Source: Thermoplasmatales archaeon BRNA1
GTDB taxonomy: Archaea; Thermoplasmatota; Thermoplasmata; Methanomassiliicoccales; Methanomethylophilaceae
Reading direction: 5' to 3'
Length of the DNA: 64,000 bases
NCBI GenBank assembly: GCA_000350305.1
Contig: CP002916.1
Coordinates: 992,001-1,056,000 of the forward strand
Every line of letters begins with the position of its first letter. Position 1 is the stretch's first letter. The notes under the pieces are model-generated. The model had not been told where the DNA came from. It searched no databases and saw only the letters and a list, made by a program, of their open reading frames with translations. Both the position numbers and the translations under genes were made by a program. Below, piece after piece: positions 1 through 64,000 of this stretch.

Positions 1-1102
1 GACCGGATATGAGCTCCCTTCCAGAAACGGTGTCCGCTACCGCCTGTGCGGCGGTCTCCAGGAGGCACATCTCGGTGCAGGGGCCGGCCAGGGTGTAGTA
101 CTGGTTACCCAGAAGGAGATCGGTATTGAGGTCTACGGCGGCCGCCACATGAGCCGCGATCTTCAGGGTCTCCCTAGTGGTGGTGGAACCCCATCTGATG
201 TGGATGGGTCCGTCCAGGTGCAGGTCGCAGTCCATCATGCTGAAGGATGCCAGAGTACATGCGATGTCGCAGATCGCGGTCTCCTCCATCCCTCCGCTGT
301 ATCCTCCGAAGATGGGCATCTGCTCGACCATGATGATGTCGCCGTTTGTCTTCCATCCGGCAATCATGTTCATCAGATTGGTGTCGATCTTCAGCTCGTT
401 CAGCTGGGAGCACTCGTGGAGGTCCTCCTTGCGCATACCCCATTCGGTGAGATCTGCGCTGAGACGTCCCGCGGATGACAGCGGGGTCTCCGGGCCCTAG
501 ATCCCCATCCCGGGGCGTCCGCATAGGGAACATGCTTCGCGTATGTGCCTGATCTCGGCAAGGGTGGCGCGGATCTCCCAGGGAGTGTTGGTCGAAGATG
601 CCTGATGGCAGACGGTATCGAGGACGCCGCTGACGATGGTATCGACGACAGGCTCCTGTGCGTAGGACCGGATCATCTCGGAGAATATGTCCTCGGAAAC
701 GGGGGCACCGGTAGGTCCGGCCTCGATTATCGGGGCCTTGGGGACGTTACCCTGTCTGGCCTCACAGACCACCATGTCCTTCCCGCTCCCCAGTCTGAGG
801 CGCTTGGGGGCACGGCGGATCCCCTCGAGGATCTCGTCCTCGGTTAGATACAGGACCCTTCCGAGCGTGGTGTTGTAGAATCCGGTGGTAACGAGCATGT
901 CCAGGCCTGCCTGGAACAGGCGATCGCAGAGGTCCTCGTCCTCCGGTACGATATCGTCGGTGAAGTTGATGTCGTATTTCTCCTTCATCGCCAGGGCGTT
1001 GGTGGGTACGGTAACGTAATCCCAGGCATCCTCGCGCACCTTTTTCCCGTTGTTGAAACGAGTATATGCATCGAAAATATCAACACATTTGGGCGCGGTC
1101 AT
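1..1102 (-). CDS. mtmB: Monomethylamine methyltransferase MtmB, second copy (3' end outside window)
   Basis: Transfers the methyl group of monomethylamine to the Co(I) corrinoid of MtmC. The first 201 codons read as MtmB, then a TAG lies at 497-499 (codon 202), exactly where MtmB carries pyrrolysine. The frame continues as MtmB (CSQLNELK, MPIFGGYSGGMEETAIC, HIRWGSTT) to the window edge, so the C-terminus is missing here. An AGAGG ribosome-binding site lies 7 nt before the ATG. It lies 175 bp downstream of the first mtmB on the same strand, behind two strong hairpins, and is clearly diverged from it. The TAG is read as pyrrolysine, not as a pseudogene break, because four methyltransferase genes share the feature at family-specific positions. 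Confidence 0.93.
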
Positions 1103-1183
1103 TCAGAGTCCTCTTTCGACAGTGCGGGTACCTTGGTATCGGGCGATTGGCGTTCCATGCTATGACCTGTTAAATGGGAGAAT

Positions 1184-1243
1184 GCCCCCAGAGAAAGGGG
1201 GCGAGATGGCTTTCCCCGGGGTCGAGAGGAGAAGGCCCCGGGG
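1184..1243 (-). terminator. Two GC hairpins between the mtmB copies
   Basis: A GCCCCC/GGGGGC stem (1184-1189 with 1197-1202) is followed by a CCCCGGGG/CCCCGGGG stem (1214-1221 with 1236-1243). They lie between the stop of the upstream mtmB (1278) and the start of the downstream mtmB (1102). No clear T-run follows either one, so they could be a partial terminator or an mRNA processing/stability element that sets the ratio of the two copies. Confidence 0.5.
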
Positions 1244-1277
1244 GTAAATGGTTTCCGAAGGTAGTGTTTCTTGACGA

Positions 1278-2663
1278 TCAGTGCTTGATGGGCAGTCCGG
1301 CGTCGCGGAGGTGCTGCATTGCCTTGTCGTAGACGTCCAGGTACTCCTGGGTCGGCTTGACGGTGAGGACATCGTAGCACTCCTGGAACCTCTTTCCGGC
1401 AGGAGCGTCGTTGTAGTGCTGCTCGTACTCGGAGACGAGGGTCTCGATGATCTCGTTGAGGTCGGAGACCTTCATTCCGGCTGCGGTCATTGCGGCGACT
1501 CCCATTGCGCGGGCTTCCATTCCGGTGGTCTTGTCCTGGACGACTCCCTTTGCGGCTGCGGATCCGGAGAGGAGCTCCCTTCCGGAACCGGTGTCGTTGA
1601 TCGCCTGGACGGCGGTCTCGATGAGGCACATCTCGGTGCAGGGTCCAGCCATCGGGTAGTACTGGTTGGCCAGCAGCAGGTCGGTGTTGTTGTCGACTGC
1701 GGCGCAGGCGTGTGCTGCGATCTGCAGGGACTCCCTGTTGGTGGTGGTTCCCCAGCGGATGTGGATAGGTCCGTCGAGGTGGAAGTTTCCGTTGAAGAGT
1801 GCGAAGGATGCAAGGGTGGTTGCAACGTCGCAGATTGCGGTCTCCTCCATTCCTCCGGTGTATCCACCGAAGATGGGCATCTGCTCGATCATGATGGTGT
1901 CTCCGTTGACGGTCCATCCGGCGAGCATGTTCAGTCCGCACATGTCCATCTTGAGCTCGTTGAGCTGGGAGCACTCGTGGGCGTCGGTGACGCGGTGTCC
2001 GGCGTGCTTCATGTCAGCGGCGAGACGAGCAGCCTCGGTCAGAGGGGTCTCAGGTCCCTATACACCGAGTCCGGGGCGTCCGGCCCTCTCACGTGCTTCC
2101 TGGGTAGCCCTGAGCTCCGCCATGGTGGCGCGGATCTCGTAGGGGGTTCCGGATTTAGCGGGGTGTCCCTCGAGGGTGGTCATGACACCGTCGACGAGGT
2201 CGTCGACGACTGCTTCCTGGGCGTAGGACTGCATGACCTGGACGAAGACGTCCTCGGAAATCGGGGATCCGGTAGGTCCTCCCTGGATGATGGGCTTGAC
2301 GGGGCTGTTGCCGTGCCTCGGGTAGAAGCGGGCGATGTCCCTTCCCTCTCCGAGGATGAGCTTCTTGGGGGTCTTGTAGATTCCCTCCCAGACCTCTTCC
2401 TCAGTGACGTGCATGACCTTCTTCATGTCAGTGCAGTAGAATCCGGTCTCGACGAGCATCTCGAGTCCGGCCTGGAACAGGGCGTTCTTGGACTCGTTGT
2501 CCTCGGGGATGAACTCGTTTCCGAAGTCGATCTTGTACTTCTCTTTCAGGGCGGTCGCGTTCTGAGGGATGATGGTGTAGTCCCACTCGCTCTCCTCGAC
2601 TTTCTTTCCCTTCTTGAACCTGTCAAATGTGTCGCAAACGGTCAGTGCTCTGGTTGCTGCCAT
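1278..2663 (-). CDS. mtmB: Monomethylamine methyltransferase MtmB, first copy (pyrrolysine protein)
   Basis: Full-length MtmB of 461 residues if the TAG at 2058-2060 (codon 202) is read as pyrrolysine. The family is about 458 residues with Pyl202. Pyrrolysine binds the ammonium adduct of monomethylamine and presents the methyl group to the corrinoid of MtmC. Sequence on both sides of the TAG is MtmB in one frame, so no frameshift is needed. AGAGGT lies about 6 nt before the ATG. It follows mtmC by 30 bp and is surely cotranscribed with it. A TGA ends the gene. Confidence 0.96.
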
Positions 2664-2693
2664 ATTGATACCTCTGCTTCAACCTCTTGGTGT

Positions 2694-3332
2694 TCAGCTC
2701 ATCAGCTTGTCGCAAAGTCCGATGATCTCTGCACCGGTCTCGGAGTATCCGTCTGCTCCGATCTCGTCGCACCACTCCTTGGAGCAGGGTGCTCCTCCGA
2801 AGATGCACTTGTAGTTGCCACCGGCCTCCTTGTTGGCGATGACGAGCTCCCTCTGTGCCTCGAGGGTGGTGGTCATGAGAGCAGATCCTCCGAGGATGGT
2901 CGCATCGTTGTCCTCGGCTGCCTCCAGGAATGCGTCAGAGTCTGCGTCGGGTCCGATGTCGATAACGTTGTATCCGGCTCCGCGGAGCATGGCGCAGCAG
3001 ACGTTCTTTCCGATCTCGTGGATGTCTCCCTCGACGGTTCCCATGACAACGGTTCCCTTGGTGACTCCTCCGGATCCGGCCATCAGAGGCTCGAGCATCT
3101 TGAGTGCGACCTCCATGGTCTTGGAAGCTGCAACGACCTGAGGCAGGTAGATTTCTGCCGCGTCGAAGCGGACTCCGATGGTCTCCATTCCCTTTCCGAG
3201 TCCCTTGTCCATGATGTCGTTGACAGGGATCTTCGCATCGATTGCTTTCTGGGTGGCCTCCTTAACGAGGGCAACGTTCCAAGTCTCGATGGACTTTTTC
3301 AGATCGGCGATAATTGCGTCAGTGTCGCTCAT
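2694..3332 (-). CDS. mtmC: Monomethylamine corrinoid protein MtmC
   Basis: Carries the cobamide that accepts the methyl group from MtmB and passes it to MtbA/coenzyme M. 212 residues, normal for the family: an N-terminal helical cap (about 1-90), then a B12-binding Rossmann domain with the GDIHEIGKN motif whose His105 is the lower cobalt ligand, and a GGSALM segment further on. First gene of the mtmC-mtmB-mtmB operon. Its TATA (CTTTATATAC on the minus strand, 3428-3437) gives a leader of roughly 75 nt. Confidence 0.95.
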   Translation of the reverse strand: MSDTDAIIADLKKSIETWNVALVKEATQKAIDAKIPVNDIMDKGLGKGMETIGVRFDAAEIYLPQVVAASKTMEVALKMLEPLMAGSGGVTKGTVVMGTVEGDIHEIGKNVCCAMLRGAGYNVIDIGPDADSDAFLEAAEDNDATILGGSALMTTTLEAQRELVIANKEAGGNYKCIFGGAPCSKEWCDEIGADGYSETGAEIIGLCDKLMS

Positions 3333-3791
3333 TTTTTACCTCTCCATGACAAACCTTGGTCCGCTCTTTTGCCGTAAGGCTCCGGAGCGCACTCTATTTT
3401 TGTCTGAATAATAGATTGATTAGGTGTGTATATAAAGATTGCTACGTACAGGTAATGTCCCTTGAATACTATATTTATACTTTACGAATTTGCCCATTTT
3501 TTCTATATTCTAAATTTATTTTTAGACATATATCTAATATTTCAATAATTAACAATTATTTGTTGCTATTTTTTAGTTGATACCAAAACATATGTATTGT
3601 TTTTTCATTTTTTACTAAAATCAACAAAACATACATTTATATACTATTATTTTTGACTTTTTGAATTAACAGTATGTTTTAAATACAACATATTAAAAGA
3701 ACATAATTGTCCCCAATATATGCGACCTAACAACTCTATAATAGAGTATAGTAGAAGAATGAAAAAGGGGAAGCGGTTTGGAAGAGAAGGA
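3333..3791. other. AT-rich intergenic region upstream of mtmC
   Basis: No convincing gene. It holds the mtmC promoter (TATA at 3428-3437), a second AT-rich TATA-like stretch near 3480-3500, long runs of A/T, and a perfect palindrome ACTCTAT-A-ATAGAGT at 3733-3747. That palindrome lies about 45 bp past the end of the SMR operon and 400 bp upstream of mtmC. A related ACTC-AATA-GAGT dyad is found in the leader of the transporter operon (6195-6206). Confidence 0.6.
3733..3747. promoter_or_regulatory. Perfect palindrome ACTCTAT-A-ATAGAGT
   Basis: A 7-1-7 perfect inverted repeat between the methylamine transporter operon and the mtmC promoter region. The half-site ACTC/GAGT recurs in the dyad at 6190-6210 in front of the transporter operon. 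The winged-helix protein encoded in that operon is a candidate binder. This is inference; the palindrome could also form a hairpin. Confidence 0.35.
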
Positions 3792-4178
3792 TCACTCCTT
3801 CTCTTCGGGCTTCGGGTCGAGGTATTCGACGGGAGTTGCCTTGAGTCCGACGACCCCGGCGATTGTCACCATAAGGCACAGCGCCATGGCGATCGTGATG
3901 GTCTCGAGACCGAGCAGATGCGACACTACGACCGTAAGCACCACTCCGACTCCGATCCATACCGCGTATGCGGTGGTGAACGCTATGCCGTTGCGCATGG
4001 GCCACTCCATGCACACCATGCTGATGACCAGAAATACAATGGTTACCAGGTCCCAGCCGATGTTGGTGAAACTGTCGGTGTAGTCCACTCCGATGGACCA
4101 TCCGATCTGGAAGACTCCTCCCATGACCAAGACGATCCATGCGACGGCGAGCCTCGACTTTCCTTCAAGCGTGACCAT
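3792..4178 (-). CDS. SMR-family membrane protein with Gln in place of the conserved Glu
   Basis: A four-helix small multidrug resistance protein of 128 residues, partner of the next upstream SMR gene (stop/start overlap TGATG). The first helix reads GGVFQIGWSIG, so Gln24 occupies the position of the membrane glutamate (Glu14 in EmrE, Glu13 in Gdx/SugE) that binds substrate and protons. The pair is therefore likely an asymmetric heterodimer in which only the partner carries the charge. Known two-gene SMR pumps include EbrAB and NepAB; NepAB exports methylated amines. Its place between two methylamine operons suggests an amine substrate, which is inference. It ends with a short charged tail. 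Confidence 0.8.
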   Translation of the reverse strand: MVTLEGKSRLAVAWIVLVMGGVFQIGWSIGVDYTDSFTNIGWDLVTIVFLVISMVCMEWPMRNGIAFTTAYAVWIGVGVVLTVVVSHLLGLETITIAMALCLMVTIAGVVGLKATPVEYLDPKPEEKE

Positions 4179-4516
4179 CAGAACACACCTCCGGAAACCA
4201 GTCTGACGCCGATTATGCCGGCTACGATCATCCCGACGAACATCATCCTGCGGGGTGTGAGCTTCTCGCGGTAGAGCACACGGCCGATTACCACGATACC
4301 GATGGCTCCGATTCCCGCTAGGATGGCGTAGGATACTCCGGGACCGATGACCGCGACCGCAACTGCAAGAAGGTATAGGCAGAGCAGCACCAGAACGACG
4401 GCTGCGATTCCCCAGCCCTTGTACTTGAAGTTCTCGGACTTGTCCAAGCAGGTAACCCAGATCGGTTCGATGATACTAGCGACCAGTAAAACGATCCAGG
4501 CCGTCATCTCTTCCAT
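4178..4516 (-). CDS. SMR-family transporter subunit (EmrE/Gdx-like)
   Basis: 112 residues with four predicted membrane helices. Helix 1 contains SIIEPIWVTCLDKSENF, closely like the Gdx/SugE signature, with Glu17 at the position of the essential membrane carboxylate. It is start-coupled to the Gln-carrying SMR gene downstream, and GAGGGG precedes its ATG. It probably forms a heterodimeric antiporter or importer for a small cation. Guanidinium and quaternary amines are known SMR substrates. Methylammonium transport is suggested only by the neighbourhood. Confidence 0.85.
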   Translation of the reverse strand: MEEMTAWIVLLVASIIEPIWVTCLDKSENFKYKGWGIAAVVLVLLCLYLLAVAVAVIGPGVSYAILAGIGAIGIVVIGRVLYREKLTPRRMMFVGMIVAGIIGVRLVSGGVF

Positions 4517-4575
4517 GTAATCCCCTCGGAAGGTAAAGATGGTTCAGAGGGCCGAGGCCCCCTGTTGAAGTTTCA

Positions 4576-4719
4576 TCACAGCTGACTGTACATCCACCTT
4601 GCGATATACAGTCCGACAAAAGCGACCGCGACGATGAACACGGTGCTGACAATGTCGGATGCAGGGATGATTCCGCTGTCAAAGAAGTCGGAATACGCTT
4701 CCCAGTTAACATTTGCCAT
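4576..4719 (-). CDS. 47-residue single-helix membrane protein
   Basis: A small gene in the 213-bp gap between the winged-helix gene and the SMR pair. ATG at 4717-4719 and TGA at 4576-4578; the protein begins MANVNWEAYSDFF. A polar, acidic N-terminus of about 22 residues precedes one hydrophobic helix (VSTVFIVAVAFVGLYIA) and a short RWMYSQL tail. AGGTG lies upstream of the ATG. I do not recognise a family. Its position suggests a small accessory subunit of the DMT or SMR transporter. Confidence 0.6.
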   Translation of the reverse strand: MANVNWEAYSDFFDSGIIPASDIVSTVFIVAVAFVGLYIARWMYSQL

Positions 4720-4729
4720 ATATCACACC

Positions 4730-5053
4730 TCACTCATCAGGCACATAGCACCTGACCTTGGCCTTGAGCTCGTTCAGCGTGTCCCTTCCGTAGGGAGTAA
4801 TCTCATACTTGGTGAGAAGTCTCCCGGGGTGCTTGGAGTCGAACCTGGATCCATCGGTGTCGATGTCCCACTCGATCTCCTTGCAGAAACCTGCCGAAAC
4901 GGTCTCGATGCAATCGTAGTTGATGTTGTCGCGTCCGATGGCTGAATCAAGATTGTACTCTCCCTTGAGGATGTCTACGATCTCGTAGTTCCACATGGGC
5001 TTCTTGTCAACCAGCTCGAGGATCCTGAACTTCAGCGGTGCTCCGATGATCAT
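4730..5053 (-). CDS. Winged-helix DNA-binding protein
   Basis: 107 residues with a short winged-helix fold: GAPLKFRILELVDKKPMWNYEIVDIL (helix-turn-helix), then a wing and the segment LLTKYEITPYGRDTLNEL that is typical of PadR/MarR-like small regulators. I chose the ATG at 5053 because GGAGGT lies 7 nt upstream; a GTG at 5062 overlapping the permease stop is the alternative. It is encoded inside the transporter operon and is a natural candidate for a local regulator responding to methylamines or their absence. Ligand and targets are unknown. Confidence 0.75.
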   Translation of the reverse strand: MIIGAPLKFRILELVDKKPMWNYEIVDILKGEYNLDSAIGRDNINYDCIETVSAGFCKEIEWDIDTDGSRFDSKHPGRLLTKYEITPYGRDTLNELKAKVRCYVPDE

Positions 5054-5054
5054 C

Positions 5055-6179
5055 TCACGCACCTCCCATGATAGAATCGTCCTTCAGACTGACTAGCCCT
5101 TCAGCATCCTCCGTGGCAATCAGGTAACTACCGAACAGACAAATCAGCAGTCCACCGATGGTAGGCAGCACGTGTGCCATGTCGTGTCCGCCGATTGCGC
5201 TGTCCACACCGAAGAACAGGACCATGAAGATGATCGAACACGCAGCGTAGAGAGAACCGATAGCCTGTCCACGGGCGACTCCGATGAACGGGAAGGACTT
5301 GTACCAGGTAACGTAGCACCAGGCAAAGGAGAATCCCAGCAGGAAGACGGCCAGCAGGATGTAAGGATCGGTAACGACGGTGCTGATGGTGGAGAAGATC
5401 GGGACTCCGCTGATCGCGAGAACGACACAGACGATGATCCACAGAATGGTCTCCCAGAAGAACCTCAGCTGGATTCCGATATCAGGCTCGCAGTAGTCGA
5501 GTGCCTTTCCGGCGAAGGTTCCCTCAAGTCCCCAGCAGATAGCGCACATGGCTCCTCCGAGAACTCCGAGGAACATGTTGGAAGACTCGGCTCCTCCGAA
5601 GATGGTTCCCGCGAAGAGAACGAAGGCTCCGACGATCATGATGATGACTGCGATGTATCCCCTCTTGGTAACCTTCTGGTGAAGGTACAGAACGGACATG
5701 ATGGTACCGACAAGGGCGTACAGGACACCGGCGACGGCAGCGAATCCCGGGTTGAGGAACTGCGCTGCGACATAGGTTCCGAAAACTGCTCCTGCTCCGC
5801 AGATACCAGCGTACACGAAGTAGACGTTGGCGGCCTTGAACTCGATGAAAGTTCTCTTCAGCTCACCGATCTTTCCAAGTGCTCCGTTCCAAATGAAGAG
5901 GATCAGGGTATCGATGATGGCGTTGACCAGACAAAGCAGGATGCAAGCCATCGTGTAGGTGACATCGTCTCCGTATCCGTCAGCAATCATGTTGTCCATT
6001 GCTGCGGGGAGGAAGTCGGGCATCTCCCAGATTGCATAACCGGGAACATACCAAACTCCCCAGTAGATAGCGCATAGGAGTGCCGCAATGATACCAAATC
6101 TGAACTTCTTCTTGTGATTTTCCTTGATGAAAACGTCAATATCCTTCATATTGGCGATTTCGGAATTCGATTCAGACAA
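5055..6179 (-). CDS. DMT/EamA-type permease, probable methylamine permease
   Basis: 374 residues with a charged N-terminus of about 30 residues followed by ten predicted membrane helices in two five-helix halves, as in the drug/metabolite transporter superfamily. It lies between the mtm and mtb/mtt operons. Methanosarcina mtt, mtb and mtm clusters carry permease genes (mttP and relatives), so methylamine uptake is the likely role; identity to those proteins is not established here. First gene of a five-gene operon, with TATA TTATATACG at 6228-6236 and a promoter box matching that of mtbC. Confidence 0.75.
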   Translation of the reverse strand: MSESNSEIANMKDIDVFIKENHKKKFRFGIIAALLCAIYWGVWYVPGYAIWEMPDFLPAAMDNMIADGYGDDVTYTMACILLCLVNAIIDTLILFIWNGALGKIGELKRTFIEFKAANVYFVYAGICGAGAVFGTYVAAQFLNPGFAAVAGVLYALVGTIMSVLYLHQKVTKRGYIAVIIMIVGAFVLFAGTIFGGAESSNMFLGVLGGAMCAICWGLEGTFAGKALDYCEPDIGIQLRFFWETILWIIVCVVLAISGVPIFSTISTVVTDPYILLAVFLLGFSFAWCYVTWYKSFPFIGVARGQAIGSLYAACSIIFMVLFFGVDSAIGGHDMAHVLPTIGGLLICLFGSYLIATEDAEGLVSLKDDSIMGGA

Positions 6180-6189
6180 TTGATTTCAA

Positions 6190-6210
6190 CCCCTACTCAA
6201 TAGAGTGGGG
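6190..6210 (-). promoter_or_regulatory. Dyad in the transporter operon leader
   Basis: CCCC-T-ACTC-AATA-GAGT-GGGG lies just upstream of the permease start and at the predicted transcription start. It could be an operator or a leader hairpin. The inner ACTC/GAGT half-sites match the palindrome at 3733-3747. Confidence 0.4.
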
Positions 6211-6227
6211 ATAAAATCGAGAAGGAG

Positions 6228-6256
6228 CGTATATAAGACTTTTTGGTCGTTCGCAA
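6228..6256 (-). promoter_or_regulatory. Promoter with shared box: TTGCGAACGACCAA-N6-TTATATACG
   Basis: On the minus strand a 14-bp box ends 6 bp before the TATA. The mtbC promoter at 11077-11105 has the same box (TTACGAACGGCCAA), the same 6-bp gap and a nearly identical TATA, giving 22 identical positions of 29. This implies a shared activator or a specialised TFB/BRE element for the two operons. Confidence 0.65.
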
Positions 6257-6368
6257 CTACATTTATATATGGTAATTTTTGACATTTCCGAGAATTGGTT
6301 TCCAAATGTGCCAGATAGTTTAAGAAAGAGCATTTTGAAATGCCAATTGGATATGTTCTCCATGCATG

Positions 6369-6417
6369 CATCCAACGGATCTGATGGATGTATCTTCGGC
6401 ACCAATTTATCCACCCG
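6369..6417. promoter_or_regulatory. Upstream element with CATCCA/TGGATG dyad and TTATCCACCCG
   Basis: CATCCA (6369-6374) and TGGATG (6385-6390) form an inverted pair, followed by TTATCCACCCG at 6407-6417. The same 11-mer TTATCCACCCG and a TGGATGTAT word recur at 11490-11510, upstream of the mtbC operon. Function unknown. Confidence 0.35.
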
Positions 6418-6588
6418 AGAATCGACCTCAGATGCGTTTTAACACATGATTACGGGCCTCCCCTGTCCAAACCGATCGCTGGCTAATGATGCCATCACAG
6501 GGCACGGCAGAGGCATGCACAAGAACACCTTTCGGCGTGTGAAACCAATCCAACAGAACAAGTGCCAGGAAGCGGAATGAGAAAAGTT

Positions 6589-6606
6589 CCCCGGTAAAAA
6601 CCGGGG
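6589..6606 (-). terminator. Terminator of the mtbC-mtbB-mttB-mttC operon
   Basis: A 7-bp stem CCCCGGT/ACCGGGG with a 4-nt loop, 52 bp downstream of the mttC stop. On the minus strand it is followed by AACTTTTC. Confidence 0.65.
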
Positions 6607-6657
6607 TAAGTGGTTTCAGGATTCTGGATCTTGTTTCGAAGACTCAGAGACGAACAT

Positions 6658-7317
6658 TCATCCCTTGACGGCCTTGACCATCTTGGCGACGATGTCAGTG
6701 GCGTTCTCGGAGTAGACGTCTGCTCCGATCTCGTCTGCCCACTGCTGGGTGACAGGTGCTCCACCGACGTTGGTGAGGCACTTGCCCTTCAGTCCCCTCT
6801 TCTTCATGATCTCCTCGAAGGCCTTCTGGTTGACCATGGTGGAGGTCATGAGGGCGGAGGTTCCGACAGCGATAGCTGCGTTGTCCTCAGCTGCCTGGGC
6901 GATGTCTTTCAGGGGGATGTCCCTTCCGAGGTTGACAACATCGAATCCGGCGACCTTCAGCATGATTGCGCAGATGTCCTTTCCGATGGAGTGGATGTCT
7001 CCCTCGATGGTGCAGATGACGAACTTTCCGAGGCTGTCTCCAGAGACGGAAGCTCCTCCGAGGTGGGGGGTCAGGATGTCGACTCCGGCGTTCATGGCGT
7101 TTGCAGCGGCCATGATGTGGGGCAGGAAGGCTTTCTTCTGCTCGTAGAGGTCTCCAACCTGGTTGATTCCCTTGGTGAATCCCTCAGTGATGAGGTTCAC
7201 AAGGTCAGCGTTCTGGGCGAGAGCGTCGTTGGCGACGGCTTTTGCCTCGTTGATGTTGTATTTCAGGACAGCCTGCTCGGCTCTCTTGTTCAGTTCTTCC
7301 TGGGTCATTTCACTCAT
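6658..7317 (-). CDS. mttC: Trimethylamine corrinoid protein MttC
   Basis: 219-residue cobamide carrier for the trimethylamine pathway. The helical cap is followed by a B12 domain with EGDIHSIGKD, His109 being the cobalt ligand. It follows mttB and overlaps it by 8 bp (start MSEMTQEE at 7317), which supports pairing with MttB rather than another methyltransferase. MtbC and MtmC elsewhere in the island are clearly different sequences. Last gene of the operon, with a terminator hairpin downstream. Confidence 0.92.
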   Translation of the reverse strand: MSEMTQEELNKRAEQAVLKYNINEAKAVANDALAQNADLVNLITEGFTKGINQVGDLYEQKKAFLPHIMAAANAMNAGVDILTPHLGGASVSGDSLGKFVICTIEGDIHSIGKDICAIMLKVAGFDVVNLGRDIPLKDIAQAAEDNAAIAVGTSALMTSTMVNQKAFEEIMKKRGLKGKCLTNVGGAPVTQQWADEIGADVYSENATDIVAKMVKAVKG

Positions 7318-8818
7318 TCTCCTCTCTCTTCGCCTTCTCAAGGTAGGCCTCGTCGGCCTTCTTTGCGATGGCCTCCATCTTCGCAAGTACGTCTGCGTCG
7401 ATGGGCTTGACAACGTGGTTCTTCTTGATGTCCATGTAGATGTCGTGAGCGACATCGATGACATCCTTGGATCCGGCGGCCTTCCAGTCTCCGAGCATGT
7501 ACCTGTCGAAGCAGGCGGGGTCGGAGGCAAGCTCGATGTTCTCCATGGTGGAGGGGTGTGCGATGAAGTCGTTTCCGACTCCGATCTCCTTGATGGCCTC
7601 AACAGCCAGGGTCTCATCGGTGACCGGGATTCCGTCCATTGCGCGGCGCTCCATGTTGATGATGTCGTTGTCGACGATCATCTGCTCGATGGAGAAGGTA
7701 ACTCCGAGCTCGAGCATTCCGGATCCGTAGATCATGTTGACACCAGCGAGTGCTGCGAACAGGGAAGTGATGGTCTTCTCGTGGGAAGCCTGTCCGTCGG
7801 GCACCTTGGCGTCGGTCTACATACCTGCGGTGAAGACGGGCAGCTTGTAGTACTGTCCGAGCTTCGCGACAGCTGCGGAGATGAGTCCGAGCTCAGGAGA
7901 TCCGACAGGTGCGGTTCCCCTCTTCAGGTCGAAGGTGGTGGTGGAAGATCCGTACCAGACCTTTGCTCCAGGAGCGACGAGCTGGGACAGAACGATTCCA
8001 GCGAGAACCTCGGCGTTGTGGGTAACGAGGGTTCCGGCGAGGAAGACGGAAGAGGATCCGCCGGCCATTGCCATGGACAGAACGTTGCAGGGGATTCCGA
8101 AGCGGGCAGCCTTGGAGATGCATCCGACTGCGTTGTGGGAAAGCTCCAGCGGGGAGGTGGGGCAAACGAGGCAGGAGAAGATGGGCTTGTCGCGTGCAGC
8201 CTTCTCGTCGCCGTGGTAGTATGCCTTTGCGATCTCCCAGTAGAACTCCATGTTCTCTGCAACGGGGTCGATGTGGTGGAAGTGCATGGTGGTGTTCTCG
8301 AGTGCGAGCAGGAGCTCGTGAGTGTCCTCGGATCCCTTTCCGGCCCAGTCCCTCGCGGAGACAGGCAGGGAGAAGTAGGAGAATCCAGGCAGGGCGTCGA
8401 TGGTGTGCGCGATGTCTGCGATGTCCTGTCCGACGGAGTCACGGGTCTCGAACTTGCCGGGAGCCTTGTAGTCGCACATCTGGATTCCAGTTCCGAAACA
8501 GGTGTAGTGGACTTTGCCCATCCATGCCTGGTCGAAGGTCCTGGACTCATCACGTCCGTACAGGGTGAATTTGTGAGGGCAGGTGGCGAGAGCGCGGTCG
8601 ATGACGTAGTTGGGGATCTTGACCATCTGGGTGGCCCTGTCGACCTCGCATCCTCCCTTCTCGAAGATGTCGAGTCCCTCAGAGTCAGAAACCTGAACTC
8701 CGTAGGTGGAAAGGATGTCCCTGGTTGCCTCATCGATGCGGCGGATCTCGTCGTCAGTGAACAGCTCGAATTTAATGCCGTTCAGCTGGGTCATTGCCGG
8801 GTAAACTGGCGGTAGCAT
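7310..8818 (-). CDS. mttB: Trimethylamine methyltransferase MttB (pyrrolysine protein)
   Basis: 502 residues with TAG at 7817-7819 read as pyrrolysine. Both sides of the TAG are MttB in one frame. I chose the ATG at 8818 (MLPPVYPAM) because AGGAG lies 8 nt before it and it places the TAG at codon 334, the known Pyl334 of MttB; an ATG 18 nt further upstream would move it to 340. The enzyme transfers a methyl group of trimethylamine to MttC. MttB also belongs to a large superfamily whose non-pyrrolysine members act on glycine betaine and similar compounds; the TAG marks this one as a true trimethylamine enzyme. Confidence 0.96.
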
Positions 8819-8888
8819 TTGTATTTCTCCTCTCATTGTTGTTTAAGGGGTTTGGAAGAGGTTTGGGTTAGTGGTTTAAGCTTCAGGC

Positions 8889-10298
8889 TCAGTTCTTGAG
8901 CATTCCGCGGAACTTCTCGCAGCTGTTGATGGTGATACCGAGGATCTTCTCGATGTTCAGCTTGGCTGCGATTCCACGGGGTGCACCGGGCAGTCCGGTG
9001 ACGACTCCGATCTTGAGCTCCTCACGGAGGTCCCTCATGACAACCTCGTCTCCGAGGTCCATGGTGGTGACTCCGAGCTTCTTGGCAACGTACTCCTTTG
9101 CCTTGTCGATAGTCATGTTCTTTCCGTACATCATACGGGCGACCATGTCTCCGGCTCCGCGGATTCCTCCCATTCCGGATGCCATGTAGTGAGTGACGTC
9201 CATTCCGCAGGGGTCACCCACTCCGATCTATACACCGTCGGCGTGTGCGACTTCGACCATAGCCTTGGAGCACCTGGTGACGGCGTCGATCGGCGGGGTC
9301 TCGAACATGGGGATTCCACCGACTCCCATTCCGAGGTCGACGTGGACAGGCAGGGATTTCGCGTCAACTGCAGACTTTGCGAAGGTGACGGACCTGGCGA
9401 GGTTCCATGCGAGGGTCCTGGAGGTGTTGGTGTTGCAGACGGTTCCGAAGACGTTCGCTCCGGCCTGCTCACACATCTTGATCTGCTGAGCGGGGAACAT
9501 TCCGGCGACGGACTTGCCCTTGTACTCGATGGATCCGTGGATACCCATGACGTTCTCACCGGCCATTCCGGCGTTGATGTACATGTTGGGGTTGGCCTTC
9601 CTGAGGAGCTCGATTCCGTTCAGGGATCCGACGAAGTCGGCGTCTCCTGCGGAGGCGATGGTGTCGAAGTCGAATCCATCCGCTCCAGCGGCGAAGATCT
9701 TGTTTCCAACGTACTCAATGTCGCGGGTGAGGTGTGCGGAAGCGAGCTCAGACATCTGCATGGACTCGTCGATCTTGAACTCCCTCATGAGGTCTGCGGG
9801 GTTTCCGTACGGTCCGTCAGGAGCGTAGTAGAGACCCATGTTGGGCATTGCACCGTAGAAGAAGGGGATGATGATCTCGTTCTGGATCTCCTCCATGGTC
9901 TGCATCTCCATCGCGATGACCGGCTTGACCGGCTTGACGGAGTAGTCAGAGTGAGCGAGCTCGAAGGTGTCGGATCCGAGTGCCCTCTCGTGGAGGAGAG
10001 CGGCCTCGAGCCTTCCCATGTCGACTCCGTTTCCGGAGTTTCCGTTGTCACCGGTGAAGTCGAGCTGTCCGATATCGTAGGTAAGAACGACCTCGTTTCC
10101 GGGCTCAACACCGACGACGCGGTTCTTGTCCATAACGATGTCAGCGAGCTGCTCAAGCTGGCTCTCGTTGAGGGCGGGGATTCCACCCATGTCGGCTGCG
10201 TCAGCGGTTCCTGCCTGGAGGTCGGCCATGATGGCCTCTTTGGTCATGGTGACGCGTTTTCCGTCTCCAAGCCTTGTGTAATACTCAGTGGCTGCCAT
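8889..10298 (-). CDS. mtbB: Dimethylamine methyltransferase MtbB (pyrrolysine protein)
   Basis: 469 residues if the TAG at 9228-9230 (codon 357) is read as pyrrolysine; Methanosarcina MtbB has it at 356. The start [11 protein letters not shown] at 10298 fits the family. Upstream in-frame Met codons belong to an overlapping reading frame of mtbC and were rejected. It methylates MtbC from dimethylamine. The 77 bp between mtbC and mtbB contain a strong hairpin. TGA at 8889-8891 ends the gene. Confidence 0.96.
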
Positions 10299-10341
10299 TT
10301 TGTTGCCTCTTTTTGTTGAGTGGTTTCTAAAGGGTTTAGCG

Positions 10342-10360
10342 AAGGGGCTTTGAGCCCCTT
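10342..10360 (-). terminator. Hairpin between mtbC and mtbB
   Basis: An 8-bp stem AAGGGGCT/AGCCCCTT with a 3-nt loop in the mtbC-mtbB spacer. Only a short T stretch lies near it, so attenuation or a processing/stability hairpin that lets mtbC exceed mtbB is more likely than a full stop. Confidence 0.5.
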
Positions 10361-10375
10361 GAGTGTTTTCCGATC

Positions 10376-11017
10376 TCAGAGGTCCTTGACCTTTGCGGTG
10401 GTCTCGGAAGCGGACTCTCCGTAGATGTCCGCGCCGATCTTGTCCGCGTAGGCCTGGGTGATGGGGGCTCCGCCGACCATGACGATGGTCTTGTCGCGGA
10501 CTCCGAGGTCCTTGAGCTGGTCGATGACGGTCTTCATGACGACCATGGTAGTGGTCATAAGGGCGGACATTCCGACCATGGTGCATCCGTTCTTGGTGAC
10601 CTCGTCCAGGAACTTCGGGGTGGGGACGTCCCTTCCGAGGTCGTGGACATCAAAACCTGCGCACTGCAGCATGGTGGAGCAGATCGACTTTCCGATGTCG
10701 TGGACGTCTCCCTCGACGGTTCCCATGACGACGGAGGCCTTCTTCTCGGTGGCGGCTCCGCCCTGTGCCTGAAGCAGGGGGTTGAGCTTCTCCATGGCCT
10801 TGGTCATTCCACCAGCGGCGGACAGGACGTGGGGAAGGAAGAGCTTTCCGCGCTCGAAGAGGACTCCGACGTCGGACATTCCGTCTCCCATTGCGTTGAT
10901 GATGTCGTTGGGGGCCATTCCGGCTGCGAGGGCCTTGTCGACTGCGTCGACGATTCCCTGAACCTTGTAGGCTACCATTGCGTCTTTGATTGCTTTGACT
11001 TCGCTCTCGAATGCCAT
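10376..11017 (-). CDS. mtbC: Dimethylamine corrinoid protein MtbC
   Basis: 213 residues. Methyl carrier between MtbB and MtbA. The helical cap (1-90) is followed by the B12-binding domain with [10 protein letters not shown], His106 being the lower ligand. GAGGAG precedes the ATG. First gene of the operon mtbC-mtbB-mttB-mttC. Its promoter carries the box shared with the transporter operon, and a perfect 7-bp dyad lies in the leader. Confidence 0.94.
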
Positions 11018-11034
11018 TTCTTTTCTCTCCTCAC

Positions 11035-11052
11035 GATAGGGCGCACCCTATC
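11035..11052 (-). promoter_or_regulatory. Dyad GATAGGG-CGCA-CCCTATC in the mtbC leader
   Basis: A perfect 7-bp inverted repeat with a 4-nt loop, 18 bp upstream of the mtbC start and at the predicted transcription start (TATA 11077-11085). It may be an operator or a 5' mRNA-stabilising hairpin. Confidence 0.45.
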
Positions 11053-11076
11053 ATTGAGTAATGAATCCTACTAAGC

Positions 11077-11105
11077 CGTATTTAACGTTAATTGGCCGTT
11101 CGTAA
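11077..11105 (-). promoter_or_regulatory. mtbC promoter with shared box: TTACGAACGGCCAA-N6-TTAAATACG
   Basis: Same box, same 6-bp gap and same TATA form as the promoter at 6228-6256. A shorter match, CGAACGG, also lies 8 bp before a TATA at 36494-36516, so part of the box may be a general strong-promoter element. Confidence 0.65.
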
Positions 11106-11628
11106 GAAATTTATTATAGAAGCAAAAACAGACAATAGATAGAAAAATAGATATTTACTTATAGAATAATAAATACAGTTTATTGTTGAAATTGCTCCTA
11201 ATGACGAGTTTTTTCATCCAAGGATCCCATTGTTTCCATCGTTCGTCTTCCATTTTTGTTTCTTTTCGTGATATTACTCACAGATGATTGGCATGAAACC
11301 CATACAGGCCTGGGCCTCACTGGTTCCGTACGCCCGTGTACAATATTCAATATTAATTGTAATTATAAAGGATACGTCTGGCTGTCCGGCTTCGATCAAT
11401 ATAACGAACCCCGTTCTGCAATCACGATCGGTGTATAGCGTCCATAAACTGCGAACACTCATCCAATGCATTTAGGATGGATGGCATAATTATCCACCCG
11501 TTGGATGTATTGAACATCCATCCAACAACATCCTACCATGCCCCTAGGCGGTGAAAAAGCAGTACGGATAGGGGGCAGATGAGCCTCATCCGACAAGTGT
11601 GAAATATCCGTCCCTCTATAAGATACCC
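11106..11628. other. Intergenic region upstream of mtbC
   Basis: No gene seen. 11106-11250 is AT-rich. 11330-11360 holds short inverted AT words. 11490-11527 carries TTATCCACCCG directly followed by TTGGATGTAT and an inverted CATCCATCCAA, echoing 6369-6417. A short TATA-like CTATAAG near 11615 lies too close to the next start to serve it as a standard leaderless promoter. Confidence 0.5.
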
Positions 11629-13053
11629 ATGGTCAGCAAGAAAGACGACAAAAGTGCCGGACAGAAGCTTGAAGAGAAACTTCTGATGAAATCGGAGATC
11701 CTAGCGGCCTCCAACAGCAAGCTTCTCGACGAATCCATGGCCTACGGGGAGGAATACAAGACGTTCCTCTGCCACAAGACCGAGCGCGAGATTGTCGACT
11801 ACACTCTCCCTATCGCCAAGAAGAAAGGCTACAAGGAGTTCAAATACGGGACCAAGTACAAGGCCGGCGACAAGGTCTTCTTCAACAACCGCGGGAAGAA
11901 CCTAATCCTCTGCACCATCGGCAAACAGCCCGTGTCCGAAGGAGTCAGGGTCAGCGTCGCACACGCCGACAGCCCCCGTCTGGACTTCAAGCCCAACCCC
12001 CTCTTCGAAACCACAGACATGGCCTACTTCAAGACCCACTACTACGGTGGCATCAAGAAGTACCAGTGGATGACCATCCCCTTGTCTCTCCACGGAGTCG
12101 TCACCCTATCCAACGGCAAGTCCGTGACCGTCAGGATCGGGGAGGACGCCGAGGACCCGCTCTTCTGCATCTCCGACCTGCTCGTCCACCTCGCCGGCAA
12201 CCAGGTGAAGAAACCCATGTACGAGGCCATCGACGCCGAGCAGATGAACATCCTCGTCGGCTCCTGGCCCGTTGACGACGAGAAGGTCAAGGAGAAAATC
12301 AAACTCAACATAATGCAAATCCTCAACAAGAAGTACGGTATCAAGGAGAAGGACTTCCTCTCCGCCGAGCTCTGCGCCTGCCCCGCATACCAGCCCCGCG
12401 ACCTGGGACTCGACCGCTCCATGGTCGCCGCCTACGGACAGGACGACAAGGTCTGCGCCTTCGCCCAGTTCAAGGCGGAGATCGACACCGTCAGCCCCGA
12501 GTTCACCACCATGATGGTCTTCGCCGACAAGGAGGAGACCGGTTCCGACGGACCCACCGGAATGAGGTCCGTCTTCTGGAAGGACTTCCTGGAGGATCTC
12601 GCGGAGGCTTACGGATTCAACGTCCGCCACGTGCTCCGCAAGTCCATCTGCCTCTCCTGCGACGTCAACGCCGCGGTAGATCCCGGATGGCCGGAGGCCT
12701 TCGAGCCCACCAACTGCTCCTTCCTCGGAAGGGGGCCCGTCGTATCCAAATACACCGGCGCCCGCGGGAAGTACAGCACCAACGATGCCTCCGCGGAGGT
12801 AATGGGCTACCTGAGGAGGATCCTCGAGGAGGCCGATATCCCCTGGCAGGTGGGGGAGCTCGGAAGGGTCGATGTCGGAGGAGGGGGGACCATCGCCTCG
12901 GAGATCTCCGTCCACAACATCGACACCGTCGACATGGGTGTCCCCGTGCTCTCGATGCACGCCCCCATGGAGGTCACCTCCAAGACGGACGATTACATGC
13001 TCTACAAGGCAGTCTTCGCTTTCTTCAATAGCAAGCTGCCCAAGACAATCTGA
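11629..13053 (+). CDS. M18-family aminopeptidase
   Basis: Cytosolic metallo-aminopeptidase of 474 residues from the ATG at 11629 (MVSKKDDKSAG). A GTG at 11599 would add ten residues and cannot be excluded. Metal-site motifs of the dinuclear-zinc M18 family are visible in order: VAHADSPRLDF, FADKEETGSDG, DVNAAVDPGW and SMHAPMEVTSKTD. M18 enzymes remove N-terminal acidic or hydrophobic residues from peptides and form dodecamers. It stands alone, ending at a bidirectional hairpin. Confidence 0.88.
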   Translation: MVSKKDDKSAGQKLEEKLLMKSEILAASNSKLLDESMAYGEEYKTFLCHKTEREIVDYTLPIAKKKGYKEFKYGTKYKAGDKVFFNNRGKNLILCTIGKQPVSEGVRVSVAHADSPRLDFKPNPLFETTDMAYFKTHYYGGIKKYQWMTIPLSLHGVVTLSNGKSVTVRIGEDAEDPLFCISDLLVHLAGNQVKKPMYEAIDAEQMNILVGSWPVDDEKVKEKIKLNIMQILNKKYGIKEKDFLSAELCACPAYQPRDLGLDRSMVAAYGQDDKVCAFAQFKAEIDTVSPEFTTMMVFADKEETGSDGPTGMRSVFWKDFLEDLAEAYGFNVRHVLRKSICLSCDVNAAVDPGWPEAFEPTNCSFLGRGPVVSKYTGARGKYSTNDASAEVMGYLRRILEEADIPWQVGELGRVDVGGGGTIASEISVHNIDTVDMGVPVLSMHAPMEVTSKTDDYMLYKAVFAFFNSKLPKTI

Positions 13054-13065
13054 GCGAAACCAATT

Positions 13066-13084
13066 ATGCCCCCTCCGGGGGCAT
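13066..13084. terminator. Bidirectional terminator between convergent genes
   Basis: A perfect stem ATGCCCCC/GGGGGCAT with a TCC loop lies between the stop of the M18 peptidase (13053) and the stop of the converging UbiE-like gene (13091). Confidence 0.65.
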
Positions 13085-13090
13085 CTTCCC

Positions 13091-13846
13091 TTACTCCTTG
13101 ACGCCCTCGTATATGCAGGCGGCGCCGAACATCTTGTTGTGGAACCTGACGTTCCTGAATCCGGCGGCAGAGAACTTGTCGGCCATGACCCTGCCGTGGG
13201 GGAATCCCTTGATGGAATCCGCCAGCCAGTCGTAGGCAGCCTGATGCCCGTCGATCTGCTTGCCCTTGTCGTACTTGCGGGCGATGCGGCGGACCCTCTT
13301 GTTCATGTAGAGGTTGTAGAAGTAGCGTATGACGCGGTTGTCCGGGGTGGCCATCTCCGCGACCACGACCTTGCCTCCGGGGCGGAGCACCCTGTACATC
13401 TCCGACAGGCACTTCTGGATGTCGGTGACGTTGCGGAGCATGTATCCGGAGGTGACGAGGTCGACGCTGCAGTCCTCGAGCTCGAGCTCGAGTGCGTTCC
13501 CCACGCGGAAGTCCACGGGTTTGGGGAGGTCCGCTGGCATGTGCTCCTTGGCGTAGTCGATCATGGCGGGGGTCAGGTCGATGCCGTAGACGGTCCCCTC
13601 GGGTCCGGCGTGCTGGGCGACGAGGAAGGCAATCTTACCGGTCCCGGTGCCGATGTCGGCGCAGGTCTTGCCGGAGATGTCGCCGGCGAGCCTGATCATG
13701 GTCTTGTGCCAACCCTTGATCATGTTCATCGACATGATGTCGTTCATCTCGTCGTAGAAAGAGGAAATCTGAGTGAAGACGTCCTTGACATACTCCTCCT
13801 TCCCCTCGAACTGCGTACCGTTGGGCTTGACCTCTTCCTTGGACAT
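13091..13846 (-). CDS. UbiE/MenG-like C-methyltransferase
   Basis: 251 residues with a class I SAM-dependent methyltransferase fold: motif I ADIGTGTGKIAF, GIDLTPAMIDYA, and an MLRNVTD segment typical of UbiE/MenG. Family members methylate the ring of demethylmenaquinone or demethoxyubiquinol. It lies 12 bp downstream of a MenA-like prenyltransferase, so the two probably act in sequence on a prenylated aromatic ring. The rest of a menaquinone pathway is not in this window. The product may be menaquinone, a methanophenazine-like carrier or something else. Confidence 0.82.
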   Translation of the reverse strand: MSKEEVKPNGTQFEGKEEYVKDVFTQISSFYDEMNDIMSMNMIKGWHKTMIRLAGDISGKTCADIGTGTGKIAFLVAQHAGPEGTVYGIDLTPAMIDYAKEHMPADLPKPVDFRVGNALELELEDCSVDLVTSGYMLRNVTDIQKCLSEMYRVLRPGGKVVVAEMATPDNRVIRYFYNLYMNKRVRRIARKYDKGKQIDGHQAAYDWLADSIKGFPHGRVMADKFSAAGFRNVRFHNKMFGAACIYEGVKE

Positions 13847-13858
13847 TGGTAACGGACC

Positions 13859-14764
13859 TCACAAAAGATACACGGCTATAAGATACCCTGCGGTGAGCAG
13901 GACCCCGAAATGCCAATTCAGAGTGAACGCCCTGGGTACCAGGAGGCGGTTGCATCCCGGATCCTCCGGGGCCCTGAGCATGTTGTCGTAGAGCCTCTTC
14001 GCGTCCCACAGGGCGGCGAATGCGAGCAGGCACGCCCAGTGGGCGTATCCGACGGCGACGATGGCCGCCAGGATCGCGAAGCCCATTAGATTCTCGATGA
14101 GGTAGAGCTTCCTGGCACTCCCGTAGCTCATGCGTCCGCAGAGGGTGCCTACGTTCGCCTTCCTGTCCTCATCATAGTCACGGAGCTCGTTGCCGCAGAG
14201 GACGGCGGTGATCATGAAGGCGTTGGGCAGTCCTAGAATCACGGGCTCCCAGGACCAGGCATCCGCCATGGTGTAGTAGGTGCCGACGGGCATGAGCAAC
14301 CCCATGCAGAGGAAACACCCGATCTGTCCTAGGCCCAGATATTTGTAGGACATGCCGACGGTGTACAGGCTGGCTCCCCCGATGCCGAACAGTCCGAAGA
14401 GCAGCATCTCCCAGCCGGTGTGCCATATGAACACGAGTCCGCATAGGGCGACGATCCCCAGGCAGAGAAGCCCCACCGTGAGGACCTTCTTGGGGGTCAG
14501 GGTGCCGGTGACCAGCTCGGGGGAGCGGGTCTCGTTCTCGACGGTGTCGGTACCCTTGACGAAATCCCCGTAGGTGTTGAGGATGTTCGCCGCGGACTGC
14601 AGAAGACATCCGCAGACCACGATCATGATGAAAAGCCACCAGACGAAACCGTCGTCCTTGAGTGCGACTGCGCCTCCGATGATTACGGGCACGACGGCGC
14701 CGTGAAGTGTCCACGGGCGGAAAACATTCACCCATCCGGCCTTTACAGGCTTCACGTCCGCCAT
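13859..14764 (-). CDS. menA: MenA-like UbiA-family prenyltransferase
   Basis: 301-residue integral membrane protein with about eight to nine helices. It shows both aspartate-rich motifs of UbiA enzymes: NILNTYGDFVKGTD (about residues 62-75) and NELRDYDEDRKANVGTL in the second half. The first is characteristic of MenA (1,4-dihydroxy-2-naphthoate prenyltransferase). It is transcribed just ahead of the UbiE-like methyltransferase. In a methanogen this pair suggests synthesis of a lipid electron carrier. The exact acceptor ring cannot be told from sequence. Confidence 0.82.
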   Translation of the reverse strand: MADVKPVKAGWVNVFRPWTLHGAVVPVIIGGAVALKDDGFVWWLFIMIVVCGCLLQSAANILNTYGDFVKGTDTVENETRSPELVTGTLTPKKVLTVGLLCLGIVALCGLVFIWHTGWEMLLFGLFGIGGASLYTVGMSYKYLGLGQIGCFLCMGLLMPVGTYYTMADAWSWEPVILGLPNAFMITAVLCGNELRDYDEDRKANVGTLCGRMSYGSARKLYLIENLMGFAILAAIVAVGYAHWACLLAFAALWDAKRLYDNMLRAPEDPGCNRLLVPRAFTLNWHFGVLLTAGYLIAVYLL

Positions 14765-14814
14765 GGATTGGCATCCCCTGTTTCATTAATATGGATTGCC
14801 GTCGAGTTGCGTTT

Positions 14815-14829
14815 GTTGACTCAATCAAC
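14815..14829. promoter_or_regulatory. Dyad GTTGA-CTCAA-TCAAC
   Basis: A palindrome directly upstream of AATAAATAC, the TATA of the BASS transporter gene at 14862. A possible operator for that gene or for the divergent menA. Confidence 0.35.
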
Positions 14830-14861
14830 ATGAATAAATACCGTCCTGACGTCCGCCATGC

Positions 14862-15857
14862 ATGAAGGCGTTGGACCTGGTATGCAGCACGGCGTTCATG
14901 ATGGGCGCGGCTCTTGTCATCTCGCTCATCACGAACGCGTCCGGGGCGTTCCCCGACGACGTACTCAACTCGGACATCCGTAGCAACATCACCGTGTTCC
15001 TGCTGGCGGCCATGATGTGCCTGACCCTCTCCAGGATCCCGTTCCGCAACCTCAACCCCGTAACGAACTGGAAATCGGTCACCAAAGCCGTCCTTCTGGG
15101 TCTTGTCTTCGCCTCCGTCATACCCCTCGCCGCCTACGTAATCCTCAACCAGATCCCCTCGTACGAGAAGTACGCCAACGGTTTGGTCTTCATCGCGGCG
15201 ACCCCCTTCGCGGCTTCGGTCGGCCCCCTGTCCCTCATACTCAGGGGAGACCTGGAGCATGCCCTCCGTTCCACCATCATCGTCTACGTCGTATCCCTCG
15301 TCTGGATCCCGTTCATCATCTGGATCACCCTCGGTGAACTAGTGGACATGTTCGATGTCGTACTGACCGTCATCAAGATCATCGGAATCCCGCTGGTGGT
15401 CTCCAGGCTGCTGACCAAGGTGAAGATCGACAAGACGATTATGTCCGTGGTGCTCAACTGCACCATCGCGTTCCTCGTCTGGCTCTCTGTTTCCGCCACC
15501 AACTTCCCGAAGGAGATGTCCATCCTCGCGGTGTTCATCGCCGTCGCTGGCATCAGGGACTTCGGCCTCGGTACCGCGACCGAGGTCACTGAGAAAAGAG
15601 CGCACATCGCATGGTCCACCAGGGTCACCGACATCCTCATGATCTCCTACAAGAACAAGGGGATCGCAATCGCGCTCTGCGTCTCCCTGATGAAGGGTCC
15701 GGAGATCGGCAACGCCATGGTCGCCATCGCGGCATCCATCGTCATCGAGGTCATCTGGGTCGCGTTCATGGACTCCGTGCTGTTCTCGAAGAAGAGGATG
15801 GAGAAGGAGCTCGCGGAGGATTCAAGGGAAGGGATCAAGCAGACCTGGGAGAGCTGA
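14862..15857 (+). CDS. BASS-family transporter (bile acid:sodium symporter fold)
   Basis: 331 residues with about ten hydrophobic helices and the Gly/Pro-rich broken-helix regions (GLVFIAATPFAASVGPLSLI and the second half GIRDFGLGTATEV) of the BASS/SBF family. Known members take up bile acids, pyruvate, pantoate or other organic anions with sodium. The ATG lies about 27 nt after a TATA (AATAAATAC), so the transcript is probably leaderless. No neighbour points to a substrate. Confidence 0.75.
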   Translation: MKALDLVCSTAFMMGAALVISLITNASGAFPDDVLNSDIRSNITVFLLAAMMCLTLSRIPFRNLNPVTNWKSVTKAVLLGLVFASVIPLAAYVILNQIPSYEKYANGLVFIAATPFAASVGPLSLILRGDLEHALRSTIIVYVVSLVWIPFIIWITLGELVDMFDVVLTVIKIIGIPLVVSRLLTKVKIDKTIMSVVLNCTIAFLVWLSVSATNFPKEMSILAVFIAVAGIRDFGLGTATEVTEKRAHIAWSTRVTDILMISYKNKGIAIALCVSLMKGPEIGNAMVAIAASIVIEVIWVAFMDSVLFSKKRMEKELAEDSREGIKQTWES

Positions 15858-15858
15858 C

Positions 15859-16818
15859 TCAGCGGCGGATCTGTTTCCCGACGTCGCCGTACTGAGTGTA
15901 TTCGAAGAAATCCGACAGCCTGGGCTCCGACCTGCCCTTCAGTTCGACGATCTCGTCCCCGCTCTCAAGGGTACCGAACAGCATCTCCGCCTCCGGGTCG
16001 TAGGTCCTCCGGGACCTCTCCTCCGGGTCGGCCTTGTTGGCGTAGCAGTAGACGCATCCGTGGTCGCAGGTGTCGTATGCTCCGATGTCGATGTTCTTCA
16101 CGCACCTGCATCCCTCCCTCAGAGGGGTATCGAGCTCCTCGAAGGGTATGCCGAGGGATATCATCTGCCTCCTGTCGATGCATCCCGCGGGTTCGATCCC
16201 GTACGCGGAGAGGTCTCTGCGGGCGCAGCAGTATGTGAGACGTATTCCGTGCTCCGCCGCGATGGGTGCGAGAGCCTGTGCCAGATCGTCCATTTCCTTG
16301 TGGCTTACCGAACGCAGGTCCTTCCTGCCGCTGAGCTTCCCGTACATGTCCACGAAGCTGAAGATGCACCTGTCTGTGTAGCCCTCGAGCTCCCTGCACA
16401 GGAGACCGAACTTCCTCCTGTGATACTCCACATCGATCCTGTCGTTGAGGATTATCGGGTCGTAACGCCAGGCGATCCTATCCTTGCCGATCCTCGCCGA
16501 GAGCTCTTTGAAGGCATCGGCGATGTCCGCCTTGAACGGGACCCCGGGCTCGATGTCCTTCCCGTAGGGCGTAATCGTCACCTGGAAGGTGTACATGTAG
16601 CCCATCGACCCCAGCTCCTTCAGGTACGGCATCATCGGACGGGGGTCCTTGGTGATGAATATGAACGCGTCCACGTTCTTCCTGGTGAGGTCCACCCTGT
16701 AAACGACGGGACGGTAGATCGGGTTCCTGACCAGACAGTACCCCGCGCGCACGCGGTTCATGAACCATTCGGCATGGAAAGCCGGGATGTCCGTCCGCCT
16801 GCTGACGCATATGAGCAT
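15859..16818 (-). CDS. DUF1848-family protein with C-terminal cysteine cluster
   Basis: 319 residues from the ATG at 16818 (MLICVSRRTDIPAFHAEWF). The opening SRRTDIPAF and the C-terminal cluster GAYDTCDHGCVYCYANK are hallmarks of DUF1848. The CxxxCxxC set suggests an Fe-S cluster or a radical-SAM-like reaction, though the family's chemistry is not known to me. It is divergent from ogt/alkD with only about 50 bp between them, so a shared promoter region and a DNA-repair or RNA-modification link are possible. Confidence 0.75.
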   Translation of the reverse strand: MLICVSRRTDIPAFHAEWFMNRVRAGYCLVRNPIYRPVVYRVDLTRKNVDAFIFITKDPRPMMPYLKELGSMGYMYTFQVTITPYGKDIEPGVPFKADIADAFKELSARIGKDRIAWRYDPIILNDRIDVEYHRRKFGLLCRELEGYTDRCIFSFVDMYGKLSGRKDLRSVSHKEMDDLAQALAPIAAEHGIRLTYCCARRDLSAYGIEPAGCIDRRQMISLGIPFEELDTPLREGCRCVKNIDIGAYDTCDHGCVYCYANKADPEERSRRTYDPEAEMLFGTLESGDEIVELKGRSEPRLSDFFEYTQYGDVGKQIRR

Positions 16819-16870
16819 GCTGCACCCATCGTCGGCTATGGTTAAGTACCTACGACTCGATTTCCCAACC

Positions 16871-17338
16871 ATGGGAGAGGAACACATCGGCACATTCATG
16901 ACGGCCATAGGCATGGTCAGCATCGTCACCGACGGCAATACCGTCAGGGCCGTCTATCTCCCTTCTCAGAACCTGCCCGCGATGGAGGAGGGGACCGATC
17001 CCGTCATGGAGCAGGCCGTCCGCGAGATCGACGAGTATCTCGCGGGAAGGAGGAAGGTGTTCGATGTGCCGATCAGCATCGACGGGAGCGACTTCGCCGT
17101 GGACGTGCTCGTATCCATGTCGGAGATCCCGTACGGGGAGACCGTGACGTACTCCCAGCTGGCGGAGAAGTCGGGACATCCGGGCGCCGCCCGTGCCGTG
17201 GGGACCGTCTGCGCCAACAACGTGCTCCCAATCCTGATCCCCTGCCACAGGGTCCTTGCCTCCACGGGCATCGGGCAGTACTCCGGAGGGGTCGCCCTCA
17301 AGCAGCGCCTCCTGAACATCGAGAAGGAATACAGATGA
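16871..17338 (+). CDS. ogt: Methylated-DNA-protein cysteine methyltransferase
   Basis: 155 residues from the ATG at 16871 (MGEEHIGTF); an earlier in-frame ATG at 16838 is possible. The active-site PCHR (Cys125) follows NNVLPILI, and IPYGETVTYSQLAE and the HTH-like GAARAVGTVCANN are in place. It removes alkyl groups from O6-alkylguanine in a suicide reaction. Its TGA overlaps the ATG of the alkylation-repair glycosylase gene by 4 bp, so the two form one alkylation-repair unit. Confidence 0.92.
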   Translation: MGEEHIGTFMTAIGMVSIVTDGNTVRAVYLPSQNLPAMEEGTDPVMEQAVREIDEYLAGRRKVFDVPISIDGSDFAVDVLVSMSEIPYGETVTYSQLAEKSGHPGAARAVGTVCANNVLPILIPCHRVLASTGIGQYSGGVALKQRLLNIEKEYR

Positions 17339-18027
17339 ACCCGCAGGAGCTGGAATCCGAACTTCAGTCCCTTGCCGACGAGCAGTACAGGATTTTCAAC
17401 AGCAGGATCTCCGCCAGTCCGAAGAGGTCCATCGGGGTCAAGATGCCCCTCCTGAGGGGGATCGCCAGAAGGATAAACCGTGAAGATTGGAGGACCTTCG
17501 TCCAATACCCGTCCGAGAGTCTGGAGCACTGCGTCGTCAAGGGGCTTGTAATCGCCACCGCGAAATGCAGCGGGGACGAACGTCTGGCACTCACCGAGGA
17601 CTTCATCGGGGAGATCGAGGAGTGGAACACCTGCGATACGTTCTGCAGCGCATGGAAGATCGATTCCGGGGAGACCTCCGATAGGCTGTTCTCCAGATGC
17701 GAATCGCTCCTGGAGACCGGGAAGGAATTCCCCATGAGGGTGGGGGCCGTCATGATGCTCTCCAAATTCATCGACGGGGAGCACATCGGGAGGGTTCTGA
17801 AGGACCTTGGAGAACCACGCGAGAGTCCTGGCTACTATTGGGACATTGGCTGCGCATGGGCGCTTTCCGTGTGTTACGTCAAATTCCCGAAGGAGACCGA
17901 ACCCGTTCTGCTGTCCGGGAGGATCCCTCCCGCGATACTGAGGATGTCCCTGCAGAAGATACGCGACAGCTTCCGCGTGGAGAAGGCGGACAAGGAACGT
18001 ATCACGAAATGTGCCAGATTACTCTGA
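17335..18027 (+). CDS. AlkD-like DNA alkylation repair protein
   Basis: 230 residues of the HEAT-like repeat DNA alkylation repair family (AlkC/AlkD): helical repeats such as LEHCVVKGLVIATAK, EEWNTCDTFCSAWK and MRVGAVMMLSKFI. AlkD excises positively charged N3/N7-alkylated bases without flipping them. It is translationally coupled to ogt. The end overlaps the 3' end of the opposing gene by 9 bp. Confidence 0.82.
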   Translation: MNPQELESELQSLADEQYRIFNSRISASPKRSIGVKMPLLRGIARRINREDWRTFVQYPSESLEHCVVKGLVIATAKCSGDERLALTEDFIGEIEEWNTCDTFCSAWKIDSGETSDRLFSRCESLLETGKEFPMRVGAVMMLSKFIDGEHIGRVLKDLGEPRESPGYYWDIGCAWALSVCYVKFPKETEPVLLSGRIPPAILRMSLQKIRDSFRVEKADKERITKCARLL

Positions 18028-18591
18028 GATACGGCGTATTTCAGCCATGATCCTCTCGGAGTTCTCGGAACCCACGCGGGGTCCGTTCCTCTCGAGCCAC
18101 ATCCAGTCGCGTTCCTCGCATACCTGTTTCAAGTCCTTGGAGGTTACGGCGATCACCCTACCCTTGGGAAGGACATCGGCATCGATGATCATCTCCATCA
18201 TGTGCTTGGGGACGCATACGATGATGCGGTCGAACATGGTGCAGGTGTAGAGGATCTTGCCCAGGTAGTCCTTCTCCTTCTGGACGCGCTCGTAGTCCTC
18301 GGGAGTGGACATGACCTCCTCCGGGGGATAGTTCATGACCGTGTAATCCGCGGGGACGAAACCGAAGCGGCTGGAGATGATACCGAAGGATACCTCGCAG
18401 AGCTTCTCCCCCTTTTTCTCGCCGCTCTCCTTGACGGCGAGATCGAGCTTGGCCACGAGGTGCTTGACCTCCTGGCAGCGGCCGCCGAACATCTCGAAGG
18501 CGCTGGCGATCCCGTTCTTTAGGAATACGGTGGAGTCGTTGGTGAGGACGCACACAAGGGTGGGTGCTCCCGGATAATGCTTGTCCAGCAT
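18019..18591 (-). CDS. Uncharacterised 190-residue protein downstream of hypD
   Basis: I do not recognise the family. It begins MLDKHYPGAPTLVCVLTNDSTVFLKNG and contains a conserved-looking EVSFGIISSRFGFVPADY and a central stretch around MFDRIIVCVPKHMMEMII, suggesting an alpha/beta fold. Its ATG shares a base with the hypD TGA, so it is translationally coupled to hypA-hypD. A role in NiFe-centre or nickel handling is possible but rests only on position. It ends in TAA. Confidence 0.6.
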   Translation of the reverse strand: MLDKHYPGAPTLVCVLTNDSTVFLKNGIASAFEMFGGRCQEVKHLVAKLDLAVKESGEKKGEKLCEVSFGIISSRFGFVPADYTVMNYPPEEVMSTPEDYERVQKEKDYLGKILYTCTMFDRIIVCVPKHMMEMIIDADVLPKGRVIAVTSKDLKQVCEERDWMWLERNGPRVGSENSERIMAEIRRISE

Positions 18592-19673
18592 CAGAGGCGC
18601 CCCCTGAAGCGGTATGCGATGTTGCAGTTCCCCTCCATGGAGACCATGCAGGGTCCCTGGGGGGAAGTAGGTTTGCAGGCGGTCCCGAACAGCGGGCACT
18701 GCTCGGAGTCGATTAGTCCCCGGAGCACCTCTCCGCAGGAACATCCGTTGGCGTCCTCCTCGACGCTGGGGGTCTTCTTCAGGATGTCCTCGTAGACCTT
18801 CTTCGCGTCGTGGTCGGCGAACTCGGGTTTGAGGGTCATGATGGAGTTCTCGATGACCGGGAATCCCCTCCACTCGCCGTCGGTGGGGTAGAACACCTCG
18901 GACAGGATCTGGCGGGCCTTCTCGTTTCCGTTGTCCCTCACGAGGCGGGAGTACTCGTTCTCTATGACCGCCTTGCCGTCGTGAATCTGCTTGGCGAGCA
19001 GGTAGCAGGACATCAGCATGTCCAGGGGCTCGAACCCACAGACGACCTGGGGGATGCCGCACTGCTCGGAGAACTTGCGGAACGGCCCGAGGCCGGTGAT
19101 CACACAGACGTGCCCGGGCTGGATGAGACCGTCGATCTTCACCTCGCCCATCCCCAGGATCTTGTCGATGCAGGGGACGGTGTAGCGGTGGCAGGAGTAT
19201 ACGGTAAAATTCTCGGGGGCGTCGCCATGGACCAGGGGGACACCGGTGGAGGGGGCGGTGGTCTCGAATCCCACACCGACGAAGACGAACTTCTTGGCGG
19301 GTTCGGCGCGGGCCATCCTGACCGCGTCCTCGATGGAGTAGACGATCCTGACATCGCAGCCGTCCGCCTTGGCATCGAAGAGGGAACCGATGGTGGTGGG
19401 CACCCTCATCATGTCCCCGAAGGCGCAGATGGTGAGACCGTTCCTGGCCATGGTGATGGCGTCGGCGATCTCCCTGGAGGTGGTGACGCAGACGGGGCAT
19501 CCCGGTCCCTGGTGGACCTCGATGCCGGCATCCTCCAGGAGGCTGGTGAGACCGAACCTCACTATGGTGTCCTGGTGGGTCCCGCAGATGTGCATGACCC
19601 TGCACTTGACGTCCAGGTCCTTGATCGCCTTGACGATCTTGGCTGCCGTCTCCTCGTCTCTGTATTTGAACAT
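18591..19673 (-). CDS. hypD: Hydrogenase maturation factor HypD
   Basis: 360 residues from the ATG at 19673 (MFKYRDEETAAK), which follows the hypA stop by 2 bp. HypD with HypC is the scaffold on which the Fe(CN)2CO unit of [NiFe]-hydrogenases is built. Motifs: CGTHQDT, GPGCPVC, GFETTAPST, and the C-terminal Fe-S cysteines in GCSCGEV and QCPLFGTAC. Methanomassiliicoccales need it for the MvhADG-type hydrogenase that partners heterodisulfide reductase. hypC, E and F are not in this window. Confidence 0.95.
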   Translation of the reverse strand: MFKYRDEETAAKIVKAIKDLDVKCRVMHICGTHQDTIVRFGLTSLLEDAGIEVHQGPGCPVCVTTSREIADAITMARNGLTICAFGDMMRVPTTIGSLFDAKADGCDVRIVYSIEDAVRMARAEPAKKFVFVGVGFETTAPSTGVPLVHGDAPENFTVYSCHRYTVPCIDKILGMGEVKIDGLIQPGHVCVITGLGPFRKFSEQCGIPQVVCGFEPLDMLMSCYLLAKQIHDGKAVIENEYSRLVRDNGNEKARQILSEVFYPTDGEWRGFPVIENSIMTLKPEFADHDAKKVYEDILKKTPSVEEDANGCSCGEVLRGLIDSEQCPLFGTACKPTSPQGPCMVSMEGNCNIAYRFRGRL

Positions 19674-19675
19674 GG

Positions 19676-20059
19676 TCACTCCTCCTCTTCGATGTCGAAA
19701 CTCTCGATACGGCATGCGCTGCCCTCGATGACGTCAACCTTGCCGCCGCAGTCGGGGCAGGAAAGAACGGGGATGTTGTGGTCGGAACTCCCCTCTCCGA
19801 AATCAACGGTCTTCGCCGGGCCCTCGAACCCGCAGCTCCTGCATCTGAGGACGACGGGCTGCGGCTTGATGGTAAGCCTGGATCCCTTCAGGATGTTCCC
19901 GTCGGTCAGGACCTCCCAGGCGAACTGCATCTGCTCCGTACCGAGCTGCGTGAGGTCGCCGACAACGATGGTGACCTCGTTGACCTTGGTTACCTTGTAG
20001 TTCTTCAGTTCCTGTAGAACGGCGTCCACGATGTCTGCGGTAACGGATGCCTCGTGCAT
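19676..20059 (-). CDS. hypA: Hydrogenase nickel-insertion protein HypA
   Basis: 127 residues starting MHEASVT, with the nickel-binding His2 right after Met1 and a zinc site at Cys73, Cys76, Cys101 and Cys104 (CRSC, CPDC). The ATG at 20059 lies about 27 nt downstream of TATA TTTATAAT (20086-20093), which supports a leaderless start. The acidic tail DIEEEE is short. It delivers nickel to hydrogenase with HypB. First gene of hypA-hypD-unknown. Confidence 0.93.
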   Translation of the reverse strand: MHEASVTADIVDAVLQELKNYKVTKVNEVTIVVGDLTQLGTEQMQFAWEVLTDGNILKGSRLTIKPQPVVLRCRSCGFEGPAKTVDFGEGSSDHNIPVLSCPDCGGKVDVIEGSACRIESFDIEEEE

Positions 20060-20093
20060 ATCGTCCACGCGTATGGTCCCGCGCATTATAAAG

Positions 20094-20750
20094 TCAATGG
20101 GACGAGCCGTACTCGCACTGGTCCCTGACCATGCAACGCTCGCAGTGGGGATGGTTCGGGAGACAGCACTCCTGCCCGTGGCGGACGATGTAGCGGTTGA
20201 TGTCGCTCCACCTGTCCCTCGGGGTGAGGTCCATGAGTGCGTACTCGGTCTCCTCCGGGGTCTTGGTGTGCACCAGTCCCATGAGGTTGGAGATCCTGTG
20301 TACGTGTGTGTCGACGCAGACCGATGGGATGAGCATCGCGTAACTCCTCACGCAGGCGGCGGTCTTCCTGCCGACCATCGGGAGCTTGCACATCTCGTCG
20401 GTGTCCTCGGGCACCTTGCCCCCGTACTCGTCGCGAAGGATCCTGCAGCAGTCCACGATCGCCTTCGCCTTCTGGTTGGGGAAGCCTGCGGGGCGCACGA
20501 GGACGGCGACGTCCGCGGGATCGGCCTCGGCAATGGCACCGATGGTGGGATACTTGGTGAAGAGGGCGTCCGATGCCTTCCTGGTGTTGTCGTCCTTGGT
20601 CCTCTGGGAGAGGATGGTTGCGACGAGGACGTGGAACGGGTCGCAGGGCCATTCGGGATTCAGCCCCTCGGAGTTCCTGCCGGGATACGCTCCCTTGTTA
20701 TAGACCTCCGACATCCTATCGAGAATCACAACGATGTCCTGCCCTTCCAC
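20094..20750 (-). CDS. nth: Endonuclease III
   Basis: 218-residue DNA glycosylase/AP lyase for oxidised pyrimidines. The helix-hairpin-helix LPMVGRKTA carries catalytic Lys129, VDTHVHR carries Asp147, and the C-terminal [4Fe-4S] ligands are Cys196, 203, 206 and 212 (spacing 6-2-5, as in Nth). It overlaps folC by 25 bp and is cotranscribed behind it. Confidence 0.93.
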   Translation of the reverse strand: MEGQDIVVILDRMSEVYNKGAYPGRNSEGLNPEWPCDPFHVLVATILSQRTKDDNTRKASDALFTKYPTIGAIAEADPADVAVLVRPAGFPNQKAKAIVDCCRILRDEYGGKVPEDTDEMCKLPMVGRKTAACVRSYAMLIPSVCVDTHVHRISNLMGLVHTKTPEETEYALMDLTPRDRWSDINRYIVRHGQECCLPNHPHCERCMVRDQCEYGSSH

Positions 20751-22000
20751 CTCAGCGCCTCCTCCACCATGTAGAACGACCCGGTGACCAATAGCTTTTC
20801 CCCGGGCATACGGATATTCAATCCAAGTTCGATGGCCTCTCCCACAGATGGTGCCATCTGTGCACCTGGCACATATCTCCTCATAATAGCCAGTGTCTCC
20901 TCCGCCGGCCTCGCACGGGGGCAGTCGGGGGCGGTGACGACGACCTTGGATGCTATCTTCGACAGGTTCTCGCAGATATCCGGGGCGTCCTTGTCGGACA
21001 GGATCCCGAAAACCAGGACCGTCCTGCCGTAGATCTCGGATATATCCCTGACCAGCCCGTCGGAACCTGCACGGGTGTGGGTGACATCGAGGATGATATC
21101 GTCATCAGTAAGCTCCATCCTACACGGCCAGACGACCTCCCCCATCCCTTTTGCCAATGCCTCGGAGAGGTCTCCGAACCTATCCCCGATTGCTCTCAGG
21201 GATTCGAGTGCCAGCACTGCGTTTTTGGCCTCGTTTCTTCCCGGGATCGAGACGAAATAGCTCTCCCCTTTGTAAGTGAATTCCACTCCCCTCTCGGAGT
21301 TCTTCGTGACGGCAATGCTTCCCGCGTCGATGACCGTGAGCGGGGAGTTCCTTTCGGCAGCGGCCTGTGAAACGACATCCAGGGCGGCACCTGAGTTAAT
21401 GGTGACCGCGGGCACGCCGTCCTTGATTATTCCCGCCTTCTCGTAGGCGATCTTCTCGATGGTGTCCCCGAGATACTCCATATGCTCCATGCTGATGTTG
21501 GAGATCACCGATACCAGGGGGCGGATCACATTGGTGGCATCGAACCTGCCGCCCATGCCCACCTCGACGACCGCCACATCCACCTGCCTCTCCCTGAAGT
21601 ACTGGAAGGCCACGGCGGTGGTGACCTCGAAGAATGTGCACGACATGTCGCTCTCCCTCATGTCATCCACGAAATGTCTGGCACCTCCGACGATCCTCGA
21701 GAGGTCCGCATCGGAGATCGCCTCGCCGTTGACCGTGATGCGCTCCCTGAACTCCAGTATGTGTGGGGAGGTGTAGAGCCCCACCCTCAACCCCTTCGCC
21801 CTCAGGACGGAGGCCATGATCGCACATGTGCTCCCCTTGCCGTCGGAACCCGCGACATGTATGCAGGGGAAGGAATCCTGGGGATTGCCCATCCTCCTCA
21901 GAAGCGACCTGATGTTGGTCAGCCCGAGCTTGATGCCGTTGAGCTGCAGACCGTAAAGCCACTTCAACCGGGATTCGCACAGGGCGGACTCGTCTTTCAC
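20726..22000 (-). CDS. folC: FolC-like folylpolyglutamate/dihydrofolate synthase (Mur ligase fold)
   Basis: 424 residues. The P-loop GSDGKGSTCAIM (about residues 51-62), ITVNGEAISD, the VEVGMGGRFDATN segment and HMEYLGDTIEKIAYEKAGIIK are FolC signatures. It ligates glutamate to folate or a pterin analogue; in a methanogen the acceptor may be a pterin or another substrate. It starts with GTG about 27 nt after TTTTTATC, consistent with a leaderless message. CfbE of F430 synthesis is also Mur-ligase-like, but this sequence looks like FolC. Confidence 0.85.
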   Translation of the reverse strand: MKDESALCESRLKWLYGLQLNGIKLGLTNIRSLLRRMGNPQDSFPCIHVAGSDGKGSTCAIMASVLRAKGLRVGLYTSPHILEFRERITVNGEAISDADLSRIVGGARHFVDDMRESDMSCTFFEVTTAVAFQYFRERQVDVAVVEVGMGGRFDATNVIRPLVSVISNISMEHMEYLGDTIEKIAYEKAGIIKDGVPAVTINSGAALDVVSQAAAERNSPLTVIDAGSIAVTKNSERGVEFTYKGESYFVSIPGRNEAKNAVLALESLRAIGDRFGDLSEALAKGMGEVVWPCRMELTDDDIILDVTHTRAGSDGLVRDISEIYGRTVLVFGILSDKDAPDICENLSKIASKVVVTAPDCPRARPAEETLAIMRRYVPGAQMAPSVGEAIELGLNIRMPGEKLLVTGSFYMVEEALRWKGRTSL

Positions 22001-22033
22001 GACACTTCATCCCTGCATGAGATAAAAACTGAT

Positions 22034-22828
22034 TCACTGCCTCAGGGAACGTACCATCCCGGACACCATCTCGTTGTATGTGGTGTTCCTGTCCCTGCAG
22101 ATCCTGCGGATGGAGTCCATGGTGCCCGAACCGTACTGCGCGGCCTTCTTGGGACGCTCCGCCAGGAATCCGAATCCCAGGGCTACGGCGGCATCGCACA
22201 GCACCTTCTTCCTCACATCGGCATCGGGAGGACGGATCTCATCGATCGGTGCGGCCCTGACGAGCGCGGAGAGCTCCCTGTCGAGGTACGGGTATCCGAT
22301 GGCCTTGGAGAAATGGTCGGAGAGCTTCTTCTCGTGGGGTTTGGTCTCGCTGTAGAGCCTGCTGAGGTCCTCCACGATATGGTCGCGGAGCTGCTCCCCC
22401 TTCATGCCGACGTACTTCTGGTATCCGGCGAACTGCTCGTCCGCGCCCTGGCCGCCCAGAACGGTATCCTCGGTACATGTGCGGAGGACGTTGTACAGAG
22501 GGGTCTCGAAGGCGAGCACGAGAGGGGAATCCGTACCCGTTATATCTATCTGGCACTTTATTGAGTCGAGGATGGTATCGTCGTCGAGGACGATGGTCCT
22601 CAGATCCCCTCCCAGGAGCTCCGCCGCGGATTCTGCGGCTTCGATGTCGTGGGACCCCTCGGTGCCTGCGGTGTACAGGGTCACTTTGGAAGCGTGTCTC
22701 ATCGCCAATCCCGCGATGAGCCCGGAATCTATCCCGCCGGAGAACGCTATGGCGACCTTCTTGCCGGATACCAGCCTCCCCACGGCCGAATCCAATAGGT
22801 CTGCCACCCTGTCCGAGAGTTCCGACAT
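22034..22828 (-). CDS. Asparagine synthase-like ATP-pyrophosphatase
   Basis: 264 residues. The N-terminal PP-loop AIAFSGGIDSGLIAG and the later GGQGADEQFAGYQKY place it in the asparagine-synthase C-domain family. The N-terminal glutaminase half of AsnB is absent, so it must use another amine donor or act as a stand-alone ATP-dependent amidotransferase, as seen in several archaeal short homologues. The substrate is unknown. Divergent from nikR. Confidence 0.8.
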   Translation of the reverse strand: MSELSDRVADLLDSAVGRLVSGKKVAIAFSGGIDSGLIAGLAMRHASKVTLYTAGTEGSHDIEAAESAAELLGGDLRTIVLDDDTILDSIKCQIDITGTDSPLVLAFETPLYNVLRTCTEDTVLGGQGADEQFAGYQKYVGMKGEQLRDHIVEDLSRLYSETKPHEKKLSDHFSKAIGYPYLDRELSALVRAAPIDEIRPPDADVRKKVLCDAAVALGFGFLAERPKKAAQYGSGTMDSIRRICRDRNTTYNEMVSGMVRSLRQ

Positions 22829-22880
22829 GAGCTACCGTACGGTCGCGGACATAATGAATTTGGCGGACACAATAATGTTA

Positions 22881-22907
22881 CGAATACATCCAATTCGTAT
22901 GTATTCG
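22881..22907. promoter_or_regulatory. Dyad CGAATACAT-N9-ATGTATTCG, probable NikR operator
   Basis: A perfect 9-bp inverted repeat separated by 9 bp (GAATAC-N13-GTATTC), about 20 bp upstream of the nikR TATA. Widely spaced half-sites are typical of NikR tetramers. It may give autoregulation or act on the divergent gene at 22828. Confidence 0.55.
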
Positions 22908-22953
22908 GTATGTTCCCGCAACCTGTTTTATATCTCGGACGTAATAACGGGGT

Positions 22954-23397
22954 ATGGACGGAGTTACCCGTATTGGAGTCTCGCTGGAACCCGAGCTCCT
23001 TGCTGAATTCGACAAGATCATCGCGAAGAAAGGATATGTCTCCAGGTCCGAGGCCATCCGCGACCTCGTGAGGGATTCCCTCGCCGAGAACGAGTGGAAG
23101 AACGAGCATGAGCACATGTGCGGCGTGATCACCATGATATACGACCATGACACCATCGGACTCAGCGAGAAGATTACCGAGATCCAGCACGCAAGCTCCC
23201 AGAACGTCTTCACCACCATCCACATGCACCTCGACCATGACAGGTGCATGGAGATCGTCGCCGTCGAGGGCGAGCTCGCCGAGCTGAAGAAGATCAACAA
23301 CGACCTCGGTTCCCTCAAGGGCGTCCTCAGGTGCAAACTCACCATGGCCTCCAAGTCGAACGGCCATCTGCACTACATTGGCGTCAGGAACGACTGA
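22954..23397 (+). CDS. nikR: Nickel-responsive regulator NikR
   Basis: 147 residues: an N-terminal ribbon-helix-helix (TRIGVSLEPELLAEFDKII, SRSEAIRDLVRDSL), then an ACT-like metal domain with His79, His90, His92 and Cys98 (HMHLDHDRC), the square-planar nickel site of NikR. The ATG lies about 24 nt after TTTTATAT, so it is likely leaderless. It controls nickel uptake genes in known cases; its targets here may include the dyad at 22881-22907. Whether it also reads the 15-bp palindromes elsewhere in the window is unknown. Confidence 0.93.
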   Translation: MDGVTRIGVSLEPELLAEFDKIIAKKGYVSRSEAIRDLVRDSLAENEWKNEHEHMCGVITMIYDHDTIGLSEKITEIQHASSQNVFTTIHMHLDHDRCMEIVAVEGELAELKKINNDLGSLKGVLRCKLTMASKSNGHLHYIGVRND

Positions 23398-23405
23398 AAC
23401 ACCAT

Positions 23406-23424
23406 CGCAGGCCCCGCGCCTGCG
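23406..23424. terminator. Bidirectional hairpin between nikR and the convergent gene
   Basis: CGCAGGC/GCCTGCG with a 5-nt loop between the two stops. Confidence 0.55.
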
Positions 23425-23434
23425 TTCACCTTTC

Positions 23435-23968
23435 TCAGAGGTAGTCCGCGGTGATGATCGTGGACGAGATGTTCTTCCCCTCGATACCGAAGTGAACCTT
23501 GAGCATCACGTCGGTGGTCATGGCGGGGTTGAACGCCGCTGCGGTCTTTATGCCCTCGGCGGGCCCGATAACGTCGAAGAAATGCGGATAGAGGACGAAC
23601 TTGGGCTGCTCCTTGGGCAGGATGTCCGGATAGACGATGAAGTCGTCCGTGATCCACACGCCGTTGTCGCGGATGGACTCGCGGGGCATCATCTTGGGAA
23701 CATCGTGTCCGTAGACTATGCCTTCGCTGTCCGCCATGGCGAGGGTGAACTCGGTGGGCTGGTAGATGACGCCCTTGGAGAAGACGCAGAACACCACGTC
23801 GCTGTTGCGGACTCCGTCGAGGCCCTTGTTCTCGTAGGCGATGCCCCCGGATGCCGTGATCCCGGTCTCTCCGAGCATCAGCTTGAGCCTCGTCCTGCGG
23901 TCTAGGACATACGCCCCTATGACCCTGGGATTGGAACGAAGTTTCTGCAGAGCCCCATCCTCTTTCAT
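23435..23968 (-). CDS. Uncharacterised protein under the TGGAT-N5-ATCCA operator
   Basis: 177 residues that I cannot assign. It reads as a soluble alpha/beta protein (VIGAYVLDRRTRLKLMLGETG, FVLYPHFFDVIGPAEGIKTAAAF, ending GKNISSTIITADYL), with no signal or membrane segment. Its promoter has TATA TTATATAC (23993-24000) followed by a perfect GTTGGATTA-A-TAATCCAAC palindrome ending 4 bp before the ATG. It therefore belongs to the same regulon as the CbiZ-like, ABC, nitrogenase-like and CobN-like genes. Convergent with nikR. Confidence 0.7.
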   Translation of the reverse strand: MKEDGALQKLRSNPRVIGAYVLDRRTRLKLMLGETGITASGGIAYENKGLDGVRNSDVVFCVFSKGVIYQPTEFTLAMADSEGIVYGHDVPKMMPRESIRDNGVWITDDFIVYPDILPKEQPKFVLYPHFFDVIGPAEGIKTAAAFNPAMTTDVMLKVHFGIEGKNISSTIITADYL

Positions 23969-23971
23969 GTG

Positions 23972-23990
23972 GTTGGATTAATAATCCAAC
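23972..23990 (-). promoter_or_regulatory. Operator GTTGGATTA-A-TAATCCAAC
   Basis: A perfect 19-bp palindrome containing the TGGAT-N5-ATCCA core, placed between the TATA and the start codon of the 177-residue gene. This is the classic repressor position in an archaeal promoter. The most symmetrical of the six sites. Confidence 0.75.
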
Positions 23991-24113
23991 GTGTATATAA
24001 GGCCCGCGCAGACTAGTCCAAACCATCCAAATCCCATGTGTCCACAATTGTCCGTTTTTTAGACGTCCTCTATTATATTAATTAATTATAAATATAAACT
24101 AAGGGCGTTCACG

Positions 24114-26561
24114 ATGTCAATGAAGATCCTCATCATCACTGAGAAGGCGAACGCAGCCCGCAGGATCGCGACCATCCTCTCCGACGGAAAATCACATTCC
24201 GCCTCGGCGGGAGGGGTCACCTCCCTTACCTTCGCCAGCAACGGCGACGAGTACAACGTCGTGTCCCTGAGGGGACACATCATGGAGCTGGACTACCCGG
24301 AGAAGTACAGCGACTGGAAGGCGGTCTCCCCGGTAGAGCTCGTCAACGCGACTCAGATCAAAACCGTGAGGGTCAAGAGCATCCTTTCCAAGATCTCCGA
24401 GCTTTCCGCCAAGGCGGACGAGATCATCATCGCGACCGACTACGACCGCGAGGGAGAGCTCATCGGGATGGAGACCGTCAAGGCCGCCGGCGTCGATATG
24501 GGCAAGGTCAAGAGGGCCAAATTCTCCGCACTCACCAAGGGTGAGATCGAGAACGCCTTCGCCAACCTCGTGGAGCCCGACGAGAAGCTCGCACAGGCCG
24601 CGGAGGCAAGGCAGATTGTCGACCTCTCCTGGGGAGCCGTCCTCACCAGGCTGATTTCCCTGTCATCCGGACAGGTCGGCAAGAACTTCATGTCCGTCGG
24701 AAGGGTACAGAGCCCCACCCTCAAGCTCCTGGTCGACAGGAACGAGGAGATCGAGAACTTCGTCCCCGTCCCCTATTGGACCATCCAGGGAAGGTTCGGC
24801 ATGCTCGCCTTCAGAGGGACCCACGAGGCCGGCGACATCTTCGACAGGGAGAAAGCGGAGGCAATCTACAACAGGACCAAGGACGTCAAGGAGGCGACCG
24901 TGAGCTCCTGCGAGAAGGGCCTGAAGGAGGAGTACCGCCCGCCGCCGTTCGACACCACCATGATGCAGGTCGAGGCGAACAAGATCGGCATCCCCCCGTC
25001 GGCGGCTATGAAACTCGCCGAGGACCTCTACACCGGAGGATACATCTCATACCCCCGTACCGAGAACACCGAGTATCCCCGCACCCTTTCGCTGAAGGGG
25101 GTGCTCGAGAAGCTCAAGGACTCCGAGTTCGCCGAGGAGGCTGCGGAGATCCTTGCCCAGGACAGGATATCCCCTTCCAGGGGAAAGAGGAGGACCACGG
25201 ACCATCCGCCTATCTACCCTACCGCGGGAGCCACCCAGGCCAAGCTCAAGGGGGACAAGTGGAAGCTCTATGAGCTCATCGTCCGCAGGTTCATGGCAAC
25301 CGTCGCCCCCAACGCCGTCGCGGAGACCACCAAGGCGGTCATCGACGTGGCCGGCGAGAAGTTCGTCGCGGAGGGCTACATCCAGAAGGAAAAGGGCTGG
25401 AAGAAGTACTACGGAAAGTACCTCCGTGCCGCCGAGTCCCGCGTGCCCGAGATGGCAGTCGGGGAGAAGATCGACGTCAGGAGCATCACCAACGAGGAGT
25501 CCCAGACAAAACCCCCGTACCGCTACAACCAGGGTTCGCTCATCCAGGAGATGGACCGCCTGCAGCTGGGGACCAAGTCAACCAGGCATGACATCATCGG
25601 CAAGTTGTTCTCCCGCAACTACGTCCAGGGCAACTACCTGATCCCCACCGCATCCGGGATCGCCCTCACCAAGGCCCTGGAGCACCACGGCGGAGGCATC
25701 ACCGAGCCCGAGATGACCGCCAAGCTCGAGATGGACATGCTGTCCATCGCAGGAGGGGAGAAGTCCCTCGGAGACGTCGTCGAAGAGTCGCAGAACATGC
25801 TCCGCAACGTCGCTATAACCATCAGCAACGAGGAGGAGGCCATCGGAGACGAGATCAAGGCCGCCCTCAAGAAGCAGCAGTATGTCGGCGTCTGCCCCGA
25901 GTGCGGCAACAGCATGACCGTCAAGAAATCCAAGAACGGGAACTTCATCGGATGCAACGGATACCCCGAGTGCAAGAAGGCGTTCCCGCTGCCCAAGGGC
26001 GCTATGGTCCAGATGACCGAGGACACCTGCCCCGAGTGCGGGCTCGCCCTCATCAGGGTCATCAGGAGGGGGATGCCCCCGTCCACCCAGTGCATCGACC
26101 CCAAGTGCGTTTCCAACACGGCCAAGAACGACCTCGGCCCCTGCCCGACCTGCGGCAAGGGAACCATCAGGGTCATGTTCTCCAAGGCCGGAAGGCGCTT
26201 CGCGGGTTGCTCCGAGTGGCCCGCCTGCACCCAGACCTATCCGCTCAGGCCTAGGGGAACCATCATCCCCACCGGCAATGCCTGCCCCGAGTGCGGTGCT
26301 CCTCTGATCAGCGTGGGATCCCTGACCGAGTGCATCAACCTGGACTGTCCCTCCCGCAAGAAGCACGCGTCCGCGTCCAAGACCGGTACCGGCACGGCTT
26401 CCCCGTCGGCGGACAACCGCATCGGAAAGGTGTTCACCGTGGTGGTCGCAGACAGGAAGAAGAGTTCCAAGAAGTCCTCGTCTGGCACTGCTAAGAAGAA
26501 AACCGTTAAGGGCTCAAAGAAATCCGAGAGCCCCCTTCTCGAGAACTCGGACGACGAGTGA
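24114..26561 (+). CDS. topA: DNA topoisomerase I (type IA)
   Basis: 815 residues. Toprim domain with IITEKANAARRIA and ATDYDREGEL, the catalytic tyrosine Tyr313 in YISYPRTENTEYP, then four C-terminal zinc-finger repeats (CPECGNSMTV, CPECGLALIRV, CPTCGKGTIRV, CPECGAPLISV; about residues 598-750) and a basic Lys/Ser-rich tail. It relaxes negative supercoils. The ATG lies about 26 nt downstream of TATAAATATAA, so it is leaderless. The fourth finger has a shorter hairpin than the first three. The gene ends 2 bp before the converging cobY. Confidence 0.95.
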   Translation: MSMKILIITEKANAARRIATILSDGKSHSASAGGVTSLTFASNGDEYNVVSLRGHIMELDYPEKYSDWKAVSPVELVNATQIKTVRVKSILSKISELSAKADEIIIATDYDREGELIGMETVKAAGVDMGKVKRAKFSALTKGEIENAFANLVEPDEKLAQAAEARQIVDLSWGAVLTRLISLSSGQVGKNFMSVGRVQSPTLKLLVDRNEEIENFVPVPYWTIQGRFGMLAFRGTHEAGDIFDREKAEAIYNRTKDVKEATVSSCEKGLKEEYRPPPFDTTMMQVEANKIGIPPSAAMKLAEDLYTGGYISYPRTENTEYPRTLSLKGVLEKLKDSEFAEEAAEILAQDRISPSRGKRRTTDHPPIYPTAGATQAKLKGDKWKLYELIVRRFMATVAPNAVAETTKAVIDVAGEKFVAEGYIQKEKGWKKYYGKYLRAAESRVPEMAVGEKIDVRSITNEESQTKPPYRYNQGSLIQEMDRLQLGTKSTRHDIIGKLFSRNYVQGNYLIPTASGIALTKALEHHGGGITEPEMTAKLEMDMLSIAGGEKSLGDVVEESQNMLRNVAITISNEEEAIGDEIKAALKKQQYVGVCPECGNSMTVKKSKNGNFIGCNGYPECKKAFPLPKGAMVQMTEDTCPECGLALIRVIRRGMPPSTQCIDPKCVSNTAKNDLGPCPTCGKGTIRVMFSKAGRRFAGCSEWPACTQTYPLRPRGTIIPTGNACPECGAPLISVGSLTECINLDCPSRKKHASASKTGTGTASPSADNRIGKVFTVVVADRKKSSKKSSSGTAKKKTVKGSKKSESPLLENSDDE

Positions 26562-26563
26562 TC

Positions 26564-27160
26564 TCAGAACAAACGCCGGGCGACGCTTAGCTCGTCCGGC
26601 GTGTTCACATTCACGGCGAGCTCGTGCCAATCCGTGTAGAGGCACTCCTCGTTCAGGTAGTCGCCCCTCAGGGTGGCCTCCCTGTCCATCACGGACAGCC
26701 CGGAGAGCACCCACTCCTTGTTGTTCACCTTCCTGGTGTATGAAGGGATGATACCCATTCCCCTGACGACCTCGGCATCCACCATGACGATCATCGACTG
26801 CATCTCCGGAACGAACGCACTGACCGCCTGATCGATGATCTGGGCATTTATAAGTGGGATGTCCGAGGGACATGTCACGACATACTTGCCGGACATGCTC
26901 TCGAAGGACTGGTGGAGATCCATCATGAAATCGTCCCCGGACGTCCTGATGGTCTCCACGCCCATGTCCTTGAGGAAAGCCTCGGTTTTAGGGGTGTTTG
27001 GGCTCACGGAGACCAGGACTCTGTCCACGGTCTCCGCGAACTGCATGGCCTTGACCACGCGTTCCACAACGTGTTTGCCGCCGATGATCTGCATCGGCTT
27101 CTCGATGCCGGTCTCCCCCATCCTGGTGCCTTTGCCACCTGCGTTGATGAGGGCTTCCAA
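26564..27160 (-). CDS. cobY: Adenosylcobinamide-phosphate guanylyltransferase CobY
   Basis: 198 residues. Archaeal GTP:AdoCbi-P guanylyltransferase, the non-orthologous replacement of CobU. The nucleotidyltransferase loop NAGGKGTRMG and the CPSDIPLI metal-site segment are clear. It makes AdoCbi-GDP, the CobS substrate. Last gene of the cobamide operon, 6 bp after cobS. Confidence 0.93.
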   Translation of the reverse strand: MEALINAGGKGTRMGETGIEKPMQIIGGKHVVERVVKAMQFAETVDRVLVSVSPNTPKTEAFLKDMGVETIRTSGDDFMMDLHQSFESMSGKYVVTCPSDIPLINAQIIDQAVSAFVPEMQSMIVMVDAEVVRGMGIIPSYTRKVNNKEWVLSGLSVMDREATLRGDYLNEECLYTDWHELAVNVNTPDELSVARRLF

Positions 27161-27166
27161 TTCGTA

Positions 27167-28105
27167 TCACAACCAGATCAGCCCGAGAACGAACAGCATG
27201 AGGAGCAGCGAGACCGCACGGGCGATCTCGTTGGTCGCACCGAGGATGTCGCCGTTGACGAACCCGAAGGTCCTGTTGGCGATCTTCGCCATTCCGAATC
27301 CGACGAGGACGGATGCGAGGACGGGCACGATGATCATGACCGCCATCTCCTTGCCGACGTCTCCGAAGTCGAAATCGGAGTACAGGACTCCGAGCACGAC
27401 CGCGATTGCCATGAATACTGCCGCGAGGATGGTGGACAGGATCATGGAGTTCATGCCGGTCTCTGCGACCTGCTTCCCTGCCATTCCGTCGCTGGGTTCT
27501 CCGAAGGCTGCGGCGACAACCTGCGCATTCTTCACGACGGCCTCGATTCCGAGGACGATGAACGGAACGCCGACAATTCCCCAGGGAATTCCGGTGTAGC
27601 AGGCGATCGACACCATGGTGACGATGAATGCGACGCCGAGTCCTCCGGCACCGATGGTGGTGTCCTTCAGGGCGCGGACGTGCTTCTCTTTGTCTCCGGA
27701 TGCGACCATTCCGTCTCCGAAATCCGCAAGTCCGTCGAAGTGGAGGAACTTGGACAGGATCAACACCGTGGCAATGGCTGCGACCGCTTCGATGAAAAGG
27801 CCGCCGATCACATAATCGATGATGAAAACGACGATGAACGCCGCCAGACCGATTATGAATCCGATGATCGGCACCAGCCAGAAGTTCTTCTCCATCGCAT
27901 CGCTTTCCCTCTCACCGACGTTCAGCTTGAAAATGGTGAAGAAAGAAAGCATTCCCTTGATAGCATCCACGATAGGAACGGGATTCGAGGATTTCTTAGG
28001 CTTCTCCTCGGAGACCTGCTCCTGGGAGTCCTGGAAGTCTTCGGAATCCTGGCAGCATTCCTGCTCCTGGACTTCGTATTCGTTGTTATTATCGGCATCA
28101 CTCAT
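27167..28105 (-). CDS. cobS: Cobamide 5'-phosphate synthase CobS
   Basis: 312 residues, integral membrane, with the DGLADFGDGM motif and the following KDTTIGAGG typical of CobS. It joins AdoCbi-GDP to the lower-ligand alpha-ribazole phosphate. It carries an unusual acidic, Glu/Gln/Asp/Cys-rich N-terminal extension of about 45 residues before the first helix; CobS is usually about 250 residues. A later start is possible but no Met fits well. Overlaps cbiZ by 8 bp. Confidence 0.92.
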   Translation of the reverse strand: MSDADNNNEYEVQEQECCQDSEDFQDSQEQVSEEKPKKSSNPVPIVDAIKGMLSFFTIFKLNVGERESDAMEKNFWLVPIIGFIIGLAAFIVVFIIDYVIGGLFIEAVAAIATVLILSKFLHFDGLADFGDGMVASGDKEKHVRALKDTTIGAGGLGVAFIVTMVSIACYTGIPWGIVGVPFIVLGIEAVVKNAQVVAAAFGEPSDGMAGKQVAETGMNSMILSTILAAVFMAIAVVLGVLYSDFDFGDVGKEMAVMIIVPVLASVLVGFGMAKIANRTFGFVNGDILGATNEIARAVSLLLMLFVLGLIWL

Positions 28106-29210
28106 CGCTATACCCCGTGAGGTAGCCTACTACCCCGCCTACTAATCCGTAAACGGTAGCCTCTAAATAACCGTTTATATCGCTGTCCTTCAGCGGGCGC
28201 ATGCCGAGGAGGTCCACGGTCTGGTCCCTTCCCCTGTCCTCGGAGATGTTTCCCGCGAGGAACGCGGCAAGGGTTCCGTCGCAGAGCACCGGGGGGACCT
28301 CGTTGCCGTATTGGCCGCAGATGCATCCCCTGTCGGCGAGATATCCGGCGGAAAGCGTGCCGAGAATGATCGCGCAGATGTCCTGGTCCGAAGCCATATC
28401 GGACAGGGTGGAATAGAAATCATCGCGCTGCTCCTCCCCTATCCCGAGAGCACTGGCACAATCCCAGATCATATCGGCGTCGACGCCGTGCTCCTTCAGG
28501 ATCTCGACTGCGTCGGCGGCATACGGTGATTCCCCCCTCTTGTGCAGGCATTCGCATACCGCTTTCCTGACCCCCCTCGCAAGGGACATTCCTGCGGGTG
28601 TGCCGGTGCCAGCGAAGGAGATCCTCTCGTTCCCGACCGGGGAGACGATCGCCATGGCGTCGGAGGTGGTCCCTGTCTCGGGATAGCCCATATCGTGCAT
28701 GGCCATCGCCTTTCCTTCTACGAGTGGGATCATGGCGTTTATCTTGCCCATGTCGTCCATGGGATGCGGGACGACCGCGACGATGTTGATTGTTCCCGCG
28801 ATAAGCTTCCTGTAGATCTCCATGGAACGGGCGGACTTCTCCTCCCATCCCGTGAGCGGGTCCCCCGCACGGACCGCATTGGTCACTCCCGCGGTGGCGG
28901 CTACGAACACCCTCTCCCCGTCCGCCTCCTCACAGGCGGTGGAGAACACGTACTTCACCTCCGCGGAGGTCATGAACCCCACGGAGTCGGAGGGGAGCCC
29001 GTACTGGGCCTGTTTGTCCCTCAGGTCCTGGATGTAGTTTCCGCTCCTGTAGTCGTGCGGTACCTGCATGATGAAGACGGTGTCGGTGACGCAGTGCCCG
29101 CCGTTCATGGGCGCGGAGCTGAGCACCTCCATCCTCTCTGTGAAACGTATGATGGCCGTGCCGGCCTTGCCGGGCTCCTCCATCACCTCTGCCGATTTGA
29201 CGTAATCCAA
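28098..29210 (-). CDS. cbiZ: Adenosylcobinamide amidohydrolase CbiZ, with C-terminal extension
   Basis: 370 residues. CbiZ removes the aminopropanol side chain from salvaged cobinamide to give adenosylcobyric acid. Core features: EVLSSAPMNGG, FVAATAGVTNAVRAGDP and the metal-site-like TTSDAMAIVSP. The CbiZ core is about 230 residues; the remaining 130 (EEQRDDFYSTLSDMASDQD onwards) look like a separate helical region ending in a short hydrophobic helix (EATVYGLVGGVVGYLTG). Lies between cobS and cbiB, so this is the canonical salvage CbiZ, unlike the two paralogues at 38-40 kb. Confidence 0.9.
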   Translation of the reverse strand: MDYVKSAEVMEEPGKAGTAIIRFTERMEVLSSAPMNGGHCVTDTVFIMQVPHDYRSGNYIQDLRDKQAQYGLPSDSVGFMTSAEVKYVFSTACEEADGERVFVAATAGVTNAVRAGDPLTGWEEKSARSMEIYRKLIAGTINIVAVVPHPMDDMGKINAMIPLVEGKAMAMHDMGYPETGTTSDAMAIVSPVGNERISFAGTGTPAGMSLARGVRKAVCECLHKRGESPYAADAVEILKEHGVDADMIWDCASALGIGEEQRDDFYSTLSDMASDQDICAIILGTLSAGYLADRGCICGQYGNEVPPVLCDGTLAAFLAGNISEDRGRDQTVDLLGMRPLKDSDINGYLEATVYGLVGGVVGYLTGYSDE

Positions 29211-30251
29211 TCAGAACACCTCTATGATGTCGTGGAGCCAGTCCTCCATGGCGACCTGCACGTGGATTCCCAGCAGGATCGAGACGGGGACGGCGATTAT
29301 GAACATGAACAGTATCGATGTGACCTCGATGAGGCGGTAACAGCGGGCGATATCATCGATGGAGGGCAGGGGGCCCTCTCCCATGACGTAGACGTCCTTC
29401 TTCTCGAAGGATATCCCCATGGCCGCCGCGGTGGCGGTCATCGGCCAACCGCTGTTGGGGCTGGGTGTGAGCTTGTGCTCGCGAATCGCCGCCTTCATGG
29501 CCGGCCTGCGGTTCTTCAGCCTCATCAGCCATGCTGCGAAGCCTATGAACAGGGGGGAGAGCCTGGACGGTATGAATCCAAGGACGTCGTCCCACCTCGC
29601 GGGGAAGTGACCGAGCATGTTGTACTTCTCGTTCCTCCTGCCCCACATGGCATCCATGAGGTTGGCGCATCTGAACATCACCGCGCCGAACATCCCGAGG
29701 ATGCCGTAATAGAAGAACGGGGAGACCACGCTGTCCACAAGGTTCTCGGAGATGGTCTCGCAGCATGAGGACGTCAGATGGGGTTCGTCCATGCCGCGGG
29801 TCTTGCGGTTTACCATCATCTGGGTCTTATCCGCGGCGGCATCGAGGTCGCCGTTCCTCAGGTCGTCCATGATGACGCTGCAGTTCTTGCGGAACAGGAA
29901 CAGGGAGTAGGTGACCTTGACCAGGAGACCCGTCATTACGATCCATGCGATCTCCCCCAGGTCGGAACCCTGTCCGAAAATCTCGAATCCGCAGACTCCC
30001 GCTAGCCCGTACCTCACGAGCATGAGGATCATCAGCGCGGCGAACGAGAACAGGACGAGCACGAGCATGTACGAAAGGAACCCGACGACGGTGGCCCACC
30101 AGGAAGTCCTGTTGTGCAGGCGCCTGTCAATGGCGTCGAGGAGGTTCCCCATCCACCTGAGGGGATGGTAGCGGTTCGGCACGTCGCCGACGTAACGGTC
30201 GATGAGCAGCGTCGATATGGCAATCAGAACCGCGTCGATCCAGAGTTCCAT
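29211..30251 (-). CDS. cbiB: Adenosylcobinamide-phosphate synthase CbiB
   Basis: 346-residue membrane protein that attaches (R)-1-amino-2-propanol phosphate to adenosylcobyric acid. Signature segments: LLIDRYVGDVPNRYHPLRWMG at the N-terminus, SSCCETISENLVDSVVSPFFYY, and HFPARWDDVLGFIPSRLSPLF. It abuts cbiZ (start right after its neighbour) and follows the CobD-like decarboxylase that makes its substrate. Confidence 0.93.
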   Translation of the reverse strand: MELWIDAVLIAISTLLIDRYVGDVPNRYHPLRWMGNLLDAIDRRLHNRTSWWATVVGFLSYMLVLVLFSFAALMILMLVRYGLAGVCGFEIFGQGSDLGEIAWIVMTGLLVKVTYSLFLFRKNCSVIMDDLRNGDLDAAADKTQMMVNRKTRGMDEPHLTSSCCETISENLVDSVVSPFFYYGILGMFGAVMFRCANLMDAMWGRRNEKYNMLGHFPARWDDVLGFIPSRLSPLFIGFAAWLMRLKNRRPAMKAAIREHKLTPSPNSGWPMTATAAAMGISFEKKDVYVMGEGPLPSIDDIARCYRLIEVTSILFMFIIAVPVSILLGIHVQVAMEDWLHDIIEVF

Positions 30252-30254
30252 GGC

Positions 30255-31373
30255 TCACAGACCCGGGAAAGAGGACATTACCTTCTCCGCAACCGAGATG
30301 AACCTCTCGTTGCGGGCGCGGTCCTTCACGCAGTAACGGATGTAATCCTCGAACTGCGGTCCGAACGACGCGCAGTCGCGCACCATGATGCCCTCCTTGA
30401 GCATCATCTTCTGCATCTCGGCTCCGGTGAGGCCCAGTGGCCTGCATGAAACGAAGTAGAAGAACGAGTCGGATACGGGACCGACCGGGAACCCGATGTC
30501 CTCCAGCCTCGCCTGCATGATCTCGCTCTCCTTACGGAGCTCCTTGGCGGCCACGTCCACATACCCCATGTTGTCCGTGAGGTACTTCACTACCGCCTGC
30601 TCCACGGTACCGAGGTTCCAGGGGAGGGACACCTTCTGCATCTCCGCGCAGATTTCCGGGTTGGACAGGCCGAAGCCGATCCTCATGCCGGGGATGGCGA
30701 AGGATTTGGTGAACGACTCCGCGACAAGGAGGTTCGTGTAGTCGTTGATGTAGGACGCGCAGGAGCGGAGGTCCGCATCTTTGGAGAGTCCGAGAAGGGT
30801 CTCGTCGAGGAACACGAGTGTGTCCATGTCCTCGCAGACCTTCACGATTTTTAGGATGTTGTCCTTGCTCTCCACCACTCCGGTGGGGTTGTTGGGGTTG
30901 CACAGGTAGAGCGCTTTGTACTGAGTAGACTGGAGCTGCGACTCCAGGTCCTCGAAGTCGATGTGGAAGCCGCTGTCGGGGGAGAGGTCGAAATAGTCGA
31001 CCTGCGCGCCGGCGATCTTGATCTGCTGCGTGTACTCCGCGAAGGAGGGCCTCGGCATGAGAACCAGGTCCCCGCGCTCCATGAACGCCGCGGGGAAGTT
31101 GCGGATGATCTCAGAGGATCCCGCTCCCATGACGACGTTCTCGGGTCTGATATCGAAGTACTTCGCGATGACCTCACGGTCCTCGGTGCACAGCGCATCG
31201 GGGTAGTGGCCGATGCCCCCGAGGGCCTTCTGGACCTCGGCGGCGAGCCCCGGGGGAGGTCCCATGGGGTTCAGGTTCTGGCTGTAATCCTCGACACCCG
31301 AGAGCTTCCAGCCCTGTCCCCCGTGGACGGTGGGAGGCAGGTCCTTCAGTTCCGCTCTAGGTTCGATCTGCAT
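30255..31373 (-). CDS. cobD: L-threonine-O-3-phosphate decarboxylase (CobD-like)
   Basis: 372-residue fold-type I PLP enzyme. The lysine motif ESFTKSFAIPGMRIGFG matches CobD, and the CNPNNPTGV loop is present. Histidinol-phosphate aminotransferase (HisC) is the close relative; placement directly upstream of cbiB favours CobD, which makes aminopropanol phosphate. I chose the ATG at 31373 because TATA TTATTACTAT (31401-31410) puts transcription near there; a GTG at 31388 is the alternative. First gene of the cobamide operon. Confidence 0.85.
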   Translation of the reverse strand: MQIEPRAELKDLPPTVHGGQGWKLSGVEDYSQNLNPMGPPPGLAAEVQKALGGIGHYPDALCTEDREVIAKYFDIRPENVVMGAGSSEIIRNFPAAFMERGDLVLMPRPSFAEYTQQIKIAGAQVDYFDLSPDSGFHIDFEDLESQLQSTQYKALYLCNPNNPTGVVESKDNILKIVKVCEDMDTLVFLDETLLGLSKDADLRSCASYINDYTNLLVAESFTKSFAIPGMRIGFGLSNPEICAEMQKVSLPWNLGTVEQAVVKYLTDNMGYVDVAAKELRKESEIMQARLEDIGFPVGPVSDSFFYFVSCRPLGLTGAEMQKMMLKEGIMVRDCASFGPQFEDYIRYCVKDRARNERFISVAEKVMSSFPGL

Positions 31374-31432
31374 TGCTATCGCCCCCACTATCGCGCGCAG
31401 ATAGTAATAATTGGCGGTCGGAAGACGCGGAG

Positions 31433-31558
31433 TCAGTCCGATTCCGTTTCCGCCTCCTTCGAGAAGTAGCCCGCCAGCAGAGCCCCGGGGACGGCAGCTA
31501 GTGCGAGGGACGGGAAGGACGAGGATGCTAGCGGTGTGGCGAGGCCGGAGTTCTGCAT
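31433..31558 (-). CDS. Possible 41-residue hydrophobic peptide
   Basis: ATG at 31556-31558 and TGA at 31433-31435; the product begins MQNSGLATPLASSSF, with a hydrophobic middle (LALAAVPGALLAGYF) and a charged end KEAETESD. A TATA-like CTTATTAACC lies about 28 nt before the ATG, fitting a leaderless message, but the same AT stretch serves the divergent dcd gene. Not recognised; weak. Confidence 0.3.
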   Translation of the reverse strand: MQNSGLATPLASSSFPSLALAAVPGALLAGYFSKEAETESD

Positions 31559-31615
31559 GCCTTCGCGACTGACTTCGGACGCGAGGTTAATAAGTTGAAT
31601 GCGCTCTCATCCCGC

Positions 31616-32104
31616 ATGACCATTCTGTCCGACCGCGACATCGTGAAAGGCGTGAAAGAGGGGACCATCGGGATTTCCGACTGGAACGACAAGAGCCTCA
31701 CCCCCAACGGGTACGACGTGAGGGTCGCCGAGATCTCCATAAACGGCACCGTCCACGGTGCGGACGAGGGTGTCGTGAAGATCCCTCCGAAGACAATGTT
31801 CTACGTCTCCACCATCGAGCGCGTGAGGATGGCCGACGACGTCTGTGGCAACCTCTGGCTCCGCACCTCCTGGATCAGGAAGGGGATCATAGCTGCCTTC
31901 GGCATGGTCGATGCGGGATTCGAGGGCACACTCACCCTGGGAAGCTACAACAGTTCCGACCACGAGGTAGAGATCCCCATCGGCGAGAGGTACTGCCAAC
32001 TGGTCTTCCAGACAATGTCCTCCCCGTCCGAGAAGAGCTATGAGAAGCGCTCCGGACATTACCAGAACCAGACCGGCGTGACGCTCGAGCCCAAGAAGCA
32101 GTGA
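31616..32104 (+). CDS. dcd: dCTP deaminase
   Basis: 162 residues. Converts dCTP to dUTP (possibly dUMP if bifunctional). Family motifs: LTPNGYDVRV, RTSWIRKGI and DAGFEGTLTLG with the catalytic glutamate. The ATG at 31616 lies about 25 nt after GGTTAATAAG, so it is probably leaderless. Its stop overlaps the converging Trm5-like gene boundary. Confidence 0.92.
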   Translation: MTILSDRDIVKGVKEGTIGISDWNDKSLTPNGYDVRVAEISINGTVHGADEGVVKIPPKTMFYVSTIERVRMADDVCGNLWLRTSWIRKGIIAAFGMVDAGFEGTLTLGSYNSSDHEVEIPIGERYCQLVFQTMSSPSEKSYEKRSGHYQNQTGVTLEPKKQ

Positions 32105-33106
32105 TCAGGCAGACCTGATATCGAAAACGTAAACGCTCTTCGTGGGGGAGTAGTTCTTCAGCTCCTCCACGTGGGCGATTTCCATCAAAAGACCCAGATC
32201 GCTCATTTTCGATGTGATCTGTTCCTTGTATCCTTCCAGTTCGGACCTCTCTAGGATCTTGTGCATATGGACCATCCCGCCGGATTTCACGCATCCGAGG
32301 GCATCCTGGAGAAACTCGTCCGCTATCTGCGGGAGGTTCATCAGCACCCTGTCGGCCTTGGGAAGGGTCTTCACCACCTCCCTCCCGTCGCCGATGATTG
32401 GCTCGATCTTCGTGATGCGGTTGAGCCTCATGTTCTCCCTCATGAACCTCTCGCACTCGGGGTTAAGGTCGATGGAGTAGACGATACCTGGATCGGCATT
32501 GCGGCAGATCACGCATCCGAACGGTGCGACGCCGGCGAACATATCGGTGATGGTCTCCCCCGGCCTAACCATCCTCGCAATCCTCATCCTCTCGGTGGCA
32601 AGTCTGGGGTTGAAGTACACCTTCGACGGGTCCGTCATCATGCGGACGCCGTTCTCCTTGTGGATTACCTCGGAGGAGCCCTCGCCGTAGATCTTCACGA
32701 GCTCGCGGACCCTGAACTCCCCCTTCACACCGGCGTCGTCGAACACCGCGCGGATGTTGGGGGTAACCTGGACGAGCGCCCTCCCTATCTCCCCGGAGTA
32801 AGGCTTCAGCCCGTCCTCGAGCTTCATTATTGCAATATCGCCGATGACGTCGAAGGCCGAAGGAAGCATCGCCCTTATGTCATCTGGTACTTTTGCTACA
32901 GCCTTGTAATCCGTCTCCTGACGGGGCTGTTCCCCGAGCTCGAAATCGACGACCTCATACCCTTCGTACGAGTCTGCCAGGATCGGGATCAGGAGGAAAT
33001 CCCCGTCCGCGCCGATACGGTGGCGGTGGTCGAGGATGCCCCCGTCCATGAGGGCCTTCCTGACCTGCTCGCCTTCGGATTTCGGGACGCGGACGCATCT
33101 GGACAT
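32105..33106 (-). CDS. Trm5-like tRNA (guanine37-N1)-methyltransferase
   Basis: 333 residues. A class I SAM methyltransferase with an N-terminal domain; motifs DMFAGVAPFGCVI, SIDLNPECERFMRENM and the catalytic-type NLPQ are those of the archaeal Trm5/TrmN group. It methylates G37 of tRNA 3' of the anticodon, with inosine/wyosine relatives as alternatives. Cotranscribed with dphB, directly downstream of it. Confidence 0.88.
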   Translation of the reverse strand: MSRCVRVPKSEGEQVRKALMDGGILDHRHRIGADGDFLLIPILADSYEGYEVVDFELGEQPRQETDYKAVAKVPDDIRAMLPSAFDVIGDIAIMKLEDGLKPYSGEIGRALVQVTPNIRAVFDDAGVKGEFRVRELVKIYGEGSSEVIHKENGVRMMTDPSKVYFNPRLATERMRIARMVRPGETITDMFAGVAPFGCVICRNADPGIVYSIDLNPECERFMRENMRLNRITKIEPIIGDGREVVKTLPKADRVLMNLPQIADEFLQDALGCVKSGGMVHMHKILERSELEGYKEQITSKMSDLGLLMEIAHVEELKNYSPTKSVYVFDIRSA

Positions 33107-33907
33107 TCAATCGTCGTCCTGGATGATCTCTTTGGGAGCGTCGGCGAAGTCCACCAGCGCCTCGGCCTCCATGAAGTGGAGGTTTCCGGGGAGGACGAGG
33201 GACTGCAGGGGTGCGCCCAGGTCCATCTCCAGGAGGTCCTTCGGGTATCCCGCGACGATCTTCTGGTCGGGGGCTCCCGCGTGGGAGATGACGCACATGA
33301 GGGTCTTGTCGGTGATGAGCCCCTCCTGCCACTTCTCCTCTCCGGAGATCAGCCACTCGAGGGCCTCTTTTGCGGTCATGTAGCGGAGCTCCTCGGCGCG
33401 GATGTCCAACAGGATGAGGGTGTGGAGGCCGCGCTTCTTGTTCTCCATGATGTGGTCGTAGGGGGACTTCGGCTGGTAGTTCCTCTCCAGGAACGGGATG
33501 GTGACCGCCCTTCCGAACTTGTAGGGCTGGAGACCGAACATGGTGGGGACCGCGGTGAAGATGGAGATCCCGTTGAAGATGCGGACAGGGATGCCCTCGT
33601 ACTGCGCCTGGATCCTGAGGTCCACGTGGGTGGTGGCAAGCATAGTGTCTCCGGCGGTGATGAATGCGGTGCTGCACTCCTTGGCGGAGTCGATGATGGC
33701 GTGGCCTTCCTCGACCTCTGAGCGGTAGACGACCTCGATCTTCTTGCCGATGGCTTCCTCGAGGTCCTTGACCTCGACACCTATGACACTGGAGGTGTAG
33801 AACTCGCCGAAGATCCTATCGCAGTTCTTCAGAGCGTTCAGGGCGGCGACGGTCATGCCGTCCACGCCGCTGAGGCCGAGTCCGATGAAAATGAGCTCGG
33901 ATGACAT
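33107..33907 (-). CDS. dphB: Diphthine synthase DphB
   Basis: 266 residues from the ATG at 33907 (MSSELIFIGLGLSG). Methylates the modified histidine of archaeal EF-2 on the path to diphthamide. Motifs: FIGLGLSG, a TAGDTMLATTHVDLR segment and AVPTMFGLQPYKFGRAVTIP. A TATA TTAATAAA about 25 nt before the ATG decides this start over the longer frame. A short acidic tail IIQDDD ends it. Confidence 0.93.
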   Translation of the reverse strand: MSSELIFIGLGLSGVDGMTVAALNALKNCDRIFGEFYTSSVIGVEVKDLEEAIGKKIEVVYRSEVEEGHAIIDSAKECSTAFITAGDTMLATTHVDLRIQAQYEGIPVRIFNGISIFTAVPTMFGLQPYKFGRAVTIPFLERNYQPKSPYDHIMENKKRGLHTLILLDIRAEELRYMTAKEALEWLISGEEKWQEGLITDKTLMCVISHAGAPDQKIVAGYPKDLLEMDLGAPLQSLVLPGNLHFMEAEALVDFADAPKEIIQDDD

Positions 33908-34154
33908 TGCGTCTGATATGGACCCATTTATTAATAGGATTGTCACAAAAAATTCCTTTGTTTTTGTAAACTGTCCGTACCTGACGGCTAGGTACATGCC
34001 GGAAACTGCATCTTGTTTGAAAGAACCAAAAAGAGGGGGAACTCACTATCGGTTCAGGCAGATCTTTTCTTGTCTAGGTATGTATGAACCGTAAGTGGGA
34101 ACGAGCCATTCGTAATCCCCATAACCGCCCTGGGGCCGTGAAAACTCAAGTAAT

Positions 34155-34170
34155 GGGGGCCGGAGCCCCC
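34155..34170 (-). terminator. Terminator of the acyl-CoA synthetase gene
   Basis: GGGGGC-CGGA-GCCCCC stem 11 bp past the stop at 34181. A second imperfect stem lies upstream. The rest of 33908-34180 shows no gene. Confidence 0.6.
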
Positions 34171-34180
34171 TAAGTGATTT

Positions 34181-36274
34181 TCAGTGCACGATGGTGCAGA
34201 GGCAGTCGACTGCGTAGCAGCCTTCTCCCTTCTTGCCGACCAGCACAGGGTTGATCTCGATCTCCTTGATCTCGGGGTTCTCGACGGAGATGAGGACGAT
34301 CCTCCTGATGACATCCTTGATGGCGTCGATGTCGGCGACCGGCAGTCCGCGGGCTCCGGAGAGGAGCTTGTAGGCCTTGGTCGAGGTGATCATGTCGTCG
34401 AGCTGCTGCTCGGTCATGGGCACGTGCTTCTGGGAGATCTCCCTGAGGATCTCGACGTAGATTCCTCCGAGTCCGAAGGAGACAACGGGACCGAACTGGA
34501 CGTCGCGGACCATGGAGAGGATGACCTCCTGACCGGAGACCATCTGCTGGATGGAGACGCCGTCGAGCCTTGCCTCGGGCTTGTTCTTCTTGCAGTTCGC
34601 CATGATGCTGTTGAAGGCGTTCTTGGCGGCCTCCGCATCCTTGACTCCGACGACGACTCCGCCGACATCGGTCTTGTGCTGGATGTCGGGGGAGATGATC
34701 TTCATGACGACGGGATAGCAGATCTTGTTGCAGGCGTCCACGGCGTCCTTCTCGGAGGTGACGGATGCCTCTCCGGGGACGGGGACTCCGTAGGCCTGGA
34801 AGATCTTCTTACCCTCGGCCTCGGTGAGCGAGTAGCGTCCCTCGGCGACTGCGCCGTCGAGGATGGCCTTGACCGCCTTGCGCCCGTCCGCCTTGGGCAT
34901 CTTGAGCGGGTCGGCGGGTGCCTCGAGTCCGAGCTGGTACTTGCGCATGATGTCCAGGGCCCTGACAGCTCTGTCGGGGGTGGGGTAGGTGGGGAACTGG
35001 GCCTCCTTGAGGATGGCGTTGGCCTCACCGCACTTCTTTCCTCCCGCGAAGCAGGTGGTGGCGGGGTAGGGCAGTTCGTGCATAATCTTCACGAGGACCT
35101 TCGCGACGTCGGGCAGGTCGGCGGTGTCGAGGGGGGATCCCATGATGACGAGTCCTCCGACGGAGGGGTCCTTGATGATGGTCCTAACAGCGGTCTCGAA
35201 ATCCTCGGGGGAGGCGTCTCCCCTAATGTCGATGGGGTTGGTAAGACCGGCGACCTTGGGCATCTTCTCCCTGAACTCCGCGATGGTGGAGTCGGCGAGC
35301 TTCGCCGCGTAGACGTACTGTGCGCTGAACGCGGCGTCCGCGGACATGACTCCGAGACCTCCGGCGTTGGTGATGATTCCGATCGCGTCCTTCTTCATGG
35401 GCTCGCAGGCGGAGAACGCCATGAGGGCGTCGAACATCTCGTCGAGGTCGAATGCCCTGTGGATGTTGAGCTTCTTGAAGACGACGTTGTTGACGGCGTC
35501 GGAACCGGCGATGGATCCGGTGTGGGAGGAAGCTGCCTTGGAACCGGCCTCGGTCTTACCGGACTTGAAGACGACGATGGGCTTCTTGATGGGCATCTCC
35601 TCGATGGCCTTGATGAACCTCTCTCCGTTGGAGATTCCCTCGATGTACATTCCGATGACCTTGGTGTCGGGGTCCTCGGAGAAGTACCTGATGAAGTCGG
35701 CCTCGTCGAGGTCGGACTTGTTTCCGAAGGTGACGAAGTTGGCGACCCCCATTCCGCTGGTGCAGAACCAGTCGAGGATGGAGGAACCGACGGCTCCGGA
35801 CTGGGACATGATGGAGATGTTTCCCGCCTTGGGGACGATGTGGGAGAAGGTGTAGTTGACTCCCGCCCTGATGTTCATGTTTCCGAAGCAGTTCGGACCC
35901 ATGATGCGGACGCCGCATGCCTTGGCGGTGGCGACGAGCTCCTCCTCGAGCTTCTTACCCTCGGGGCTGTCCTCCTTGAATCCCGCGGTCAGGATGCTGA
36001 CGTATTTGATGCCGGCCTCACCGCAGTCCTTGATTGCCTGGATGACGAAGTCCCTCTTGACGGCCACGACAGCGACGTCGACGGGCTCGCCGATTTCCTT
36101 GACATTGGCGTACGCCTTGTATCCCATGATCTCCCCGCCCTTGGGGTTGATCGGGTAGAGCTTTCCCTTGAATCCGGCGTCGATCATGTTCTTGACGAGC
36201 ATTCCGCCGAGCTTGGTTTCGTCTGCGGATGCGCCGATGACCGCCAGCGCCTTCGGGTTAAGATAAGCTAACAT
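34181..36274 (-). CDS. acd: ADP-forming acetate/acyl-CoA synthetase (alpha-beta fusion)
   Basis: 697 residues. Domains in order: CoA-binding Rossmann domain (1-130), succinyl-CoA-ligase-like domain with the phospho-histidine segment SSHTGSIAGSDAV, then a C-terminal ATP-grasp domain (about 470-697). It couples acyl-CoA cleavage to ATP formation. Fused ACD proteins are common in archaea. Its role here may be acetate assimilation or organic-acid activation. The ATG lies about 26 nt after TTATTAATAATG, so it is leaderless. Confidence 0.9.
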   Translation of the reverse strand: MLAYLNPKALAVIGASADETKLGGMLVKNMIDAGFKGKLYPINPKGGEIMGYKAYANVKEIGEPVDVAVVAVKRDFVIQAIKDCGEAGIKYVSILTAGFKEDSPEGKKLEEELVATAKACGVRIMGPNCFGNMNIRAGVNYTFSHIVPKAGNISIMSQSGAVGSSILDWFCTSGMGVANFVTFGNKSDLDEADFIRYFSEDPDTKVIGMYIEGISNGERFIKAIEEMPIKKPIVVFKSGKTEAGSKAASSHTGSIAGSDAVNNVVFKKLNIHRAFDLDEMFDALMAFSACEPMKKDAIGIITNAGGLGVMSADAAFSAQYVYAAKLADSTIAEFREKMPKVAGLTNPIDIRGDASPEDFETAVRTIIKDPSVGGLVIMGSPLDTADLPDVAKVLVKIMHELPYPATTCFAGGKKCGEANAILKEAQFPTYPTPDRAVRALDIMRKYQLGLEAPADPLKMPKADGRKAVKAILDGAVAEGRYSLTEAEGKKIFQAYGVPVPGEASVTSEKDAVDACNKICYPVVMKIISPDIQHKTDVGGVVVGVKDAEAAKNAFNSIMANCKKNKPEARLDGVSIQQMVSGQEVILSMVRDVQFGPVVSFGLGGIYVEILREISQKHVPMTEQQLDDMITSTKAYKLLSGARGLPVADIDAIKDVIRRIVLISVENPEIKEIEINPVLVGKKGEGCYAVDCLCTIVH

Positions 36275-36766
36275 AAGTGCCGTAATTCTCTCATTATTAA
36301 TAAGTCTGATTACGTGAGTTGCGATTTGATACGAAATTCGTAGAATTCATCACGATTTATCTTCGATTTCCGCATATTTGACTGCAGAATTGACAATAGA
36401 ATTGCAAAAATACGCAATCGACGAACAATAAGGCACATAACGTAGTCTATAATCGTCGATTGCCGACTATCAACACACCGTGCACCAAGGTCGCGAACGG
36501 GACAACCCTTTATTACCCGACGGTGCATCGTGTGTATGACCGCCCCGACCTCCGGACGCGATTCGTATCCGACCAAGGTACGGAACGGCCTACAGCGACC
36601 CCGTCCCAACTATGTTGGGCTCTTGCGGTAGCAGCGACGTGTCGTCGTATGCAGTGACCGGAAGCCAACGCGGGGCCCGACACACACTCCCGGCGTACGT
36701 CAGTGCCCCGAGGCCGTCGTCATCGGCGGACGATGAAACGGCGTGTTAGCGCCCGGGAGACAATTC
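36275..36766. other. Gene-free region with a compact structured stretch
   Basis: 36275-36480 is AT-rich acd promoter sequence. From about 36480 the base composition becomes GC-rich without an open frame on either strand, which is atypical for spacers here. It carries a promoter-like CGAACGG (36494-36500) and TTTATTAC (36509-36516) and then four hairpins, described as a candidate RNA in the next entry. Confidence 0.55.
36538..36745 (+). ncRNA. Candidate structured non-coding RNA
   Basis: A TATA at 36509-36516, with CGAACGG before it, predicts a start near 36538. Downstream are CCCAAC-TAT-GTTGGG (36605-36619), CGACG-TGT-CGTCG (36635-36647), a CGGGGC/GCCCCG stem (36671-36676 with 36705-36710), and a two-part stem GCCGT-CGTC/GACG-ACGGC within 36713-36742. 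I found no match to SRP RNA, RNase P RNA or tRNA consensus words. The 3' end is a guess. Confidence 0.35.
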
Positions 36767-37444
36767 TCATACCTCGAGGGCCTCCTCGCGGAGGTACTGC
36801 AGCGCGTCGGCCATCATCGGGTACCTGGACTCGATCTCGGAGTACTTCTTGGAATGCATCTTTCCCTCCGGATCGAATCCCAGGAGGATGTGGCACAGTT
36901 CGTGGTAGAGGCAGTAGTCGAGCACGTATTCCGGGACGTTCTCGCTGTCGAGAATCTTCGAGATGCTGACGAACTTCATCAGCACCGAGCAGTGTCCCAC
37001 CGGGTCGTCGTCGATAGCCCTAGCCCATGTGAGGTAGATCTCGGGATCGTATTCGAGAAGGCCCGCGTCGCACAGGCGCCTGTAGGACTCGTTGAGGTCC
37101 CTGGAATCCCCGGCGGGGGTCCTCAGGATGGTCCTGCACCTCCTGACGTAGATCATCTGCTTGTCCCTGACGAACCCGGGGCGGGTGACCCACGACTTCA
37201 GCTCCTGGGAGTATCCTGTGTTCTCCCCGCAGATCCTCCCGAAAAGGGATTCAGCGAGGCTGTCGAACACCCCCTCCGGCGCGTCCTCCAGGTAGTCGCT
37301 GACCTTGAAGTCGGCCCACCTGTAGGACCTCTGCCACCTGACCTTGAAATCCTTGAAGGATACGAACTCGGCGTTGACGTCGGTGTACCCGTACTTCTTT
37401 CCCGCCCTGCGGAAACATCTCTTCATCATCTCTTCCGATTCCAT
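36767..37444 (-). CDS. SprT-like zinc metallopeptidase-fold protein
   Basis: 225 residues. The C-terminal half carries LYHELCHILLGFDPEGKMHSKKY, an HExxH zinc site with a following His, as in SprT/DUF45-type gluzincins. The N-terminal half (FKDFKVRWQRSYRWADF) is not recognised. SprT homologues cleave DNA-protein crosslinks in eukaryotes (SPRTN); function in archaea is unclear. It has its own promoter (CTTTAAAT near 37492). Confidence 0.7.
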   Translation of the reverse strand: MESEEMMKRCFRRAGKKYGYTDVNAEFVSFKDFKVRWQRSYRWADFKVSDYLEDAPEGVFDSLAESLFGRICGENTGYSQELKSWVTRPGFVRDKQMIYVRRCRTILRTPAGDSRDLNESYRRLCDAGLLEYDPEIYLTWARAIDDDPVGHCSVLMKFVSISKILDSENVPEYVLDYCLYHELCHILLGFDPEGKMHSKKYSEIESRYPMMADALQYLREEALEV

Positions 37445-37554
37445 GTGAATCCCTGCGGCGGATGCCGCGGTGATAGTCTCGCAGTCATGGAATTTAAAGA
37501 GCGGAGAGTACAGTCAGTATCCGGGGGTGCGGAAACTGACTGTAGCTTCCGGGA

Positions 37555-38085
37555 TCACTCGCCGGTGTCGAGGAACTTCTGGGTGCGCTCCTTGGTGAGG
37601 ACCTTGCATATGCAGTCCACAGCCGCCTCGGTCTCGGGAGTGGTACCGAGGAAGGTGCCCTGGGCGAGATAGGATGTGATCTTGTGGTCGAAAGCAGCGA
37701 AGTATGTGGATATGACACAGTACTGCGCCACGGTGCCGGCCATGACAGCGATATCGCACCCGTTCGACTTGATGACCTCCTCGAGGTTGGTGTCTAGGAA
37801 AGAGTTCATGTTCTCCTTCTCGACGTAGATGTCCCCCTCGCGGGTCTCGATACCCTCGAAGAACTCGTCCCCGTCCTCGCCCTCGTAAGGACGGCAGGTG
37901 GGACCCTTGAACTTCACGAATATGACCGGGTTCCCTGCCTTACGGAACATCGCGGAGAACTCGTTGACATCCTTCACGGCTGCCGCGCATCTCTCCTTCC
38001 AGTCGGGACGGTCGAGGAAGAACTTCCTCTGGGCGTCGATGACCACGAATGCCGGCTTCTTTCCCCATATCTCTTCCATTATCAT
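37555..38085 (-). CDS. Isochorismatase-family cysteine hydrolase
   Basis: 176 residues. Catalytic triad positions: Asp in FVVIDAQRKF, a Lys in VIFVKFKG and Cys in VAQYCVISTYFAAFDH. Family members hydrolyse amides (nicotinamide, ureido compounds, N-carbamoylsarcosine) or vinyl ethers. It is the third gene of an operon behind two CbiZ-like amidohydrolases, 9 bp after the second, with GAGGT 6 nt before the ATG. An amide substrate related to theirs is suggested. It therefore falls under the TGGAT-N5-ATCCA operator. Confidence 0.82.
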   Translation of the reverse strand: MIMEEIWGKKPAFVVIDAQRKFFLDRPDWKERCAAAVKDVNEFSAMFRKAGNPVIFVKFKGPTCRPYEGEDGDEFFEGIETREGDIYVEKENMNSFLDTNLEEVIKSNGCDIAVMAGTVAQYCVISTYFAAFDHKITSYLAQGTFLGTTPETEAAVDCICKVLTKERTQKFLDTGE

Positions 38086-38094
38086 ATCAGGACC

Positions 38095-38925
38095 TCACAG
38101 GTTGTCGGCCATTGCCTTCACTATCTCCAGTACTGAACCGCACTTCGGGATCTCCTTCCCGCAGTATGCGGATGCCATGCGGCGGGCTGCCTCGAGACCC
38201 TCTTCCTGGGTCACGACCCCCCATACGATCTCGTCACGGACATGCAACAGTGCCAGCAATATCGGGTCATGCCCGTCGGGGATGTCGAAATCCGCCCCCA
38301 GGCGGAGAAGCGGGAGCCTGCTTCCCTTGACGGTCTCATTGGATACTCCGTTGCACTCGGCGGAGCGGGTCACGGCCTCGATGGTGGTGCGTCCGATGAG
38401 CTCCCCCAGTTTCGAATGCTTACCTGTTCCAAGTAGCCTGAGTTTGCTGTCGCGGCGGCAGACCACTGTCATATCCTGGAGGACCATTCCCGACGATGTG
38501 CCCCTGCCGTTGTTCCCGATGCCCAGCTCGCGGATCACCGCGGTAATGGCCTCGGTAGCGGTCACCATCGCCCTCGATGTGCCTAGCACCGGGACGTCGG
38601 CATCGATCATAAGAACTAGAGATATCCCTCCGCCGGAGGTGTCCGGCCTCTCACCGGCGCGGACGTGTCCCCTGCCGATGTCGGCTACGGCTACGGCGGC
38701 GACCCTAGTGGTGCCGTCGTACTCCATCACGGACGCCCCGTAGCAGCTCTCCTTCCCGTAGAAGGGCATGCTGAGCATGTCTGCGGGACCGTTCCCGAAA
38801 CAGATCCCCCTGCAGCCGTCGGCCGGACTGCCGCAGGTGGACAATACCTCCGCATCGTCACAGGAGAAGACGATTCTGAGACCGCCCTCGTCATCGAGGT
38901 CGAATCCGGGTGTGAGGTGCCTCAT
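38095..38925 (-). CDS. Divergent CbiZ-like amidohydrolase, paralogue B
   Basis: 276 residues from the ATG at 38925, which overlaps the stop of the upstream CbiZ-like gene (ATGA). It follows the CbiZ plan: EVLSTCGSP, then VAVADIGRGHVRAGERPDTSGGGI where CbiZ has the TAGVTNAVRAGDP segment, then GRGTSSGMVLQDMTVVC and LGTGKHSKLGELIGRTTIEAV. The Ala/Asn residues of the canonical loop are changed, so the substrate may differ from cobinamide. Assignment rests on segment order; no alignment was run. Confidence 0.65.
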   Translation of the reverse strand: MRHLTPGFDLDDEGGLRIVFSCDDAEVLSTCGSPADGCRGICFGNGPADMLSMPFYGKESCYGASVMEYDGTTRVAAVAVADIGRGHVRAGERPDTSGGGISLVLMIDADVPVLGTSRAMVTATEAITAVIRELGIGNNGRGTSSGMVLQDMTVVCRRDSKLRLLGTGKHSKLGELIGRTTIEAVTRSAECNGVSNETVKGSRLPLLRLGADFDIPDGHDPILLALLHVRDEIVWGVVTQEEGLEAARRMASAYCGKEIPKCGSVLEIVKAMADNL

Positions 38926-40073
38926 TCCCTCGCCTCCCAAAGGACTGTGGCACGGTATTGCATCAGCATCGCCAGGATCAGGCTCATGTGCTCCGGGATC
39001 GACTCGGTGTGCTCCAGCCTCGCGTCGTAGACAGGAGTATGGGGCAGGATGTCGCTCAATGCGCCGTCCACTATCTTCTTTGCCGTCACCAGCCCCTCTC
39101 TGCCATCCACGGTCCCGGCGTCTATCGCGTCCTGAATGCGCAGGGCTGCGGTGAAGACGGACACAACGTAGGGGTCGGGGAAGACGATCTTCTTGGCATC
39201 GACGAGGTCCCTCATCCTGTTGGGGAAGCGGATCTCGTCCTCCATCAGGTTCTCCTTGATCCCGAAACGTGACAGCTGGACCATGGCGTCGCACTGGGTG
39301 GATGGGGTCATGGCAGACTGCCAGTCGAAGGCGCGGGACAGGTTCTCCTTCACAAGGTCGACGACACCTATGGCGAAATCGGAGTCGATGCGGACCGACT
39401 CCATCCTCGTCGCTCCTTTCCTGGATATGATTGCGATCTGATCTGTACCGGAACCGGTGGCGATGCGGTGGCTGTAGAGGCTCTTGGCCTGGAACTCCTG
39501 GATCACGCAGCTCTTGGCCTGGACCATGATGTTCATCAGCTGCAGCATGGCGGAATCGCTGAGTTCGGCTTCGACGGACATGATCATGACGATGGTTCCG
39601 TTCTTCTCCATGTAGCGCTTAGCCTCGTCGAAACTTGCCGGATCCCCGGCGCATCCGCCGTTGCCGCGGATGCCAGCAGTGATGGCGACCGATACCGGGA
39701 CGGAACCGCACTTCAGGGTACCCACGGAGGCGTTCTCCATGTTGGCGGCGGTACCTTCGGCAACGACGTCGGCAGGGTCGAAACCCAGCTTGCGGAAGCA
39801 CTCGGCAGTGTACTCTCCGACGACGCTGCGGTTTCCCACCATCATCTGGTACTCAAGGTTCCCTCCGAGGCTGCTCATGTTGATGACCGCTTTCGGGGAA
39901 TCCGTGAATCCGCCGTTGAAGTACCCTGTGGACAATACCCTGAACTTATCATCTGGGAGCATTGCGATTAGAGCCCTCGCCTGGCGGTAGACTGTTATCC
40001 CGCAGCACATATCCGCATATTTCCGGCGGTCGTCCGTCGGTTCCTTTTCCAATACTTCCTGCCAAGTGATCAT
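38922..40073 (-). CDS. Divergent CbiZ-like amidohydrolase, paralogue A
   Basis: 383 residues. It shows the CbiZ pattern: RVLSTGYFNGGF, VAITAGIRGNGGCAGDPASF in place of TAGVxNAxRAGDP, and ATGSGTDQIAIISRKGATRMES for the GTTSDAMAIVS segment. N- and C-terminal parts exceed the usual CbiZ length. First gene of A-B-cysteine hydrolase. A TGGAT-ATATA-ATCCA palindrome covers its TATA (40107-40121). Separate from the canonical cbiZ of the cobamide operon, it probably acts on a different amide-bearing corrinoid or tetrapyrrole. Confidence 0.72.
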   Translation of the reverse strand: MITWQEVLEKEPTDDRRKYADMCCGITVYRQARALIAMLPDDKFRVLSTGYFNGGFTDSPKAVINMSSLGGNLEYQMMVGNRSVVGEYTAECFRKLGFDPADVVAEGTAANMENASVGTLKCGSVPVSVAITAGIRGNGGCAGDPASFDEAKRYMEKNGTIVMIMSVEAELSDSAMLQLMNIMVQAKSCVIQEFQAKSLYSHRIATGSGTDQIAIISRKGATRMESVRIDSDFAIGVVDLVKENLSRAFDWQSAMTPSTQCDAMVQLSRFGIKENLMEDEIRFPNRMRDLVDAKKIVFPDPYVVSVFTAALRIQDAIDAGTVDGREGLVTAKKIVDGALSDILPHTPVYDARLEHTESIPEHMSLILAMLMQYRATVLWEARE

Positions 40074-40106
40074 GCCGATGCCTTCCTTGAGAGCCAGTAT
40101 AGAATT

Positions 40107-40121
40107 TGGATATATAATCCA
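40107..40121 (-). promoter_or_regulatory. Operator TGGAT-ATATA-ATCCA
   Basis: A perfect 15-bp palindrome that includes the TATA of the CbiZ-like operon, 34 bp upstream of its start codon. Confidence 0.7.
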
Positions 40122-40258
40122 GATACAATTCGTTAAATCAATCCAATATATTATTCAGCAAGTGCCAGATGTATATACTGTGCACATTTGATGTAACAGA
40201 ACCGATATGCTGAATGGTTACATAATAAGGCCAACTAAAATTCGCGTTATATATGGGT

Positions 40259-40273
40259 TGGATGATTAATCCA
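40259..40273 (+). promoter_or_regulatory. Operator TGGAT-GATTA-ATCCA
   Basis: Lies right after TATA GTTATATATG (40246-40255) and touches the ATG at 40273, covering the predicted start of a leaderless transcript for the binding protein. Only 138 bp from the operator of the divergent CbiZ-like operon. Confidence 0.75.
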
Positions 40274-41667
40274 TGATCTATATGGATCCTTCACAAACGA
40301 AAATAATTGCAATCGTCTGTGTCGCCGTCCTCGCGGTCGGAGCAGGAGCTGCCGTGTTCCTCTACATGGGCAGCGACGGCAGCGATCCCGACTACGGAGC
40401 CGCACTCCCGGTCTACGGAAACGCCGACCTGGACGCGGATATCGACTCCGACGATCTAGACGTCATCCAGAAGATTATCGATCAGAAAGAGGGGTACACC
40501 CTTGCGAAGTACGGTCTTGCAGACGCCAACCGCGACGGCAAGGTCACCGCTGACGACAAGACTCTCGTCCAGAACATCATCGACAAGAAGGAAGTTACCA
40601 TCTTCCACAACAGCTACGCCAACGACGGCGGTGACAAGGTCACCATCTCCGTTGTCAGCAGCAAGTGGCCCGCAACCAACGTCATGACCACCTACAACTC
40701 CACCGAGTTCATATTCAAGGTCATCGGCGCTTCCGCGAACGTCGTAGCCGGAACCGATGCAAAGAGCACCGGACAGGATCTGGCCCTCTACTGGGACATT
40801 TACGCTAACGCTTCCGCCCTTGCCACCACCGACTGGGGAATGAACATCGATCTCGACAACCTCAGCACCGTCATGGAGGCAAAGAAGACCCGCACCCTGT
40901 TCGCATCCGGATACTCCGCATACGACGCGACCAACGTGGACGGTATCGAGGCCCTCGGATGCGACGTCATCAGGCTCTGCGAGAGCGTTCCTCTCCTCGA
41001 GCCCACCGTTGCTTCCATCCTCCTCGCCGGATTCTTCGTCGACAAACTCGACAACGCGAAGGATGTTGCGGAACTCTACACCAAGGTCTACAACAAGACC
41101 ATGACCCTCGCCGGCAAGATTGCCGATGCAGACAAGGTCAAGTTCATGTGCGGACTCGGCGGAGAGAACAACCAGCACACCGTCAAGTGCGTCAAGGCCG
41201 GAGGAGCTTTCGCTCTGACAGGTGCCACCGATGCCGTTATTGACATGTACGGATCCTACGAGGTCGGAGACTGGATTTACAAATACAAGGTCGACTGCTT
41301 CCTCGAGCCCGTCTGGAGCAACGCAAACAACGGACACTTCTTCGACAAGACCCTGAACAAGGCGAACATCCTGAAGATCTTCGGAGACGACCCCGACATC
41401 GACGGATGGGGAACCCACGGACTGAACATCGAGAACATGCAGGTCTACAAGGACGGACACGTGTACGTCGTATACGGAGACCTCCCGATGTCCTTCGACA
41501 TCCTCCTCCGCGGATACACCATGTACCCCGATGTCTACAAGAGCCTCTACAACGACTCCATGGAGGAGCTCCTCGAGCACCTTGGAAAGAACAAGGACGG
41601 GAAGGAATTCTCCAGCCTCGGCCTGAAGTTCGTCTACTCCATCGAAGAGATCAAAGCTCTTCCCTGA
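40273..41667 (+). CDS. Membrane-anchored ABC substrate-binding protein with dockerin-like domain
   Basis: 464 residues. An N-terminal hydrophobic anchor (about 11-32, IIAIVCVAVLAVGAGAAVFLY) is followed by two EF-hand-like dockerin repeats at 49-107: NADLDADIDSDD (degenerate) and DANRDGKVTADD (canonical calcium loop). The rest is a BtuF/FepB-type binding domain (TISVVSSKWPATNVMTTYNS onwards), normally bringing cobalamin, haem or siderophore to FecCD permeases. The dockerin may dock to a cohesin-like partner or simply rigidify a calcium-bound stalk. Expressed from the operator at 40259-40273; the two permeases are convergent to it. Confidence 0.82.
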   Translation: MIYMDPSQTKIIAIVCVAVLAVGAGAAVFLYMGSDGSDPDYGAALPVYGNADLDADIDSDDLDVIQKIIDQKEGYTLAKYGLADANRDGKVTADDKTLVQNIIDKKEVTIFHNSYANDGGDKVTISVVSSKWPATNVMTTYNSTEFIFKVIGASANVVAGTDAKSTGQDLALYWDIYANASALATTDWGMNIDLDNLSTVMEAKKTRTLFASGYSAYDATNVDGIEALGCDVIRLCESVPLLEPTVASILLAGFFVDKLDNAKDVAELYTKVYNKTMTLAGKIADADKVKFMCGLGGENNQHTVKCVKAGGAFALTGATDAVIDMYGSYEVGDWIYKYKVDCFLEPVWSNANNGHFFDKTLNKANILKIFGDDPDIDGWGTHGLNIENMQVYKDGHVYVVYGDLPMSFDILLRGYTMYPDVYKSLYNDSMEELLEHLGKNKDGKEFSSLGLKFVYSIEEIKALP

Positions 41668-41676
41668 AACTGTTTC

Positions 41677-41693
41677 GGGGGGCTCATCCCCCC
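41677..41693 (+). terminator. Terminator of the binding-protein gene
   Basis: GGGGGG-CTCAT-CCCCCC followed by ATCTTTT, 9 bp after the stop. Confidence 0.75.
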
Positions 41694-41756
41694 ATCTTTT
41701 CTACCCTGTATTCCGTGTCGAAGAACGTGAGAATGCCGCCGCCCACAGAGTGCCAG

Positions 41757-41774
41757 GTGGTGTGTTTCCACCAC
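41757..41774 (-). terminator. Hairpin past the permease genes
   Basis: GTGGTG-TGTTTC-CACCAC, about 115 bp beyond the stop of the second permease. No T-run, so weak. Confidence 0.3.
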
Positions 41775-41890
41775 ATGCACCCATCCCGCTATGTCAATGC
41801 ACAGGTGCGGAACGGCACCCGTATCTGAATAATCAGCAGGCCTCGGATTGGCAGAGATCCTGCCCCTCATCCTCCTCCGATTCCCTTCGC

Positions 41891-42967
41891 TCAGTTGCCC
41901 CAGGCGTTGTTCTTGCGACGCATGAGGATGAAGAGCATCATCGGACCTCCTACCAGGGAAGTCACGAATCCCACGGGGAAACCTCCGGGGATGAGCATCC
42001 TTGCAACACAGTCGGCGGCCAGAAGAAGCGTTGCGCCTGCGATGGAGGAGATGGGTATGAGGGTCTTGCTGTTCGAACCTGCATAGATGCGGACGATGTT
42101 CGGAATGACCAGTCCGATGAAACCGATGGTTCCGACGAAACAGACGGTGATCGAAGTGAACAGCGAGACGATGAGGATGGCGACGATGCGGATCCTGGGG
42201 GCATCGACGCCGAGGGTCTTGGAGTACTTGTCCCCCGCCGCCGTGATGTCGATCTTGTCGGCGAGGAAGAGCAGACTGACGATCATGATGATTGTGGACG
42301 GGATGAGGAACAGGATACAGTCCGGATCAAGCCTCCCGAGGCTTCCGATGCTCCATTTGTAGACCTCCTCCAACTGCTCGGGCGCCGCCGTATAATTGAT
42401 GAATGTGGTTATGGCCGAGAACAGGAAGGAAATGGCGATCCCCACGAACACTATCATGTTGGAGGTCGTGTTCCTGAAGACCGAGAACACGATGACTACG
42501 CCGCAGGGGATGAGCGAAAACAGGAAAGCGTTCGCCATGAGGCCGAAGTTCCCGGACACCACCCCGATCCCGAGGATGACGAAGCACGACACGCCGAGCA
42601 GAGCTCCTGCGGACAGCCCCATCGTGTAGGAATCCGCGAGCGGGTTCTTGATGACGGACTGCATCACCGCTCCGCCGGCTCCCAGGATTGCCCCGGCGGT
42701 GATACATGCGATCGCACGCGGGATGTAGCTCTCAAACACTATCAGGTCCTCGATGTACTCCCTGTAATCATCTGTGTTGATGTTCCCGTGGACATGGTCC
42801 TTGATGATCCCGAAAATCTCGCCGAGGGACAGGCCGTATTGGTTGATGGCCATCGAGAGGACCGCGAAGGTGATGCAGAGGGCCGTGGAAACGATGAACG
42901 CGATCATCTTGCGCCTGCGGGAGGCGAGATAGTCCTCCTTGGAGTACCTCTCGACATCACCAGACAT
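41891..42967 (-). CDS. FecCD/BtuC-type ABC permease, subunit 2
   Basis: 358 residues, about ten membrane helices. GAILGAGGAVMQSVIKNPLADSYTMGLSAGALLGV is the diagnostic BtuC/FhuB region, and GTIGFIGLVIPNIVRIYAG is the cytoplasmic coupling loop to the ATPase. The 5' end overlaps the first permease gene by 11 bp, indicating a stable heterodimer of two permeases. No BtuD-like ATPase gene follows. Substrate class: iron-siderophore, haem or cobalamin. Confidence 0.92.
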   Translation of the reverse strand: MSGDVERYSKEDYLASRRRKMIAFIVSTALCITFAVLSMAINQYGLSLGEIFGIIKDHVHGNINTDDYREYIEDLIVFESYIPRAIACITAGAILGAGGAVMQSVIKNPLADSYTMGLSAGALLGVSCFVILGIGVVSGNFGLMANAFLFSLIPCGVVIVFSVFRNTTSNMIVFVGIAISFLFSAITTFINYTAAPEQLEEVYKWSIGSLGRLDPDCILFLIPSTIIMIVSLLFLADKIDITAAGDKYSKTLGVDAPRIRIVAILIVSLFTSITVCFVGTIGFIGLVIPNIVRIYAGSNSKTLIPISSIAGATLLLAADCVARMLIPGGFPVGFVTSLVGGPMMLFILMRRKNNAWGN

Positions 42968-44048
42968 TGGAGTTCCTCCTGACTATCAGATAGAGGAAGA
43001 TCGGGGCACCGACGAAGGACAGTATGACTCCGACGGGAATCGACAGGGTGTCCGGCGAGATTGCGACGGTGACCAACTGGCAGCTTAGCATCATGACTGC
43101 GCCTAGCATAGCGGATGCGGGCATGACGTAGCGGTTGTCGGAGTGGATGACGGAGCGAATCATATGGGGGCAGACAAGCCCCACGAATCCGATGATTCCC
43201 GTAAAACTGATGACGGACGCCACCATTAGCGAAATTATGATCATGCTGATGAGACGGAACGACTCTATGTCTAGACCCAGGGCCTTGGCGCTGGATTCCC
43301 CCATCGTCATGATGTTGAACTTGTTCGCACACAGAATCATGAAGATCATTCCGGCAATCGAGACGGTCGCCATGAACGGGACCTCGGTCCAACCGATCGC
43401 GGAAATGGATCCGATCTGCCAATTGTAGACCGCCTGCATCGTCTGACCGTCGGCCACCAGCATAAGAAGCGAAGTGAAAGCGTTGAGGAAGTACGAAACC
43501 GCGATACCTGCCAGGATCAGTGATGCCGGGGATGTGTTCATCCTGCTGGAAACGGCCAGGATCATCATCATGGGAATCAGCGAGAATATGAACGCATTCG
43601 TGATGGTGCCGAACTGAGCAACGGAGGTGTTTGTGACGAGGCTGATCCCGAGGACCATCGATACGGCCACTCCGAGACTCGCTCCAGACGAGATCCCTGT
43701 GGTGTATGCGTCGGCAAGAGGGTTGTTCATGACGCTTTGCATAGCGGCACCGGCGACGGCAAGAGATGCCCCGGCGATTATGGCGAAAACCGCCATAGGC
43801 AGCCTGACCTCGGCCACTATGTAAAGGTCGAGGAACTCGTGGGTATCAACGGGTTCGCCTCCGGTGATCTTCATGAACAGCAAACGGTAGGCCTCGAAGA
43901 ACGAGATGTCCCTGTCCCCTATCATCAATGAAAGGCCAAGAAGGATTATGACACCCGCCAGGAGTGCGAGAATCAGGAATACCTTCCTCTTGGTGTAACT
44001 CCTGTATTCCGCCTTTTCATCGACGGCCACAAGGACTTCTTCGGTCAT
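42957..44048 (-). CDS. FecCD/BtuC-type ABC permease, subunit 1
   Basis: 363 residues, about ten helices, with GASLAVAGAAMQSVMNNPLADAYTTGISSGASLGV and GIIGFVGLVCPHMIRSVIH. First gene of the two-permease operon. Its promoter has TATA TTATTATATT (44071-44080) with the TGGAT-GTATA-ATCCA operator directly downstream (44056-44070) and the ATG 8 bp further. It is expected to work with the dockerin-bearing binding protein, which shares the operator, and with an ATPase encoded elsewhere. Confidence 0.92.
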   Translation of the reverse strand: MTEEVLVAVDEKAEYRSYTKRKVFLILALLAGVIILLGLSLMIGDRDISFFEAYRLLFMKITGGEPVDTHEFLDLYIVAEVRLPMAVFAIIAGASLAVAGAAMQSVMNNPLADAYTTGISSGASLGVAVSMVLGISLVTNTSVAQFGTITNAFIFSLIPMMMILAVSSRMNTSPASLILAGIAVSYFLNAFTSLLMLVADGQTMQAVYNWQIGSISAIGWTEVPFMATVSIAGMIFMILCANKFNIMTMGESSAKALGLDIESFRLISMIIISLMVASVISFTGIIGFVGLVCPHMIRSVIHSDNRYVMPASAMLGAVMMLSCQLVTVAISPDTLSIPVGVILSFVGAPIFLYLIVRRNSNVW

Positions 44049-44055
44049 TCGTCAT

Positions 44056-44070
44056 TGGATGTATAATCCA
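44056..44070 (-). promoter_or_regulatory. Operator TGGAT-GTATA-ATCCA (permease operon)
   Basis: Extended to ATTGGAT-N5-ATCCAAT, perfect over 7 bp each side. Lies between TATA and ATG of the first permease. Confidence 0.8.
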
Positions 44071-44262
44071 ATATAATAACGTGTTCCGCTCGCGAGATTA
44101 TAGACAGATAGTTACTGAATCCAATCATCATACATTTGCCAACGATTGATTTTACACTGGCATAAATGTCGTCATCTGTGACCGATTACTCCGGCATACA
44201 CATCATTTAAACGAATGATGGCACATACGTCCAATATTCGATTCCGCCGGGGACCCCTTCCA

Positions 44263-46002
44263 ATGACCATCCTCAGATTCATGAAGAAATCGCATTGGCT
44301 GCTGATAGCAGCCATGGCGGTCTTCGTTTCGTTGCAGGTCTGGTTCGATCTAGAGATCCCCGGATACATGACGAAGATCACCGTCCTCCTGAACAACGGC
44401 AGCGACACCTCGAGCATCATGAACGAGGGCATCGCGATGATCGGCTGCTCCATCGGCAGCGTCATCTGTTCCATAGCCGCCGGAGGTGTGGCCGCATACG
44501 TGGCGGCGGAGTTCGCCAAGGCCCTCCGCAGGGAGCAGTTCCGCAAGGTCCAGTCGTTTTCACCACAGGAGATGGGCAGGTTCGACATATACAGCCTCAT
44601 CACACGCTCCACCAACGACGTCATCCAGATCCAGCAGGCGGTGGCAAGCACCTCGCAGCTTGTCGTGAAAGTCCCGGTGATGATCTATATCGCCCTCGGG
44701 AAGGTCGCCACAGGAAGCTGGGAGTGGACCGAGGTCACCATCGTGGGACTGGCGGCCATCGTGGTTGTCCAGATCTTCATGCTGTGCTACGTCATCCCCC
44801 GTTACCGCAGGGTCCAGAAGTACACCGACGGAATGAACCGCACCGTCCGCGAGGGACTCACCGGGGTCAGGGTCATCCGCGCCTTCAACGCCGAGGAGTA
44901 CCAGAACTCGAAGATCGACGGCGCGAACACAGAACTCACCGAGAACAACCTGTACGCATCCCGTCTCCTGGCTTTCACCCGTCCGTTCAACGGCGTGGTG
45001 CAGAACATGCTGACCGTGGCGATCTACGTCCTCGGTGCCCAGATAATCCTTGCCGCCGCATCCCCGGACGATGGCCTGACCACGTTCTCCAACATGGTCG
45101 TGTTCTCCTCATACATCCTGTACGTGGTCTCATCATTCATCCTTCTGGCACATGTCGCGATGGGGCTTCCCCGCGCAATCGTGTGCGCCCACCGTATCAG
45201 CGAGGTAATAGACACCCCTCTGAGCGTCATCGGCGGGGATGTGGAGGGTGGCGATCCTGCCGACGTCTGCATCTCGTTCGAGGATGTCTCCTTCACCTAT
45301 CCCGAGAGCCCCAACAGCACTCTGGAGGGCATCTCGTTCCAGGTCCGCAGGGGCGAGACCGTCGCCGTCACCGGACAGACAGGTACCGGGAAGACCACGC
45401 TGATGAACCTGGTCCCCCGCCTCTACGATGCGACGTCCGGGTCCGTGAAGGTCAACGGCGTCGACGTGAAGGATTACGACATCGGGTATCTCCGTTCCAT
45501 GATCGGCTACGCCACCCAGCGCCCGATGCTGTTCTCTGGGACCCTCGCTTTCAACATCGGATACGGGAAGGAGAACTGCACCGAGGAAGAGATGCTCCAC
45601 GCATCCCGCGTGGCCTGCCTGAACGAATACCTCGAACAGCACGAGGGACTCGAAACCGTCGTCCAGCAGCGCGGTGCGAACCTGTCCGGCGGTCAGAAGC
45701 AGAGAGTGTCCATCGCCCGTGCCGTGTGCAAGAAACCCGAGATCTACATCTTCGACGACACGTTCTCAGCCCTGGACTTCAAGACGGATGCCCTTGTCAG
45801 GAGGAACCTCGACAGGGAGACATCCGGTTCCACCACGCTGATCGTCTCCCAGAGGATCGGCACCATCCGCAATGCGGACAGGATAGTCGTCATCTCCGAC
45901 GGCCGGATAGTCGGGGAAGGGAAGCATTCGGAACTCGTCAGGGACTGCCCCATCTACAGGGAGATGGCCTCCATACAGGACTGCCTGGAGGTGGAACCGT
46001 GA
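44263..46002 (+). CDS. Heterodimeric ABC exporter subunit 1 (degenerate Walker B)
   Basis: 579 residues from the ATG at 44263 (MTILRFMKK); a longer ATG at 44215 is possible but its TATA lies inside it. A six-helix membrane domain (1-330) is followed by an ATPase domain: Walker A TGQTGTGKTT, signature LSGGQKQRVS, and Walker B IYIFDDTF, where the catalytic Glu is Asp. It is start-coupled to the second half-transporter. Exporters of this shape (TM287/288, BmrCD) have one degenerate ATP site. Cargo unknown. No TGGAT palindrome in front. Confidence 0.9.
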   Translation: MTILRFMKKSHWLLIAAMAVFVSLQVWFDLEIPGYMTKITVLLNNGSDTSSIMNEGIAMIGCSIGSVICSIAAGGVAAYVAAEFAKALRREQFRKVQSFSPQEMGRFDIYSLITRSTNDVIQIQQAVASTSQLVVKVPVMIYIALGKVATGSWEWTEVTIVGLAAIVVVQIFMLCYVIPRYRRVQKYTDGMNRTVREGLTGVRVIRAFNAEEYQNSKIDGANTELTENNLYASRLLAFTRPFNGVVQNMLTVAIYVLGAQIILAAASPDDGLTTFSNMVVFSSYILYVVSSFILLAHVAMGLPRAIVCAHRISEVIDTPLSVIGGDVEGGDPADVCISFEDVSFTYPESPNSTLEGISFQVRRGETVAVTGQTGTGKTTLMNLVPRLYDATSGSVKVNGVDVKDYDIGYLRSMIGYATQRPMLFSGTLAFNIGYGKENCTEEEMLHASRVACLNEYLEQHEGLETVVQQRGANLSGGQKQRVSIARAVCKKPEIYIFDDTFSALDFKTDALVRRNLDRETSGSTTLIVSQRIGTIRNADRIVVISDGRIVGEGKHSELVRDCPIYREMASIQDCLEVEP

Positions 46003-47777
46003 AGAAGATGGAGGACCGGAAGGGCAAGCCCGAGAACCTCGGGGAGACCTGGATGAAGGTCTTCCGCTACATCAAGAGATACAAGTACATGTTCGTCGCC
46101 GCGGCGGCCCTGTCGGCGATCTCCTCGTTCCTGTCGCTCCTCGGACCCTACTTCCTCAGCGACATGACCGACCTCATCCAGGAGGGTCTGACCTCCGAGA
46201 TGGACTACGGCGGCGTAAAGCACCTAGCCATCATCCTCGCCTCCGTCTATCTCATCAGCGGACTAATCAACTTCGGCGAGAACTACATGATGGCCACGGT
46301 CTCCCAGCGTTCCGCCCAGATGTTCCGTTACGACATCTCCAGGAAGATCAACCGCATCCCCCTGCACTACTTCGACAAATCCTCGAAAGGGGACATCATG
46401 AGCAGGGTGACCAACGACGTCGACGTGCTGGGAACATCGATGAACCAATGCATCGGTTCGCTTGTCACCTCCATCACCGTCCTGTCGGGAACGTTCGTCC
46501 TGATGCTGATCATGAACATCCCGCTCACCCTCCTCTCGTTGGCCATAGCGGTGACCGGATTCGCGGCAATCAAGACCGTCGCGAAGAAGACCCAGAAGTA
46601 CTTCCGCTCCCAGCAGAAGAACCTCGGTGCGATGAACGGTCTCATCGAGGAGCAGTACACGGGTCATGCCGTCGTATCCCTGTATGCCGGGCAGAGGGAG
46701 GCCATGGAGAGGTTCACGGCCATCAACGAGGAGCTGAGGCACTCGGCGTTCAAGTCGTCGTTCCTTGGAGGCATCTCCTTCCACGTCAGCGGACTCATCA
46801 GCAACGCCGGATACGTCCTGATCTGCGTCACCGGTGCCGCACTCTACCTAGACGGGCGCATCAGCTTCGGGGTCATCATCGCGTTCATGATCTACGTCAA
46901 GCTCTTCACCGGCGCCTTCTCGCAGATCTCCTCGGCCATCGTGAAGATGCAGTCCGTAGCCGCGGCCGCGGAACGCGTGTTCAAGTTCCTGGACTATGAG
47001 GAGATGCCCGAGGAGCAGGATGCGGACCTGCCTCTCCCCGTGAAGGGACACGTGGAGTTCAGGAACGTCTGCTTCGGATACGACCCCGGCAAGGAGATCA
47101 TCCACGACTTCTCCGCGGACATCAAGCCCGGGCAGATGGTCGCCATCGTCGGCCCCACCGGTGCCGGGAAGACCACCCTGATCAACCTCCTCATGAGGTT
47201 CTACGAGGTGGATTCCGGGGACATCCTGATCGACGGAAGGTCCGTGCGCTCCATGAGCCGCGAGCAGGTCCGCAGGATGTTCGGCATGGTCCTGCAGGAT
47301 TCGTGGGTGTTCGAGGGGACCGTCAGGGAGAACATCGTGTTCAACCGCGAGAACGTCAGCGATTCAAAGCTGGACGAGGTGTGCCAGGCGGTCGGATTGA
47401 ACCACTTCATATCCGCTCTGCCGGAGGGTTACGACACCCTCATGAAGAGCGACGAGTCGGTGTCTGCGGGACAGAGGCAGCAGATCGCCATCGCCCGCGC
47501 GATGATCTCCGACCCGCCCATGATGATCCTCGACGAGGCCACCAGTTCCGTCGACCCCCTGACCGAGAAGATGATCCAGAACGCGGCCAGGAACATGATC
47601 GCCGGGCGTACTTCCTTCGTGATCGCCCACCGCCTCTCCACGATCGTGGACGCGGACGTGATCATGGTCGTCAAAGACGGAGCCATAGCGGAGGTCGGAA
47701 AACACGACGAACTCCTGGCCGGGAACGGTCCGTACAGGGAGCTCTTCAGAAGCCAGTTCGAGATCGAGCCGGATTGA
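45999..47777 (+). CDS. Heterodimeric ABC exporter subunit 2
   Basis: 592 residues. I chose GTG at 45999 because it overlaps the upstream TGA (GTGA) and has GGAGG 7 nt upstream; the ATG at 46008 has a poor 16-nt spacing. Walker A GPTGAGKTT, signature VSAGQRQQIA (second Gly of LSGGQ changed to Ala), Walker B MMILDEATSS with the catalytic Glu. With subunit 1, one composite site is canonical and one weak. It ends next to the convergent nitrogenase-like genes. Confidence 0.9.
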   Translation: MKKMEDRKGKPENLGETWMKVFRYIKRYKYMFVAAAALSAISSFLSLLGPYFLSDMTDLIQEGLTSEMDYGGVKHLAIILASVYLISGLINFGENYMMATVSQRSAQMFRYDISRKINRIPLHYFDKSSKGDIMSRVTNDVDVLGTSMNQCIGSLVTSITVLSGTFVLMLIMNIPLTLLSLAIAVTGFAAIKTVAKKTQKYFRSQQKNLGAMNGLIEEQYTGHAVVSLYAGQREAMERFTAINEELRHSAFKSSFLGGISFHVSGLISNAGYVLICVTGAALYLDGRISFGVIIAFMIYVKLFTGAFSQISSAIVKMQSVAAAAERVFKFLDYEEMPEEQDADLPLPVKGHVEFRNVCFGYDPGKEIIHDFSADIKPGQMVAIVGPTGAGKTTLINLLMRFYEVDSGDILIDGRSVRSMSREQVRRMFGMVLQDSWVFEGTVRENIVFNRENVSDSKLDEVCQAVGLNHFISALPEGYDTLMKSDESVSAGQRQQIAIARAMISDPPMMILDEATSSVDPLTEKMIQNAARNMIAGRTSFVIAHRLSTIVDADVIMVVKDGAIAEVGKHDELLAGNGPYRELFRSQFEIEPD

Positions 47778-47779
47778 AC

Positions 47780-49033
47780 TCAGCGGGTGTTGAGCACTTT
47801 CTCGGTGATTCTGCGGCAGCCGTCCAGTCCGATGATCGACTTGGGCGCGATGTCGAGGTAGTCCTTGCTGGGGATGAAGATGTCGAAGTACGTACTGCAC
47901 AGGTCGGCCTGTGCAAGGTACTCCACCATGGCCCCGGGTCCGAATACGACCTCGCTGAAGCAGCTTCCGAACTCCGTCTCCAAGGCCTTCGGGCAGCCCA
48001 TACGGTCCAGAACGGACCTCAGCTCGTTCTCATAGACCCCGTCGTGCTCGGTCAGTTCCACGGCGACCGGGGTCATATGCATGTCCTTCGCCATGAGACG
48101 TACCAGCGGGAGTGCGACGGATGGTTCCGCAAGGACGGAGAAACCGCGGTATTGGCTGGCCTCTCCGATCCCTAGCGCGGCGCTCACGAAGCGCTTGACC
48201 TCGGCCTCGTCCTCCCCGATGAAGGAGAGGGCGGGAGAGGGGTCGCAGGAAGTTGCTTCGGCTACCGCCTGTATCCACGCACGGAGGGCATCATATCCCA
48301 CCGGGGCGCCCATGGGTCCGCGGACCGTGGGTATCCCGAGTTCGTTCTCGTAATAGGTGCCAGTCTCGCTGAAGTACTCCGGGCAGACGCATACGTTGAC
48401 GACCGCCTTCGAGGATTCGCGGAACTGATCGAGGGTGCATGCGGTCCCGATATCTGCTATGACCTCGAGGCCCATCATGCTCAGCAGCCTGTGCAGTTCC
48501 TTCACCAAGGAATAACAGCCCTTGAAGACGTACGGCAATCCGACCAGGTTGACCCTCTTCGGTACCTTCTCCGCCTTCCTCACGAGCTTCCTCGCCATCA
48601 GGCACAGAACAGCATCGTACCCTCTGCCGAAGGTCTCGGACATCAGGCATTTCCCCAGGATCGCGACCTTGTCGCTCATCCCGGAGGCGATGACCTCGTC
48701 CTGCAGCTTGTCACCGATCAGAGAGGCCCCGGGGGATTCCAGAACGACCGCGAACTTGGTGTCCTCGGATTTGAGGAGGTCGAGGATCATCCCGATCTTC
48801 TTCGACGAACCGTAGATATAGTCGTCCGCGTCCACGTAGGAGCACGGGAGACGGGACCTGTGGAAGAAGAAGTCCCCCTCGACGGTCTTGAACTCGCGGG
48901 GGACGTATCTCGAAGCGATGCTCGAAGCCAGACCGCGGCATCCTCCGGGTCCGTGGAGGATGGTCATTCCGTCGATGACGCTCTCGGCCGCCAGCATGGA
49001 ACCGTAGAATCCGTCCGGCCTTGCGTGCTTCAT
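47780..49033 (-). CDS. NifD/NifK-like oxidoreductase component 1 subunit
   Basis: 417 residues from the ATG at 49033, which overlaps the stop of the fused gene (ATGA). Nitrogenase component 1 fold (PF00148 type). Cys32 (GPGGCRGL), Cys64 (LPCSYVDADDY) and Cys129 (ILGKCLMSE) sit where NifD/BchN carry the P-cluster-type ligands. With the C-terminal half of the upstream fusion it likely forms a two-subunit catalytic component, as in BchNB or NifDK. Members of this superfamily reduce N2, tetrapyrrole rings (BchLNB, BchXYZ, CfbCD) or alkyl sulfides. Context here favours a tetrapyrrole. Confidence 0.82.
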   Translation of the reverse strand: MKHARPDGFYGSMLAAESVIDGMTILHGPGGCRGLASSIASRYVPREFKTVEGDFFFHRSRLPCSYVDADDYIYGSSKKIGMILDLLKSEDTKFAVVLESPGASLIGDKLQDEVIASGMSDKVAILGKCLMSETFGRGYDAVLCLMARKLVRKAEKVPKRVNLVGLPYVFKGCYSLVKELHRLLSMMGLEVIADIGTACTLDQFRESSKAVVNVCVCPEYFSETGTYYENELGIPTVRGPMGAPVGYDALRAWIQAVAEATSCDPSPALSFIGEDEAEVKRFVSAALGIGEASQYRGFSVLAEPSVALPLVRLMAKDMHMTPVAVELTEHDGVYENELRSVLDRMGCPKALETEFGSCFSEVVFGPGAMVEYLAQADLCSTYFDIFIPSKDYLDIAPKSIIGLDGCRRITEKVLNTR

Positions 49034-51126
49034 ATGCGGCTCACCTCCATCATGCGGACGATGCGTTTCCCGCATTCCATCGCCGGCCTCACGCCGGGGT
49101 GCGGGGTGCCGAAGTTGAAGTGAGGATACTCCAGGCGGCTGAGCATCTGGCTGGAACCGAGGACCATGTCCGGTCTGATCCTCTCCAGCCTCTCCAGGAG
49201 CATGTCAAAGTCGACGTTGCTCTCGATATGGATGCCGCTGTTCTCGAAGTGGATCTCGTCGGAGAGGTTCCAGCGGCTGTTGATGGGGCAGAATATGTCC
49301 GTTATCTCGGCACCGAGGACCTCCATGATCTCGAAAAGCCAATTGATGTTGGTGGCGGAAGGCACGTACAGTACCGCACGGAGACCCTTGAAGCGTCCTC
49401 CGTACTCCTCTCTAAATCCCTCGAAATCCTCCGAAAGGGAGGCGATGAGGTCTGAACGGACCCCATCCGGCACGCCCATGTGCTTTCCGAAGGACTCTAT
49501 CCAATCCTTGGACTCTGCCAGACCCACGGGCATGGGATCCGGATACCAAGGGATGCCCAGCTCCTTTTCGAGCTGCTGGCACGTCATGCGGTTGCTCACG
49601 CTGAATCCCGCCATGAGATTGAGTCCTCCCTTACGCAGATTGCGGATCTCGTCGAAGGTGTTCTCATCGAACGCTTTGCAGTTGACCCTAAGCCCCAGAC
49701 CTTCCAGGATGCGGTCGGTATCGTCGGCGGATCTAATCGCCTTGTCGATGGATTCGTAATATCCGATCAGATTGACGGCGCCCTTCTCCGGTTTGACCGA
49801 CCTGTCGACCACCTTGCAGATGCTCCTGATCGTGACCTCCCTGGCCTGCATGTACCCTCCGCTGAGGATACCGTCCACCTCCACGGGAACGATGAAGGTG
49901 CCGGGATGCTTTTCCTGTATGCGCCTGCATATGCCGCCCACATCGTCGCCTATGATCCCGGGTACGCAGGTGGTGACCACGAACACCGTCTTCGTGCCCG
50001 CGGCGATGCGCGATTCGATGATGCTGCCGAGCTCCTTCGCGCCTCCGAAGATGGATGAATAATCCGTGAGGTCGGTGCAGAATATACGGTTGGAGACGTT
50101 CCTGATCTTCTTGGATTTGTTGAGATAGACCAGGCCGCTGTCGCAGCCGGAAGTGAAGAAGTAATGGCAGCTCTTGGGTGCATGGACCACGACATCGGCA
50201 TCGTAGATGGTCATGCAGTAACCGACGGCAAGAGCGGCTCCGCATCCCCTAAGGGCGTCCCTCTCGTTGAGGGCGAGCTTGCGTGCCGGCAAGGTCCTGC
50301 AGGAATCTCGTACCACCGGTATGCCCTTGGCAACGCAATCGAGGTCGTCGTCGTTCAGCGGAACGGCCGGATAGAGCTTACCGGAAGCGTCGTTGATCCC
50401 TTGGATGATCGAGACGATCTGACCGATGGCGGAGTACTCCTCGGAATCCGGATATTTCTCGGATACGGTGACCCCTTCGGATTCCGCCTCGTAGAACTTT
50501 CTCGAACGGGGGATCCTTGCTACAATCGGAAGACCGACGGCATCGGCGAAGTTCTTGACATACTCGTACTCGCCCTCGTTGCCCCTGCAGTTGAGGATCA
50601 GTCCCGCGACGCGGCTCTTGTCGTTGTCGAAGTTGCGAATTCCCTTGAGGACGTTGTTGGCGGCATAGAGGGACATGAACTCGCCGGAGGTCACGATGAA
50701 TACCGCGTCGGCATACTTGCGGCGGAGAGGTACCGCGAAGCCCCCGCAGACCACGTCACCGAGGACGTCGTAGAGGATTATGTCCGTGTCCTTATCGACC
50801 ACGTTGTTGTTCTCGATGAAGTTGAAGGCCGTAAGTATGCCCCTCCCCGCACATCCGACCCCGGGTTCTGGACCTCCGGTCTCGATGCACACCACCCCGT
50901 TCTTCCCGATGGAAACGGTGTCTCCGATATCCTCGGAACCTGAGTTGATGTGATCCAAAACGGTGGTCTGGCTCTTTCCGTTGAGAAGCAGACGGGTGGA
51001 ATCGTGCTTGGGGTCACAACCTACCTGGGCGACCTTGAAACCCTTCTTGGACAGCTGGTACGAGATGTTGGCCGAAACGGTGGATTTCCCAATCCCTCCC
51101 TTTCCGTAAATTGCGATCTGCTTCAT
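49030..51126 (-). CDS. Natural fusion of NifH-like reductase and NifD/K-like subunit
   Basis: 698 residues. Residues 1-265 are NifH-like: P-loop GKGGIGKST (8-16), Cys92 (GVGCAGRGI) and Cys127 (DVVCGGF) that bridge the [4Fe-4S] cluster. Residues about 270-698 form a nitrogenase component 1 subunit with Cys-rich segments LRGCGAAL, KSCHYFFTSGC and TTCVPGIIGDD. Reductase and catalytic subunits are separate in NifHDK, BchLNB and CfbCD, so the fusion is unusual. First gene of a two-gene operon under the operator 51140-51154. It could be a divergent CfbC/CfbD set for F430, but two different component 1 subunits argue for another reaction. Confidence 0.85.
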   Translation of the reverse strand: MKQIAIYGKGGIGKSTVSANISYQLSKKGFKVAQVGCDPKHDSTRLLLNGKSQTTVLDHINSGSEDIGDTVSIGKNGVVCIETGGPEPGVGCAGRGILTAFNFIENNNVVDKDTDIILYDVLGDVVCGGFAVPLRRKYADAVFIVTSGEFMSLYAANNVLKGIRNFDNDKSRVAGLILNCRGNEGEYEYVKNFADAVGLPIVARIPRSRKFYEAESEGVTVSEKYPDSEEYSAIGQIVSIIQGINDASGKLYPAVPLNDDDLDCVAKGIPVVRDSCRTLPARKLALNERDALRGCGAALAVGYCMTIYDADVVVHAPKSCHYFFTSGCDSGLVYLNKSKKIRNVSNRIFCTDLTDYSSIFGGAKELGSIIESRIAAGTKTVFVVTTCVPGIIGDDVGGICRRIQEKHPGTFIVPVEVDGILSGGYMQAREVTIRSICKVVDRSVKPEKGAVNLIGYYESIDKAIRSADDTDRILEGLGLRVNCKAFDENTFDEIRNLRKGGLNLMAGFSVSNRMTCQQLEKELGIPWYPDPMPVGLAESKDWIESFGKHMGVPDGVRSDLIASLSEDFEGFREEYGGRFKGLRAVLYVPSATNINWLFEIMEVLGAEITDIFCPINSRWNLSDEIHFENSGIHIESNVDFDMLLERLERIRPDMVLGSSQMLSRLEYPHFNFGTPHPGVRPAMECGKRIVRMMEVSRI

Positions 51127-51139
51127 GGTCCCGCCTATA

Positions 51140-51154
51140 TGGATGTATAATCCA
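51140..51154 (-). promoter_or_regulatory. Operator TGGAT-GTATA-ATCCA (nitrogenase-like operon)
   Basis: Placed between TTTATAGT (51158-51165) and the ATG at 51126, at the predicted transcription start. Confidence 0.8.
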
Positions 51155-51180
51155 ATTACTATAAAGAATGAATCGAGATG

Positions 51181-54100
51181 TCAGCGGTCGGTGAACTCCT
51201 CGATCCTCTCCTCGGTCTTGATGAACAGGTCCTTCAGGAACTCCCTGTACTCGTCGGAAGCGTTCCACAGCCCCCTGTCGATGGCCTCGTGCAGGGTATT
51301 GAGGATGTTCATGACCGCATAGGGGTTCACGTCGTCCATCCACTCCAGGACCTTCTCGTCCTTGAGGTAGGTGTCCACCAGGGTGTCGTACATCCAGTCC
51401 TCGGCGATGCCCGAGGTCGCTCCCCAGGCCATGGTGTATTCCGTGATCTTCGCCATCTCTGACGCGCCGCGGTAGCCGTGCTCCATCAGGCCGTTGTTGA
51501 ACTTCGGGTTGGTGACCTTGCTGCGGAACAGGAAACGGAGTTCCTCCTGGGTCCCCCTGATCTTCGTTTTCTTGGGGTCCGAGTTGTCCCCCATGTAACT
51601 GACGAAGTCCTTCTGACCGTAGGCGCGGACGAAGGCGTTCATGCCTCCGAGGTACTGCCACACATCGTCGATGTCCAGGATGTCGAATTCGCGGGACGGG
51701 GCGTTCTTTATCGTGGCGGTGACCCTGCTGAACCTTTTCACGAACTCCTTCTTCATCGGGACGCCGAAGCTGCCCTTGGAGTATCCGTAGCTGCTCAGGT
51801 CGGCGTACACGTCGGCCAGGTCCTTGGTCTCGTCCCACTTGCCGGATTCGATGAGGTTGCCCACGCCGTTGCCGTAGGTGCCGAGCGCCTCCCCGAAGAT
51901 GCGGACGGAGTTCCTAATCCTCGCCTCGTCTGGTGTCAGCCCTTCGGCGATGCTCTCCACGATATCCCTGCGGAGATTGGCCGCGAGTGCGTTCTCCTCC
52001 TCGGACTCGTCGAGGTTAGCCACCATCTTGATTGCGTCGTCGATGAGGTCGATGGTGCCCGGGAAGGTGTCGCGGAACAGTCCCGTGATGTTAAGGGTCA
52101 CGTCCACGCGGGGGCGCCCCAATTCCTTTGCTGGCACTATTTCCAGATCGACCACCTGGCCGCCCACTTTCGACCAAACGGGCCTCACTCCCAGGAGCCA
52201 CAGGACGTAAGCCGCATCGTCCCCTCCGGTGGTCATCATATCCGTCGCCCAGATGACGACCCCGATCTCCCTCGGGTAGGTTCCCCTGTCCGCGACGTAT
52301 CTCTCGATCATCTGGTCGGCCATCCCCCTGCCGATCTCCCACGCGGTGTGTGTGGGGACGCAGTCGGGGTCCAGCGAATAGAAGTTCCTGCCCATGGGAA
52401 GGATGTCGGCGTTTCCGCGGACCGGGGAGCCCGAGGGACCGGGGATGACGAACCTCCCGTCCAGGGCATCCATCATATGCTCCGCCTCGTAGGTCATGAG
52501 CCTGATGTTCGGGACCACCCTGTTGCACGTGAACTCGATGGATGTGCAGAGATCATCGGGGACCTTCCCGTACTTCCCCTCCAGATGCTTCACGGCCTTC
52601 CCCGGATCGTAGTCGAACTCCGTCCTGAGAAGGGAGATCAGCTCCCTCTCCTCCGCGTCGATGCGGGTGACGGCGTCGGAGTTCAGCTCGCCTGTCGGGC
52701 CCACCTCCGTAGGATTGGCGATGGCGTTCTGGATGTCCACGCTGCGGTAGTCCGCGTATGCGTCGCGGAGGGAGCGGATGTCTCCGTTGTCGAGCCTTGT
52801 GAGGGAATAGACCATATCGTCGAAATGGTGCTCCGCCGGAGGCCTCCCGATTATGTGGAGGTCCGCCCTTACTAGTGCCTCCTCCAGTCCCATGATGTAC
52901 TCGTGCAGGGGAATCAGGTACTCCTCGAAGCCCTCCGCCCCGGGATCCTCCTCGATCCCCAGGTCCTTGAACAGGTTATTCTCCTTCGCCGCCTCGTATA
53001 TCTGCGAAACCATGACCCCCTTGGCGGACTGGGAGGCGTCCCCTCTGTACTTGAAATAATCCTGCAGCAGGACGCCGATCTCCTGCATCTTCCCGAAAGA
53101 ATCCGCCCTCGCCATGGTCGGCGGCATGTGGCCGATGAGGACCGATTCCGACCTGCGCTTGGCCTGCATCCCCTCCCCGGGATCGTTGACCGTGTAAGGA
53201 TAGATGTTAGGGACGGCATCGAGGACGTAGTCGGGGTTGCATTTCTGGGAGAGGCCGACGTTGACGCCGGGGAGCCATTCCAGGGTGCCGTGGGTGCCCA
53301 TGTGGAAAATCATGTCCGCCTTGAAGACGTTCTTGATCCACCAGTAATAGGCGTTATACTGGTGCTGTGTGAACAGCAAGGGATCGTGGGTGTTCTGGTC
53401 CATCTGCTCCGCCCATCCCCTCATTGGCTGGTAACAGACGAAGACGTTGCCCTTTACCAGGCCTGGAATGACGATGCGGTCCTTGTGAGACATTATCTCC
53501 CCGGGAGGCTCTCCCCAGCTGTGCTCGGTCATCTCCCTATCCCATGCGGGGATATTGTCGTACCTCCTGCGGTAATCGGGGACGGTGACTAGGTCGGCAG
53601 ACCTCTCGAGGACGGTCGCCATAGACTGGTTGTCGAGGTCGTTTGTTATGTTTTCGAGGACCTCGTCGATGAGGTCCTTTCCGCACTCTGGCACATTCTC
53701 TATCCTGTATCCGAGTGAATCCATCCTCCTGAGCAGGTCGGAGACGCTCTCGATGGTATCGAGCCCGGCCGCGGCGCCGATCACCCCGGAGTTGGGGCGG
53801 GACTGCCACATCATTATGGCGACCTTCCTCTCCGATGCGGGCTTCCTCCTCAGGCTGCCCCATGCCTTCGTCAGGCGGCAGAGATGGTCGATCCTCTCGG
53901 GGATGGGTATGGACTTCTTGGGCTCGTCCTTGGCGGTATACGATACGGGCACCGCTATGACGTTGCCGTCCAGTTCCGGATAGATCACGTTCGATTGGAA
54001 GTCCTTCTTCCCGAGGCCGACCTTCTCGTCCTCGAAATCGTGGTAGTTTCCGTGGACCGACAGCCCGAAGACTATCGGGACATCCAGAAGTGCACGGTAG

Positions 54101-54894
54101 CTGCTCTCCCCGTCGGTGTTGGGGGCGAACCCGTCCGTGCAGTTGGTGTTGGCGTATCCCGTGAGGGATATCAGGACGTCGATCAGGGGTTTCCCGCCTG
54201 AAGTGAAGTTCTTCTCCAGGATCTCCCTGGTCCCTCCGACCGCCCTCATGCAGTCGAACGACCCTCCCACGGCCAAGACCCTTATGTCCATGGACTCCAG
54301 GTGCTCAATTATCGCATCGATGTAGTCCATGTTTCCGTAGAACTTCTGGGAGTTGACGAAGAGGATCCCGGCGGTTATGCCATCGCCGTCCTTGGGGGTG
54401 TGGTAGATCTCGTACGGAGGGCAGGATACGGGCTCGGGAGGATCGGAATCCACGAAACCCAGACGTTTGGCCGCCCACCAGAGGAAACGGTAGTCGTTGT
54501 CTGGACATTTGAACGCCAGGAACTTCACCGCATTCATGAAGTCCTCTTCGGTCCCCGAACACAGGTCCTTGGTCATGATGTCGACCTCTGGAGCCCCGGA
54601 TGCCACGCAGACGAAGGCGGAGGTGCTCCTGAGCACCTCTGTGTAGCGGTCGAACTTCTGGAACTTCCACGGATCCCCCATGCATCTCAGGTGCACGAAA
54701 TCGCAGTTCTTCGTGCATCTGCAGAGGTCCTCGTACGCGAAGGGGTCTGACTCACAGTCCTCCTTCATGAACCCGTGGAGTTCGATGCGGACGCCCAGGT
54801 CCTTCTCTATCATGTCGCAGGTCTCCTGCATCTGCTTGGAATCGGCCGAGTAGACCGAGAGGTAGGTCATCCGTAGGATTTTCCTGTCACCCAT
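51181..54894 (-). CDS. CobN/BchH-like metal-chelatase large subunit
   Basis: 1237 residues from the ATG at 54894 (MGDRKILRM), chosen for the AGGGG upstream and because the operator lies at 54927-54941. The long frame further upstream reads into the promoter. The diagnostic HMGTHGTLEWLPG (CobN: HFGTHGALEFLPG), AEQMDQNTHDPL and NPTEVGPTGE segments are present. CobN inserts cobalt into hydrogenobyrinic diamide with CobST; BchH inserts magnesium with ChlI/D. No CobS/T or ChlI/D partner is in the window. Beside the NifHD-like operon on the same strand, each with its own operator, it points to metal insertion or removal on the same tetrapyrrole. Confidence 0.88.
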   Translation of the reverse strand: MGDRKILRMTYLSVYSADSKQMQETCDMIEKDLGVRIELHGFMKEDCESDPFAYEDLCRCTKNCDFVHLRCMGDPWKFQKFDRYTEVLRSTSAFVCVASGAPEVDIMTKDLCSGTEEDFMNAVKFLAFKCPDNDYRFLWWAAKRLGFVDSDPPEPVSCPPYEIYHTPKDGDGITAGILFVNSQKFYGNMDYIDAIIEHLESMDIRVLAVGGSFDCMRAVGGTREILEKNFTSGGKPLIDVLISLTGYANTNCTDGFAPNTDGESSYRALLDVPIVFGLSVHGNYHDFEDEKVGLGKKDFQSNVIYPELDGNVIAVPVSYTAKDEPKKSIPIPERIDHLCRLTKAWGSLRRKPASERKVAIMMWQSRPNSGVIGAAAGLDTIESVSDLLRRMDSLGYRIENVPECGKDLIDEVLENITNDLDNQSMATVLERSADLVTVPDYRRRYDNIPAWDREMTEHSWGEPPGEIMSHKDRIVIPGLVKGNVFVCYQPMRGWAEQMDQNTHDPLLFTQHQYNAYYWWIKNVFKADMIFHMGTHGTLEWLPGVNVGLSQKCNPDYVLDAVPNIYPYTVNDPGEGMQAKRRSESVLIGHMPPTMARADSFGKMQEIGVLLQDYFKYRGDASQSAKGVMVSQIYEAAKENNLFKDLGIEEDPGAEGFEEYLIPLHEYIMGLEEALVRADLHIIGRPPAEHHFDDMVYSLTRLDNGDIRSLRDAYADYRSVDIQNAIANPTEVGPTGELNSDAVTRIDAEERELISLLRTEFDYDPGKAVKHLEGKYGKVPDDLCTSIEFTCNRVVPNIRLMTYEAEHMMDALDGRFVIPGPSGSPVRGNADILPMGRNFYSLDPDCVPTHTAWEIGRGMADQMIERYVADRGTYPREIGVVIWATDMMTTGGDDAAYVLWLLGVRPVWSKVGGQVVDLEIVPAKELGRPRVDVTLNITGLFRDTFPGTIDLIDDAIKMVANLDESEEENALAANLRRDIVESIAEGLTPDEARIRNSVRIFGEALGTYGNGVGNLIESGKWDETKDLADVYADLSSYGYSKGSFGVPMKKEFVKRFSRVTATIKNAPSREFDILDIDDVWQYLGGMNAFVRAYGQKDFVSYMGDNSDPKKTKIRGTQEELRFLFRSKVTNPKFNNGLMEHGYRGASEMAKITEYTMAWGATSGIAEDWMYDTLVDTYLKDEKVLEWMDDVNPYAVMNILNTLHEAIDRGLWNASDEYREFLKDLFIKTEERIEEFTDR

Positions 54895-54926
54895 TTCGTA
54901 TTCCCCTTTCCGACGGTTCGGATAAT

Positions 54927-54941
54927 TGGATATTACATCCA
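54927..54941 (-). promoter_or_regulatory. Operator TGGAT-ATTAC-ATCCA (CobN-like gene)
   Basis: Extended to ATTGGAT-N5-ATCCAAT. Downstream of TATA TTTATCAA (54945-54953) and 32 bp before the chelatase start; it also lies near the start region of the divergent gene at 55019. Confidence 0.78.
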
Positions 54942-55018
54942 ATATTGATAAAGGGGCGTGAATGTCCCAAAGCGCGAGACCGTTCCCGACTTGTACCTTG
55001 ACGTGGATTCCCCGTCCC

Positions 55019-55417
55019 ATGAAGCAAGAATCAGCGATGGAGGAGCGCGCGAAACGTTACCTCGACGAGGTGAAGAAGGAGTACGGCTACGTCCCGGTGA
55101 CCAACCAGGTCCTCTCCTGCCGCCCGGACATTTTCGTCCCCTCCTTCGACTTCGGGAAATCCGTGTTCGAGGGGAAATCCTCGTTCGACCCCAAGATGCG
55201 CCATCTGTTGGGCCTCGCAGCCGCTGCCGCCCTCGGGGGAGAATACTGCATGAAGGCCCAGATGAAGGACGCCAAGGATCTCGGTGCCACCGAGGACGAG
55301 GTCATAGAGGTCCTCGAGATCGCCGCATACATGTGCATGACCCGCTCCCAGTCATACAGTTTCCGTGAGTTCGCCGAACAATACGGCAAAGAAATCAAGG
55401 AAATCAGGGACCAATGA
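55019..55417 (+). CDS. Carboxymuconolactone decarboxylase/AhpD-like protein
   Basis: 132 residues from the ATG at 55019 (MKQESAMEERAKRY); 54962 and 55037 are alternatives. The CMD fold is seen in FDPKMRHLLGLAAAAALGGEYCMKAQMKDAKDLGATEDE and the EVLEIAAYMCM helix. The usual CxxC-x3-His of AhpD is reduced to a lone Cys with Gln at the His position, so peroxidase-type disulfide chemistry is unlikely. Divergent from the CobN-like gene with a shared promoter region, so it may belong to the regulon. Confidence 0.72.
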   Translation: MKQESAMEERAKRYLDEVKKEYGYVPVTNQVLSCRPDIFVPSFDFGKSVFEGKSSFDPKMRHLLGLAAAAALGGEYCMKAQMKDAKDLGATEDEVIEVLEIAAYMCMTRSQSYSFREFAEQYGKEIKEIRDQ

Positions 55418-55466
55418 TGTTAAGGCGCCCTTAAATCTTATATACCGAGTCAAGGATTCAACGGAC

Positions 55467-55799
55467 ATGGTTACAATCACTGCCGACGCTGAGAAGTTCA
55501 TCGACGACCTGCTCGAGAAGAACCAGAAGCAGGGCTGGGGAATCAAGATCTACCTCTCCGGATACGCATGCTCCGGACCCCAGTTCGGAATGTCCTTCCA
55601 GAAGGAGGCCGCAGAGGGCGAGACCGTCGACGAGACCGCGAAGAACTTCAAGATGTTCTACGACGACGAGACCGCCAAGTCCCTCGAGGACTGCGTCATC
55701 GAGTTCGTCGACGACCCAAACTTCGGAACCGGACTCTCGATCCGCAACCCCAACTTCAACGGATGCTCCTCCTGCGGCGGAGGATGCGGTTCCGCCTGA
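55467..55799 (+). CDS. HesB/IscA-type Fe-S protein
   Basis: 110 residues from the ATG at 55467 (MVTITADAEKFI), which follows TCTTATATACC by about 25 nt. The HesB-like core has IYLSGYACSGPQFGMSF with one ligand cysteine, and ends GCSSCGGGCGSA with the paired C-terminal cysteines. A-type carriers deliver [4Fe-4S] or [2Fe-2S] clusters. It could serve the nitrogenase-like reductase nearby but has its own promoter and a terminator. Confidence 0.85.
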   Translation: MVTITADAEKFIDDLLEKNQKQGWGIKIYLSGYACSGPQFGMSFQKEAAEGETVDETAKNFKMFYDDETAKSLEDCVIEFVDDPNFGTGLSIRNPNFNGCSSCGGGCGSA

Positions 55800-55816
55800 A
55801 CCGATAAAAATCATTA

Positions 55817-55833
55817 CCGGGGCGATGCCCCGG
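55817..55833 (+). terminator. Terminator of the HesB-like gene
   Basis: CCGGGGC-GAT-GCCCCGG followed by ACCCCTTTTTC, 17 bp past the stop. Confidence 0.75.
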
Positions 55834-55903
55834 ACCCCTTTTTCACACAGATTCGGTCACCCCCGGATTACCTTTATAATATGCAATCGGGATTGATTTC
55901 CAG

Positions 55904-57454
55904 ATGGCTTTCGTGGATGCACCCGGGATAGCTCCCGGAAAACTCGAGGACCGCCGTTACCAGGCGGACATGGCGAAGGGATGTATGAGGGAGAACACCC
56001 TCGTCATCCTCCCCACCGGCCTGGGCAAGACCGCCGTCGCCGCAAGGGTCGCCGCCGAGGTGCTCACGAAAGGCAGGAAAGTTCTGATTATGGCTCCCAC
56101 CAAACCCCTGGTGGACCAGCACAGAGGGTACTTCTCATCCGTCCTTCCCTCCTTCGTAATCGGCCTTCTCAACGGGAACATGGATCCGAAGAAGAGGGCT
56201 GATGTTGTAAGTGCCAGCGATATGATCATCAGCACCCCGCAGTGCATCGAGAACGATCTCGACTCCCGCAGGTACAGTCTAAAGGATTTCGGCCTCGTGG
56301 TCTTCGACGAGGCCCACAAGGCCACCGGCAGCTACGCCTATGTGGGCGTGGCGGAGCACATCTCTCCGGGAACCTACGTGATAGGCATGACCGCTTCCCC
56401 CGGAAGCGACCTCAAGAAGATCGAGGAGGTCTGCAACAACCTCTCAATCTCCAGGATCGACGTCCGTTCCGACGACGACCCCGACGTGTCCCCGTACGTC
56501 CACGACACCTACGTGAACCGCATCGTGGTGAACATGCCCCAGGATCTGGTCGACGTCTCCAACATGTTCAAGGAGCTGCTCAACCAGTACTTCGGGGAGC
56601 TCATGAGCCTGAGACTGGTGGTGAACCCCAACTGGCCGGCATCCACCAAACACATGCTCGCCATCGGGCAGACCCTCCAAATAAGGCTCGCCAGGGGCGA
56701 AAAGACCTCCACCGTCTTCAGGGGGCTCACCGTCCAGAGCATCTGCATCAAGATCCTCCGCGCCATCGATTACGCAGAGACCCAGGGCATGTCGACCCTC
56801 AGGTCGTTCCTCCAGAAGATCAACGAGGGGGCGGAATCCGAGGACGGCTCCCGCGCGGACCGCGAACTGGTCTCCAGGGAGAACTACAAGAAAATCTGGA
56901 AGATCGTCTCCACCAGCAGGGTCGAGCATCCCAAGATCTCCAGGATCATGAGCCTCGTGTCCCGCGTCCTCTCCGAAGGCGAGGGTTCCAAGATCATCAT
57001 ATTCACTCAGTACCGCGAATCCTGCGACATCATCGCCGAGAAAGTCTCTGCCGTCGGAGGGGCAAAGGTCTGCAAACTCATCGGCCAGGCCAACGGCGGC
57101 CAGAAGCAGAAGGAGCAGATCGGTACCCTCGACGACTTCAGGAGGGGGGTCTACAACGTCGTGGTCGCAACCTCCGTCGGGGAGGAGGGGCTGGACATCG
57201 CCAGCACGAACGCCGTGATCTTCTACGAGCCCGTCCCCTCCGAGATCCGCACCATCCAGAGGCGCGGAAGGACCGGCAGGAAGAACGACGGCGAGGTGTA
57301 CATGCTCATCGCCGCCGACACCATGGACGAGGTCGTGGAGCAGGCCAGCAAGAAGAAGGAGGCAGCCATGAGGGAGAGGCTCGAGACCCTAAGCAGGGAC
57401 CTCTCCAGGAACCGCGTCCTGCCCCGCGGACAGTCTCAGCTAGGCAGGTTTTAA
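55904..57454 (+). CDS. Hef-like superfamily 2 helicase lacking the nuclease domain
   Basis: 516 residues. Motifs in order: TGLGKTA (I), DEAH (II), GMTASPGSD (III), and IQRRGRTGR (VI), matching archaeal Hef/FANCM. Pyrococcus Hef has a C-terminal XPF nuclease and HhH; here the protein stops after the helicase part with a short Arg/Ser tail. It probably remodels stalled replication forks, with a separate nuclease. Followed by DNA ligase and RpoL on the same strand. Confidence 0.85.
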   Translation: MAFVDAPGIAPGKLEDRRYQADMAKGCMRENTLVILPTGLGKTAVAARVAAEVLTKGRKVLIMAPTKPLVDQHRGYFSSVLPSFVIGLLNGNMDPKKRADVVSASDMIISTPQCIENDLDSRRYSLKDFGLVVFDEAHKATGSYAYVGVAEHISPGTYVIGMTASPGSDLKKIEEVCNNLSISRIDVRSDDDPDVSPYVHDTYVNRIVVNMPQDLVDVSNMFKELLNQYFGELMSLRLVVNPNWPASTKHMLAIGQTLQIRLARGEKTSTVFRGLTVQSICIKILRAIDYAETQGMSTLRSFLQKINEGAESEDGSRADRELVSRENYKKIWKIVSTSRVEHPKISRIMSLVSRVLSEGEGSKIIIFTQYRESCDIIAEKVSAVGGAKVCKLIGQANGGQKQKEQIGTLDDFRRGVYNVVVATSVGEEGLDIASTNAVIFYEPVPSEIRTIQRRGRTGRKNDGEVYMLIAADTMDEVVEQASKKKEAAMRERLETLSRDLSRNRVLPRGQSQLGRF

Positions 57455-57479
57455 ACGTTGGGAACCATCTGTCGCTACG

Positions 57480-59297
57480 ATGCAGTTCAGCGATATCGCG
57501 GAGGTATTCGACAGGCTCGAACACACGAGCAGCCGTCTCGAGATGACGGACATACTCTCGGATTTCTTCAAAAGAGTGGATCCCCGCGACCTGAGGCAGA
57601 TCATCTACCTCTCCGTCGGAAGACTGCACCCCGACTTCTACCCCCAGGAACTGGGGATGGCCGACAAACTCGTCCTCAGGGCCATCTCCGCGGTGTCCGG
57701 GAGGCCCCAGTCGGAAGTCGACCAGCTCTCCATCAGGATCGGGGACCCGGGAGACATCGCCGAACAGCTGATCCAGAAGAAGAAGCAGATGACCCTGTTC
57801 TCCGAACCCCTCACGTTCGAGGCCGTCATCGAGGGGCTCACCGCCATCGAGACCGCATCCGGCAAGGACTCCCAGGACAGGAAGATGAAACACCTCTCCA
57901 GGATGCTCCATGATTCCGGGCCCGTCGAGGCGAGGTACATCTGCAGGATCGTCACCGGCAGGATGAGGGTCGGAGCGGGTTCCATGACCGTCATGGACGC
58001 CCTCGCATCCGCTTTCGCCAACAAGGAGGACCGCCCCGAGATCGAGAGGGCCTTCAACATCACCTGCGATATGGGATTGGTGGCCGAGACCCTCGCCGAG
58101 GGCGGACTGGAAGCCGTCAGGAAGATCGGCGTCAGCGTCGGCAGCCCCATCAGGGTCATGCTCGCCGAGAGGCTCCGCTCCCTGCCGGACATCATCGACA
58201 GGATGGGCGGGAAGTGCGCCTTCGAGTACAAATACGACGGCATCCGTGTCCAGGCGCACATTAGGAAGGGGGATGGGGGCTTCGTCAAGCTCTACTCCCG
58301 CAGGCTGGAGGACATGACCTCCAACTTCCCGGACATCGCCGAGGCCTTGCAGAGACAGCTTAGGGGCAGCGAGGCGATCATCGAAGGGGAGTGCGTCGCC
58401 ATCGACCCCTCCACAGACAACCTGATGCCGTTCCAGAACGTCACCCACAGACGCAAGAAGCACGGTATGTCACAGGCCGTGGAGGACGTCCCCGTCCGCA
58501 TATTCATGTTCGACCTCCTGTACCTCGACGGTACGGATTACACCCTCTCCCCGTATCCCAAGAGGAGGGAGATCCTCGAAGGGGCCTTCGACGTCAACAC
58601 GGACCCGTCCACCTACGACCACGTGGGCTACACCACCCGTGCGGTCATCGACAACGACGACGATGCCCAGAGGTTCTTCGACACCGCAATCGCCTCCAAA
58701 TGCGAGGGCATCATAGCCAAGTCCCTGGAGGACGAATCGATCTACCGCGCAGGATCCAGGGGATTCCTGTGGATCAAGTACAAGAAGGACTACACCCAGG
58801 CCCTCGTCGACTCCTTCGACCTCACCGTCGTCGGTGCGTTCTACGGCATGGGGAAGAGAGCCGGGGTATACGGTGCGCTGCTTATGGCGGCATATGACCC
58901 AGACACCGGAAAGTTCTGCACCACCTGCAAGCTCGGGACCGGTTTCGACGATGCCTTCCTCGCATCCCTGCCGTCCCTTCTGGACAGGTACAGGTCCGAG
59001 TCCAAGCCCACCTCCGTGTTCGCCGAGATGGTCCCCGACGTATGGTTCGTCCCCGGAGTGGTACTCGAGGTCACCGCCGCGGACATCAGCATCAGCCCCA
59101 TCCACACCGCCGCCTACGGCTCCGTCAAGGAGGATGCCGGCCTCGGACTGAGGTTCCCCAGGTTCACCGGCAGGGTGAGGGATGACAAGACCCCCGAACA
59201 GGGAACCACCGTCGGCGAGATACGCGAGTTCTACGACATGCAGGAGGAGAGGGACGCCGACCCCTCCGACGAACCTGGCGGCGAATTCACGGACTGA
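57480..59297 (+). CDS. lig: ATP-dependent DNA ligase (archaeal type)
   Basis: 605 residues. The nucleotidyl-transfer lysine is Lys251 in FEYKYDGIRVQAH; N-terminal helical domain (1-200) and C-terminal OB fold (about 420-580). It seals Okazaki nicks with PCNA. The usual acidic tail of about 10 residues follows (DADPSDEPGGEF). 25 bp after the helicase, likely cotranscribed. Confidence 0.95.
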   Translation: MQFSDIAEVFDRLEHTSSRLEMTDILSDFFKRVDPRDLRQIIYLSVGRLHPDFYPQELGMADKLVLRAISAVSGRPQSEVDQLSIRIGDPGDIAEQLIQKKKQMTLFSEPLTFEAVIEGLTAIETASGKDSQDRKMKHLSRMLHDSGPVEARYICRIVTGRMRVGAGSMTVMDALASAFANKEDRPEIERAFNITCDMGLVAETLAEGGLEAVRKIGVSVGSPIRVMLAERLRSLPDIIDRMGGKCAFEYKYDGIRVQAHIRKGDGGFVKLYSRRLEDMTSNFPDIAEALQRQLRGSEAIIEGECVAIDPSTDNLMPFQNVTHRRKKHGMSQAVEDVPVRIFMFDLLYLDGTDYTLSPYPKRREILEGAFDVNTDPSTYDHVGYTTRAVIDNDDDAQRFFDTAIASKCEGIIAKSLEDESIYRAGSRGFLWIKYKKDYTQALVDSFDLTVVGAFYGMGKRAGVYGALLMAAYDPDTGKFCTTCKLGTGFDDAFLASLPSLLDRYRSESKPTSVFAEMVPDVWFVPGVVLEVTAADISISPIHTAAYGSVKEDAGLGLRFPRFTGRVRDDKTPEQGTTVGEIREFYDMQEERDADPSDEPGGEFTD

Positions 59298-59382
59298 TGA
59301 TCTGGCACTTGTCCTGTCCGCCCGATTCTCACGCGCACACGCCTTCGAAAACCTTTATAATATAATGCGCGATGGCGCGGTT

Positions 59383-59628
59383 ATGCAGATCAGGGTTGTG
59401 AAAAAAGAAGCAGACACCGTCAGGTTCGGCCTGAAGGATGCCAACTCAACAATCATCGAGCCCATCATCGAGTTCCTCAACAAGGACCCCGAGGTCGTTT
59501 TCGCCAGGTACATCGTCGACCACCCCGACCTAGACGACCCCATCCTCGAGGTCAAGGTAAAGTCCGGCACTCCCGAGGACGCAGTCAAGAGGGCTGCCGA
59601 GAGCGTCGGAAAGGCATTCTCCCTGTGA
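59383..59628 (+). CDS. rpoL: RNA polymerase subunit L
   Basis: 81 residues. Archaeal Rpb11/RpoL: VRFGLKDANSTIIEPII and DHPDLDDPILEVK. It partners with RpoD for assembly. The TATA TTTATAATAT near 59353 puts transcription at about 59380, so ATG at 59383 is a leaderless start. TruD follows after 4 bp. Confidence 0.92.
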   Translation: MQIRVVKKEADTVRFGLKDANSTIIEPIIEFLNKDPEVVFARYIVDHPDLDDPILEVKVKSGTPEDAVKRAAESVGKAFSL

Positions 59629-59632
59629 ACCG

Positions 59633-60946
59633 ATGGCATTCCGCAAATGCGAAACCGCCGAAGCCGACATCGGCATGCTGTACTATCTCAGTGGCGCCGA
59701 CGGCACCGGCGGACGCCTGAAAGCAGACGCCGGCGACTTCATCGTCGACGAGATATCCTCCCGCCCGGAACCGTCTGACAGGGGAAAGTTCACCATTGCC
59801 ACCGTCAGGGCCCGCAACTGGGAGACCAACCGCATGGTGCGTCTCCTGGCAAGGCAGATGGACATGTCCCGCGAGAGGATAGGGTTCGCGGGGACCAAGG
59901 ACAAGAGGGCGGTCACGACCCAGCTCATGTCCTTCATGTGCCCCCCTTCCCAGCTGGAGAAGGTGGACCTCAAGGACATCGAGATCTCCGACGTATATAC
60001 CGCCAAGCGCGGGATGAGGCTCGGAGACCTCATCGGCAACCGTTTCACCATCAGAGTCACCGGCGTCGGGAAGACCGCCGGTGAGATTTCTTCCATCACC
60101 GATGCCGTCCGTGCCGACATCAAAGCCGCCGGCGGATTCCCCAACTATTTCGGGGTCCAGAGGTTCGGCGTCATCCGCCCCATCACCCACAAGGTGGGGG
60201 AATACCTCGTCAGAGGGGATGTCGAGGGTGCCGTGAAATGCTACGTCTGCGACCCCGCGAGCGAGGAGAGCAAGGACGAACAGGCAGCCGAGATGAGGAG
60301 GAAGCTCGCGGAGAGCGACGACTGGTCCTCCTTGATCCACGACATCCCGGACTCCATGAGCTTCGAGCGCACCATGGTCTCCTACCTCATGGACAATCCC
60401 GGAGATTACGTCGGTTCGATTAGGATCCTCCCGACGAACCTCCAGATGATGTTCGTACATGCCTACCAGTCCTACCTTTTCAACCTGATGCTCAGCGAGA
60501 GGATCGCCAGGGGACTTCCCCTGAACCGCCCCGTGCTGGGGGACGTCGTAGTCCCCGTTGACATCGACGGCATACCCGACCACGAGAAGCAGATTCTGAC
60601 CACCGAGAAGAATATCGACCTGGCGGAACGTCAGGTAAAGCTCGGGAGGGCTTTCGTCACCCACGCCCTCTACGGCAGCGAGAGCGTCTTCGCCGAGGGC
60701 GAACCCGGGGAGATCGAGAGGAAGATCGTCTCGGACGCGGGGGTGAAGGCGGGGGACTTCTACATCCCCGAGCTTCAGCACTGCTCCTCGGAGGGCGACA
60801 GAAGAGAGATCGTGTGTCCCGTGAAGGACCTGGCGGTCTCCGATGTCCAGGGTTCCTCCTACACGGTCTCGTTCAGCCTTCCCAAGGGCAACTACGCCAC
60901 CTGCCTCATGAGAGAGTTCATGAAGTCCGAGATGACCGATTACTGA
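59633..60946 (+). CDS. truD: tRNA pseudouridine(13) synthase TruD
   Basis: 437 residues. Catalytic Asp90 in GFAGTKDKRAVTTQ; DFIVDEISSRP and the insertion domain common to archaeal TruD are present. Modifies U13 of tRNA. Translationally close to rpoL, and its TGA abuts the convergent TPR gene. Confidence 0.93.
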   Translation: MAFRKCETAEADIGMLYYLSGADGTGGRLKADAGDFIVDEISSRPEPSDRGKFTIATVRARNWETNRMVRLLARQMDMSRERIGFAGTKDKRAVTTQLMSFMCPPSQLEKVDLKDIEISDVYTAKRGMRLGDLIGNRFTIRVTGVGKTAGEISSITDAVRADIKAAGGFPNYFGVQRFGVIRPITHKVGEYLVRGDVEGAVKCYVCDPASEESKDEQAAEMRRKLAESDDWSSLIHDIPDSMSFERTMVSYLMDNPGDYVGSIRILPTNLQMMFVHAYQSYLFNLMLSERIARGLPLNRPVLGDVVVPVDIDGIPDHEKQILTTEKNIDLAERQVKLGRAFVTHALYGSESVFAEGEPGEIERKIVSDAGVKAGDFYIPELQHCSSEGDRREIVCPVKDLAVSDVQGSSYTVSFSLPKGNYATCLMREFMKSEMTDY

Positions 60947-63900
60947 TCACTCGTGGACACAGGACTGTATCATGCGTGCGGTCATTACTCCGCACTTGCA
61001 GTCCAGCATTATCTGCTCGAGGGTCTCGTCCCCGTTGAGACCCTGGGAGATGTTGCGCAGATCCTCCGGGACATCCCTCGGCACAGGGGAGGTCATGGCG
61101 GAGCGGATGTATGCCAGGAGGACCTTTGCCTCGTCGACGTCCTTGGCCCCTCCCGCGACATAGGCGCACTCGATGGTCATTGCCTCGAGGTCCTTGTTCT
61201 TCCCGCGGAATATGGAATTGTAGGACAGGCGCTCGTACCTGTCGAAGTTGGGGGTCCCGGGGATGACGTCCCCGTAGGTCCTGGCATCCGCCAGGAAGTC
61301 CACTGCCGCCTTGGCGAGCTCTGGATCGGCGTTGAGGGCGTCCAGGATCGCGGGGTCGGATGTCTCGGCACCGAGCATGTATGCGCGGCGCATGATGCGC
61401 TCGGCCAGCCTCTTGACCGCCGGCGGCACCTCCTCCTCGGCAGGGGCCTCGGCCACCTGTTTCTCCCCGTCCATATGGGACCGGAGCATTCCCGCTTCGG
61501 ACCTGAGCCCGACGCTGTTGAGTGCCGAAACGACCTTCTCGATCATGTAGTCCGGAGGGTTCTCAAAACGGAGGAATCCCTTGTACGCGTCCCTGACACC
61601 TTCCCTGTCCTTCCTAAGCTGACAGATCTGTGCCAGGATGGCATATCCCTCGGCAGTCTGCTCGGATGCGAGGGAGGTCCTGATGGAACGGAGGGCACCG
61701 TCGTAGTCATGGGTCTTGATCTGCAGGAGGGCGAGCGCCCTGCTTGCGTCGGAATCGTGCGGATCTATCTTGACGGCGTTGGAGTAGCTGTTGACGGCGG
61801 CGTCCCTGGCATCCATCTTCTCCTGGACGTTCCCGAGCTTCACGTAGACGTCGGGACGGGCGCCGTTCCTGAGTGCATCGCTGTAGGAGTCGGCGGCCGC
61901 CTTATACTCCCCGACCTCGGCCTTGAGGTCTCCCATGGCCTCGAGGATGGGTGCGGAGGAGGGATTCCTGGTCAGATACTGTGAAAGGAATGCGTCGGCA
62001 ACCCTGATGTCGCCGGTACGGCGGTAGACCGATGCGCGGAACAGGATGTAATCCACGTTGTCCGGATCGGACTCCATGGCCTTGTCAGCCATCCTCCCGG
62101 CGCCGACCACGTCGCCCACCTCCAGGAGCGACTTGGCTATCTGGAAGACGGATGCGGGGTCGTCATGCTGGACCTCGCTGACGGCCGCTGTCTCCCTGTC
62201 ATCCTCCGTCGGGGTGCGGTCGAGGGAGGAATACAGCATGGACGCCTCGTCCCCCCTGCCGACCTTGTAGAGAGCATCCGCCAGGATCTTCCTGCTCTCC
62301 TTGTCATACTGATCGAGTTTGATGATGTTGCGGCAGACCGCGATGAGGGCCTCGTTGTCCCCCATCTTCTGGCACAGTTCCCTGTAGACCACCAGGAGGT
62401 CCACGTTGTCCGGGTCATCGGCGAGCGCTTTGTCGAGCAGCTTCCTCGCGGCGGCCGTGTCGTCCAGACCTATGTCCGCCCTGGCGAGACAGGCCACGGT
62501 TATCGCGTCCGGGTCCTTCTTGACGAGCTTCTTCCCGATGTATGCGGCATCGGTGAAGCGGGTCGCGGCCAGATATATCTGCATCTTGATCTTCTGGATG
62601 TCGTTGTTCTTCGGATCGGTCGCCTCGGCCAGATCCATGAAGTTGATGGCATCGGAGAAGCGCCCGTACTCCGCCATGATGGACGCCTTCTTCACGAGGG
62701 CGTATGTGGAGGACTGGTCGAGCTCGATGGCGCGGTTGAACGAATCGACGGCGGCCACCTTGTTCCCCTTCATCTCCTGGACGCATCCCTTGGAGATCCA
62801 GTAATGCGGGTTCTTCATGTCGAGCAGGACAGCCTGGTTGTAGGCCGCCTCCGCCGAATCGAGGTCGCCGAAGGCCTCGTCGGCGAGACCCTTGGAATGC
62901 CATATCTCCGCACACTCCGGTTCGAGAGCAGCGGCGGATGCGAAGGACGCGGATGCCTTCAGGAACTCCCCGAGGGCGTATTCCGCGTTTCCCCTGAGCC
63001 TCCTGACTGCGGCCACGTTGCCGTATTTGTCATCGTTGTCCCTGCATAGCTTCTCCGCCTCGGCGTATTTGCGCTCGGCGATAAGCGTGGATATCAGCCT
63101 GATGAAGTCCTCCGACCCGGATACCTCCGGGAGAATGGATGAGGCGTCGGAGTCCTTGATGACCTGGGCCATCTCCAGCTTGGACAGGACGTTAGCCGCC
63201 TCGTCGTTGTGGGGATCGATCTCCAGGATCTTCCTGCAGGTCTCCATCGCCATGTCGTTCTCGCCGGCCTCGCGGTAGACCTCCATGAGGGTGGTCAGGG
63301 CCGTGACCGACTTCGCGTCGGCTGAGACGGCCCTCTTCGCATAGCGGACGGCCTTGGAGGTGTGCCTGAGGACCAGATACACCCTGGACATCTGCGCCAG
63401 GCTCTCCGGGTCCTTCCTGTTGTTGGAAACGGCGGCCTTGGCATAGGCCTCGGCCTCGCGGAGGTTGCCCTCCGCCACCATGGATTTGGACATGACGATA
63501 CATGCTGTGGCATCGCCCGGGTATGTGTTGAGGATCGCGGAAGCGACCTCGGATGCCTCGGCGGAGTATCCCATGCGGAGCATCTCGCGGGAGGCGTACT
63601 CGTAATCGTCGTACACGGCCATCTCTGAGTCCAGGAACTCGTTGAGAATCTCGAGGGCCTCGGAGTTCTTGCCGAGCGACATGTATCCCCGGATAAGTCC
63701 CCTGACGACTATGGGGTTGGCTGGGTCGTGGGCCTCCGCGCTCCTGAAACGTGCGAGGGCGGTCTCGGCATCCCCGCCGTTAAGGTAGGAGTCGCCGGTC
63801 TCGCAGAGGACGTTGATGTCATCCGGCATGGACTTGGATGCCTTCTCGTACATCCTCTGGGCGTTAACCCAGTCGCCCTCGTCCCTTGCCATCCTCGCGG

Positions 63901-64000
63901 ATAGGAGGATGTAGTCCGGGTCCTCCTCCTTGTATCCCTCGGAGGATATCAGAAGGCTGTTGGCGCCGTCGTGGGTGCCTCTGTACCACTCGTGGTAGAT
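60947..64000 (-). CDS. Large TPR-repeat protein (5' end outside window)
   Basis: At least 1017 residues; the frame stays open to the right edge (a Met at 63892 is not necessarily the start). It is a chain of tetratricopeptide repeats of 34 residues with the usual Ala/Gly/Tyr spacing, for example KAASDAKSVTAL and KAMESDPDNVDYILF. The C-terminal 200 residues (KRLAERIMRRAYMLGAETSDPAI) are non-repeat and end with the cysteines CKCG and SCVHE. No catalytic motif seen. It presumably scaffolds protein complexes. Confidence 0.85.
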   Translation of the reverse strand: MYHEWYRGTHDGANSLLISSEGYKEEDPDYILLSARMARDEGDWVNAQRMYEKASKSMPDDINVLCETGDSYLNGGDAETALARFRSAEAHDPANPIVVRGLIRGYMSLGKNSEALEILNEFLDSEMAVYDDYEYASREMLRMGYSAEASEVASAILNTYPGDATACIVMSKSMVAEGNLREAEAYAKAAVSNNRKDPESLAQMSRVYLVLRHTSKAVRYAKRAVSADAKSVTALTTLMEVYREAGENDMAMETCRKILEIDPHNDEAANVLSKLEMAQVIKDSDASSILPEVSGSEDFIRLISTLIAERKYAEAEKLCRDNDDKYGNVAAVRRLRGNAEYALGEFLKASASFASAAALEPECAEIWHSKGLADEAFGDLDSAEAAYNQAVLLDMKNPHYWISKGCVQEMKGNKVAAVDSFNRAIELDQSSTYALVKKASIMAEYGRFSDAINFMDLAEATDPKNNDIQKIKMQIYLAATRFTDAAYIGKKLVKKDPDAITVACLARADIGLDDTAAARKLLDKALADDPDNVDLLVVYRELCQKMGDNEALIAVCRNIIKLDQYDKESRKILADALYKVGRGDEASMLYSSLDRTPTEDDRETAAVSEVQHDDPASVFQIAKSLLEVGDVVGAGRMADKAMESDPDNVDYILFRASVYRRTGDIRVADAFLSQYLTRNPSSAPILEAMGDLKAEVGEYKAAADSYSDALRNGARPDVYVKLGNVQEKMDARDAAVNSYSNAVKIDPHDSDASRALALLQIKTHDYDGALRSIRTSLASEQTAEGYAILAQICQLRKDREGVRDAYKGFLRFENPPDYMIEKVVSALNSVGLRSEAGMLRSHMDGEKQVAEAPAEEEVPPAVKRLAERIMRRAYMLGAETSDPAILDALNADPELAKAAVDFLADARTYGDVIPGTPNFDRYERLSYNSIFRGKNKDLEAMTIECAYVAGGAKDVDEAKVLLAYIRSAMTSPVPRDVPEDLRNISQGLNGDETLEQIMLDCKCGVMTARMIQSCVHE

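Follow-up and report, generated by a model that had tools for sequence, protein, structure and literature searches.

A putative trimethylamine transporter unit and a one-glutamate SMR pair between the methylamine methyltransferase genes of Thermoplasmatales archaeon BRNA1

Gene order and promoter of the locus

The stretch of DNA analysed here (the window) comprises 64,000 nucleotides of the genome of Thermoplasmatales archaeon BRNA1. Between the mtm and the mtb/mtt genes, positions 3792-6179 hold five tightly packed minus-strand open reading frames encoding, in order, a DMT permease, a winged-helix protein (wH), a 47-residue membrane protein (S47) and two SMR subunits, SMR2 and SMR1 (Table 1). 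An earlier, sequence-only reading had described these five genes, and their existence, coordinates, strand and order were confirmed. The distances between successive genes are -8, +10, +59 and -1 bp, small enough to make a single transcript plausible. The arrangement is not a product of chance, given that the DMT permease has wH and S47 behind it at 32 distinct loci and that SMR2-SMR1 is kept in about 35 genomes. Adjacency at this locus agrees with the five-gene operon of the sequence-only reading, but relatives show two modules, with the SMR pair unlinked in about half of its genomes. In most relatives permease, wH and S47 are the tail of the mtb-mtt operon and not a separate unit, and in several ramA occupies the position of the S47-SMR2 gap. 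The description of the locus as joining two unrelated transporter types does not hold, as DMT/SLC35 has been treated as a distant relative of SMR in a review (PMC9574504).

Table 1. Features of the locus (window positions)
Feature	Position	Strand	Description
DMT permease (MttP), putative LicB-like 10-helix importer	5055..6179	-	374 aa, TTG start; EamA and LicB matches, MttB association
wH, winged-helix protein	4730..5062	-	110 aa, PadR-like fold; model, PDB fold search, fusion, alignment
S47, one hydrophobic helix	4576..4719	-	47 aa; behind wH at 32/32 distinct permease loci, alignment
SMR2	4178..4516	-	112 aa; central Glu17 kept, Cys46 and Leu66 at Gdx Ser42/Trp62; charge bias -5
SMR1	3792..4178	-	128 aa; Gln24 for central glutamate; Ser53 and Trp74 retained; charge bias +7
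S47-SMR2 gap	4517..4575	-	strong GC hairpin, no T-run; two-module boundary
TATA-like box (6269-6262) and CGAACGACCAA (6253-6243)	6243..6269	-	upstream of permease
Matching TATA-like box and CGAACGGCCAA	11092..11118	-	upstream of mtbC

The promoter of the permease had also been said to match that of mtbC. A TATA-like box and an 11-mer, CGAACGRCCAA, are indeed common to both, and the genome contains the 11-mer at these two sites and nowhere else. About 1.4 chance matches are expected genome-wide (an estimate), so the evidence is the position of the element and not its count. However, the match is short, the local alignment of the two promoters is not significant (69 of 500 shuffles were as good) and in the relatives checked the region upstream of the permease showed no such element, which counts against it as a conserved regulatory site. 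A promoter shared by the permease and mtbC is plausible but weak. Elements matching Rfam PYLIS, known features of pyrrolysine genes, lie on the minus strand at 7720-7819 and 9131-9230, in mttB and mtbB.

The permease and its two small partners

The permease matches Pfam EamA (7.7e-9; 36.4 bits against a cut-off of 28.2). Its TTG start at 6179 is supported by a congeneric copy (L082), which has ATG at the equivalent place behind an identical GGGGTTGAAA leader. Members of the MttP group combine an EamA match with linkage to mttB/mttC, and the permease has both. In M. alvus the gene at this place (AGI85867.1) has been named as the putative trimethylamine transporter (PMC4153887), mttP has been named in M. 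luminyensis as well (PMC5688252), and the gene order in the window agrees with that published for M. alvus. The permease is treated here as this published putative transporter, MttP, equated with it by locus position. The uptake half of the locus is thus largely known already. What appears to be new is the SMR heterodimer with its single carboxylate, and the invariable grouping of MttP, wH and S47, including the fusion.

The link of the locus to methylamine use, proposed from the sequence alone, was borne out by the distribution of the permease, by the M. alvus gene order and by a profile match to LicB. Among 147 genomes of the order, 54 carry the permease, and MttB co-occurs in 53 of these. 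At 61 of 78 places the permease lies no more than 6 kb from an MttB, the remainder being mostly on contigs without any MttB match. No member of the family was found outside the order in a 390-genome sample of the phylum. The expectation that relatives with the same methyltransferases should carry the permease holds in part: ten of the 147 genomes have MttB without it, against the 53 of 54 permease genomes that have MttB.

In a profile search against PDB sequences, the choline importer LicB was the sole convincing relative of the permease (5.6e-12), and LicB was also the best match in a fold search (1.6e-8). Trp40, Trp216 and Glu219 are invariant in the archaeal set and align with Trp and Glu of LicB. 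This relation, together with the aligned residues, favours a methylated ammonium as the probable substrate of MttP.

At all 32 distinct loci examined wH and then S47 follow the permease, including a paralogous copy in the same genome (L002) and a locus of the distant family f5 (L106). In two species (G034 and G035) permease and wH are one open reading frame with a linker, in one case in a single-contig genome. A second wH-S47 copy lies just downstream of the fused gene in G034 (L085:3508-3907). S47 had no Pfam match, and neither S47 nor wH reached the cut-off for any Pfam or NCBIfam family; the Pfam PadR score of wH (PF03551) is below threshold at 13.4 bits against 27, so that only a PadR-like fold is assigned. 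The AlphaFold model of wH is a winged helix (pLDDT 92) whose best PDB fold matches are PadR regulators.

The winged-helix fold agrees with the regulator proposed earlier, but wH may be no free regulator. LmrR and other PadR members control genes for transporters, and with the likeness of fold this precedent makes it quite possible that wH is an ordinary free repressor of the operon without contact to the permease. Against that stand the fusion in G034 and G035, the unchanged gene order even in the L002 paralogue and the f5 locus, and the sub-threshold PadR score. A protein that is fused to the permease or always adjacent to it suggests instead a permease-bound sensor or a membrane-tethered regulator. 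L002 and the sequence downstream of it (G000:C1:264174-270099, outside the window) hold a second permease-wH-S47 set, the permease 31% identical, next to a pair of MttB paralogues, only one of which has an in-frame TAG. This is perhaps a second methylated-amine system.

An SMR pair with one central glutamate

Both SMR proteins belong to the SMR family (Pfam Multi_Drug_Res, PF00893; 6.7e-18 and 3.7e-13; 50.2 and 65.5 bits against a cut-off of 23.7), with four helices and about 100 residues. SugE/Gdx is the best NCBIfam subtype for both and Gdx proteins are the nearest solved structures; by family and structure matches, the pair is derived from guanidinium-exporter-like (Gdx) SMRs. The genes are adjacent, overlap by 1 bp and encode proteins of opposite charge bias, the pattern of paired SMR heterodimers of fixed topology. 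Given that bias, SMR1 and SMR2 should be fixed antiparallel partners, and a homodimer of either is unlikely.

The sequence-only reading recognised the SMR subunits but overlooked their main oddity, a lost glutamate. Gdx proteins have the central glutamate in both subunits, whereas SMR1 has Gln24. Likewise the Gdx stack of Trp16, Ser42 and Trp62 is complete in SMR1, and SMR2 retains only Trp16. The pattern is invariant among the 34 intact pairs examined: every SMR1, even at 47% identity to the SMR1 of the window, carries Gln in place of the catalytic Glu, and every SMR2 keeps Glu with Ser42 replaced by Cys and Trp62 by Leu. Of the other SMR pairs examined in the order, nearly all are Glu/Glu with Trp62. 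A contig scan beyond the order gave at least eight Gln loci, all in Methanomassiliicoccales-type or related archaeal records, with Glu in all other matches listed. The invariance, together with a dN/dS of about 0.07-0.14 in several close pairs, rules out decay and points to purifying selection on the Gln state. A quick tree of few columns, with these three columns masked, recovered a Gln clade and a Cys/Leu clade with one change each; on this tree the Gln state arose once. Two genomes of genus g14 are intermediate, with SMR2 already Cys/Leu and SMR1 still Glu, indicating that loss of the supporting stack probably preceded that of the glutamate. Literature searches found no paper on a one-glutamate SMR pair, which does not prove that there is none. 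A divergent SMR pair encoded in the same genome (L074, G000:C1:918964-919592) is the exception among the pairs with Glu and Trp62 in both subunits: in one of its subunits Asp replaces the central Glu and Gly replaces Trp16, an independent oddity.

A review whose SMR survey excluded archaea describes the central glutamates of Gdx, Qac and polyamine SMRs as conserved, as essential and as fixing the coupling at 2 H+ per substrate (PMC9574504). EmrE is reported to require two glutamates, and mixtures of wild-type and E14Q protein lose resistance (PMC6805155); the E14Q heterodimer mimics the half-protonated, drug-bound state (PMC11133458). In MdtIJ, the glutamate of MdtI was the only one reported to be essential (PMC2716321). 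In Gdx-Clo, guanidinium exchange is reduced by S42A and abolished by W62F (PMC7695847). Considering these reports, a pair that has lost one glutamate, and Ser42 and Trp62 in the other subunit, should not be a normal guanidinium exporter. With one protonatable site in place of two, the simplest expectation would be that a monovalent cation is traded 1:1 and electroneutrally for a proton or a second cation, and not for 2 H+.

The Gln-type pair is linked to METHYLAMINES: MtmB is present in 35 of 35 genomes with the pair and MttB in 31, counts that are uncorrected for phylogeny, and no MttB was detected in the other four. The MtmB link falls short of significance when only the four genera with the Gln type are considered (p 0.09). 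Of 35 Gln-type pairs, 18 have MtmB or MttB/DMT no more than 10 kb away, compared with 21 of 90 other SMR matches and a rough estimate of 3-5% for random placement near mtmB/mttB; about half of the Gln-type pairs stand away from methylamine genes. Several genomes of genus g9 have the run mtbC-mtbB-mttB-mttC-mttP-wH-S47-(ramA)-SMR2-SMR1, and in G039 mtmC-mtmB follows immediately downstream of the pair. A glutamate synthase gene adjoins or lies near the pair in three genomes (L056, L058, L064), which fits an ammonium theme. A proposal that ammonium is exported by a neighbour of mtm genes was made by Borrel et al. (PMC4153887); an Amt adjoining mtm was considered here and discarded, the only Amt of the genome being about 100 kb distant.

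Ordinary-type SMR pairs also lie close to mtmB, at a distance of about 1.7 kb at most, in genus g8 (G055, G056, G057, G058, G063, G066, G069) and in G037, G096 and G098. SMR pairs thus seem to have been recruited to methylamine loci repeatedly. In L036 (7180-9180, 11074-13110), L037 and L039, hydantoinase/oxoprolinase-like genes flank a Gln-type pair and mttB, with a corrinoid-protein gene between. In three congeners (L033, L070, L072) the SMR pair sits between homologues of the window genes at 15859 (DUF1848) and 17335 (DNA_alkylation), a region spanning 15859-18591 in the window. That site is only about 12 kb from the place of the pair here, which has probably moved.

Possible functions and known relatives

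The reading that we favour, tentatively, is that two transport modules of methylamine-dependent methanogenesis adjoin at this locus. MttP, a 10-helix DMT importer of the LicB kind, would take up trimethylamine. The wH domain would bind the cytoplasmic end of the permease and either gate it or act as a membrane-tethered sensor or repressor, and S47 would be a small membrane subunit. SMR1-SMR2, a fixed antiparallel heterodimer of Gdx descent with one carboxylate per dimer, would move NH4+ or CH3NH3+ out and H+ or CH3NH3+ in, and so act on the ammonium left by demethylation either as a relief valve or as an exchanger of substrate and product. Counted in favour are the MttB association, the LicB relation, the published name mttP, the constant trio, the Gln/Glu split with its single origin and low dN/dS, the charge bias, the MtmB found in 35 of 35 genomes, the proximity to methylamine genes and the ramA in the g9 run; NepAB, a two-part SMR that extrudes methylamine, offers a precedent (PMC5029519). 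Against it are the SMR pairs away from methylamine genes, about half of the total, the four genomes without detected MttB, and the fact that NH3 can exit by diffusion. A one-glutamate pair could also be a poor transporter, as EmrE no longer confers drug resistance once one of its glutamates is replaced (PMC6805155). A more specific version is doubtful, namely that the SMR pair swaps product ammonium for substrate methylammonium 1:1, while MttP forms a three-part importer in which wH senses substrate and tethers regulation to the membrane. Overall, the sequence-only reading was right in outline for uptake, and its account of the SMR pair, control of internal methylammonium or ammonium, is plausible.

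Other functions for the SMR pair were weighed. It is unlikely to be a paired Gdx resembling YkkCD that exports guanidinium or methylguanidine as a chance neighbour of the methylamine genes, with the Gln subunit as a tolerated asymmetry. The SugE/Gdx models and structures and the Trp16 retained in both subunits point that way, but the Glu-keeping subunit has lost the glutamate-holding residues on which Gdx-Clo exchange depends (PMC7695847), no guanidine riboswitch was found in window positions 1-12000 or at seven other SMR loci, and a location near mtm/mtt genes recurs. Export of toxic amines, polyamines or quaternary ammonium compounds encountered in the gut, with an incidental methylamine linkage, would suit the roughly half of genomes in which the pair stands alone, and quaternary ammonium efflux pumps in these genomes are noted by Borrel et al. 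(PMC4153887). We regard it as distinctly unlikely, since 18 of 35 pairs are near methylamine genes and the pair lacks one of the two glutamates on which drug export by EmrE depends (PMC6805155). Monomethylamine uptake in place of export would be permitted by one carboxylate per dimer, through downhill exchange, and has the G039 pair upstream of mtmC-mtmB in its favour. It is nonetheless quite improbable, as this genome has three APC permeases, of a family found near mtm/mtb/mtt genes in relatives, that are better candidates for mono- and dimethylamine uptake and that weaken the SMR pair as the only monomethylamine route.

If the favoured reading is correct and the substrate is ammonium or methylammonium, it would account for the way in which methanogens of gut and rumen deal with the ammonium that methylamines yield, a matter of relevance to the removal of trimethylamine and to methane from ruminants. 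An electroneutral swap of ammonium for methylammonium, if true, would mean that transport costs methylamine methanogenesis nothing. The lost glutamate in one half makes the mechanism of the pump a new and testable question, and nature provides, fixed across about 35 species, a one-glutamate pair on which the role of the second glutamate can be tested. The MttP-wH-S47 unit provides a clear partner for two uncharacterised proteins.

To our knowledge, LicB has no wH or S47 partner. The LicB of Streptococcus pneumoniae (7PAF, 7B0K) has the DMT fold in common with MttP, but the two are about 16-17% identical, and LicB belongs to another organism and another pathway. The published MttP resembles the permease in its position between mtm and mtt/mtb genes, and the sections at hand of the two papers mention neither the wH and S47 partners nor the permease-wH fusion (PMC4153887; PMC5688252). 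For the SMR pair the nearest subtype is Gdx/SugE (Gdx-Clo, 6WK5) and its paired forms such as YkkCD, with which it shares the pairing and the opposite charge bias; unlike these, it has one glutamate per dimer and has lost Ser42 and Trp62 in the other subunit. NepAB of Arthrobacter nicotinovorans, a two-part SMR in an amine catabolic system that was reported to extrude methylamine, is bacterial and is likened to the pair here by description (PMC5029519). The spermidine exporter MdtIJ (YdgE/YdgF) is also an SMR heterodimer in which Glu14 of one subunit was reported as the essential one (PMC2716321), but it belongs to the polyamine subtype, and a later review counts the central glutamates and the binding-site Trp as critical (PMC9574504). 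The lipid SMRs ArnE/ArnF have naturally lost the central Glu, often for Asn (PMC9574504). Their substrate is a non-cationic lipid, whereas the pair here retains one Glu and scores as SugE/Gdx.
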